From an uncultured Nitrosomonadales bacterium (GTDB lineage Bacteria; Pseudomonadota; Gammaproteobacteria; Burkholderiales; Gallionellaceae), in contig CAIOKY010000013.1 in NCBI GenBank assembly GCA_903858965.1, positions 1 to 40,616 on the forward strand: DNA of 40,616 bases. Direction: 5' to 3'. Of this stretch, positions 1 through 40,616 are shown piece by piece. The translations under genes and the position numbers were made by a program. How positions within the stretch are numbered: the stretch's first letter is position 1; each line of letters opens with the position of its first letter. The notes under the pieces are model-generated. The model was not told the DNA's origin. It saw nothing but the letters and a program-made list of their open reading frames with translations, and ran no database searches.

Positions 1-112
1 CTTTTTTTGCGGCTGGCTTCTTAGCTGCGGCTTTCTTGGCTGCTGGCTTTTTGGCTACCGCTTTTTTTGCGGCTGGCTTCTTAGCTGCGGCTTTCTTGGC
101 TGCTGGCTTTTT
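1..112. repeat. 60-bp tandem direct repeat inside the H1-like gene
   Basis: Bases 1-52 are identical to bases 61-112, giving a 60-bp period (20 codons). The repeat encodes the alternating AAAKKP units and probably continues to the left of the window. Confidence 0.8.
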
Positions 113-169
113 TGCGGCTGCTTTTTTCGCTACAGGCTTTTTAGTTGCGGGCGTCTTTGATGTTGCCAT
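1..169 (-). CDS. Histone H1-like Lys/Ala/Pro-repeat protein (N-terminal part)
   Basis: The start is ATG at 169-167, with a GGAG ribosome-binding site about 7 bases upstream. The reading frame stays open to the window edge, so only the first 56 residues are visible. They begin MATSKTPATKKPVAKK and continue as repeats of AAAKKP and AVAKKP, with no acidic or aromatic residues. This is the composition of the bacterial H1-like/AlgP-type nucleoid proteins common in Betaproteobacteria, which bind DNA through lysine-rich tails. The DNA itself is repetitive: 1-52 and 61-112 are identical. Such repeats often vary in number between strains. Function is inferred from composition only, and the C-terminus is not visible. 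Confidence 0.7.
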   Translation of the reverse strand, partial: MATSKTPATKKPVAKKAAAKKPAAKKAAAKKPAAKKAVAKKPAAKKAAAKKPAAKK

Positions 170-269
170 TTTCATTCTCCATAAAAATTTTAGAACTTTC
201 ACTATGACTCACTGCACACCCAAACGCCCTGTATTTAGCGAAAGACGCTTGCGGCATCGGTACTGTATC

Positions 270-287
270 CACGTTTAAAAAAACGTG
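270..287. other. Inverted repeat between lysA and the H1-like gene
   Basis: Two perfect 7-base arms, CACGTTT at 270-276 and AAACGTG at 281-287, flank a 4-base loop. It lies in the 158-bp gap after lysA and upstream of the H1-like start. No T-tract follows on either strand, so it is not a standard terminator. It could be an operator or a transcript-end hairpin. Confidence 0.3.
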
Positions 288-327
288 CAACAAATTTCGT
301 GAAAATCTTTCATTAAATTTGCAACAC

Positions 328-1575
328 TCACTCAACCAGTTTTTCCCCGGCATATAACTTCGCCACCACCTCACGCTCACGCACCAGATGCACGGAACCG
401 CCATCCACCATCACCTCGGCAGCACGCGGACGGGTGTTGTAATTTGAGCTCATGCTCATACCGTATGCACCCGCGGAAAGCACAGCCAGCAGGGATTGCG
501 GGGCAATGGCAAGGTCGCGCGCATGGCCGATGAAGTCCCCCGTTTCACAGATCGGCCCGACCACTTCGTAGCTCTGCATGGGGTGCTTTTCACGACTGAC
601 CGGCAATATGCCGTGGTAGGCATCATACAAAGCCGGGCGCATCAAATCGTTCATCGCGGCATCCACAATGGCGAAATTCTTCTCTTCGCCATGCTTGAGA
701 TACTCCACCCGGGTCAGCAAAACCCCTGCATTGCCGACCAGGACACGTCCCGGTTCGAGGATCAGCTTCTCACTGCGCCCGCGCAGCACGGCCAGCAGCG
801 CAGCCACATAATCGGCGATCGCCGGGGGTGTTTCATCGTTGTAACGAATACCCAAGCCTCCGCCCAGGTCGAGATGTTCCAGATGGATCCCCTCTTTGGC
901 CAGGGCATCCACCAGCACAAATATCTTTTCTGCCGCCGCGATGAACGGGCTGGTCTGGGTGAGTTGCGATCCGATGTGGCAATCCATGCCGGTGATGCGC
1001 AGGTGCGGCAAACCCTGCGCTTTGCGGTATAGCGCAATGGCTTCCGTGTAAGCCACGCCGAACTTGTTCTGTTTCAGCCCGGTGGAGATATAAGGGTGGG
1101 TCTTTGCATCCACATCGGGGTTCACCCGCAGGCTGATCGCGGCGACTTTGCCCATGTCGGCAGCCACCTCGTTCAGGCGCTCCAACTCGGCGGCAGATTC
1201 GACGTTGAAACACAGGATCCCCGCATCCAGTGCCATGCGCATTTCAGCAACCGTCTTGCCGACACCCGAGAACACCACTTTGCGCGCATCACCACCGGCG
1301 GCCAGCACACGCTGCAATTCCCCGCCGGACACTATGTCGAAACCCGCGCCCAGGCGCGCAAACACATTCAGGATCGCCAGATTGGAATTGGCTTTTACCG
1401 CATAGCAGATCAGATGTTCCCGGCCCTGCAGCGCTTTGGTGAACTGGCGCATGCTGTCCGTCAGCGCGGCGCGTGAATACACATAGCAGGGTGTACCGAA
1501 CTGTGCGGCGATGTCTGCCAGTGGCACTTGTTCGGCATAGAGTGAGTCATTTTGATAATGGAAGTAATCGCTCAT
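328..1575 (-). CDS. lysA: Diaminopimelate decarboxylase
   Basis: This is the PLP-dependent fold-type III enzyme that decarboxylates meso-diaminopimelate to L-lysine, the last step of lysine synthesis, in the cytoplasm. The 415-residue length is typical. Visible motifs are YAVKAN with the PLP lysine K61, HIGSQ with H200, the glycine-rich GGGLGI near 238-243 that binds the phosphate, EPGR at 274-277, CETGDF with the active-site cysteine C343 that acts from the dimer partner, and the SAGAYG segment with Y371. The preceding gene on the same strand, 13 bases upstream, is an LptM-like lipoprotein gene, a pairing widely seen in Proteobacteria. Confidence 0.97.
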   Translation of the reverse strand: MSDYFHYQNDSLYAEQVPLADIAAQFGTPCYVYSRAALTDSMRQFTKALQGREHLICYAVKANSNLAILNVFARLGAGFDIVSGGELQRVLAAGGDARKVVFSGVGKTVAEMRMALDAGILCFNVESAAELERLNEVAADMGKVAAISLRVNPDVDAKTHPYISTGLKQNKFGVAYTEAIALYRKAQGLPHLRITGMDCHIGSQLTQTSPFIAAAEKIFVLVDALAKEGIHLEHLDLGGGLGIRYNDETPPAIADYVAALLAVLRGRSEKLILEPGRVLVGNAGVLLTRVEYLKHGEEKNFAIVDAAMNDLMRPALYDAYHGILPVSREKHPMQSYEVVGPICETGDFIGHARDLAIAPQSLLAVLSAGAYGMSMSSNYNTRPRAAEVMVDGGSVHLVREREVVAKLYAGEKLVE

Positions 1576-1588
1576 GGCAGCTTGTTTT

Positions 1589-1807
1589 TTAGTTGGTGGA
1601 TTTTACTGGGTTGGTGGGGGTTTGCTGCGCAGAAGGTAGGCTCGCTTTTTGCTGGTCCGCTGCTTGGGCCGGAGGCGCCTGAACGCCCGATACCGGAACC
1701 GGCGGCGCGGGCAGCATGAGCGGACCCTTATGTCCGCAACCTTGCAACGCTAAAGCCAGCACTGCGATGATGGGCAGGATTCTGTACGGGGTATGGTCTG
1801 AACACAT
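1589..1807 (-). CDS. lptM: LptM-like small lipoprotein
   Basis: A 72-residue protein with a hydrophobic signal segment (about residues 9-21) ending in a lipobox-like LQGC, so C24 would be lipidated and begin the mature protein. CGHKGPLMLP directly after the cysteine is the hallmark of the LptM (YifL) family. In enterobacteria LptM assists assembly of the LptD-LptE lipopolysaccharide translocon in the outer membrane. The rest is a Pro/Ala/Gln-rich, probably disordered tail. The ATG has an AGGTG ribosome-binding site. The position just upstream of lysA is the usual one. The role is inferred from the family signature. Confidence 0.8.
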   Translation of the reverse strand: MCSDHTPYRILPIIAVLALALQGCGHKGPLMLPAPPVPVSGVQAPPAQAADQQKASLPSAQQTPTNPVKSTN

Positions 1808-1915
1808 GATTGCACCTGCCGATTATTTAACCGCACGGATTATAAATGCTGGTCATGGCCGAAAGCCAACTAAACAATGAAACCCGGCTTTTTTGATCTT
1901 AAGGGTGATATACGC

Positions 1916-2650
1916 TCAGAGCGCAATATCATTGAGTTCGCTGCGCAAGCCCGGATAATCGGGGCACACGCTCTCGACTATCCGCCAGAACGCCTCCGAA
2001 TGATTCAGCTCGCGCAGATGTGCCAGCTCGTGCACCACCACATAATCGATCAGGCGCATCGGTAGCTTGATCAGCTGCACATTCAGCCGCACAGTGCCGT
2101 TCACGGCGCAGCTACCCCATTGCGCTTTCGCCGCAGAAAGCTTGATCGCCCGTGGCGCGACTTTCAGCAGATGCGCATAATGTGCCGCACACTGTTCAAA
2201 GAGACTCTGCGCTTCGTCCTGATACCAGCGTGACACCATTTGTTCTATATCTGAGGCCTCACCGGTATCGGCAACGAATATCCACAATTCCTTGCCGCGC
2301 CTTTGCGGCGGTGAAGCGAACAAGCCAGACACCACGCGCAACACCAGCAGTTCGCCCAGATAATCTATCGTTTCGCCATCCTGCCACAGGGTTGCTTCCG
2401 GCTTGCGCGATTGCCACCCGTCCAACTTTTCCACCACCCAGCTCGCCTTGTCCTGCAACACGCTGTTCAGCCATTTTTCGGATGCACGCAGCGGCATGCT
2501 GACAGTCAGGCCGCGATCATCGATGCGCAGGCCGATGCTGCGGCGTTTGCTGCTGCGCTTCAGGGTATAGGTGATGTGTTTGCCGGAGAGGAGTGCGGCG
2601 CGTTGTTCGACGCTGGGGGGTGAAGTCAGATTGCGCAATCGTTTGAACAT
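1916..2650 (-). CDS. YgjP-like zinc metallopeptidase-fold protein
   Basis: A 244-residue protein of the YgjP/DUF45 family (M48-like, related to SprT/WrpA). The zinc site is visible: HELAH at 207-211 followed by H217 in NHSEAFW, an HExxH-x5-H arrangement. The N-terminal half is the family's beta-rich domain, with KRSSKRRSIGLRI around residues 31-43. No signal peptide or membrane segment is seen, so it should be cytoplasmic. The substrate is not established for the family. The start codon shares one base with the plsC stop (TGATG), so the two are translationally coupled. Confidence 0.85.
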   Translation of the reverse strand: MFKRLRNLTSPPSVEQRAALLSGKHITYTLKRSSKRRSIGLRIDDRGLTVSMPLRASEKWLNSVLQDKASWVVEKLDGWQSRKPEATLWQDGETIDYLGELLVLRVVSGLFASPPQRRGKELWIFVADTGEASDIEQMVSRWYQDEAQSLFEQCAAHYAHLLKVAPRAIKLSAAKAQWGSCAVNGTVRLNVQLIKLPMRLIDYVVVHELAHLRELNHSEAFWRIVESVCPDYPGLRSELNDIAL

Positions 2651-3357
2651 CAGTGCTCAAGGTTCCGGATTTCATTCTCGATCCACGCCTCGACCAGCGC
2701 GTTGATCTCTTCCGCCTTTAAGCCTTTGGTTTCGATGGGCGCACCGATGCTCATCGTGATCAGGCCGGGGTGTTTGCCGAAAGCGTTGCGTCCCCACAGC
2801 CGACCGGCGTTATGCGCCACCGGGATCACCGGCACCCCGCTGCTTGCCGCGAGCATCGCACCGCCGATCTTGTATTTGCCGCGCTGGCCATACGGCACGC
2901 GCGTGCCTTCGGGGAACACCACCACGCAGAAACCCTGCGCGAGCCTTTCCTTGCCCTGCTTCAGCAATTGCTTCATCGCGCCTTTTCCGTCGCTGCGCTT
3001 GATCGCGATCGGGCTGGTCAAAGCCAGCGCCCAGCCGAAAAACGGTATCCACAACAATTCGCGCTTCAACACCCATACCTGCGGCGGAAAGATCTTTTGC
3101 AGCGCCAGCGTCTCCCATGCCGATTGGTGTTTGCACATGACGATGCAGGGTTGGGTCGGCAGATTCTCGATGCCCTTTACCTGATGGCGTATGCCGCAAA
3201 CCACCTGCAATATGGGGAGCATCATTTTTGCCCATTGCGAAATGATGCGATAGCGCGTTAGCCGATCGAACGGAAAAGATAACAATGCCAGCGTCGCAAA
3301 GACCGGCGTGATGATGATTTGCAGCAGCAGGAAAACCAGTGAGCGTATTACGAGCAT
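2650..3357 (-). CDS. plsC: 1-acyl-sn-glycerol-3-phosphate acyltransferase
   Basis: Transfers an acyl chain to lysophosphatidate to form phosphatidate, the second acylation of phospholipid synthesis, at the inner membrane. The 235 residues begin with a membrane anchor (about residues 5-27). The acyltransferase motifs are present: HQSAWE at 77-82, an HX4E version of the usual HX4D seen in related betaproteobacterial enzymes, and FPEGTR at 148-153. VPVIPVAHNAG near 185 matches the fourth block. It lies 8 bases after gmhB and overlaps the YgjP-like gene by one base, so it is part of the glyQ-glyS-gmhB-plsC transcription unit. Confidence 0.93.
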   Translation of the reverse strand: MLVIRSLVFLLLQIIITPVFATLALLSFPFDRLTRYRIISQWAKMMLPILQVVCGIRHQVKGIENLPTQPCIVMCKHQSAWETLALQKIFPPQVWVLKRELLWIPFFGWALALTSPIAIKRSDGKGAMKQLLKQGKERLAQGFCVVVFPEGTRVPYGQRGKYKIGGAMLAASSGVPVIPVAHNAGRLWGRNAFGKHPGLITMSIGAPIETKGLKAEEINALVEAWIENEIRNLEH

Positions 3358-3365
3358 ATCAACTC

Positions 3366-3896
3366 TTATACCAATTCTGCGGCCACCGCCGCGAGGTTGG
3401 CGAATACCTGTGTGCCCTCCGGCAATCCTCCCGCAGCCTGGGTCTTGCTGCCCTTGCCGGTCAGCACCAGATAGGGCTGCGCGCCCACTGTTGCGGCAGA
3501 CTGCAAATCGCGCAACGAGTCGCCCACCGCCGGAACGCCCGACAGACTGACGTTATAACGCGCCGCGATCTCTTCCAGCATGCCCGGTTTGGGCTTGCGG
3601 CAATGGCAATGACTATCCGCCGTATGCGGGCAGAAAAACACCGCGTCGATGCGCGCGCCGACCAGCGCGCAAGCCTTGTACATCTTGTCGTGTATCGCAT
3701 TCAGCGTCGGCATATCGAACAACCCGCGCCCCACACCGGATTGATTGGTCGACACCACCACACGGTAGCCGGCCTGGTTCAGCCGCGCGATCGCCTCCAG
3801 GCTGCCGGGTATCGGCCTCCATTCCTCCGGGCTCTTGATGAACTGGTCGGAATCGAAGTTGATCACGCCGTCGCGATCGAGAATGATGAGTTCCAT
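3366..3896 (-). CDS. gmhB: D-glycero-beta-D-manno-heptose 1,7-bisphosphate 7-phosphatase
   Basis: A HAD-superfamily (subclass IIIA) phosphatase that removes the C7 phosphate of heptose bisphosphate on the way to the ADP-heptose of the lipopolysaccharide inner core. DRDGVIN at residues 7-13 holds the nucleophile and acid/base aspartates (D7, D9), STNQSG at 49-54 is motif II, and VGDSLRDL is motif IV. The GmhB zinc loop is present as C89-x-H91 with C97-x-C99, with a shorter spacer between the two pairs than in the E. coli enzyme. The length of 176 residues is normal. It sits 21 bases after glyS, its common place in Betaproteobacteria. Confidence 0.93.
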   Translation of the reverse strand: MELIILDRDGVINFDSDQFIKSPEEWRPIPGSLEAIARLNQAGYRVVVSTNQSGVGRGLFDMPTLNAIHDKMYKACALVGARIDAVFFCPHTADSHCHCRKPKPGMLEEIAARYNVSLSGVPAVGDSLRDLQSAATVGAQPYLVLTGKGSKTQAAGGLPEGTQVFANLAAVAAELV

Positions 3897-3917
3897 ATCT
3901 GATCTATCCTTGCATCA

Positions 3918-6038
3918 CTAGGCCGCCAACTTGGAGATATCGGCAACCTGATTCATCAATCTGCCCAACTGCTGGAGCAGCACCGCGCGGTTCAGGCGCA
4001 GCTCCTTGTCCTCGCACATCACCATGACCTTCTCGAAAAAGTCATCGATGAACGGTTTGAGGGTGACCAGCGCTTTCAAATTCTGCCCGTAGTCGCCGCG
4101 ATCCAGATAGCCTTGTGCAAACGGCGTAATGTCATGCATGGCCTGATACAAGTCACGTTCGGCGGCTTCCTTCAGCAGCTCAGGTTTCACGATCGCATTG
4201 GCCAGATCAGCACCGATCTCTTCGCGGTTCTTGCGCATGATGTTCTGCACGCGTTTATTGGCTGCGGCCAGGTCTTTCGCCACTTCCAGTGCGGCAAATA
4301 TGCGCACCCCGTCGAGCCGTGGCATAACTTCATGCAGCCGTCCGTTCAATGTATAAAGCACCGCTTCGATGTGCTGCACTTCAAAGTCGCGTTCGCGCAA
4401 ATAACCACGCAGACGATCCAGCATGAAACCTTCCACGTCGCTTGCCACAGTCGCACTCAATATCCCCGTCGGGAAATTCTCCGTCGCTGTTTTGAGCAAT
4501 GCGCCCAGCGGCAGATTGAGCGGCGTCTCGATCAGGATACGCAGTATGCCGAGCGCATGGCGGCGCAAGCCGAACGGATCCTTGTCGCCGGTGGGTATCT
4601 GGCCTATGCCGTAGATACCGACCAGTGTTTCCAGTTTGTCGGCAAGCGCAACGGCGCAGGCGATGCCGCCCTGCGGCAACGTGTCCCCGGCAAAGCGCGG
4701 GTGATAGTGCGCTTCGATGGCATCAGCCACCTCTTGTTTCTCACCATCATGCTGTGCGTAATAGCGGCCCATGATGCCCTGCAATTCCGGAAACTCGCCA
4801 ACCATGTCGGTGATCAGGTCGGCCTTGGACAAACGCGCCGCCAATTCCGCATTAGCCTTATCCGCGCCCAGCAAGCGCGCGATCGTACCAGCCAGCGTGG
4901 CGATGCGTTCGACGCGCTGCAACTGGGTGCCCAGCTTGTTGTGGTACACCACGTTGCCGAGTTTTGCCACACGCGATTCGAGAGACTGTTTGCGATCCTT
5001 GTCGAAAAAGAATTTCGCATCGGCCAAGCGCGGGCGCACCACGCGCTCGTTGCCTCCAATCACCAGACTGGGATCTTCCGGACGGATATTGGACACGATC
5101 AGGAATTTATTGGTGAGCTTGCCCTGCGCGTCCAGCAGCGGGAAATATTTCTGGTTCGCTTTCATCGTCAGGATCAAACACTCTTGCGGCACTTCGAGGA
5201 ATTCTTTCTCGAATTTTCCAACCAGCACATTGGGACGCTCGACCAGTGCGGTTACTTCATCGAGCAGCGCTTCGTCTTCGATCGGCTTGAGGTTTTCCTT
5301 GGCAGCCGCGGCGCTAAGTTGTTTGGCGATCTCGGCGCGGCGTTTTGCAAAGCTCGCGATTACTGCGCCTTCGTTTTCCATTTGAGCTTCGTAGCTGTCG
5401 GCATCCTTCAACACCACCTTCTCTACACTGGACTCGAAGCGGTGACCCTGGGTGTCGCGTCCGGCGGTCAAACCCAGCGCGCTGCATGGCACGATATCCG
5501 CACCATGGAGTGCGACCAGTCCATGTGCGGGACGCACGAAATTCACGTTGCTCCAGCCATCGGCCAACTGATAAGTCATCACCTTGGCGATAGGCAGCTT
5601 GGCGAGAGTCTCATCGAGTGCCTTCTGCAAACCTTCTGCGAGCGTCGCACCCTTCACCACGCTGTCGAAGAACAAGGCTTCGGCCTTGCCGTCCATTGCG
5701 CGCTTGAGGCTCGGCACTAGCGAGGCATCCGCGCCCAAGCTGGCGAGCTTCTTGAGCAGCGCAGGTGTAGCTTGTCCACTTGTATCCAGCCCCACCGCAA
5801 CCGGCATCAGCTTTTGCGATACCGACTTGTCGGCGGCATGTTCTGCAACAGTCGTGACGTGTGCCGCCAGTCGGCGCGGTGAAGCATATGCGGTGACTTC
5901 CACATCGCCCGCTGCGAGCCCTTGCGACTTGAGACTGGCAACCAGCACCTCGGCAAAACTGTCGCCAAGATTCTTCAGCGACTTGGGCGGCAATTCCTCA
6001 ACGAATAATTCAACCAGCAGATTTTTGTTGGTTGTCAT
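3918..6038 (-). CDS. glyS: Glycine--tRNA ligase beta subunit
   Basis: The beta subunit of the heterotetrameric bacterial glycyl-tRNA synthetase, which binds tRNA-Gly; the alpha subunit makes glycyl-adenylate. The 706 residues are close to the roughly 690 of E. coli. The N-terminus [15 protein letters not shown] is the family signature, an HD-like domain lies in the middle, and the C-terminal region has the DALR-type anticodon-binding features ([21 protein letters not shown]). Its ATG overlaps the glyQ stop by four bases (ATGA), which couples synthesis of the two subunits. Confidence 0.97.
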
Positions 6039-7027
6039 TGCGCCGATTCCTTATCCATTTGCGCGATCGCTTCGTTAGCCCATAAACGCGGCGCCATCGG
6101 GAACGGCGGGGCAAGCCGCCTGCGGCTCTCCTTGTAACTCTTGGCGACGCTGCGCGCCAGGTTGCGGATACGCCCGATGTAGGCAGCGCGTTCGGTCACC
6201 GAGATCGCGCCGCGCGCATCAAGCAGGTTGAAACTATGTGCGGCTTTCAATACTTGTTCATAGGCAGGCAGCGCCAGTTGCTGTTCCATCAGGTGCTTGG
6301 CCTGTTTCTCATAGCTGCCGAACGCATCAAGCAGAAATTCCACATCGCTGTGTTCAAAGTTGTAGGCGGACTGCTCGACTTCATTCTGGTGATACACATC
6401 GCGATATGACACACCGGCAGTCCAGGTCAGGTCGAACACGTTTTCCACGCCCTGCAGATACATCGCCAGCCGCTCCAGACCGTAAGTGATCTCGCCGGTG
6501 ATCGGTTTGCAGTCTATGCCGCCAACCTGCTGGAAATAAGTGAACTGCGTCACTTCCATGCCGTTCAGCCACACTTCCCAGCCCAGACCCCACGCACCCA
6601 GCGTCGGATTCTCCCAATCGTCCTCGACAAAGCGCACATCGTTTTTCTTCAGGTCGAAACCGAGTTCTTCCAACGAACCAAGATACAGCTCCAGAATATT
6701 GGCGGGCGCGGGTTTCAGTACCACCTGGAACTGGTAGTAATGCTGCAAACGGTTGGGATTCTCGCCGTAGCGTCCATCCTTGGGGCGGCGCGAGGGTTGT
6801 ACGTATGCCGCCTTCCATGGTTCCGGACCGAGAGCACGCAGAAAGGTAGCCGTGTGCGAAGTGCCCGCGCCGACTTCCATGTCATAAGGTTGCAGCAGCG
6901 CACAACCCTGTTTGTCCCAGTAATTCTGCAGCTTCAGGATGATTTGCTGAAAACTTGGCCTTGTGCCAAGTTTCGGTGAAGACTCATGTCCGCTTGCGGA
7001 CGTTATGTCGGAACCAAAAGTGTTCAT
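6035..7027 (-). CDS. glyQ: Glycine--tRNA ligase alpha subunit
   Basis: The catalytic alpha subunit of the alpha2-beta2 glycyl-tRNA synthetase. The start of the conserved part, [18 protein letters not shown], and [18 protein letters not shown] are characteristic. The 330 residues exceed the usual roughly 300 by an N-terminal tail of about 24 residues that has no conserved look. The ATG at 7027 has no clear ribosome-binding site and there is no other in-frame ATG before residue 51, so a weaker start codon nearer residue 20 is possible. It is first of the minus-strand unit glyQ-glyS-gmhB-plsC-YgjP and is divergent from the dctP operon. Confidence 0.95.
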
Positions 7028-7246
7028 TTATTATTTTATGCAGTTGCAAAGGTGTCCATTTTACTGGTTTTCCGGTGTCTCCGTCAGTACAACATCCTGG
7101 TTGATGTAAAAATCGACGCGTTATTTTCTGTAGTAATCGATTTAAGTCTCTTGTATATTCTGCCACTCGGCAGCCTTGAAATTATTCGTTTGTATGAAAG
7201 CCGCTGAGCTATAACAAAAATCATAATTCTTTGAGGAGACATAGCC

Positions 7247-8269
7247 ATGAAACTGCGTACCGCGATAATGTTCGTTCTGGCACTAGGCATAAGCGGTCTT
7301 GCCCAGGCAGCGGGTGAGATCATCATCAAGTTCAGCCACGTGGTCGCACCCGACACGCCCAAGGGTCGCGCTGCTGAAAAATTCAAGCAACTTGCCGAGC
7401 AGATGACCAAAGGCAAGGTCAAGGTCGAGATCTATCCCAACAGCCAGTTATACAAAGATCGCGAAGAGATCGAAGCCCTGCAAAGCGGCGCGGTACAAAT
7501 GCTCGCGCCTTCGATGGCGAAGTTCGGCCCGATGGGCGCGCGCGAATTTGAATTGTTCGACTTGCCCTTCCTGTTTCCCAACCAGGAAGTCCTGCACCGC
7601 GTGATGGATGGCGAGGTGGGCAAAAAGCTATTTGCCAAGCTGGACAGCAAAGGTGTAACGGGTCTGGCATTCTGGGACAACGGCTTCAAGCAGATGAGCT
7701 CGAACAAACCCATGCATAACGTGGCGGACTTTTCCGGTTTGAAGATGCGCATCCAGTCTTCCAAAGTACTGGCTTCACAAATGAAGGCTCTGGGCGCGAA
7801 CCCGCAGGTAATGGCGTTCAGTGAGGTATACACCGCTTTGCAGCAAGGCGTGGTGGATGGCACGGAAAATCCCGTATCGAATTTCTACACGCAGAAGATG
7901 AACGAGGTGCAAAAGCACATGACGATGTCCAACCACGGCTATCTGGGCTATGCAGTCATCGTCAACAAGGCGTTCTGGGAAGGCTTGCCGGCCGATATAC
8001 GCAGCCAACTGACCGAGGCGATGAAAGAGGCGACCACCTTTGAACGCGACATCGCGCAGAAAGATAACGATGATGCACTGGCCAAGGTGATCGCAGCCAA
8101 GACTACCACTGTCTATGAATTGACCCCGGCCGAACGCATCGAGTGGCAAAAGGCCCTGCTGCCGGTTCACAAGGAATTCGAATCATCGATCGGTGCAGAC
8201 CTGATCCAGAGCGTCAACAATACGGCCGATCAATATGGCAAGGAACAAGCCGCCAGCAAGAAAAAATAA
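7247..8269 (+). CDS. dctP: TRAP transporter periplasmic substrate-binding protein, DctP family
   Basis: The periplasmic receptor of a tripartite ATP-independent transporter, which captures a carboxylate (typically a C4-dicarboxylate) and delivers it to the DctQM permease for sodium- or proton-driven uptake. The 340 residues start with a Sec signal peptide ending near LAQAAG. GLKMRIQSS around residue 165 carries the arginine that usually clamps the substrate carboxylate, and VVDGTENP near 205 is the family block that follows. A strong GAGGAG ribosome-binding site precedes the ATG. The ligand cannot be fixed from sequence. It is first of a dctP-dctQ-dctM operon, separated from dctQ by a hairpin. 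Confidence 0.93.
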   Translation: MKLRTAIMFVLALGISGLAQAAGEIIIKFSHVVAPDTPKGRAAEKFKQLAEQMTKGKVKVEIYPNSQLYKDREEIEALQSGAVQMLAPSMAKFGPMGAREFELFDLPFLFPNQEVLHRVMDGEVGKKLFAKLDSKGVTGLAFWDNGFKQMSSNKPMHNVADFSGLKMRIQSSKVLASQMKALGANPQVMAFSEVYTALQQGVVDGTENPVSNFYTQKMNEVQKHMTMSNHGYLGYAVIVNKAFWEGLPADIRSQLTEAMKEATTFERDIAQKDNDDALAKVIAAKTTTVYELTPAERIEWQKALLPVHKEFESSIGADLIQSVNNTADQYGKEQAASKKK

Positions 8270-8298
8270 TTCGTTTGGTTCAAATGCCCATTCAGTAG

Positions 8299-8334
8299 CG
8301 ACGTTATCCGGTAGTGCAACTCCGGATAACGTCG
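8299..8334 (+). promoter_or_regulatory. Perfect 13-bp stem-loop between dctP and dctQ
   Basis: CGACGTTATCCGG at 8299-8311 is the exact reverse complement of CCGGATAACGTCG at 8322-8334, with a 10-base loop. It lies in the 93-bp dctP-dctQ gap. The bases that follow (TTGTAAC) are not a T-tract, so it is more likely a partial terminator or a 3'-end stabilizer of the dctP message than a full stop. Such an element would give more binding protein than permease. Confidence 0.7.
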
Positions 8335-8362
8335 TTGTAACATCCACAAGCAGGGAGCTTCA

Positions 8363-8878
8363 ATGATCAATCGCTTGCTCAACCACCTTGAGGAATTTCT
8401 GATCGCCAGCTTCATGGCGGCGGCCACTCTGATTACCTTCACAGCCGTAGTGATGCGCTATACCACCGGTTCAGGCATCGATTGGGCGCAGGAGCTCACG
8501 ATATACCTGTTCATCTGGATGGCGAAATTCGGCGCCGCCTATGGTGTGCGCACCGGCATCCACATCGGCGTGGATTTCCTGGTCAACTGGGTGCGCCCTT
8601 CGATACGCCGCAAGATGATCATCACCGCGCTGTCGCTGGGCATGATCTTTACCGGCTCCATCGCATTCTTCGGCGCGCGCTGGGTCATCTTTATTTACGG
8701 AACAGGTCAGGTGTCGCCCGACATGGAGATGCCGATGTGGATCATCTATCTCGCCATCCCGTTCGGCTCCGGGCTGATGTGTTACCGTTTCCTGCAAGTG
8801 TTGTTGGGCTTTATCAGAACCGGTCAATTGCCCGTGCACAGCATGGGCGAAGATGAGAGTCACGAGGTGGCCGCATGA
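8363..8878 (+). CDS. dctQ: TRAP transporter small permease, DctQ family
   Basis: The small membrane subunit of the TRAP transporter. It has 171 residues with four predicted membrane segments (about 14-35, 48-65, 87-108 and 128-150). The QELTIYLFIWMAKFGAAYG stretch in the second helix region and the TGIHIGVDFLV block are typical DctQ features. AGGGAGC precedes the ATG as ribosome-binding site. Its end overlaps dctM by four bases (ATGA), so the two membrane subunits are translationally coupled. Confidence 0.93.
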   Translation: MINRLLNHLEEFLIASFMAAATLITFTAVVMRYTTGSGIDWAQELTIYLFIWMAKFGAAYGVRTGIHIGVDFLVNWVRPSIRRKMIITALSLGMIFTGSIAFFGARWVIFIYGTGQVSPDMEMPMWIIYLAIPFGSGLMCYRFLQVLLGFIRTGQLPVHSMGEDESHEVAA

Positions 8879-10164
8879 CTGCCGTCATCATCCTGAGCAT
8901 CCTGCTCGTGTTGCTGTTGACCAGCACACCTATTTCCATTGCACTGGGCACCACGGTACTGATCTATTTGCTTGGGTTTTCGTCGTTCTCATTCGACACG
9001 GTCAATATCATTTCGCAGCGCCTGTTCACCGGGCTGGAAAGTTTTTCCATCATGGCCGTGCCGTTCTTCGTGCTCTCCGGACAATTCCTGATCGACGGCA
9101 AGATCGCTTCGCGTATCGTACGTTTCGCCTACAATCTGGTCGGCTGGATGCCCGGCGGGATGGCGATGGCGGCAGTATTGGCATGCGCCTTCTTCGCCAC
9201 GATCTCGGGTTCCAGTCCTGCCACCGTGATGGCGATCGGCTCGGTGATGTTGCCTGCAATGGTCAAGGCTGGGTATCCGAAACGTTTCAGCGTAGGCGTG
9301 ATCACTTCTTCCGGTTCGTTGGGTATTCTGATTCCGCCTTCCATTGTGATGATCATCTATGCGGTGGCCACTTCTGAAAGCGCCGGAAAAATGTTCATCG
9401 CCGGTATCGTGCCCGGCATCCTGTTGGCCGCGATCATGATGTCGCTGGTGTTCGTGCAGGCAAAACGAAAGAATTTTCCCACCCTGCCCAAACCCACCGG
9501 GGCGGAATTCTGGCGCTCGTTCCGCGATGCGTGGGGCGGCATTTTCCTGGTAGTGATCGTGATAGGCGGGATTTACGGCGGCATCTTCACGCCCACCGAA
9601 GCAGCTGCCGTCGCGGCCGTGTATGCCTTCATCGCGGCGAAGTTTTTCTACGGCGACTTGAAATGGAAACAGGTTCCCAAGTCGCTATTGAGCGCAGCCA
9701 ACACCAGCGCGATGCTGCTCTACATCATAACCAACGCGATCCTGTTCTCATTCCTGATGACCTCGGAACAGATTCCCCAGGAAATGTCGCAATGGGTCGT
9801 CGCTCAACATCTGCAGCCATGGATGTTTTTGTTCATGGTCAATCTCGCACTGCTCGCCGCCGGACAATTCATGGAGCCGACTTCCATCGTGCTGATCCTG
9901 GCCCCACTGTTCCTGCCGATTGCCAAGACCATGGGCATAGACCCGATACACCTCGGCATCATCATGGTGATAAACATGGAGATAGGCATGATCCACCCGC
10001 CGGTCGGACTGAATCTGTTCGTTTCCAGCCATCTTGCAAAAATGGGACTCACCGAAGTCTCGATTGCCACATTGCCCTGGGTCGGCGTGATGCTGATCTA
10101 TCTCGGGCTGATCACTTACGTCCCGGAAATCTCCATCTGGTTACCACATCTCCTTTATAAATAG
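8875..10164 (+). CDS. dctM: TRAP transporter large permease, DctM family
   Basis: The large channel-forming subunit of the TRAP system, 429 residues, almost wholly hydrophobic, with about a dozen membrane segments. Family blocks seen are SIMAVPFFVLSGQ near 60, ATISGSSPATVMAIG near 105-120, SSGSLGILIPPS near 142-153, GIYGGIFTPTEAAAVA near 224-240 and GMIHPPVGLNLFV near 372-384. It moves the DctP-delivered substrate inward using an ion gradient, at the inner membrane. It starts inside the end of dctQ and ends 147 bases before a small membrane-peptide gene on the same strand. Confidence 0.95.
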   Translation: MTAVIILSILLVLLLTSTPISIALGTTVLIYLLGFSSFSFDTVNIISQRLFTGLESFSIMAVPFFVLSGQFLIDGKIASRIVRFAYNLVGWMPGGMAMAAVLACAFFATISGSSPATVMAIGSVMLPAMVKAGYPKRFSVGVITSSGSLGILIPPSIVMIIYAVATSESAGKMFIAGIVPGILLAAIMMSLVFVQAKRKNFPTLPKPTGAEFWRSFRDAWGGIFLVVIVIGGIYGGIFTPTEAAAVAAVYAFIAAKFFYGDLKWKQVPKSLLSAANTSAMLLYIITNAILFSFLMTSEQIPQEMSQWVVAQHLQPWMFLFMVNLALLAAGQFMEPTSIVLILAPLFLPIAKTMGIDPIHLGIIMVINMEIGMIHPPVGLNLFVSSHLAKMGLTEVSIATLPWVGVMLIYLGLITYVPEISIWLPHLLYK

Positions 10165-10265
10165 GTTAAGCAAACAAATCATCCCCCTGCAAATAAATGC
10201 CGGGGAAGAAATTTTGTTCGGAACAAATTCCGGATTGCCCTGTCTGACTGTTCCGGTTGAACCGT

Positions 10266-10290
10266 GTTGTGATTCGGTTCGGCTCACAAC
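10266..10290 (+). promoter_or_regulatory. Leader hairpin before the small membrane peptide gene
   Basis: GTTGTGA at 10266-10272 pairs with TCACAAC at 10284-10290 across an 11-base loop. The hairpin ends 10 bases before the AAGGAG ribosome-binding site, a position where it could influence translation or message stability. Confidence 0.35.
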
Positions 10291-10311
10291 ATATTGTTAA
10301 GGAGAGATCAA

Positions 10312-10437
10312 ATGAACGACGACACACTCAAGAGCCCCAAATATGGCATGTCCAAAGAAGACAGTGTTTTCCATATTGCTTTCGCCTGGCTTGCCGCACT
10401 GGCAACCTCGATAGCCGCATGGTTTGGCCTGTCATAA
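10312..10437 (+). CDS. 41-residue single-span membrane peptide
   Basis: A short ORF that begins MNDDTLKSPKYGMSKEDS and ends in WFGLS. The ATG has an excellent AAGGAGAG ribosome-binding site and the gene is closed 23 bases later by a strong terminator, which together argue that it is real. Residues about 20-39 form one hydrophobic helix rich in Ala and Trp, and the N-terminus is polar and charged. I do not recognise the family. It lies 147 bases after dctM on the same strand, so it may be read with the TRAP operon or from its own promoter. Possible roles are a small regulator or stabilizer of a membrane complex (inference). Confidence 0.7.
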   Translation: MNDDTLKSPKYGMSKEDSVFHIAFAWLAALATSIAAWFGLS

Positions 10438-10460
10438 AGATTTATCCACAGATAAAACCG

Positions 10461-10494
10461 GGCGAAGGGTGATTTGTAACCCTTCGCCTTTTTT
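10461..10494 (+). terminator. Rho-independent terminator after the dctPQM region
   Basis: GGCGAAGGGT at 10461-10470 and ACCCTTCGCC at 10479-10488 form a perfect 10-bp stem with an 8-base loop, followed by six T residues at 10489-10494. It ends transcription of the small peptide gene (and of dctPQM if they are co-transcribed). The bases on the other side include AAAA, so it may also work for the opposite strand. Confidence 0.92.
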
Positions 10495-10556
10495 ACACAC
10501 ATTAAATTCCGTTGCTTTAAACCAGGCTCACTGAAACTGAATTGCGCCTTGTTTTT

Positions 10557-10817
10557 TTATAGCCGTTGTTGTTTGACTGATTCGATCAACGCCAGTTTAT
10601 TCATCCGGGTAAAATTCTTGATCTGCAATTCGCGTTTCAGCGCCGCTGATTTGTCGAGGCAACTTTCCACAAACACCAACTCTACAGGTCCGCGCGTTCG
10701 TGTGTACTTGGCTGCCGTACCCGCGTTATGTGCCGCAAGGCGTTTTTCCAGATCATTGGTAATGCCGGTATACAGTGTGTCGTCCGCACAGCACAGGATG
10801 TAGCACGACCAGGTCAT
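10557..10817 (-). CDS. GIY-YIG nuclease-domain protein (UPF0213/YhbQ type)
   Basis: An 86-residue protein consisting of one GIY-YIG fold. The signature appears as CYIL near residue 5 and LYTGIT near residue 15, followed by NDLEKRLAAHN with the conserved arginine and ending in ALKRELQIKNF. This is the stand-alone YhbQ/UPF0213 family, which resembles the catalytic domain of UvrC and some homing enzymes; nuclease activity of these small proteins is uncertain. Its ATG overlaps the lnt stop by four bases, so it is read behind lnt. Confidence 0.88.
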   Translation of the reverse strand: MTWSCYILCCADDTLYTGITNDLEKRLAAHNAGTAAKYTRTRGPVELVFVESCLDKSAALKRELQIKNFTRMNKLALIESVKQQRL

Positions 10818-12343
10818 CGCCTTGGCGCAGCCCGGGCACCCGCCAACATCAACACGATCAACAGCAACACCGCTGCATTGCCCCAGCGCACATAAGGCGT
10901 GATGCCGTCATAGCCTTGTGCTGTGCCGAGCAGTACAGCCTCCACATGCTGTGGCAGTTGTTGCAAAACCTTGCCGTCGGCACCAATGATGGATGTCACA
11001 CCCGTGTTGGTGGCGCGCAACATCATGCGCCCGGTTTCCAGCGCGCGCATCTGGGCGATCTGGTTATGCTGGGCCGCCACCGGAGAATTACCGTACCAGG
11101 CATCGTTGGTCACGTTAACCAGCAATGTGGCTTCTGGCAATGAGCGAATGATCTCCTCACCGAACACATCTTCGAAGCAGATGTTCACCGCCACATGCTG
11201 GCCTGCAACGTTAAGCGCGGCCTGTTGCAGATCACCGCGCGCCAGGTCACCCATCGGTATATTAAGCACTCCGTTAACGAACCAGCCGAGCAAAGGACGC
11301 AACGGAATGAACTCGCCAAATGGCACCAGATGGTGTTTGCGGTAATGTTGCTCATCCGCCACACCCAGCGTGAACACGCTGTTGTAATAACTGCCGTCGT
11401 TGCGTTCGAACACACCGATCAACATGTCGCCGCCACTTTCCTTGGCGTGATCGCGCAGACGCTGCGAGTAGTTTTCCGGCACTTCATGGCGCAGCAATGG
11501 CAATGCAGTTTCCGGCAGCACGGTCAGGCGTGCCTCGTTTTGCGTTGCCAGGCGACGATAGGTTTCCAGCGTACTGACCAGCGCATCTTCATTGAATTTG
11601 AGGTTCTGCGGGATATTACCCTGCACCAATGCCACCTTGAACGGCTCGCCATGCGGTTGTGTCCATGCGACGCTACCCAGCAACACGCCTCCGCCCCAGA
11701 GCACCACCAATACCGCCAATGGCAATTTCCATTGTCTTTCGCGGCGCATGGTTTGCCATAAAAAAACCAGCAGTCCCGCACTGATGGCCGCAACCAGCGA
11801 TACGCCATACGCACCAAGCAATGGCGCATAGCCCGCCAAAGGACTGTCGCTGTGCACATAACCCAATACCAGCCACGGGAAACCGGTCACCAGCCAGCCG
11901 CGAACCCACTCGAGCAACACCCACACGGCAGGCATGACCAGCGCGATGCGCAACCAACTCGTTCGCGACTGGTTCGCAGCCGTCCAGACCGCCATTGCAA
12001 AGCGCGCTTGCATATAGCCGGCCAATGCAGGGATCAACGCCCAAAACGCCGCGAACAGAAACGCTGCGGCCAGCGCAAGCAGTAGCGGCATATCGCCGTA
12101 TTGGTACATCGCGATATAGATCCAGCCTATGCCGGCGCAAAATAAACCCAAACCAAAGGCAAAGCCCAGCCATGCCGCTGCACGCGGGGAATCTGCCCCC
12201 AACCACAAAGTAAACAATACGGCCAGTGCCAGTATCGGGATCGGAAAAACTCCGAACGGCGCAAAGCCCAGCACGCAGCTCATTCCGGCCAGCAATGCCA
12301 ACCCAGATTTTTTATTCGCGATATTATTTATCATCCGGCTCAT
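10814..12343 (-). CDS. lnt: Apolipoprotein N-acyltransferase
   Basis: Attaches the third acyl chain to the N-terminal cysteine of lipoproteins at the inner membrane, the last step of lipoprotein maturation. The N-terminal half holds membrane segments including GFAPFGVFPIPILALAVLF, and the C-terminal half is a periplasmic nitrilase-like domain with the catalytic glutamate in VLPETALPLL, the HLVPFGEF block and the catalytic cysteine in NICFEDVFG. I chose the ATG at 12343 (509 residues, beginning MSRMINN). A TTG at 12373 and an ATG at 12334 are alternatives, and none has a strong ribosome-binding site. Lnt usually follows ybeX directly; here about 4 kb of other genes lies between. Confidence 0.95.
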   Translation of the reverse strand: MSRMINNIANKKSGLALLAGMSCVLGFAPFGVFPIPILALAVLFTLWLGADSPRAAAWLGFAFGLGLFCAGIGWIYIAMYQYGDMPLLLALAAAFLFAAFWALIPALAGYMQARFAMAVWTAANQSRTSWLRIALVMPAVWVLLEWVRGWLVTGFPWLVLGYVHSDSPLAGYAPLLGAYGVSLVAAISAGLLVFLWQTMRRERQWKLPLAVLVVLWGGGVLLGSVAWTQPHGEPFKVALVQGNIPQNLKFNEDALVSTLETYRRLATQNEARLTVLPETALPLLRHEVPENYSQRLRDHAKESGGDMLIGVFERNDGSYYNSVFTLGVADEQHYRKHHLVPFGEFIPLRPLLGWFVNGVLNIPMGDLARGDLQQAALNVAGQHVAVNICFEDVFGEEIIRSLPEATLLVNVTNDAWYGNSPVAAQHNQIAQMRALETGRMMLRATNTGVTSIIGADGKVLQQLPQHVEAVLLGTAQGYDGITPYVRWGNAAVLLLIVLMLAGARAAPRR

Positions 12344-12441
12344 ACAATAATTCTGCTGTTTAACTTGCTGCAAAACCCGTGCAGCATAACCGATTCAGCA
12401 TACCCATAGCCAATCACACTCAAAGTCCCGCGTATGCCGGG

Positions 12442-12458
12442 TGCGGCAATATGCCGCA
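12442..12458. promoter_or_regulatory. 17-bp palindrome over the upstream promoter region of the OMP/tlpA pair
   Basis: TGCGGCA at 12442-12448 and TGCCGCA at 12452-12458 are perfect inverted copies around a 3-base centre. The palindrome abuts the expected -35 position of the promoter at 12481, so it is a candidate operator in the lnt/OMP divergent region. Confidence 0.4.
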
Positions 12459-12480
12459 GATGATGGAAAGTTTTGCTGGC

Positions 12481-12486
12481 TATAAT
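12481..12486 (+). promoter_or_regulatory. Candidate -10 box for the OMP-tlpA operon
   Basis: A perfect TATAAT at 12481-12486 sits 34 bases before the chosen ATG. No good -35 match is found at 16-18 bases upstream, so the promoter may need an activator or rely on the flanking palindrome region. Confidence 0.45.
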
Positions 12487-12520
12487 TTTGCCTTGTCATC
12501 AACCAGCAAAAAACAGAACC

Positions 12521-13561
12521 ATGAATACAGCGAATAATGTTTCTCCTCTCCGCACGTCATTCCGAATTGCCGTCGCAGCGACGTTTACCCTGCTGCCGCT
12601 CTTCACGATGAATAATGCACTAGCCTGTGCGGCCTGTGGATGCACATTGTCAAAAGACTGGGGAGCTCAGGGAGTCAGCATGACTCCCGGCTTCACTGCC
12701 GGCCTATCCTATGACTACATCAATCAGAACCAGCAGCGCTACGGTACCGGCAAGGCGCCGGCATCACAGGTTCAGAATGTCTGGAACAGCGGCAATGAAG
12801 TAGAGGATTACACCGTCACGCGGACAACCACCGCATCCCTCAACTACACCAGTGACGCTTGGGGAATAGACACCCTGCTCCCCTTCGTACAACGAACGCA
12901 TGGCACATTCGGCCAGGGCACCGGAACACCATTCCCTGATTACACCGGCTATTCATCATCATCAGATAACGGTATAGGTGACATTCGCGTCGTCGGCAGA
13001 TATACCGGCCTCTCTGCCGACAAGAGCACCGGGATCATAGCCGGAGTCAAGCTGCCGACCGGAAGCACGAATGCAACTTTCAACGACGGTGTCACCCCGC
13101 TGGATCGCAGCCTGCAAATCGGCACCGGTTCGACCGACCTTATCCTGGGCGGATTTACCACCGGGACCATCGCAGAGTATGGCTGGTTCGCACAGGGCAC
13201 TGTGCAACATGCCGTTGCGACCAAATCCATTGATGGCGCAGACTTTCATCCGGGTGACGCATATTCGCTGAACACTGGCATCCGCTATGCGAAATTCGGC
13301 GCAAGATTCACCCCGATGCTGCAACTCAATTACATCCACCGCCAGGCAGATTCCGGGGCGGGAGCCACCTACGACGTCAATGACAACAGCCCTCTGACTG
13401 GTGGCACACTGTTATATGTCGCTCCCGGCGCGATGGCCAGGGTCGGCGGTGGGACATCTGTTTACGGATTCATCCAAGTGCCTGTCTATCAGAACGTCAC
13501 TTCCCTGCAGCTTAGCCCGCGTTATACTGTGTCGCTGGGAATCCAACAATCATTCGACTAA
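12521..13561 (+). CDS. Putative outer-membrane beta-barrel protein with N-terminal Cys cluster
   Basis: From the ATG at 12521 the protein has 346 residues with a signal peptide (about 1-35) ending in NALA. The mature protein would start with CAACGC (C36, C39, C41). ALAC could also be read as a weak lipobox. The rest is rich in Gly, Thr, Ser, Asn and Tyr in alternating strands (LNYTSDAWGIDTLLPF, RYTVSLGIQQSF) and ends with an aromatic residue near the C-terminus, as in beta-barrels of the MetA-pathway/transporter-like type. Upstream ATG 12473 lies before the -10 box and was rejected. A thioredoxin-like gene follows 22 bases later, suggesting a link to cysteine redox chemistry. The substrate is unknown. 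Confidence 0.7.
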   Translation: MNTANNVSPLRTSFRIAVAATFTLLPLFTMNNALACAACGCTLSKDWGAQGVSMTPGFTAGLSYDYINQNQQRYGTGKAPASQVQNVWNSGNEVEDYTVTRTTTASLNYTSDAWGIDTLLPFVQRTHGTFGQGTGTPFPDYTGYSSSSDNGIGDIRVVGRYTGLSADKSTGIIAGVKLPTGSTNATFNDGVTPLDRSLQIGTGSTDLILGGFTTGTIAEYGWFAQGTVQHAVATKSIDGADFHPGDAYSLNTGIRYAKFGARFTPMLQLNYIHRQADSGAGATYDVNDNSPLTGGTLLYVAPGAMARVGGGTSVYGFIQVPVYQNVTSLQLSPRYTVSLGIQQSFD

Positions 13562-13583
13562 ACCTGCCAGGCTGCCCGGGAAT

Positions 13584-14099
13584 ATGAAAGCCTCGAATCA
13601 ATACTCTCCATCTCTCGCTATCATAAGAATTCTGTTCACAGCATTCCTGCTAAGCCAGAGTCTTGCTCACGCGGCATGGGCCGGCGACTGGAGCCTTAAA
13701 GACAAGGACGGTATTCATTACACGCTGTCAGACCTGCACGGCAAATGGGTACTGGTCAACTTCTGGGCCACCTGGTGCCCACCCTGCCTGCAGGAAATGC
13801 CGGATCTCGATGCAATACAAAAGCAGCACAAGGACCTGCAGGTGCTCGGCGTGGCGGTGATGTACCAGAGCCGCAAGGAAGTATTGGACATGGTTGCCAA
13901 GCTATCCATCTCTTACCCCATCGTGTTGGGCAACGAAGATACGGCTGGTGATTTTGGCGGGCTGGACGGGATGCCTACCAGCTTTCTTTACTCCCCCTCC
14001 GGCAAGCTGGTCGGCCATCACCAAGGTCCGTTGACGAAGACCGAAATCGAACAAGCCATCGAACAAAAGCCGGAAGCTGCAACGCTGTTTATCCAATAG
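13584..14099 (+). CDS. TlpA-family periplasmic thioredoxin-like protein
   Basis: 171 residues from the ATG at 13584, with a signal anchor or signal peptide (about residues 11-33). The thioredoxin fold is clear: VLVNFWATWCPPC with the redox pair C65/C68, and the cis-proline segment GMPTSFL near residue 137. WCPPC is typical of TlpA/ResA/CcmG-type reductases, which reduce specific disulfides in the periplasm, often during cytochrome c or copper-site assembly. It lies 22 bases after an exported protein with a CxxCxC cluster, so that protein may be its partner (inference). ATGs upstream lie inside the preceding gene and would not give a signal peptide. Confidence 0.9.
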   Translation: MKASNQYSPSLAIIRILFTAFLLSQSLAHAAWAGDWSLKDKDGIHYTLSDLHGKWVLVNFWATWCPPCLQEMPDLDAIQKQHKDLQVLGVAVMYQSRKEVLDMVAKLSISYPIVLGNEDTAGDFGGLDGMPTSFLYSPSGKLVGHHQGPLTKTEIEQAIEQKPEAATLFIQ

Positions 14100-14226
14100 C
14101 ACTTTACATCAACGATTTGACTGTGTTGTAAATACATCCACCGTACAGCTTTTTTCATTTTAATTTCTCCGGGCATGCAGCTTTGTGCTTAAATCCCGCC
14201 TTGACCAAATCTCGCAATGATTCCCG

Positions 14227-14958
14227 ATGGAAAAGATCCGCCTCTCCAAACGCATGTCCGAACTTGGTTTATGCTCGCGCCGCGAAGCTGACAGCTATAT
14301 CGAAAAGGGCTGGGTGGAAGTCGACGGCGAAATTGTCAGCGAGCTGGGCAGCAAGGTCTATCCCACCCAGCAAGTGAAATTGCGCACCGCCGCACAATCC
14401 ACCCAGCAACAACGCGTAACAATCTTGCTCAACAAACCCATCGGCTACGTGTCCGGTCAGGCCGAGCATAACTACAAACCGGCGATCACGCTGCTGGATA
14501 GTGCGACACGTTGGACGGAAGATTCATCGCCGTTGCGTTTTCACCGCAGCCAGTTGTTGGGGCTCGCGCCTGCAGGCCGCCTGGATATTGACTCTCAGGG
14601 CTTGCTGGTACTTACCCAGGATGGCCGCATCGCCAAGCAGCTTATCGGCGAAGATTCCCAAGTCGACAAGGAATATCTGGTGCGCGTACAGGGAAAGCTG
14701 GAGGACAGCGGACTGGCTCTGCTCAATCAGGGCCTCAAGCTGGACGGTGAATACCTCAAGCCCGCCAAGGTAGCCTGGCAGAACGAAGACCAGCTGCGCT
14801 TTGTGCTGCGCGAGGGGAAAAAGCGCCAGATCCGCCGTATGTGTGAGCTGGTCGGCTTGAACGTGACCGGACTGAAACGCATCCGTATCGGCAAGGTGAA
14901 ATTGGGGGATTTGCCGGTTGGGCAGTGGCGGTATCTGGGACCCGCAGAAACCTTCTAG
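14227..14958 (+). CDS. rluF: Pseudouridine synthase, RluF-like (RsuA/RluB/E/F family)
   Basis: 243 residues. The N-terminal S4 RNA-binding domain (about 4-50) has SKRMSELGLCSRREADSYIE, and the catalytic domain has GRLDIDSQGLLVLT with the catalytic aspartate D120. KKRQIRRMCELVGLNV and the closing LPVGQWRYL match the family. The SQG after GRLD and the overall spacing are closest to RluF, which modifies 23S rRNA near position 2604, but RsuA/RluB-type specificity cannot be excluded. The basic C-terminal extension of E. coli RluF is absent. It converges with the EAL protein gene. Confidence 0.85.
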   Translation: MEKIRLSKRMSELGLCSRREADSYIEKGWVEVDGEIVSELGSKVYPTQQVKLRTAAQSTQQQRVTILLNKPIGYVSGQAEHNYKPAITLLDSATRWTEDSSPLRFHRSQLLGLAPAGRLDIDSQGLLVLTQDGRIAKQLIGEDSQVDKEYLVRVQGKLEDSGLALLNQGLKLDGEYLKPAKVAWQNEDQLRFVLREGKKRQIRRMCELVGLNVTGLKRIRIGKVKLGDLPVGQWRYLGPAETF

Positions 14959-14986
14959 AAGCCGGAAAGCTTTAAATTATCGCACG

Positions 14987-16180
14987 CTATATTTTTGCGT
15001 AGCGCAGTATCAATTCCTGCAGCGTAGCAGCTCGGCCAAAAAACCAACCCTGCCCGAAGTCGCATTTCATTTCCAGCAATTTTGCTCGCGCGCTTTCGGA
15101 TTCAACACCTTCGGCAACCACACGCATGCCCAGCGAATGGCCGAGCGCAACTGACGAGCGTACGATTTCCAGGCTTTGGGCCGAATGCACAATGGGTTCA
15201 ACGAAAGCCCCATCGATCTTCAGTGTATCGAGAGGATAACGCTGCAGATGCCTCAGCCCGGAATGGCCCGCACCATAATCATCAAGGGCAAGACTGCAAC
15301 CCAATTCGATCAGCTTGTGCATGACCTTCAACGCAGCCTCGGGGTGTTCTACCATGACCGTTTCCGTCAACTCGAGCTTCAATTCTGCGGCATGCATATT
15401 TTGGCTCGCAATGATGGCTCTCACATCTTCCACCAGCATCTCGTTGCTTAACTGGGATGCCGATAAATTAACGCTCACAAAAGGAGATTCATAATCCGTA
15501 AAATTCCTGACGGTGATCCAATCCCTGCATGCGCGCTCAAGTGTCCATAGGCCGATCTCATGTATCAATCCGGTCTGCTCGGCAATCCACAAAAAATCCT
15601 TGGGCTGCATAACACCGTCAACCGGGTGATGCCATCGGATCAGCGCTTCGAATCCGGCAATGCGCCCATCGGCGAGATTACAAATCGGTTGATAATAAAG
15701 CTGGAATTCTTCACGCGCCAAAGCACGCTTCATCCCGTGCGCAAGCGCCAGTTTTTGCGTTGCCTCGCCCCTCACGATATTGCGGCGTTTGGATTGCTCG
15801 AGTGGAACGATTACGCCCGACTCTGGAAATGCCGTGTCGTCGTTCCTGTGCCTGAAACGTTCCAGAATCACCAGCAACAAATGACGCAGTACCGGGTCGC
15901 TTTTTTCCAGCAACCCTTCCATCAGCTTGCGCGGAATAGGCACGAGCACAGTTCTCTCGATCGCCTTTACCGATGCCGTACGGGGCTGATAGTCGATCAG
16001 GGACACCTCGCCAAACAGTTCGCCTTTGCCTATCACTCTGATCCGGTGTTCGCCTCCCTGCTTCACAACCAGCACTTCAACCTTGCCTTCTTCGATCAGA
16101 TAGGCGCAATCGCCCATGTCGCCATGCTTGAAAATCTGCTGGCCGCTGGCAAAAATCTCTCGATCGAACTCATCAAACAT
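14987..16180 (-). CDS. Cyclic-nucleotide-binding domain plus EAL (c-di-GMP phosphodiesterase) protein
   Basis: 397 residues with two parts. Residues about 10-115 form a cNMP-binding fold (GELFGEVSLIDYQPRTAS, with the phosphate-contact arginine at 67). Residues about 148-392 form an EAL domain. Catalytic and metal ligands appear intact: FEALIRW (E178), SVNLSAS, LELTET, LALDDYGAG, LKIDGAFV, VVAEGVES and QGWFFGRA. It should therefore hydrolyse c-di-GMP, with activity tuned by a nucleotide or a similar ligand bound to the N-terminal domain. No membrane segment is seen, so it is cytoplasmic. It is a single gene converging with the rluF-like gene. Confidence 0.9.
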   Translation of the reverse strand: MFDEFDREIFASGQQIFKHGDMGDCAYLIEEGKVEVLVVKQGGEHRIRVIGKGELFGEVSLIDYQPRTASVKAIERTVLVPIPRKLMEGLLEKSDPVLRHLLLVILERFRHRNDDTAFPESGVIVPLEQSKRRNIVRGEATQKLALAHGMKRALAREEFQLYYQPICNLADGRIAGFEALIRWHHPVDGVMQPKDFLWIAEQTGLIHEIGLWTLERACRDWITVRNFTDYESPFVSVNLSASQLSNEMLVEDVRAIIASQNMHAAELKLELTETVMVEHPEAALKVMHKLIELGCSLALDDYGAGHSGLRHLQRYPLDTLKIDGAFVEPIVHSAQSLEIVRSSVALGHSLGMRVVAEGVESESARAKLLEMKCDFGQGWFFGRAATLQELILRYAKI

Positions 16181-16255
16181 GATCTTCCCTTGCTGGATGC
16201 CGGAGTCTTAATGTATTGTTTAACTCATGCGAACAAATCGTGCGCTATCGCGGGA

Positions 16256-16280
16256 TTGCACCGATGCTAGCTCGGTGCAA
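16256..16280. other. Perfect 9-bp stem-loop between ybeX and the EAL gene
   Basis: TTGCACCGA at 16256-16264 pairs fully with TCGGTGCAA at 16272-16280 around a 7-base loop. It lies in the 222-bp gap after ybeX and upstream of the EAL gene (both on the minus strand). No T-tract follows on either strand, so it may be a factor-assisted terminator or an operator. Confidence 0.4.
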
Positions 16281-16402
16281 GACCAACGAGCGGGGACGAT
16301 ATACCAAAAATCCCAATCCGACTACTTTAAATGAAAATCCCGTAACAGCTAGAACAGCTATAAGACAGTAACTGCCTGGTGCAACGACCCCTGCGAATCC
16401 GG

Positions 16403-17245
16403 TCAGGAAATGGTTGTTGAAGGTTTTTTCCGTTCAACCAGCAGCGAATATAACCGGCGGCTGTCCGCCCGCAATACGGTGAAGGTGAGTTCACCCAAGT
16501 GAATATGGTCGCCACGCTTGGGCAATTGCCCCGCAACTTGCAGTACCAGGCCTCCCACCGTGTCATATTCTTCATCGCTGAAATCCGTGCCCAGCGCGGT
16601 ATTAAAGTCCGCAATCTCGGTATCGGCTTTGACGCGATAATGTCCGGCGTCATCCGCGATGATATTGTCCTCTTCTTCGTCAAAATCATATTCGTCCTCG
16701 ATGTCACCGACGATCTGTTCAAGCACATCTTCGATGGTGACCATGCCGGACACGCCGCCGTATTCATCCACCACCAGCGCGATGTGGTTGCGATTGCTGC
16801 GGAAGTCGCGCAACAGGACATTAAGGCGTTTTGCTTCCGGAACGAACACCGCCGGGCGCAACATATCGCGCACGTCGAATTCTTCGCCCGCGTAGTAACG
16901 CAGCAGATCCTTGGCCAGCAGGATGCCGATGATGTTGTCCTTGTCGCCATCGACCACGGGAAAGCGCGAGTGCGCGGTCTCGATGACAAACGGAATGAAT
17001 TTTTCGGGTTGCTCGCTGATGTCGATGACATCCATTTGCGCACGGGGAATCATGATTTCGCGCACCTGCCGCTCGGAGACTTGCATCACGCCTTCCATCA
17101 TGGATAGCGCATCGGCATCCAGCAAGTTGCGTTCATAAGCGGAATGCAGCAATTCAACGAGCTGCTCGCGATCTTCCGGCTCACGCAGCAACAGCGTGGA
17201 AAGTCGTTCTAACAGACTGGGCTTGCTGGGTTCTGAATCATCCAT
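16403..17245 (-). CDS. ybeX: HlyC/CorC-family CBS-domain protein YbeX
   Basis: 280 residues with a CBS pair (about 60-190, starting MIPRAQMDVID, and VVDEYGGVSGMVTIEDVLEQIVGDIEDE) and the C-terminal CorC_HlyC transporter-associated domain (about 200-275, DEEYDTVGGLVLQVAGQLP). No membrane segments are present, so this is the soluble form, linked to magnesium/cobalt resistance and to ribosome-related functions in E. coli. It lies 7 bases after ybeY, as usual. The next gene downstream is not lnt, which is a break from the typical order. Confidence 0.93.
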   Translation of the reverse strand: MDDSEPSKPSLLERLSTLLLREPEDREQLVELLHSAYERNLLDADALSMMEGVMQVSERQVREIMIPRAQMDVIDISEQPEKFIPFVIETAHSRFPVVDGDKDNIIGILLAKDLLRYYAGEEFDVRDMLRPAVFVPEAKRLNVLLRDFRSNRNHIALVVDEYGGVSGMVTIEDVLEQIVGDIEDEYDFDEEEDNIIADDAGHYRVKADTEIADFNTALGTDFSDEEYDTVGGLVLQVAGQLPKRGDHIHLGELTFTVLRADSRRLYSLLVERKKPSTTIS

Positions 17246-17252
17246 TTTGGTA

Positions 17253-17708
17253 CTAACGTGCCTGATAAGGATCGGGGTAGCGCAATTTTAGCATCAGTGC
17301 GGTTTCCAGTGTTTCCATCACGGCAGCATCAGCATCATTTTCATGCTCGTAACCCTGCAAATGCAAGGCCGCATGGATGGCAAGGTGGGCATAGTGCGCC
17401 AGCAAATTCTTGTGCTGTGCAGCGGCTTCCCGCGCCACGACCGGCGCACAAATCACCACGTCGCCCGACAGTGGATCGGCATTGTGCTGCACATTGTCTT
17501 CGTAAACAAATGTCAGCACATTGGTGGCGTAATCCTTGCCGCGATAATTTTTGTTCAATTTGCGTGCTTCCGGCTCATCAACGATGCGCACGGTCATGTT
17601 GGCATCGCGTTGCAACGCGGCATTTATCCAGCACCGCAATTGTGCACGGGTAGGCAACTCGGGCGCGTCACTTGCATATTGCACCGACAAGGAAAGTTTA
17701 TTGCCCAT
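17253..17708 (-). CDS. ybeY: Endoribonuclease YbeY (rRNA maturation factor)
   Basis: A single-strand-specific metal-dependent endoribonuclease involved in 16S rRNA 3'-end maturation and ribosome quality control. The 151-residue length is normal. The zinc triad is visible as H112-x3-H116-x5-H122 in HAALHLQGYEH; the usual glycine after the first histidine is alanine here. GDVVIC near 82 and the NVLTF block near 63 match the family. The ATG shares one base with the miaB stop (TAATG). In most Proteobacteria phoH/ybeZ lies between miaB and ybeY; here there is no room for it. Confidence 0.94.
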   Translation of the reverse strand: MGNKLSLSVQYASDAPELPTRAQLRCWINAALQRDANMTVRIVDEPEARKLNKNYRGKDYATNVLTFVYEDNVQHNADPLSGDVVICAPVVAREAAAQHKNLLAHYAHLAIHAALHLQGYEHENDADAAVMETLETALMLKLRYPDPYQAR

Positions 17709-19033
17709 TACCCGGCGAGCTCGCCGCGCAACGTATGGCGCACCACCCGGGTGATCTTCACCTCGACGAATCTGCCTACCATGTCAGCAGTGCCGCTGAA
17801 ATTCACCACCCGATTGTTGTCGGTACGCGCGGCCAATTCATTCGCACTCTTCTTGGAAATGCCTTCGACCAAAGCACGCTGTGTCGTACCCAGCATCGCC
17901 TGCGCCACAGCATTCTCCTGCTCGGTGATGCGATCCTGCAGACGCTTCAGGCGCGCAGCCTTGACCTCGTGCGGAGTATCATCGCGGATTTCCGCTGCAG
18001 GTGTGCCGGGACGCGGGCTATACAGATAGCTGAAGCTGTTATCGAAGCCGACCTCATCGATCAGCCTCATGGTCGCCTCGAAATCCTGCTCGGTCTCACC
18101 GGGAAAACCGACGATAAAATCCGAGGTGATGCAGATATCCGGGCGCGCCGCACGCACCCTGCGCATGATGGATTTATATTCCAGCACGGTATGGCCGCGT
18201 TTCATCGCCGCCAGGATGCGGTCCGAGCCCGACTGAACCGGCAAGTGCAAATGACTGACCAGTTTCGGCGTGGTCGCATACACATCGATCAACCGTTGCG
18301 ACATGTCCTTGGGGTGCGAGGTGGTGTAACGTATTCGCGCGATGCCCTCCAGTGTGGCGATGGCCTGCAACAGAAAAGCGAAATCCACCGTATCGCCGTC
18401 GTCGCTCAAGCCGCGATAGGCATTCACATTCTGCCCGAGCAGCGTCACTTCTTTCACGCCTTGCGCGGCCAGCTGCTGCACATCGCGCATCACATCGGCC
18501 AACGGTCGTGAAACTTCTTCGCCGCGCGTGTAAGGTACGACGCAGAACGTGCAGTATTTGCTGCAACCTTCCATGATGGACACATAGGCCGTTCCGGAGG
18601 TGGTTTGCGGGACCGGCAGGTGATCGAATTTTTCAATCTCGGGAAAGCTGATATCCACTTGCGCATGTCCGGTCGCGCGGCGTGCCTCCAGCAGTTGCGG
18701 CAAACGATGCAATGTCTGCGGGCCGAACACCACATCCACATAGGACGCACGTTTCAGGATTGCCGCGCCTTCCTGACTCGCCACGCAACCGCCCACGCCG
18801 ATCAGCAGGTCGGGGTTGGCCAGCTTCAGCGGACGCACCCGTCCCAGATCGGAGAACACTTTTTCCTCGGATTTTTCGCGTATCGAACAGGTGTTGAACA
18901 GGATGACATCGGCCTCTTCCTGTTTGTCGGTCTGTTCCATGTCCGCGAAGGCGCGCAGCACATCCGCCATCTTGTCCGAGTCATACTCGTTCATCTGGCA
19001 ACCGAAAGTTTTGATATGGAATTTTTTTGGCAC
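17708..19033 (-). CDS. miaB: tRNA-2-methylthio-N6-dimethylallyladenosine synthase
   Basis: A radical-SAM methylthiotransferase that adds the 2-methylthio group to i6A37 of tRNAs reading U-starting codons. The 441 residues carry the N-terminal cluster ligands C12, C49 and C83 (TFGCQMN, NTCSIR, GGCVAS) and the radical-SAM motif C157-x3-C161-x2-C164 (GCSKYCTFC), followed by a C-terminal TRAM domain (about 375-440). All cluster ligands are present. It heads the miaB-ybeY-ybeX unit and starts about 70 bases from a tRNA gene on the same strand. Confidence 0.97.
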
Positions 19034-19103
19034 GGTACTATTGTGGCACGCTGCTATTGGATGCTGTCAATTGCATGGAACAACAGAGTGGGGCCGATTG
19101 TTT

Positions 19104-19180
19104 TGGTGGTGATAGGTGGATTTGAACCACCGACCTCAGCGTTATGAGTGCTGCGCTCTAACCACCTGAGCTATATCACC
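19104..19180 (-). tRNA. tRNA with CAU anticodon (probably elongator Met)
   Basis: A 77-base cloverleaf with encoded CCA. The acceptor stem pairs GGTGATA with TATCACC, the D arm has GCTC/GAGC, the anticodon loop is CTCATAA (CAU) and the T arm pairs GGTGG with CCACC around TTCAAAT. It is not an initiator because G1-C72 pairs. Elongator tRNA-Met is the likely identity; tRNA-Ile2 with modified CAU cannot be excluded. Base 31 (A) faces base 39 (C, at 19141) at the top of the anticodon stem, a mismatch. Confidence 0.9.
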
Positions 19181-19219
19181 GCGAAGAGCGCGGCATTGTC
19201 CAGATTTAGCCCCGCCTTG

Positions 19220-20002
19220 TCAATGTATGCCAGAAATTGTACAGGGGACATTCTTCAACTCGCTTCCGGCGAAATCTTTCTGCATTGCGGTCAGTTTTGC
19301 CGCGGTCGTTGCGTCTATCCGGTTAAGCCTGAATATGGTGGCCTTGAGCTTGCTCGCGCGTTCACCGACCTTTGCCGAGTGAACTCCCTTGGTGCGTAAG
19401 TGATTGAGAAAATTCTGCGCGGCTTCCCGTGTCTTGAATACACCCAGTGAAATGGCATTGTGCCAACGACCCGAGACCTGGACAATAAAGTACTCGCGGA
19501 TACCCAATGCCTTGAGCTCTGCAACTTTCCGGTTGACCGCGGTTCTGTTCTTCAATGGCGGGATATAAACCCAATAGCCTATGTCGCGTTCGACCTGGCG
19601 TTAGCTCAATCTGTCGCCGAGATGCATGGCAGACAATGCAGCCGCGGAACGCGCGAGATCCGGCCCCGAAAAATCGCCCCACTCCAGACAGGTCAGCGCA
19701 GTATTGCTGCTTGCTGGAGCTGACATGCTCAACGTCATTTGCAGGTTCGAGGGTGCTACGCGTGGTGTGCCAACCGGAACGGGAGCCGACACAGGCACGG
19801 ACAAATGAGCTGGTGCGACAGCTGGCGCAGCAGGTATCTTGGCCGACACGCTTTGTGCTGTGTCCAGCAAACGGATCATTTCCCCATGCAGCGCAGGTTG
19901 TGCTTGGGGGTCCTGCTCACCCCACCCCAACCATCCGCGCTGCATCGCAGCGAATAGAAGTACATTGGCCAGCAATAATATCCAGAACAGTTGTCTCATC
20001 AC
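19220..20002 (-). pseudogene. SPOR-domain protein gene interrupted by one in-frame TAA
   Basis: One reading frame runs from ATG 20002 to 19220 but has a TAA at 19603-19601. Before the stop lie a membrane anchor (about residues 4-20), a Pro/Ala/Val-rich linker and CLEWGDFSGPDLARS. After the stop, in the same frame, come RQVERDIGYWVYIPP and a SPOR domain (WHNAISLGVFKTREAAQNF, KVGERASKL). In homologues as I remember them a glutamine sits at the stop, so one CAA-to-TAA change would explain it. SPOR domains bind denuded peptidoglycan at the septum. Readthrough, restart at the TTG at 19555, or a sequencing error remain possible. The ATG overlaps the coaX stop by four bases (birA-coaX-SPOR operon). 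Confidence 0.85.
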
Positions 20003-21105
20003 GCGCCCGTTTCTTGAGAAATCAGCAGCAATCCTTGCAAGACAAGATCATCCACGACATTCAACGGCAAATTGATATGCGGCCATGACACGGTGGGGTA
20101 CAACCCTCCGGTGCGGGAATGGTCGCCTTGCACCTCCTCCCGCGATCGGCTGGCTTCGCCATAACCAGCGACTCGGCGAGTGTAGCTGGCTCGCCTAGTC
20201 GATTGGCTAGTGGCTTTATCAGTAACGTGTCGGAGGTGCGCTTGCAATACACCCGCCGCGCCGCCACTCAATACCACCGGCGTGCTATCATCTTCAAGCA
20301 ATACATATTGCCGTTCGATCGCACCGCAACAAGCCTGGATCGCCCCGCTGAACAGCGCATCAGCGGTGTTCAGCGGGAACGCCGCATATTTTCCCTGCGC
20401 CAGTTTCAACTGATTTGTTGCGGCCACCAGATTGCGCTGCATCAGCTCCATTCCCGGCAGGATCAACCCGCCAAGAAATCTCCCTTGCCCGGACAAAGTG
20501 TCTATCGTGATTGCCGTGCCACAATTCACTACCATGCACTTGCCACGTACCAGATGCCATGCGGCAACCAAGGCCGCCCATCTATCGCTGCCCAATTGTC
20601 CCGCATTGGCATAGCTGTTATGCACGCCACATTGCATATCCTTGGCCACGATGAAATTAATCCGGCCTGCCTTGATATTTCGGATATGCCGCGCAACTTC
20701 TTCACCGGCGACATTGCTCGCCCATATTTGTTCTATCTCTTGCGAACCCGGCTTTTGAGAATTTGGAAAAATCCCGGGTAACTCGCCTGCCTGCCCGACC
20801 GGCAATACGCCGTTGCGCAGCCATCCATCGCCGTCCGCCTCCGACACGTTACTGCTAAAACCACTAGCCATTCGACTAGGCGAGCCAGCTACACTCGCCG
20901 AGTCGCTGGTTATGGCGAAGCCAGCCGATTGCGGGAGGAGGCGGGGGGACGGCATTCCCGCATCATAACCATCGACTTGGACAGCGTCTTTTGATGGCCT
21001 AGTCGAATGGCTAGTAGTTTCACCAGACGCTTGCGCGCGCCGTGTCGTACCGTCCACCAAAGCCCACTTGATGCGCGTATTGCCCGCATCGATCAGCAAC
21101 TTCAT
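19999..21105 (-). CDS. coaX: Type III pantothenate kinase with two repeat-derived insertions
   Basis: Phosphorylates pantothenate, the first step of coenzyme A synthesis. Core motifs are intact: LIDAGNTRIKW (residues 4-14), GSDRWAALVAAW, VNCGTAITID, GGLILPG and LSGGAAG. The 368 residues are about 115 more than the usual roughly 250. The excess is in two places: about residues 20-91, between ALVDG and DGWLRNGVLPV, and about residues 300-345, between LQAHL and PLNVVDD. Both contain copies of one 127-bp palindrome-rich element, inverted relative to each other and read through without a stop. The first insertion lies in a loop after the phosphate-binding motif and the second before the last helix, so activity may survive. 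It overlaps birA and the SPOR gene by four bases each. Confidence 0.93.
   Translation of the reverse strand: MKLLIDAGNTRIKWALVDGTTRRAQASGETTSHSTRPSKDAVQVDGYDAGMPSPRLLPQSAGFAITSDSASVAGSPSRMASGFSSNVSEADGDGWLRNGVLPVGQAGELPGIFPNSQKPGSQEIEQIWASNVAGEEVARHIRNIKAGRINFIVAKDMQCGVHNSYANAGQLGSDRWAALVAAWHLVRGKCMVVNCGTAITIDTLSGQGRFLGGLILPGMELMQRNLVAATNQLKLAQGKYAAFPLNTADALFSGAIQACCGAIERQYVLLEDDSTPVVLSGGAAGVLQAHLRHVTDKATSQSTRRASYTRRVAGYGEASRSREEVQGDHSRTGGLYPTVSWPHINLPLNVVDDLVLQGLLLISQETGA
20112..20238 (+). repeat. 127-bp palindromic element, copy A (inside coaX)
   Basis: Aligns base for base, without gaps, to the reverse complement of 20836-20962. The core 20131-20238 (108 bp) is nearly identical to the other copy, and the outer 19 bases are more diverged but keep TGCGGGAATG. 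Internal pairing includes CACCTCC/GGAGGTG at the core ends and ACTCGGCGAG/CTCGCCTAGT (9 of 10) in the middle. It is read in the coaX frame as a segment containing TSQSTRRASYTRR, and its other strand is also free of stops in one frame. Confidence 0.85.
20836..20962 (-). repeat. 127-bp palindromic element, copy B (inside coaX, inverted)
   Basis: The inverted partner of 20112-20238. Core ends are CGCCTCC/GGAGGCG: the second base pair is C-G here and T-A in copy A, a compensated change. The coaX frame reads it as a segment containing SAGFAITSDSASVAGSPSR, i.e. the strand opposite to the one translated in copy A. The TGCGGGA/TCCCGCA hairpin at the outer end is complete here. Confidence 0.85.
20975..21026 (+). 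repeat. Decayed third copy of the element (inside coaX)
   Basis: 20998-21026 matches the right part of copy A/B with 3 differences in 29 bases against B. After an 18-base stretch with about half identity, TGGTTATG-like sequence recurs at exactly the expected spacing (CATAACCATCGACTT versus CATAACCAGCGACTC). It has the same orientation as copy A and is read in the same frame (TSHSTRP versus TSQSTRR). It adjoins copy B head to head. Confidence 0.6.
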
Positions 21106-22103
21106 CTCCGCACTCCCACTTCCCCAGAATTAAAATATCGTATTCCCTGGACGGTTTCCAAACATAATTCTCCGCTATCGCTGATCCCGCGCGCCACTCC
21201 ACTCACCGTCGAACCATCCGGCATATGCAATTTAATGGGCTTGTCCTGGTAGGCATGGTATTGCTGCCATTCATTGCGCAATGCAGAAAAACCATCCCGC
21301 GCGAACTGTCGCAACACACTTGCCAATTCTTGCAATACCACGGCCAGCAACTGATTGCGTGTGGGCATCGGTGCGCACACTTCGTCCAGCGCGCTGGCAG
21401 GTTGATCGATCTGGCGCACCAGATCGGCCGGCAATACACAATTCAAACCGATGCCTATCACTACCGCGCTCGGCCCGAGCATATCGCCCTGCGCCTCGAT
21501 CAGCACCCCGCCCAATTTTCCCTGTGCGGTCAAAATATCGTTCGGCCATTTCAGTTGCACGCCCTGCGCATCCAGTCTATTCAAAGCGCGCACAATTGCA
21601 ACGCCTACCGCCAGACTCAATCCGGACAGGGCATTCAGCCCACAATCAAAACGCCACAACAGCGAAAAAGTCAGCGAACTACCCAGACCGGAATGCCAGG
21701 TTCGCCCCATCCGGCCGCGCCCGGCAGTTTGCAATTCCACTGCCAGCACGCTGCCACCGGGCACTCCCCCGTTTGCAACAGCCAGTCCGCCACGCTGCAA
21801 CAACAAGCTGTTGCTGGAATCCGTTTGCGGCAGTATTTCAATATCGAATTGCCCGGCATCCCTGCCCAGCCAGCGTAATATTTCACCACGATCCAATCGT
21901 TGCCACGGACGCGCCAGACGATAGCCGCGACCGCGTATCCGCTGCAAGGCCACGCCGAAATCCGCAACATCGGCCAGCGCATTGAACACACTGGCGCGCG
22001 ACACGCCGAGCTGGTCTGCCAGTATCTCGCCTGAATGAAATTCGCCATCCGCCAGCAGATCCAGCAACCTCCAGGTCCGCGCGCTGAAAGTGCCGGCGGT
22101 CAT
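21102..22103 (-). CDS. birA: Bifunctional biotin--[acetyl-CoA-carboxylase] ligase / repressor
   Basis: Activates biotin to biotinyl-AMP and attaches it to the carrier protein of acetyl-CoA carboxylase. In BirA proteins with an N-terminal DNA-binding domain it also represses biotin genes. The 333 residues show a winged helix (about 8-65, LGVSRASVFNALADV) and the catalytic domain with GRGRMGRTW near residue 128 and KWPNDILTAQGKLGGVLIEA near 190-210, then the C-terminal SH3-like domain. Its stop overlaps the coaX start and its start overlaps the patatin gene stop (ATGA both), giving a tight operon. Confidence 0.96.
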   Translation of the reverse strand: MTAGTFSARTWRLLDLLADGEFHSGEILADQLGVSRASVFNALADVADFGVALQRIRGRGYRLARPWQRLDRGEILRWLGRDAGQFDIEILPQTDSSNSLLLQRGGLAVANGGVPGGSVLAVELQTAGRGRMGRTWHSGLGSSLTFSLLWRFDCGLNALSGLSLAVGVAIVRALNRLDAQGVQLKWPNDILTAQGKLGGVLIEAQGDMLGPSAVVIGIGLNCVLPADLVRQIDQPASALDEVCAPMPTRNQLLAVVLQELASVLRQFARDGFSALRNEWQQYHAYQDKPIKLHMPDGSTVSGVARGISDSGELCLETVQGIRYFNSGEVGVRR

Positions 22104-23260
22104 GGCATCTCATCGGCCGGTTGTGGCACATCGAGGAATCTCATGATTTCGTCGCGCCTTTTCAACCCATCCTGATAACCCATATCGATCAGGGCGCGGA
22201 TATAGTTTCTTTCGGAGAGCAGATAGCTGACCAATATCCCGCCACTACGCTGCCTCACACCTATCATGCGCAACAGTATTCGTATCGTCCAGGGCATATC
22301 CTTCACATAACGTTCGGCGATCTTTTCCAGGGGCTGGCTGGGCGACACCACCATCACCTCCACCTGCCTGAGCATGGTACGCTCGCGCATCTCTTCGGGC
22401 ATGATCGCAACCAGGTCATTGATCTTCTTCACCCGTTCCAGATCCACCTCCATGCTGTCCAGGAAGATGCTGTTCAACGCATGGCCGGCGATCTGGGCAA
22501 GGGTCGGATATTTGCCGATATCGCCGCGCACCGGCTTTTCGGAGAAACCGTTCGCGGTGACACCGATCACCAGTATCCTGGTCGCGCCCAGATGCAGCGC
22601 CGGGCTCAATGGGGCAATCTGGCGCATCGAACCGTCGCCGAAATATTCGCGGTTGATCATGGTCGCCGGAAACAGAAATGGCAACGCCGCGGAAGCCAGC
22701 AGGTGTTTGATCTCGATCTGCGTCGGTATGCCCACCCGGCCGGTGCGCCGCCACGGCTCGATGTTCTTATCCCCCTGATAGAACGTCACCGACTGCCCGG
22801 AGCCATATCCTGACGCGGTGATGCTCAATGCATGCAAATGGCCCTCGTCGATGTTCTGCTGAATCTGCTCATAAGGCACCATTCTTTCCAGCAACTCGAC
22901 CAGCGGCGAATTATCGAGCAACGACACGCGGTTGAGCTTGTCGCTCCCCATCGCGCTGAGCACCATCCCGACCAACCATAATATCGAATTGTTGAATACG
23001 CCGACCACATCGGTACGATAGATATGATGAGCATGGAAACCGCCCCAGGTTTTGACCAGAAACTGCACGCCCTTGCTGAAGTTGCGCGCATTCGCGGCAA
23101 GCGCCGACGCATTGAGCGCACCCGCCGATGTTCCGCAGATGATCGGAAATGGACTGCGCGCGCGGCGCGGCATGGCTTCCGCAATCGCCTTGAGAACGCC
23201 GACTTGGTAGGCAGCGCGCGCGCCACCACCGGTGAGTATCAAACCGATGCGGTTCTCCAT
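22100..23260 (-). CDS. Patatin-like phospholipase family protein
   Basis: 386 residues from the ATG at 23260; an upstream in-frame start at 23302 would overlap the preceding gene. The patatin features are all present: the oxyanion glycine-rich loop TGGGARAAYQVG (10-21), the nucleophile elbow GTSAG with S45, and the catalytic aspartate in GDGSMRQIAPLSPALHLG. Such proteins cleave acyl chains from phospholipids with a Ser-Asp dyad. No signal peptide is seen. The start follows the small coiled-coil gene by 7 bases and the stop overlaps birA by four, so it belongs to the birA-coaX operon. The physiological substrate is unknown. Confidence 0.92.
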   Translation of the reverse strand: MENRIGLILTGGGARAAYQVGVLKAIAEAMPRRARSPFPIICGTSAGALNASALAANARNFSKGVQFLVKTWGGFHAHHIYRTDVVGVFNNSILWLVGMVLSAMGSDKLNRVSLLDNSPLVELLERMVPYEQIQQNIDEGHLHALSITASGYGSGQSVTFYQGDKNIEPWRRTGRVGIPTQIEIKHLLASAALPFLFPATMINREYFGDGSMRQIAPLSPALHLGATRILVIGVTANGFSEKPVRGDIGKYPTLAQIAGHALNSIFLDSMEVDLERVKKINDLVAIMPEEMRERTMLRQVEVMVVSPSQPLEKIAERYVKDMPWTIRILLRMIGVRQRSGGILVSYLLSERNYIRALIDMGYQDGLKRRDEIMRFLDVPQPADEMP

Positions 23261-23267
23261 CGGCGTT

Positions 23268-23510
23268 TTATTCGGCTTCGGCCTGCACCGACTCGAGCGC
23301 ATCTTTCAGCGTCTCTTCCGGCAGGGCATTCAGGGTTTCCGACAACATCTCCGCAGCATCCATCGCCTCGGCCTGCACGGATTCGGGGTCGGTGTTCGCG
23401 ACCAGCACCGCTGCCGCACCCACCACCTTGAGCAACCTAGTGCGTTCCTGCATCAGCATCTCGATCTCTTCGCGCAACATCGCCACTTCCTGTTTGTTCA
23501 TTGTCATCAT
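23268..23510 (-). CDS. Small coiled-coil protein of unknown function
   Basis: 80 residues, or 79 or 77 if a later ATG is used; a GGGAG ribosome-binding site lies just before three close ATGs at 23510, 23507 and 23501. Residues about 5-28 (EVAMLREEIEMLMQERTRLL) form a charged amphipathic helix with heptad leucines, then a short Ala/Val stretch and an acidic helical tail. There is no signal peptide. It sits 6 bases after maeB and 7 bases before the patatin gene, so it is a member of the same transcription unit. I do not recognise the family; an adaptor or oligomerisation role is only a guess. Confidence 0.65.
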   Translation of the reverse strand: MMTMNKQEVAMLREEIEMLMQERTRLLKVVGAAAVLVANTDPESVQAEAMDAAEMLSETLNALPEETLKDALESVQAEAE

Positions 23511-23516
23511 TTCTCC

Positions 23517-25787
<2,271 letters not shown>

Positions 25788-26032
25788 GATTTTTCCAAGG
25801 TACCCGTCAAATATGTGCACGATTATAACGCAGCACGCAGTACTTCTCGATTTGCTTGCACACATTATCGCTGGCAATTTCCGGTATCTTCAGGCTAGGT
25901 TGCAGATGGAAAATAAGTTATGTTATGCGCTTGCAAGCAAACATATCGCCCGTGTGCGAAATCATATTGGCAACTATCCGGGAATAAAATCGTGACTCGT
26001 CCGGTATTAACTGACATATGCAAGGAAGCTTG

Positions 26033-26605
26033 GTGAACGGGAAAAACAAGTTCGCGCGATTTGAAGCGTGCGCCTTACCCCATATGGATGCGTCCTACAA
26101 TCTGGCGCGCTGGCTGACGCGCAACGACCAGGACGCCGCAGACATCACGCAGGAAGCCTATTTGCGGGCGTTCCGTTTTTTCGACGGCTTCCACGGCACG
26201 GATGCGCGTGCCTGGTTGCTCGCCATCGTGCGCAACACTTTTTACACATGGTTGACGCAGAATCGCTCCCAAGATTTTCTTACGCCCTTCGATGATGAAG
26301 TCCATGGGCACACTGCCGAACACGGTGCGATTTGTGAACCGGTCATCACGAACCCGGAAACGCTGATGTTGCAGCAAGCCGATCAGCAATTGCTCAGGCA
26401 GGCATTGGAAAATCTTCCCGTCGAGTTTCGCGAGGTGGTGGTCTTGCGCGAACTGGAAGATATGTCATACAAGCAGATCGCTGCCATCACCAGTCTGCCG
26501 GTGGGAACCGTGATGTCGCGCCTGGCGCGCGGACGCAAGAGACTACAGGAATGCCTGGCCACAGAAATCTTGGCCGCAGGAATAAAGACAGGAGTATCGC
26601 CATGA
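26033..26605 (+). CDS. ECF-type RNA polymerase sigma factor
   Basis: I chose the GTG at 26033, which has an AAGGA ribosome-binding site 6 bases upstream; the ATG at 26018 lies before that site. The protein has 190 residues. Region 2 (NLARWLTRNDQDAADITQEAYLRAFRFFDGF) and region 4 (LPVEFREVVVLRELEDMSYKQIAAITSLPVGTVMSRLARGRKRL; motifs quoted only as landmarks are LARWLTRNDQDAADITQ and GTVMSRLARGRKRL) are clear, with no region 3. Its stop overlaps the start of a zinc anti-sigma gene, the usual arrangement, so its activity should be controlled by that protein. The inducing signal is not evident. Confidence 0.93.
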   Translation: MNGKNKFARFEACALPHMDASYNLARWLTRNDQDAADITQEAYLRAFRFFDGFHGTDARAWLLAIVRNTFYTWLTQNRSQDFLTPFDDEVHGHTAEHGAICEPVITNPETLMLQQADQQLLRQALENLPVEFREVVVLRELEDMSYKQIAAITSLPVGTVMSRLARGRKRLQECLATEILAAGIKTGVSP

Positions 26606-27399
26606 TGAATTGCAAGGATGCGCAAAGCCTCATGCATGCTTACGCGGACAAGGAACTCGAGCTGTTCAAGAATCTCGAGATGGAAGAACATTTGCAATCG
26701 TGCCCGGCCTGCGCCCGGATACTAGCCGACACCTTGGCCTTACGCTCGGCGCTCAAGGCCGAGACTCTTTATCACAAACCAAATATCGACCTGCAGAATC
26801 GCATTCATGCTGCGCTGCAAAAGGAAGACCAAAAAGAAACCCGAGAAAAAGACCGAGAAAAGGACAAGACCACGCAAAAGCCGCGCGCCCTTCCCTGGGC
26901 ATGGCTCAATGCGGGCGTAGCACTGGCAATTGCTATCGTTTTGACCTGGACCATCGTGCCGCTATTATCGACGCATTCTGCGGACGACACGATTGCGCAG
27001 GAGATCGTGTCGAGTCATGTGCGTTCCTTACTGGCAAGCCATCTCACCGATGTCGCGTCATCCGACCAGCACACGGTCAAGCCGTGGTTTAGCGGCAAGC
27101 TCGATTTTTCACCGCCGGTGGATAATTTTGTTGAGCAGGGTTTTCCGCTAATCGGCGGGCGCCTGGACTATCTCGAAAATAAAACGGTCGCGGCATTGAT
27201 CTATCAGCACCGCAAGCACTACATCAATCTGTTCGTCTGGCCCGCTGATGTTGATGCAGCCACAACGCCCAAAGAATTGTCGCACCAGGGCTATCAGATC
27301 ATCCACTGGACACAATCCGGCATGCACTTCTGGGCGGTGTCCGAATTGAATCACGATGAGCTCAAGCAATTCACCGCACTGGTTCAGCACCCGTCATAA
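26602..27399 (+). CDS. Membrane anti-sigma factor with zinc (zf-HC2) domain
   Basis: 265 residues from the ATG at 26602, which overlaps the sigma-factor stop (ATGATGA) and has a GGAG site. The anti-sigma domain carries H30-x3-C34-x2-C37 (HLQSCPAC), the ZAS metal motif that often senses redox or metal stress. A charged, Lys/Glu-rich linker (about 75-95) precedes one membrane helix (about 100-122, NAGVALAIAIVLTWTIVPLL), leaving a C-terminal periplasmic domain of about 140 residues with GFPLIGGRLDYLENKTVAAL. It should hold the ECF factor at the membrane until a signal is received outside. Confidence 0.92.
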   Translation: MMNCKDAQSLMHAYADKELELFKNLEMEEHLQSCPACARILADTLALRSALKAETLYHKPNIDLQNRIHAALQKEDQKETREKDREKDKTTQKPRALPWAWLNAGVALAIAIVLTWTIVPLLSTHSADDTIAQEIVSSHVRSLLASHLTDVASSDQHTVKPWFSGKLDFSPPVDNFVEQGFPLIGGRLDYLENKTVAALIYQHRKHYINLFVWPADVDAATTPKELSHQGYQIIHWTQSGMHFWAVSELNHDELKQFTALVQHPS

Positions 27400-27412
27400 C
27401 AATATTACCGTT

Positions 27413-28429
27413 CTACCAAAATTTTAATTGCCGCAGCTTCGCTGCGATCTTTTCCAGCATCGAATCTTCTTTCTGCATCGCGGCGCTTTGTCCGGGTAAC
27501 TTGGGCGGCGGCAGGTCGACGTGGATAGCCGGGATACTTTTAAGGTAGACCGCCATCGCGTGCCGATCTGCGTCGGTCAGCCTGGAAGTGCCTTGCACCA
27601 CGGCTTTCATGCCCGAGCCGATGCTGTCTGTATCAGGTGTCATGCCGGTCTTGAGTAACTGCTCCATATCAGCGATCGACCAACTGCCTATGCCGGTCTT
27701 GTCGTCCGGCGTGATGTTGGGTGCATTCTGTTTGTCAGGGCCACCGATATTCCCGGAGAATGATCGGCTGGTGATCAGCGCGCCGAGAACGTTGCGCGGC
27801 GTGTGGCACTCTTCGCAGTGCGCAACGGCATGCACCAGATAATTGCCGCGATTCCAGTCCGTTCCGCGAGCTTCTTCTATTTTGATCGGCTCGTTGTCGA
27901 AAAATAATGCGCGCCAGAAGATCAGCAACGATCGCCAGCCAAACGGCGGCTTCGCTTCGTGCGGCTTGTTCGGCAACGGCACCGCCGGCAGGGTCATGAT
28001 ATAGGCGTACATATCTGCCATGTCGCGATCGGTCAGTTTGCTGAATGAAGTGTAGGGAAACACCGGGAACAGATATTCCCCTTCGCGCCCGATGCCGTCA
28101 TGCAATGCAGTTTTGAACTCCGCCTCGCTCCATGCACCGATGCCGTATTGCTTATCGGGCGTGATGTTGGGAGAACGGAATGTGCCGAAAGGCGTATCGA
28201 GTCCCAAACCGCCCGAAGGAAGTTTGAGCGCACTGCCAGCAGACGCTTTGCCATTCTGACTTTCCCTGGGACCGCCATGACAACTGTAGCAATCGGCCGC
28301 TTCATAAAGATATTTGCCGCGCGCGATAGCATCTGTGTTGGCTGCGTAGGCGTCGGCTGCGTGCGCATGCACTGACGCGAGGAGGCCGATGATCAACAAA
28401 AGTTCGATGCATGATTTGAAAAGTTTCAT
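27413..28429 (-). CDS. Diheme c-type cytochrome
   Basis: 338 residues with a Sec signal peptide (about 1-25) and two class I heme domains: CYSCH with C47/C50/H51 and CEECH with C205/C208/H209. Each domain contains a related block (SPNITPDKQYGIGAWS near 86-101 and APNITPDDKTGIGSWS in the second half), showing an internal duplication. Such cytochromes act in periplasmic electron transfer, for example as subunits of alcohol or aldehyde dehydrogenases or as electron donors to oxidases. The partner is not identifiable here. It converges with the anti-sigma gene with only 13 bases between stops. Confidence 0.92.
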   Translation of the reverse strand: MKLFKSCIELLLIIGLLASVHAHAADAYAANTDAIARGKYLYEAADCYSCHGGPRESQNGKASAGSALKLPSGGLGLDTPFGTFRSPNITPDKQYGIGAWSEAEFKTALHDGIGREGEYLFPVFPYTSFSKLTDRDMADMYAYIMTLPAVPLPNKPHEAKPPFGWRSLLIFWRALFFDNEPIKIEEARGTDWNRGNYLVHAVAHCEECHTPRNVLGALITSRSFSGNIGGPDKQNAPNITPDDKTGIGSWSIADMEQLLKTGMTPDTDSIGSGMKAVVQGTSRLTDADRHAMAVYLKSIPAIHVDLPPPKLPGQSAAMQKEDSMLEKIAAKLRQLKFW

Positions 28430-28513
28430 GGCTACAGTTTCCTCTGGCGATACGAATACAAACGCCGAACACGGGGACTCATCCAGATGTTTGGGAATCC
28501 GGCGCGTGATTTA

Positions 28514-28650
28514 GGCTGCCTCTATAAAATTCAAAATCCTAAGCGAGACAAGGCGCGAAAGGAATTTTGGTGCGCCGCATATGTTTTATATGTAAGCGTT
28601 AAAATTTCTTGAGCAACACAGTATCGCGACGGAGTTTGGATTTTTAGAGG
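28514..28650. repeat. Candidate small dispersed repeat (MITE-like) with inverted ends
   Basis: The 226-bp gap between the cytochrome and phosphoesterase genes contains a structured stretch. CCTCTA...AAATCC on the left recurs as an imperfect inverted copy on the right (GGATTTTTAGAGG), and the centre folds as AATTTT...GCGC...CATAT/ATATG...GCG...AAAATT. The layout of inverted ends around a hairpin centre suggests a non-coding mobile repeat. Only one copy lies in this window, so repetition is unproven. Confidence 0.4.
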
Positions 28651-28655
28651 TGGAT

Positions 28656-29534
28656 TTAGGCTATCGATTTGATGGCCGGCTTGAACCCGTTGCCCTCGCT
28701 CTGTGCGGCGGTAAAGCCCAGCCCCTGGAACGGATGAGCCGGGTCCCACGGCACCGGCGCACGCTTGGGCTGCGAGCCCGCGGGCGGGAATGGCCACATC
28801 AGTGACTCCGCTGCGTGATGCGCGATCTTCCCGGTCATCTGGTGATATTCCTGGTGGATGTGGCCAAAGAACACTGTCACATTTTCGTAGGGTGTCAGGA
28901 TATCGATCGCCTTCGCGCCATCATTGGTCGCCCAGTCCCATGCTGGATAGAGGTCAAACAACGGACGATGCGCAAACACGACAATAGGCTGCATCTTGTC
29001 GTGCCTGGCCAGATCGGCCTTCAGCCATTGCAGCTGGTTCTCTCCTATCATGCCGTTCGGGTCGGAGACATTGTCGAGCGCGACGAAATGCACGCCCTTG
29101 TGATCGAAGCTGTAGTTGCTCACGCCGAACATGCTCTTGTACATCTCGCCGTTATCCAGCCCGGCATCGTTCTCGCCGGGAATGAAGCGCACATCCTTGA
29201 CCTTCAGCCCGGCGACGATGGCCTTGAATTCCGTCATGCGCTGCTTGCGTACTTTATCGTCCGGCGTGCCGTGGATCAGGTCACCGGTGAACATGATGAA
29301 ATCGGGCTGGCGCTCAAGTCCATTCACCGCCGCAACGGCGCGTTTAAGGCTGTTCTTTGCTTCGGGGTTGGGCGGGCCCTCGAAACCCCAATGGCTGTCC
29401 GACATCTGCACGAAGAAAAAATCCTGCCCGGCCGCGGCCAGCGCACGTCCCCAGGGCCCAAGGCTCGATGCGAACACCACACCTTCCAGGCCCGCCAACT
29501 TAAGAAAATCTCTACGCTCGATATTTGCACTCAT
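28656..29534 (-). CDS. Tat-exported metallophosphoesterase
   Basis: 292 residues from the ATG at 29534, which follows a near-perfect GGAGGTG ribosome-binding site. The N-terminus has a twin-arginine signal (RRDFLKLAG, then a hydrophobic stretch to about residue 36). Calcineurin-type metal motifs are present in order: SDSHWG, TGDLIHG, PGENDAG (a variant of the usual GNHD), FAHRPLF and GHIHQEYH. It should hydrolyse a phosphoester in the periplasm using two metal ions bound before export. The substrate is unknown. It is read toward the diheme cytochrome and divergently from the CBS protein gene. Confidence 0.9.
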   Translation of the reverse strand: MSANIERRDFLKLAGLEGVVFASSLGPWGRALAAAGQDFFFVQMSDSHWGFEGPPNPEAKNSLKRAVAAVNGLERQPDFIMFTGDLIHGTPDDKVRKQRMTEFKAIVAGLKVKDVRFIPGENDAGLDNGEMYKSMFGVSNYSFDHKGVHFVALDNVSDPNGMIGENQLQWLKADLARHDKMQPIVVFAHRPLFDLYPAWDWATNDGAKAIDILTPYENVTVFFGHIHQEYHQMTGKIAHHAAESLMWPFPPAGSQPKRAPVPWDPAHPFQGLGFTAAQSEGNGFKPAIKSIA

Positions 29535-29843
29535 GTTGATCACCTCCGGTTACGCGGCGCCGGAATTGGCGCCATCGCATGTAATACCGGCCGGACTGGT
29601 GATTTATTCCCCACTCCTGTTTTATTTTCGCAATCGATTCCGGTTGCCGTTCGTCTGCAAACTCGACCATTCATCCGCCAAATAAACACGCTGCGTGAAA
29701 ATGATCTTCCACTTGTCTTGTATCCGTTGACCCTGTCGATGCGCGGCCATACCCTGCGCTCACCTGGCGGATTTATTGATGCGTATGGGCGTGCCAGAGA
29801 TAGCACTGACGCCCATCACTTAAATAGAAAAGAGGAATATGTC
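29535..29843. other. Divergent intergenic region, no gene seen
   Basis: 309 bases between the metallophosphoesterase (-) and the CBS protein (+). It must hold promoters for both. TTGACC near 29727 is a possible -35 on the plus strand, but no convincing -10 follows. A long open frame on the plus strand through here is the antisense of the phosphoesterase gene and was not accepted. Confidence 0.4.
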
Positions 29844-30398
29844 ATGCCTAACACGATGCTGAAATTGATGCCAACCACGACGTTGAAATTGAAGTCTGTT
29901 CAAAGCAACAGCCTGGCCATCCCCGGCTTCGAGCCTTGGTATGTGAGCCCGTCAGACCCTGCCTTGTCGGTGATGATCGATTACCGCTCGCGCTCCTCGG
30001 TGACCGTGTCCGAAACAGCGACGCTGCATAAGGCGCTGGAACACTTGAAGCACGCCGGTGTCCGCTGCGCTTTCGTCGTCGACGAAAAGAACACCGCCGT
30101 CGTCGGCATGATCACTGCCTATGACATGCTGGGCGAGAAACCGCAGCAGCACATGCACTTCACCGGCGTCGGCCATGACGATGTACTGGTCAAGGACATC
30201 ATGCAGAAGATCAGCGACTGGCGCGTAGCCGATATCAAGGACATCGAGAAGTCCAGCGTCGGCGACGTGCTTGAGATGTTCACCGAAACCGGCGTGACAC
30301 ACTTGCCGGTGATGGAAACGACCGAGGGCAATGAACAGCGCCTGCGCGGGCTGCTCTCGTTTGCCAAGGTGAAGCGTCTGCTGGTTGATGCGGCGTGA
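29844..30398 (+). CDS. CBS-domain pair protein
   Basis: 184 residues from the ATG at 29844, with an AGAGGAA ribosome-binding site. A larger plus-strand frame extends far upstream but is antisense to the phosphoesterase gene. The protein is essentially two CBS repeats: about 48-100 (SVTVSETATLHKALEHL, VVDEKNTAVVGMITAYDML) and about 110-182 (VKDIMQKI, THLPVMETT, LRGLLSFAKVKRLL). CBS pairs bind adenine nucleotides or related ligands and usually regulate a partner protein. No effector domain is present. It is cytoplasmic. A stem-loop follows 10 bases after the stop. Confidence 0.88.
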   Translation: MPNTMLKLMPTTTLKLKSVQSNSLAIPGFEPWYVSPSDPALSVMIDYRSRSSVTVSETATLHKALEHLKHAGVRCAFVVDEKNTAVVGMITAYDMLGEKPQQHMHFTGVGHDDVLVKDIMQKISDWRVADIKDIEKSSVGDVLEMFTETGVTHLPVMETTEGNEQRLRGLLSFAKVKRLLVDAA

Positions 30399-30408
30399 AC
30401 AGTCTCAT

Positions 30409-30445
30409 AGGGTGGGCAGACGAAACCTCCTGCTGCCCACCCTAC
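30409..30445 (+). terminator. Stem-loop after the CBS protein gene
   Basis: TAGGGTGGGCAG at 30409-30420 pairs fully with CTGCCCACCCTA at 30434-30445 across a 13-base loop. The following bases (CTTGG) are not a T-tract. The GTGGGCA/TGCCCAC arms resemble a REP-like palindrome that I recall from other proteobacterial intergenic regions. Confidence 0.6.
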
Positions 30446-30466
30446 TTGGCTTGAGGTGCCTACTAG

Positions 30467-30670
30467 CTAGGATTTAAAATCCTTTAAATTGACTATGCGG
30501 CTTTTCACAAAATCTACGCCATCTTGCTCTCTCTCTTTTTTCTCTGCATCGATTTCATGTTTAACCAGTAAATAGCCCAACGCCAAAGTAGTCCAGATGC
30601 CTGTTTCGGTCATAACCCCATACAACAGAGCCGCCACCAAAGTAAATCGCACCACTGTTCTAAGCCGCAT
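30467..30670 (-). CDS. Small membrane protein of unknown function
   Basis: 67 residues. The N-terminal half has two close hydrophobic stretches (about 7-20 and 24-36, VRFTLVAALLYGV and TGIWTTLALGYLLV) that can make one or two membrane spans. The C-terminal half is strongly charged (HEIDAEKKEREQDG). It has its own ORF on the minus strand between the CBS gene and hrpA, with no operon partner closer than 168 bases. I do not recognise the family. It is probably real given its structure and the gap it fills, but the ribosome-binding site is weak. Confidence 0.5.
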   Translation of the reverse strand: MRLRTVVRFTLVAALLYGVMTETGIWTTLALGYLLVKHEIDAEKKEREQDGVDFVKSRIVNLKDFKS

Positions 30671-30837
30671 GATTACCCCTCTGATGCTGATTTATCTAAT
30701 CTATTCCCCAAGCACACCTAATATTCATTGATAGCCTATTCAATTTCTCGGCCTTCTGTCTCAGGAAAACGAGATCACTATTATGGGGCTATAAATGCGT
30801 GTACCAGATTATAGGCACAATCATTGTCAAAACACAG

Positions 30838-33800
30838 CTAACTTCTGATCCCCGCAAGCATCTTCTCCAGCCGTTTCACTGACACGATCACCGGGGTTTT
30901 CAGTTCCTGCGCGAACAGCGATACGCGCAGTTCCTGCATCAGCCAGGCGAACTCGTCCACCCGAGTATCATTGTTACCCTGTTGCGCCTGGCGCAGCTTT
31001 TGCCATGCCTGGGTCAGCGGCTGCATCTGCGCCATGCACTGCGCATCGCGCGCCGAATTGCTGCGCAGTTTTTCGATGCGCAGGTTGATCGCCTTGAGAT
31101 AGCGAGGCACATGCTGCAAACGCTCATACGGCGTATCGGCGATGAAGCGCTTGTGCAGCAGCCATTCCAGCTGGGCACGCACATCCTGATTGGCCTGTGC
31201 GTGCGCTTTGAGTTGTGGCAGATTCTTCTGCACGGTTTGGTATTCGGTCAACACGTTGCCGACCAGCCGCGCTAGCTCCTGCGCGACCAGCAGCAGGCGG
31301 TTCTTCGCCTCCTTGCCGCGCGCGGCGAATTCCGCTTCGTTCGCCGGCAAGGGATCGTTCAGGCAACAGCGCTCGAAGGTCATTGCCAGTATCTGTTGCT
31401 GCAATTCCTGCTGCGTGCCACTGAACGGAGCGTTGGGCATCATGAACAGCATGCCGAGCCGCTGCGCATCGGGCAGGTTCTTTTCCAGATACTTCACCTG
31501 CTCTTTCAGCAGCAGCATGAACAAGCGACGCAAGCCGCCGCGATGCGCGGCCTGCGCGGCATCGCGGGTATCGAACGCATGCAACACCACCGCATCGCCT
31601 TCATCCACCAATGCGTTGAACAGCGTGACATCCTGCCCGGCTCGCTTCACCATTCTTGTCTCGGCAAAATCACCGAAGCTCCACGAGGTGTAATGCTGCT
31701 CGGAAACGGCCTCGCCTTTTTCACTTGTCGTATCTGTTCTTGCAACCACGGGTGAAACGCGCGGCGCGAGTTCGGCATGCAACGAGGCAAAGTTGCGCGA
31801 CATGCCGAGCTGGCGGCCATGCTCGTCGACGATGCGGAAATTCATCAACAGGTGCGGTGGCAATTGTTCGAGGCGGAACGCATCCAGCGGCACATCGAGC
31901 TGCTTCTGCTCGCGGATGTAGCGCGCCAGTGCATGCAACAACGGCGTGTTCGAGGCGTGCACTGCACTGCAGAACGACGCGGCGAATTCCGGTACCGGCA
32001 CCAGATGGCGGCGCAATCTTTGTTGCAATGTCTTGATCAGTTGCGTGACCTTCTCGGCCAGGATGCCCGGGATCAGCCATTCGCAGCGCGCAGCGCTGAC
32101 CTGATTGATCAGCTCCAGCGGCACGGTGAGCGTGATGCCGTCGTCGTTCTTGCCCGGCGAAAAGTTGTAGCTCAATGCAAAGCTGACGTTGTCTATTTTT
32201 AGATTCGGCGGAAACTGGTCGGTGGTGATGCCCGCCGCTTCGTGGCGCATCAGGTCGTCCTTTTTCAGGTACAGCAATTTCGCATCGGCGCGTTCCGCTT
32301 CCTTGCGCCAGGCTTCGAAGGTCGCGCCGTTGTGGATGCCATGCCCGGAGAATTCGCCGGGAATGCGGCTGTCGTAGAACGCGAAGATCAGCTCGTCGTC
32401 GACCAGCACATCGGGGCGGCGCGCCTTGTGTTCCAGCGCCTCGATGTCGGCGATCAGTTTCTGGTTGTGCGCGAAGAACGGCGCGCGCGTCTCGAACTCG
32501 CCGCCGACCAGCGCCTGGCGGATGAACACCTCGCGCGATTCCGCCGCATTCATCGGGCCATAGTTCACGCGCTTCTTCGGATTGAGGATGAGCCCGTGCA
32601 AGGCGCTGCGCTCCCAGGCGACAACTTGCGCCGCCTTCTTCTCCCAATGCGGATCGTAATAATGCCGCTTGATCAGGTGCGCGCCGGTTTCCTCCAGCCA
32701 CTCCGGCTCGATGCGTGCCACGCAGCGCGCATACAAGCGATGTGTCTCGATCAGCTCACCCGCCATCACCCACTTCGTTCCTTTTTTCGCCAGCACGGAA
32801 TTGGGTGCGACGAAGAACTTGATGCCGCGTGCGCCCAGATACTCGTTGCTTTCCAGGCTCTTCATGCCGATGTTGCCGAGCAGCCCGCACAGCAGCGCCT
32901 TGTGTATCTGCTCATAGGTGGCAGGCTTTTCATTGCCGCGCATGCCCATCTCGGCGACTTGTCCGTGCAACTGCTGGTGCAGTTCGCGCCACTCGCGTAG
33001 CCGCAGCGGCGACAGGAAATTCTTGCGGCATTCTTCTGCGAGTAATCGATTGGATTTCTTCTCTGCGACCGCCTGCTCGAACCACGCCCATATCTTCAGG
33101 TAGGCGAGAAAATCGGAACGCTCGTCGGCAAACCGTTTGTGCGCCGCATCTGCTACCTCTTGTCGCTCGAGCGGGCGGTCGCGCGGGTCCTGCACCGACA
33201 GTGCGCTGGCGATGACCAGTATCTCGGTCAGGCAATGGTATTGCCGCCCCGCCAGCAGCAGGCGCGCGATCTTCGGGTCGAGCGGCAGCTTGGCGAGCTC
33301 GTGGCCGAGCGGCGTAAGCTGGCGCGCTTCGTCGATTGCATTCAACTCGGCAAGCAATTGATAGCCGTCCGCGATCATTCGCGGCGTGGGTGGCTCGATG
33401 AAAGGAAATTCTGAAATTTCTCCAAGTTCCAGCGCGCTCATGCGCAGGATCACGGTCGCCAGCGACACACGAAAGATTTCCGGGTCGGTGTATTCCACAC
33501 GCTGCAGGAAATCGGCTTCGTCGTACAAGCGTATGCACACGCCGCTCATCACGCGCCCGCAGCGCCCGGTGCGCTGGTTCGCGGCGGCGCGCGAGATCTT
33601 TTCGATGTGCAACTGCTCGACCTTCTGGCGGATGCTGTAGCGGTTCACCCGCGCCAGGCCACAGTCGATCACGTAGCCGATGTTGGGCACGGTCAGCGAA
33701 GTTTCCGCGACGTTGGTCGCCAGTACCACGCGCCGCTGTGCGCCTGTTTTGAATACTTTATCCTGCTCCGCTGCCGACAAGCGCGAGAACAGCGGCAATA

Positions 33801-34611
33801 TCTCAATCCCTTTCGGGTGGTGCTTGCGCAACGCTTCCGCGGTGTCGCGTATCTCGCGTTCGCCGGGCAGGAACACCAGCACATCGCCACGCAAACCCCC
33901 GGCAGCAAGTTCATCCAGCGCAGAACTCACCGCTTTGGGTATGTCTTCCACATTACCCTCTTCATCTTCCTGCGGTGGACGGTAACGCGTCTCGACGGGG
34001 TAGCTGCGTCCGGATACTTCCACAATCTGTGCGCCGAAATGTTTGGCGAAGCGGTCTGCATCCAGCGTCGCGGAAGTAATGATGAGCTTGAGGTCGGGAC
34101 GGCGCGGCAATAATTGCTTGAGATAGCCCAGCAAAAAATCGATGTTCAGGCTGCGCTCGTGCGCCTCGTCGATGATCAGCGTGTCGTAATTCTTCAGCAG
34201 TGGATCGCTGTGTATCTCGGCGAGCAGGATGCCGTCGGTCATTAATTTAATGCTGGTGTCCTGCGATACCTTGTCGTGAAAGCGCACCTTGAAGCCGACA
34301 GCGCCGCCGAGTTCGGTTTTCAATTCGAACGTGATGCGTGTCGCCACGGTGCGCGCCGCCACACGCCGCGGCTGGGTGTGGCCGATGCAACCCAGCACAC
34401 CGCGCCCCAGCGTCAGACATATCTTCGGCAACTGTGTGGTCTTGCCCGAGCCGGTTTCGCCGCACACGATCACCACCTGATTGTCGGCGATCGCGCGCGC
34501 CAAGTCCTCACGCTTTTGCACCACCGGCAGATCGACAGGAAATTCTATCGCGGCAAGGGACTCAAGCCGCACCTTGCGGCGCAGCGCATTCGGAGATAAC
34601 ACAACATTCAC
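30838..34611 (-). CDS. hrpA: ATP-dependent RNA helicase HrpA
   Basis: A large DEAH-box helicase that in E. coli acts on mRNA and rescues stalled ribosomes. The motifs are complete: GETGSGKTTQLPK, DEAHERS, SATLD and QRTGRCGR, followed by the HA2/OB-fold region and the long C-terminal DUF3418-type domain. The reading frame stays open to 34716, but that part reads through a tRNA fragment and a terminator hairpin, so I start at the first in-frame GTG after the hairpin (34611, 1257 residues). A GTG at 34602 is equally possible, and no clear ribosome-binding site is seen. Conserved sequence begins at FPVDLPVVQKRE. Confidence 0.93.
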   Translation of the reverse strand: MNVVLSPNALRRKVRLESLAAIEFPVDLPVVQKREDLARAIADNQVVIVCGETGSGKTTQLPKICLTLGRGVLGCIGHTQPRRVAARTVATRITFELKTELGGAVGFKVRFHDKVSQDTSIKLMTDGILLAEIHSDPLLKNYDTLIIDEAHERSLNIDFLLGYLKQLLPRRPDLKLIITSATLDADRFAKHFGAQIVEVSGRSYPVETRYRPPQEDEEGNVEDIPKAVSSALDELAAGGLRGDVLVFLPGEREIRDTAEALRKHHPKGIEILPLFSRLSAAEQDKVFKTGAQRRVVLATNVAETSLTVPNIGYVIDCGLARVNRYSIRQKVEQLHIEKISRAAANQRTGRCGRVMSGVCIRLYDEADFLQRVEYTDPEIFRVSLATVILRMSALELGEISEFPFIEPPTPRMIADGYQLLAELNAIDEARQLTPLGHELAKLPLDPKIARLLLAGRQYHCLTEILVIASALSVQDPRDRPLERQEVADAAHKRFADERSDFLAYLKIWAWFEQAVAEKKSNRLLAEECRKNFLSPLRLREWRELHQQLHGQVAEMGMRGNEKPATYEQIHKALLCGLLGNIGMKSLESNEYLGARGIKFFVAPNSVLAKKGTKWVMAGELIETHRLYARCVARIEPEWLEETGAHLIKRHYYDPHWEKKAAQVVAWERSALHGLILNPKKRVNYGPMNAAESREVFIRQALVGGEFETRAPFFAHNQKLIADIEALEHKARRPDVLVDDELIFAFYDSRIPGEFSGHGIHNGATFEAWRKEAERADAKLLYLKKDDLMRHEAAGITTDQFPPNLKIDNVSFALSYNFSPGKNDDGITLTVPLELINQVSAARCEWLIPGILAEKVTQLIKTLQQRLRRHLVPVPEFAASFCSAVHASNTPLLHALARYIREQKQLDVPLDAFRLEQLPPHLLMNFRIVDEHGRQLGMSRNFASLHAELAPRVSPVVARTDTTSEKGEAVSEQHYTSWSFGDFAETRMVKRAGQDVTLFNALVDEGDAVVLHAFDTRDAAQAAHRGGLRRLFMLLLKEQVKYLEKNLPDAQRLGMLFMMPNAPFSGTQQELQQQILAMTFERCCLNDPLPANEAEFAARGKEAKNRLLLVAQELARLVGNVLTEYQTVQKNLPQLKAHAQANQDVRAQLEWLLHKRFIADTPYERLQHVPRYLKAINLRIEKLRSNSARDAQCMAQMQPLTQAWQKLRQAQQGNNDTRVDEFAWLMQELRVSLFAQELKTPVIVSVKRLEKMLAGIRS

Positions 34612-34634
34612 TATATTCAGGCCCGGAAAAGCAA

Positions 34635-34661
34635 GAGGGATTAGCGCATGGCTAATCCCTC
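34635..34661 (-). terminator. Terminator hairpin behind the tRNA fragment at 34665
   Basis: GAGGGATTAGC at 34635-34645 and GCTAATCCCTC at 34651-34661 form a perfect 11-bp stem with a 5-base loop. On the minus strand it is followed by TTGCTTTTCC, so it fits the natural terminator of the tRNA gene whose 3' end lies just before it. Confidence 0.75.
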
Positions 34662-34664
34662 GAA

Positions 34665-34707
34665 TGGTGTCGTGATGGACTTGAACCACCGGCCAAAGGA
34701 TTATGAG
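34665..34707 (-). other. tRNA(CAU) 3'-fragment, left attachment-site copy
   Basis: On the minus strand this reads from the anticodon loop CTCATAA through the T arm (GGTGG, TTCAAGT, CCATC) to ACCA. It matches 38188-38232 except for two substitutions and a 2-base deletion in the acceptor part. The 5' half of the tRNA is missing. It is best explained as an att copy left by an integrative element, with decay. Confidence 0.75.
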
Positions 34708-34950
34708 AGGCTGCACATATCCGCATCAAAACAATGCGCGACAACAAATACGGCTCGTCACAACACTATAAACACCTTCTGTAATTCTTCGCCTTTGACA
34801 GCGACTAACCCTCGGTCATGGCTACGCCATGAGGTCGTGACAAGATACCGGCACGATCCCGGAAAGTCAAAATAATAGGCCAAAACTCCATAAAAAACTC
34901 AATTCTTTAACCATCACGGATATTGGCGAATAGCTGATCATGACATTCTG

Positions 34951-35667
34951 TTAACCGCCTTGCCTTATCCATTTCTTGATGGCATAGACTGTTTCCTTTT
35001 CGATGCCATTGTAACCATGGTGGGCAAACGCCTCGCACGGGTCGCCAACGGAAATTCCACCTTCCATTGCGATGAAATCATTTCCATAGCGTTCATGCGA
35101 GCCTTGCGCAGCACTGAATGGCGTCGCTTGGCATGTATCGTTACGATGATGCACGACAAGATGTCGGTTCGCATATTTTTTTGCATTGAAGGATGATATG
35201 CCCTGCAAGGAAGACGTATGAATCTCACCGGCGACTTTATCGGAAAGATATTCGGCCAGTTTCATCGTGTCGAACGTTCCCTTGCTGGTTCCGATGAGAT
35301 ATATCCTGGCCATTGGAAAACGTTCCTTCAAATCACCGATGACTGCCTGAATGCGCTCCTCTGCCTGCGTTGAGTCTGTAGCGACAGTAACAAACTCGTC
35401 GTCAACAAAATAGCTTCTCGCCCGGAGCAGAAAATTATTCTTTGCTCTATAGACCAGCTTCCCGTCAACAATATGCGGATCCACTATCCCGCTGCCTCCC
35501 GGAAAGAGAATAAGCACATAGCGTGGAAACAGATTGCTATAGTTCAGGACATAAGGAATTATTTCCCCATTTCTTTCTTTGGCCGTTGTTATCAGGTCTT
35601 CGCCAGCAAAGCAAACTTGTACTGATAGCCCAATCATCAACAAGCGTAAGGCAAGCCTGAAGGCCAT
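34951..35667 (-). CDS. Exported alpha/beta-hydrolase-like protein
   Basis: 238 residues with a signal peptide (about 1-21, ending CFAG). The strand VLILFPGGSG near 51-60 and the nucleophile elbow GTSKG with S128 indicate the alpha/beta-hydrolase fold. Later D177 (HHRND) and H216 or H217 (AHHGYNG) fit the acid and histidine of the triad. Two or more cysteines (C179, C211) may form a disulfide in the periplasm. The substrate is unknown. It is a lone gene within the accessory block, with 243 bases of non-coding DNA on one side and 488 on the other. Confidence 0.75.
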   Translation of the reverse strand: MAFRLALRLLMIGLSVQVCFAGEDLITTAKERNGEIIPYVLNYSNLFPRYVLILFPGGSGIVDPHIVDGKLVYRAKNNFLLRARSYFVDDEFVTVATDSTQAEERIQAVIGDLKERFPMARIYLIGTSKGTFDTMKLAEYLSDKVAGEIHTSSLQGISSFNAKKYANRHLVVHHRNDTCQATPFSAAQGSHERYGNDFIAMEGGISVGDPCEAFAHHGYNGIEKETVYAIKKWIRQGG

Positions 35668-36155
35668 GTTGAGTATCTCCTTTTGGCACGATGCCGCATA
35701 TCGTTATGCTGATGCCTTCCAAAGGCGGATATTCAAAACTCAAATGCTGTCGGCGGCACTTATTAAAATATGGCGGGTTGAGGCAGCTTAAATCTTTCCT
35801 GAAACGTCTGGAGTTTTGGAGTTGGCCGAAGGGACATCTGGCAAACCAATGCATTTGGGCGGGCAGAAATTACTGCACGCTGCAAGTCCGGTTACTAATA
35901 ACATTGACAGAAAACGAATAAGTGCTTCTTTCATTCCCCCCCTGCTAGCGCCCAACTGCATTCCTCAAAACGGCACTATTGAAACATATAGGTTTTTGCC
36001 GGAAATCGTTACCCGGTATCTGTTTTGGCACACAACCGTCCTTTACAAAGCATCGCTTTCGCAATTCAGCCTTGCATACAATATTTAAGAACGGTTGAGA
36101 AGTGAGACTAAATCAATATCACGTCAGGATATCTATTCACCCAAGCTTCAAGCGA
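35668..36155. other. 488-bp stretch without a supported gene
   Basis: Short open frames exist on both strands (for example 35816-36088 plus), but none has a ribosome-binding site, a recognisable domain or a plausible composition. No clear hairpin or repeat was seen. The base composition matches the surrounding accessory DNA, so this may be decayed sequence. Confidence 0.4.
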
Positions 36156-36512
36156 CTAAGGACTAACCGATGTGCGGAGCGCTGCCGCCTGCTGCATTTG
36201 TGCCCAATCGATACGTGACTTGGCCACTTTTGGATCGTCCACATAGACACTTGCTTGCGCCTTTTTGCGCTTGTGTTTTACCGACGCATTGCTATACATT
36301 GCATTGAACGGGAACCCAGACATACTCTGGCCTCCACCGCTTTGACCCGTTCCATGGCTAGTGCCTTGTCCGGTTCCATGACTAACGCCCTGACCAGTTC
36401 CATGAACACCGCCATGACTGTATCCATGACTTGCTCCATGACTGCCTGCCACGGCAAAAGCGGGGGTGCTCGAAATAATCCCAAGGATTGCGATAAATAG
36501 TATCTTTTTCAT
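36156..36512 (-). CDS. Exported His/Gly/Ser-rich repeat protein
   Basis: 118 residues from the ATG at 36512, preceded by an AGAGGAG site; an upstream ATG at 36530 lies before that site. A signal peptide (MKKILFIAILGIISSTPAFA) is followed by about 45 residues of His-Gly-Ser repeats (SHGASHGYSHGGVHG, then three units of the type SHGTGQG), and a more ordinary C-terminal part with a basic patch (KHKRKKAQ). Regularly spaced histidines suggest metal binding in the periplasm, but this is inference. I do not recognise the family. It lies alone in the accessory block. Confidence 0.65.
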   Translation of the reverse strand: MKKILFIAILGIISSTPAFAVAGSHGASHGYSHGGVHGTGQGVSHGTGQGTSHGTGQSGGGQSMSGFPFNAMYSNASVKHKRKKAQASVYVDDPKVAKSRIDWAQMQQAAALRTSVSP

Positions 36513-36706
36513 GATAATACTCCTCTGCAATTTGTTAAGACTTTAATATTCTCATCTGTCTCAGCTACGCTTTAACGACGAGAAAAGTATTATCCACCCA
36601 TTCTGCCGTGAGTCAAATAGAAGAACAGGATGAAGCTCAGATGTCGGCGCCGGATGGAGCTTCAAGGTACTGCGGTGAAATTCCTCGAACTCATCAGCCG
36701 ACATAA

Positions 36707-37147
36707 TTACCTAAGAAGCACTAATTCCGGTATTGCATCGGGGCCACACCAGACAACCGCGTTCTGATCGTATTTCTTGCCCAAGACTTTGGCTGCTTCG
36801 AGCGATAGTCCCAAGACAAAGTAACTAGGCTCGGCAGTCCACTCTCCCAATGGGTATCTTCCAATTCCCTCGAAAAAAATTAAGCTGCGCCGACTTAATT
36901 CTTTTGCCAGTTCAATCTGCCTGGCTGTGTTGGCAGCTTCACCAGGGTCAATACTGAACGGATTGAAGGCCGTAACAAAAACACCACTGTTTTTCTTGAA
37001 CTGCTTATAGAGTTTTGCCAACTGTTCATTGGCAATACCTATCCGCAAGATAAATGGAGGCTCGCCGGAAACGCAATAATCAGTTTCCAGATATGCCTCG
37101 ATGGTCAATGGTGAAATCTCAGACATGGAACTTGGTATATGCATCAA
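36707..37147 (-). CDS. DUF3293 family protein
   Basis: 146 residues. The segments VFVTAFNPFS near 52-61 and GRYPLGEWTAEPSYFVLGL near 96-114 are characteristic of the DUF3293 family, whose function is unknown. There is no signal peptide or membrane segment. The start is uncertain: the ATGs at 37147, 37144 and 37126 are all in frame and none has a strong ribosome-binding site. It follows the broken pilin gene by about 37 bases on the same strand. Confidence 0.75.
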   Translation of the reverse strand: MMHIPSSMSEISPLTIEAYLETDYCVSGEPPFILRIGIANEQLAKLYKQFKKNSGVFVTAFNPFSIDPGEAANTARQIELAKELSRRSLIFFEGIGRYPLGEWTAEPSYFVLGLSLEAAKVLGKKYDQNAVVWCGPDAIPELVLLR

Positions 37148-37184
37148 AGTAATCTTCTAAGGGAGTGCCAAGCCGGGTGAGTTT

Positions 37185-37872
37185 TCAATAACCCATGCAC
37201 ACCAGATAAGTGGTGTCATCGACTATAGTTGATGTAGGAATCGGTGCTGTGGGTGTAACAGCCGTACCGGCAGCAACTACTTGCACCGAACCAGTATCAG
37301 TATTGCCATCATCCAAAGTGGTATCAAGTTGCTTGGCAAATTTGCCGGGTATAGCGTCGGAACAAACAATGTAAGTCCCCTTCATATTAGTGATTGGGGC
37401 TTGTGCCGCATTGTTTACACCAATATTGCCGCCAACCGCGTTTGGGTATGTAATCCGGTGCGGCGGCCAAATTTGCAATCGTTGACCCCGGGCTAAAACC
37501 AGCTAATCGGACATGCTGCCAGAATACGAAGGATTCTGAAGAAATGTCCCGGGCATTCCAGAGACCGTCAATTACTCCGCTATTCGGGTTGCAACGCAAG
37601 GCAACAAACGGGGTGCAAGCAGTACCAGTATTGGCGGGAAGAAATTGCGTGTCGAGACTGGACTGAAATTGATCGCCAGGCAAAGCCTTGAATTTGTCCT
37701 GATATCCGTATATGTATATCGGAATGTTTTTGAAATCGTTGGCGAGATTTTTCACCTTCGCACTGTTGATCAGCTCCTGCCCTTTCAGCACAGCGCCAAT
37801 CAATAGGCCGATGATCACCAGCACGATGGCGATTTCAATCAAGGTAAAACCGGATTGGTTATGCCTTTTAAT
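37185..37872 (-). pseudogene. Type IV pilin-like gene with frameshift and lost start codon
   Basis: The prepilin signature SGFTLIEIAIVLVIIGLL follows a short basic leader (KRHNQ), and AVLKGQELINSAKVKNL continues the pilin helix. Two defects are visible. The codon spaced correctly behind AGGAG at 37880-37876 is ATT (37872), where an ATG would be expected; the only in-frame ATG lies 66 bases upstream at 37938 and gives an atypical 29-residue leader. The frame then breaks within CCCAAA (37441-37446): one extra base sends it to an early stop, while the +1 frame continues as NAVGGNIGVNNAAQ to a normal end at 37185. Upstream pilin-assembly genes are absent. Confidence 0.75.
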
Positions 37873-38067
37873 TTTTAACTCCTCGAAATGTTTATTATCT
37901 TTAGCGCTACGTTTGTTACACCGCATGAACCATGCCATTCAATGGAATGTAGCTGTAACTCCCGCCAATATTGGAATGTGACGATTTTTCTTAAAACTCT
38001 TGTGTTCGCCGGGTGGCGAAATTATGACGAGAGGTTGACAGAACTTCCACACAGCTTGTAAAAAATT

Positions 38068-38086
38068 CCCATTGTTTAAACATGGG
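38068..38086. other. Near-perfect palindrome in the pilin/tRNA-fragment gap
   Basis: CCCAT and ATGGG flank GTTTAAAC with one extra T on the left arm (38068-38086). It is 66 bases beyond the 37.9-kb region and may be an operator or a structural relic. No gene start is close. Confidence 0.3.
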
Positions 38087-38155
38087 CACTCCATGCCTAT
38101 CTCCCAGCACGTCATGCGCTAATATGGGGTGTGCTCGGATCAATTGCAGGAAATG

Positions 38156-38187
38156 AAAAGGCTCACATTTCTGCAAGCCTTTTTTAT
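38156..38187 (-). terminator. Terminator behind the tRNA fragment at 38188
   Basis: AAAAGGCT at 38156-38163 pairs with AGCCTTTT at 38176-38183 around a 12-base loop, with A/T runs on both sides, so it can terminate in either direction. It follows the 3' end of the tRNA fragment, like the hairpin at 34635. Confidence 0.65.
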
Positions 38188-38232
38188 TGGTGGGTCGTGG
38201 TGGACTTGAACCACCGACCAAAGGATTATGAG
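38188..38232 (-). other. tRNA(CAU) 3'-fragment, attachment site next to the integrase
   Basis: 45 bases reading, on the minus strand, from anticodon loop CTCATAA through a complete T arm (GGTGG/CCACC) and acceptor strand ACGACCC to ACCA. The sequence beyond the anticodon loop does not continue as a tRNA, so only the 3' half is present. This is the pattern left by integrases that recombine at the anticodon loop and carry the tRNA 3' end. The intact tRNA is probably beyond the right edge of the window. Confidence 0.85.
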
Positions 38233-38259
38233 CCGATAAAAGTCGTCTTTTTACGTTAA

Positions 38260-38287
38260 TTGACATTCTCTTATATTGTTTTAAATT
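38260..38287 (+). promoter_or_regulatory. Candidate sigma-70 promoter of the integrase gene
   Basis: TTGACA at 38260-38265 and TAAATT at 38282-38287 are separated by 16 bases, with an A/T-rich surround. The integrase ATG is about 143 bases downstream, leaving a long leader that contains GGTCTAC repeats. Confidence 0.6.
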
Positions 38288-38374
38288 GCATACAAAGTAT
38301 TGTTTTATGTAGACTTATTTAACATTTACTGCTTTAATACGCCATCTGTAATTTGCAGCATCTTCACGTATCCG

Positions 38375-38411
38375 GTCTACTAATGGTCTACTTATTTTCG
38401 CTTGTAGACCG
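38375..38411. promoter_or_regulatory. GGTCTAC direct and inverted repeats before the integrase
   Basis: GGTCTAC occurs at 38375-38381 and 38386-38392 (one helical turn, 11 bases, apart) and inverted as GTAGACC at 38405-38411. They lie between the attachment site and the integrase start, where integrase arm-binding or excisionase/repressor sites are expected. Confidence 0.5.
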
Positions 38412-38430
38412 AGAATTTCGGGGGTAAATC

Positions 38431-39687
38431 ATGGCGCACAAACTCACCAAATCTTTCGTTGATTCCGTTCCGCTCGTACCTACCGGACAGACATTTTACC
38501 GCGATACCGACCTCAAGGGGTTCGCTCTCCGCGTCGGCTCAACCGGCAAGGTCTATATCACTGAAAGTAAGGTTAAGCGCAAAGTCGTTCGGGTCACCAT
38601 CGGAAAGCATGGCGTTTACACCCCCGAACAGGCCAGATTGCAAGCCCGCGAACTGCTGCTCATGATGAGCAAGGGCATCAACCCGCATGATGTAGAAAAG
38701 GAAGAAAAGGCTCGTGGCGTGACGCTGGAACAGGCCTTGGATGCCTACATCACAGCGCGCAAATCACTTAAACCCACTACAATCTATGATTACAAAAGAA
38801 CCATCAACTGTTATATCCCGGACTGGAAGAAGCGCCCTTTGCTGGAAATCACGAAGGATATGGTTTCCAAGCGGCACACCCTGATCGGTCAAAGAAGCAA
38901 AGCACAAGCGAATCTCGCCATGCGCTACTTGCGTGCAATCTATAACTTCGCCTCCTACCAGTATGAAGACAGCAAAGGCGAGTCGCTCTTCCCTATCAAT
39001 CCGGTCAAGCGGCTGTCTCAAACCCGCGCATGGTATCTGGTCGAACGCCGACAAACTGTTATCAAGGCGCACGCCCTTGCCTCCTGGTATGCCGCCGTCA
39101 TGAACATCAAAAACGACTCGCACGGCAAGAACCGCGAAACAATACGCGATTACCTGCTGTTCGTCCTGTTTACCGGCCTAAGAAAAGAAGAAGCCGCTTG
39201 CCTTAAATGGTGCGATATTGATCTCATCAGCAAGACCCTGACCATTACCGACACGAAGAATCGCCGAGACCACACCCTACCCCTGTCGGATTTTCTGATG
39301 GATATGCTGCAACGCAGAAAGCCCGAAGCCGTGAATGAATACGTCTTCCCCGGTGCCAACGGTGTCGGTCGCATCGTCGAACAGCGCAAGCAAATGGACA
39401 GAATCACACTGGAATCGGGCGTCAGCTTCACCATCCACGACCTGCGGCGTACTTTCATCACTATTGCCGAAAGTCTGGATATTTCCGCCTACTCATTAAA
39501 GCGCCTCTTGAATCACAAAATGTCGAATGACGTCACAGCCGGTTACATTATCATCGACGCTGAACGTCTGCGTGCGCCCATGCAGAAAATCACCGACCAA
39601 CTCCTTAGATATATGGGTGTTAAGCCTTCTGCGGAAATTCTGGAACATCCCGCGCTGGCGGGGCTTTCCAAGTCTGGACAAAATTAG
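38431..39687 (+). CDS. Tyrosine-type site-specific integrase (P4-like)
   Basis: 418 residues. The N-terminal DUF4102-type arm-binding domain (about 5-85, FYRDTDLKGFALRVGSTGKV) is followed by a SAM-like core-binding domain (about 95-200) and the catalytic domain with all six expected residues: R251 (GLRKEE), K276, H336 and R339 (HDLRRTF), H362 (NHKMS) and the nucleophile Y372 (AGYI). It integrates and excises DNA at the tRNA 3' end, whose half copy lies 198 bases upstream. A GGGGG-type ribosome-binding site precedes the ATG. The gene looks intact, so the element may still be mobile if its other end is intact. Confidence 0.95.
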   Translation: MAHKLTKSFVDSVPLVPTGQTFYRDTDLKGFALRVGSTGKVYITESKVKRKVVRVTIGKHGVYTPEQARLQARELLLMMSKGINPHDVEKEEKARGVTLEQALDAYITARKSLKPTTIYDYKRTINCYIPDWKKRPLLEITKDMVSKRHTLIGQRSKAQANLAMRYLRAIYNFASYQYEDSKGESLFPINPVKRLSQTRAWYLVERRQTVIKAHALASWYAAVMNIKNDSHGKNRETIRDYLLFVLFTGLRKEEAACLKWCDIDLISKTLTITDTKNRRDHTLPLSDFLMDMLQRRKPEAVNEYVFPGANGVGRIVEQRKQMDRITLESGVSFTIHDLRRTFITIAESLDISAYSLKRLLNHKMSNDVTAGYIIIDAERLRAPMQKITDQLLRYMGVKPSAEILEHPALAGLSKSGQN

Positions 39688-39693
39688 TACCGC

Positions 39694-39722
39694 TTGACAA
39701 TACTAACGCCTTACAATACTAT
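39694..39722 (+). promoter_or_regulatory. higBA promoter with overlapping direct repeats
   Basis: A perfect TTGACA at 39694-39699 and TACTAT at 39717-39722 are spaced by 17 bases. ACAATACTA occurs at 39697-39705 and again at 39713-39721, covering both boxes at 16-base spacing, a likely HigA-binding operator. The higB ATG is only 8 bases after the -10 box, so the transcript would have almost no leader. Confidence 0.7.
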
Positions 39723-39730
39723 TAAACGAG

Positions 39731-40012
39731 ATGATTAAATCCTTCGCTGATAAGGCCACTGCGGCGGTATTTTCCGGGCAATTTGTTCGCCGACTTCCAA
39801 ACGACATACAGGCGATAGCCCGGCGGAAACTCAAACTGATCGATGCCGTGGGCAATATCGAGGAATTGCGAGTACCACCCGGCAACCGTCTCGAACAGCT
39901 AAGTGGCAATCGCGCAGGACAATGGAGTATCCGTATCAACGCTCAATGGCGAATATGTTTCAAATGGGCAAACGGCCATGCGGAAGAAGTGGAAATCATC
40001 GATTATCACTAG
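39731..40012 (+). CDS. higB: HigB-type (RelE superfamily) toxin
   Basis: 93 residues in the size range and with the pattern of HigB plasmid-maintenance killers, which cleave mRNA at the ribosome. Landmarks are the basic RRLPNDIQAIARRKL helix, LRVPPGNRLEQLSG, and the C-terminal strands WSIRINAQWRICFKW and EEVEIIDYH. The order toxin-antitoxin is typical for HigBA. The start has no strong ribosome-binding site and lies very close to the -10 box. It is located directly after the integrase, where such pairs often stabilise integrated elements. Confidence 0.9.
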   Translation: MIKSFADKATAAVFSGQFVRRLPNDIQAIARRKLKLIDAVGNIEELRVPPGNRLEQLSGNRAGQWSIRINAQWRICFKWANGHAEEVEIIDYH

Positions 40013-40021
40013 GAAGATAAA

Positions 40022-40369
40022 ATGACTATTCAACGTGAAAAACTGAACACCATAAAATGGGGCAATGTCGTCACCGGGGATAAACTCGCACCAGTACATC
40101 CCGGCGCAATCCTGTTGCACGACTTTATCGAGCCAATGGAACTGACACGCTACAAGGTCGCAAAATTCGCCGGCGTCCCGCAACGTCGCATTGATGAAAT
40201 CTGCACCGGAAAGCGTGCCATTACCGCCGACACTGCCATGCGCCTTGGCCGCTTGTTCGGCATGTCCGCACAAACATGGATGAATCTGCAGGCTCAATAC
40301 GATTTGGAAGTTGCCGAAAACGAACTGGGCGACAAGATTGACCACGAAGTTATGCCGATAGCGGCATAG
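40022..40369 (+). CDS. higA: HigA-type antitoxin (HTH)
   Basis: 115 residues of the HigA family. VHPGAILLHDFIEPMELTRYKVA followed by RIDEICTGKRAITADTAMRLGRLFG is the XRE-type helix-turn-helix arrangement of HigA (landmarks VHPGAILLHDFIEP and AITADTAMRLGRLFG). It neutralises HigB and, with it, represses the pair's promoter, probably at the ACAATACTA repeats upstream. It has an AGGAAGAT ribosome-binding site and starts 9 bases after higB. Confidence 0.93.
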   Translation: MTIQREKLNTIKWGNVVTGDKLAPVHPGAILLHDFIEPMELTRYKVAKFAGVPQRRIDEICTGKRAITADTAMRLGRLFGMSAQTWMNLQAQYDLEVAENELGDKIDHEVMPIAA

Positions 40370-40383
40370 CTACAAAGTAGCCC

Positions 40384-40616
40384 ATGTACCTCAATAGCGG
40401 CGATTACCAAACCATATGGCAATTAGCCCACGGCTGGGCTGGCAAAGATAGTAACGATACCGACCCGAACAACCTGCCGTCTGAAATAAAAGACGGCATT
40501 CATCGCGTAATGGTTGCAATACGGAACAAGCTAATTTCGGTTCGAACCTCTAACCGCGTTATTTTTGAAAGTGACGATACATTAGACTTTCTAATGGATA
40601 TAAAGCACTACCTGAA
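40384..40616 (+). CDS. Unknown protein, incomplete at the window edge
   Basis: An open frame from ATG 40384 to the end of the window (77 residues visible), 14 bases after higA on the same strand. It begins MYLNSGDYQTIWQLAHGW and has a mixed, soluble composition. I do not recognise a domain. There is no obvious ribosome-binding site, but it may be translated behind higA. It belongs to the integrative element. Confidence 0.5.
   Translation, partial: MYLNSGDYQTIWQLAHGWAGKDSNDTDPNNLPSEIKDGIHRVMVAIRNKLISVRTSNRVIFESDDTLDFLMDIKHYL

Follow-up and report, generated by a model that had tools for sequence, protein, structure and literature searches.

Palindromic elements derived from IS200/IS605 have hairpin ends, and their cleavage sites pair with short stretches inside the element; they move without target duplication. 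The RPEs of Rickettsia are palindromic, measure 105–146 bp and lie in frame within conserved protein genes as well as between genes (PMC2229807; PMC10969869), and Table 1 of the former enters their target duplication as '?'. The same source lists ERIC, Correia (NEMIS) and YPAL as small non-autonomous repeats with in-frame ORF fusions and target duplications, gives terminal inverted repeats for Correia and ERIC and none for YPAL, and mentions a YPAL copy that contributes part of a signal peptide (PMC2229807). A preliminary description of the locus studied here had known in-frame palindromes from Rickettsia; according to a survey of intragenic REPs, which are often dimers and lie in many cases in DNA repair genes, they occur in Thauera, O. 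terrae, R. conorii and others, and intragenic palindromes outside Rickettsia had thus already been described (PMC3733652). As intragenic RPEs and REPs have both been reported, the kind of element is therefore known. Thauera is itself a betaproteobacterium. A literature search, with most subscription papers beyond its reach, found no description of such elements in Gallionella.

The window analysed here, the whole stretch of 40,616 nucleotides from a Gallionellaceae genome, holds at 19999–21105 on the minus strand an open coaX frame of 368 amino acids that matches Pan_kinase of Pfam (E 2e-43) in two stretches. Within this frame the preliminary description had placed the same 127-bp sequence twice, in opposite orientation and read through without a stop, in a protein about 115 residues longer than its family norm. 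The inverted pair is real and near-identical rather than identical, as a repeat search gave copies of 125 nt, 2 bp shorter than described, at 20112–20236 and 20838–20962 with 90% complementarity; a shorter third copy of the inner part lies at 20964–21026. The frame does run open through the copies. The protein is indeed longer than its relatives, by 126 residues, which the alignment resolves into 73 and 53 codons that coincide with the repeats, as had been proposed, and that are missing from relatives. The 73-residue gap at the N-terminal site, seen against five relatives since a sixth reference starts past it, corresponds to 219 bp (99+60+60), and the 53-residue gap at the C-terminal site, seen against six relatives, corresponds to 159 bp (99+60).

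Where one element in two copies had been described, two elements were found, one nested in the other. Element A is a hairpin, usually of 60 bp, with the sequence TAACCAGCGACTTGGC...GCCTAGTCGAATGGCTAGTNGTTTCATCA. Element B consists of a part c1 (ACACGGTG...GGTGCGGGA), a variable centre of 18–20 nt and a part c2 (TCCCGCAATCGGCTGGCTTCGCCAGTAACGTGTC), where c1 is approximately the reverse complement of c2. In each of the two coaX B copies c2 contains an A, and c1 of the N-terminal B contains an additional one, which accounts for two big copies and a small third one. The features are as follows.

19999–21105, minus strand: coaX (type III pantothenate kinase) with two B insertions and three A, from the ORF, Pfam and alignment
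20078–20087, plus strand: first copy of the TGCG direct repeat (20078–20081) and B left arm GCCATG (20082–20087), with a putative arm/repeat boundary
20088–20231, plus strand: B core of the C-terminal site (c1, centre, c2; one A), with a net insertion of 159 bp including arms and repeat
20160–20222, plus strand: A in c2 of the C-terminal B (covariance model R1, E 2.5e-25; element proper 60 bp)
20232–20240, plus strand: B right arm GGAGG (20232–20236) and second copy of the TGCG direct repeat (20237–20240), with a putative boundary
20831–20842, minus strand: B right arm GGAGGC (20837–20842) and direct repeat copy GGACGG (20831–20836), with a putative boundary; the coaX of locus L056 is similar
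20843–21045, minus strand: B core of the N-terminal site with one A per half, net insertion 219 bp (99+60+60)
20852–20914, minus strand: A in c2 of the N-terminal B (R1, E 2.9e-26)
20964–21026, plus strand: third A, in c1 of the N-terminal B and in the orientation opposite to its host B (R1, E 2.8e-23)
21046–21055, minus strand: B left arm TACG (21046–21049) and direct repeat copy GGACGG (21050–21055), with a putative boundary

Inserts were visible by eye in this CoaX and in those of L056, L058 and L081, out of 36 translated CoaX loci. L056 has a B at the same N-terminal place, without A, and L058 a remnant there, indicating that the N-terminal insertion is old; L081 has a solitary A at a different place. 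The L056 copy, from a related species, contains a different GC-rich hairpin repeat (L056:1615–1670), and B therefore seems to be a landing place for several repeats. A search of 19900–21200 against Rfam gave no match at E≤1, and the AlphaFold model of CoaX was unusable (mean pLDDT 35.9). As an example of a predicted insert peptide, LPQSAGFASNVS would, if translated, be joined to CoaX or RecG sequence.

Two large copies that lie inverted, 601 nt apart, within one gene might be explained by a local inversion or duplication of a native coaX segment, with no mobile element involved. The arms and centres nevertheless differ between the two coaX sites, and the repeat-free CoaX proteins aligned, in which the preliminary description had allowed that the same extra segments might be found, have neither of them. 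There are also matches on other contigs of the host genome, a draft of 2.22 Mb in 160 contigs that is 95% complete. At E≤1e-3 the 127 bp query had 19 matches in this genome, itself included, with E 5.9e-45 for the second coaX copy and 3.3e-30 for the highest-scoring one elsewhere, and a covariance model of A gave at least 29 matches at E≤0.01 (27 with values under 1e-7), a lower bound as 150 of 847 candidates were scored. In a first sample the coaX repeat was present in at least 23 of 25 genomes of the genus and, among the matches listed, in none of 16 from other families. B was found in at least 48 of 76 genomes of the genus, which are drafts and formed the scope of the B search. The covariance model identified A in at least 31 of 399 sampled genomes of the order and at least 14 of 158 genera, and A therefore extends beyond the genus. 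The coaX copy had no match among phage and plasmid records, and the exact A pattern matched one viral contig.

The coaX repeat is thus real and one of a genus-wide family, with many other copies in the host genome and the genus; the dispersed copies, together with the empty sites given below, support the original suggestion of an RPE-like palindromic element inserted in frame. The same two lines of evidence already refute local inversion or duplication, to which we assign practically no probability. Our preferred reading, which we hold to be quite probable, is that coaX was hit twice by B as a small non-autonomous palindromic mobile element and that three A landed inside those B copies.

A measures 60 bp in 78 of 101 copies and 54 bp in 16, and its length is divisible by three in 97. 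The nucleotide A precedes the element in 97 of the 101 copies and G comes after it in 88. In 39 aligned copies 97.5% of the stem cells were paired, a score favoured by a structure derived from the same alignment, and 27 double changes were counted in comparison to 7.3 in shuffled data, where none of 500 shuffles was as high. The net length of 60 bp was confirmed by one filled/empty comparison, of the same B with and without A between species, and no target duplication was seen at A. A fixed place inside c2 holds A in 23 of 97 copies with distinct flanks. We infer that A would be mobilised separately from B, with a preferred site A|G, one such site lying inside c2. A general targeting of hairpin loops by A was considered and rejected, as the stem across the insertion had a length of 2.45, no longer than the 2.62 in shuffled data (74 A copies away from the fixed place in c2). 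Some A copies do sit within other repeats; A adjoins or sits in another repeat, CCGTTCGNNCTGA..., at L011, L013, L017, L019, L037 and L042, where the copies at L013, L017 and L019 lack their 3' part. In the minus orientation A can provide an apparent start codon and the basic n-region of a signal peptide (MKQLAIRLG...AKSLVI, followed by a hydrophobic stretch and AHA), as observed in a cytochrome c gene at L121 (contig C105 of the host genome) and in a viral-contig gene at L322:5590–5700.

B can fold as two hairpins, in which each outer arm pairs with one half of the centre. We examined this pairing at 81 independent sites, clusters of 157 copies with distinct flanks that were drawn from loci chosen by BLAST rank and by pattern and do not amount to a census; 58 sites were assigned by their centre sequence to four sub-families made for this analysis (F1–F4) and 23 were unassigned. 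The left arm (8 positions) and the first half of the centre formed Watson-Crick pairs in 92.3% of cells in comparison to 59.1% in shuffled data, with 166 double changes against 49.6. The corresponding values for the right arm (8 positions) and the second half were 84.0% against 54.8%, with 136 double changes against 47.1. Without a bulge the right stem has five or fewer of 8 pairs at 26 of the 81 sites; in the largest sub-family it is interrupted by a bulged A, and when this is allowed at least 8 of 9 positions are paired at 24 of 25 such sites. Within the four sub-families 55 cells had changed on both sides without losing their pairing, where 500 shuffles gave a mean of 13.0 and never more than 24; 39 arm/centre cells were broken and 673 unchanged, and as the B sites are related these double changes are not independent events. 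Arm and centre of B consequently change together both between and within sub-families.

Such co-variation is expected if movement depends on the fold or on base pairing between centre and target. The same pattern would result if, once B is inserted, one side were converted to fit the other. Candidate cores (GTGG, TGCG, GCCGC and GGACGG) differ between the sub-families whose centres differ, and single copies that deviate in the arm from their sub-family mostly have a matching change in the centre. This could be interpreted as a centre with two short complements of the insertion core, one per half, that reads the target, such that B would be a tiny guide-directed insertion element carrying its own address, a reading that we consider quite unlikely; if it were true, B would be re-addressable via a change of about 8 + 8 nucleotides. 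In the phosphoglucomutase-like gene the target strikingly resembles the left arm, a likeness that was not upheld as a general one, since none was present in the columns to the right of the core at 27 F1 sites.

At least nine empty-site comparisons gave the net length of B. It was 99 bp at five sites, namely the N and C sites of CoaX (after subtraction of the A copies) and DapF-, PrlC- and RecG-like genes, 102 bp at one (a phosphoglucomutase-like gene) and 96 bp at three, an RlmN-like gene, an FAD-dependent gene (L187 in comparison to L175) and an intergenic site (L163 in comparison to L132). The last site measured 95 bp when L163 was compared with L119/L012. Empty sites for the RecG- and RlmN-like genes came from genomes of 92–97% identity. 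Among the matches listed for the phosphoglucomutase-like gene, where 27 of 29 loci fetched were counted, 24 read empty and differed by 102 bp from the filled query, and three were filled (one with B, two with B and A). Core lengths of 82 (two sites) and 85 (one site) occurred only among sites not classed as genic, and the codon-multiple length of B may be partly a selection effect. A tandem pair of B, about 15 nt apart, was observed at L160:1400–1620; the related locus L048 is arranged differently, with A, and was rejected as an empty site for L160 as it has a B there.

Direct repeats flank B at single sites, with TGCG and GGACGG in coaX, GGTG in RecG and GTGG in the phosphoglucomutase-like gene. 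Over the 81 sites the longest string common to both flanks averaged 4.79, in comparison to 4.13 when left flanks were exchanged within groups, and none of 1000 such permutations reached the observed value. This signal largely rests on the 23 unassigned sites, which are heterogeneous; for the remaining 58 the averages were 4.95 and 4.63 (10 of 1000 as high), and among single sub-families F2 alone stood out (133, 24, 165 and 434 of 1000 permutations as high for F1, F2, F3 and F4). The repeat varies in length from 4 to about 10 bp and may be in part element-borne. B probably duplicates its target, but this cannot yet be taken as a general rule, in part because all members of a sub-family have the same core. 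Duplication of a full 15 bp was dropped as a candidate, since within sub-families much of the 15 bp is constant arm.

B might be an IS-derived MITE of a DDE transposase that is absent from these genomes or unrecognised in them, with a centre that is merely an inner inverted repeat. The short direct repeats visible at single sites, though modest by permutation, its dispersed copies, a length too short to encode a transposase and the inverted halves c1 and c2 are consistent with this explanation. The variable length of the direct repeat argues against it, as do arms that differ between sub-families in which c1 and c2 are alike and a pairing that runs from arm to centre rather than from end to end. 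As to the terminal inverted repeats that a MITE shares with an autonomous IS, c1 and c2 of B are inverted halves with varying outer arms, and an autonomous partner was sought via PF01797. We regard a MITE origin as possible, if on the whole unlikely.

A further alternative is that A and B belong to the REP/REPIN type and are mobilised by RAYT (TnpA-REP, a Y1 transposase). Inverted hairpin pairs of small size agree with it, intragenic REPs are known in other bacteria (PMC3733652), and RAYT-like PF01797 genes were detected in at least 63 of 76 genomes of the genus. Against this, PF01797 had no match in the host genome (a 95% complete draft), and in 30 RAYT loci read from a much longer list there was no complete A or B by pattern, with four loose partial matches; a RAYT gene flanked by the repeat, as in REP families, was not found in these 30 loci, most RAYT genes lying outside that set. 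The ends of B also had no conserved tag, with left/right counts over 81 sites of 3/1 for GTAG, 1/4 for CGTC and, for their reverse complements, 0/3 for CTAC and 7/6 for GACG, and of 101 A copies 46 had GTAG on the 3' side and none on the 5' side; an unpaired GTAG or CGTC at one end was thus not a conserved feature of the 81 B sites or the 101 A copies. We judge RAYT-driven movement to be distinctly improbable. No transposase was found by the PF01797 search of the host genome or in the 30 RAYT loci read.

Our preferred reading of B as a mobile element was further considered from the side of the genes that carry it. Fifty of the 81 B sites are in frames open for at least 60 codons on both sides, some of which could be chance as the test uses open frames only, and seven are in frames open for fewer than 20. 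Elements lie in frame in the host genome in RecJ (twice), FadD, TilS, uracil-DNA glycosylase, EarP and CoaX. Pfam was applied to the longest open frame at 20 of 32 host-genome sites, and besides CoaX a domain spanned the insert in five of the 20 (RecJ, FadD-like, TilS, uracil-DNA glycosylase and EarP), nothing was found for seven, and in other frames the domain lay beside the insert and did not span it. As for RPEs, insertion is therefore in frame in protein genes of unrelated function. Elements are near the N-terminus of an FAD-dependent protein and of QueE-, PrlC- and GlnD-like genes of the host genome, and at L131/L137 (contig C96) the N-terminal region of the QueE-like gene holds a B with two adjacent A copies. 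Gene names in other genomes were recognised from translated sequence.

The consensus sequences of A and B are each open in three of six frames, and the inserts use several frames and both strands. Frames with inserts stay open across species, with differences mostly at the third position in the two genes tested; three species sharing an insert differed at the codon positions by 89/60/225, 83/58/216 and 89/63/235 in the first gene and by 14/8/42, 9/6/30 and 16/3/31 in the second. From these patterns the carriers look like working genes with a long-standing insert. Insert residues at one site are nearly the same in the three species, and two signal-peptide-like sequences take their start and n-region from A, which could suggest selection of the inserts for their use as protein modules, in the form of added loops or signal-peptide starts. 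The use of several frames and both orientations, the existence of the same genes without inserts in relatives and the several intergenic copies make this explanation very improbable, and the predicted insert peptides would most likely be tolerated passengers.

A mechanism for our preferred reading can be proposed in which an enzyme supplied in trans would recognise the constant c1/c2 hairpins and the pairing of arms with the centre would bring the ends of B together, to be joined into a target that offers the core. Such a recombinase might act in trans on a folded single strand (or an RNA copy) and leave a short direct repeat; what we infer here includes the enzyme, the form of the strand and which of centre and target shapes the other. 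Many B hits in tolerant parts of proteins would survive due to their whole-codon length and three open frames, so that what is seen may be what selection let pass. The family may serve as an independent test case outside Rickettsia of palindromic selfish DNA that adds peptides to housekeeping proteins, where insertion rules, tolerance and loss are measurable because filled and empty orthologs occur side by side in related genomes. The linked change of arm and centre also provides a testable suggestion on how small elements choose their sites.

By analogy, A and B would work like RPEs and intragenic REPs; what looks new is the nesting, the whole-codon lengths and the joint variation of arms and centre. 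A resembles the IS200/IS605-derived elements in the lack of a target duplication, whereas B seems to have short direct repeats, and no Y1 transposase was linked in the 30 loci. ERIC, Correia and YPAL differ from B in that B has constant loops and variable arms. The GTAG/CGTC REPs are likewise palindromic repeats within genes, but the units here are larger, and neither a conserved tag nor, in 30 loci, a neighbouring RAYT was found. With the RPEs, likened by description and not by sequence, A and B share a palindromic structure and an occurrence in frame within genes and also between them. The net length of B, which is 96–102 bp alone and 156–162 bp with one A, lies just outside the range of 105–146 bp for RPEs, and the present family differs from RPEs in its host lineage, in comprising two elements with A often nested in B, in arm-centre co-variation and in its empty sites.
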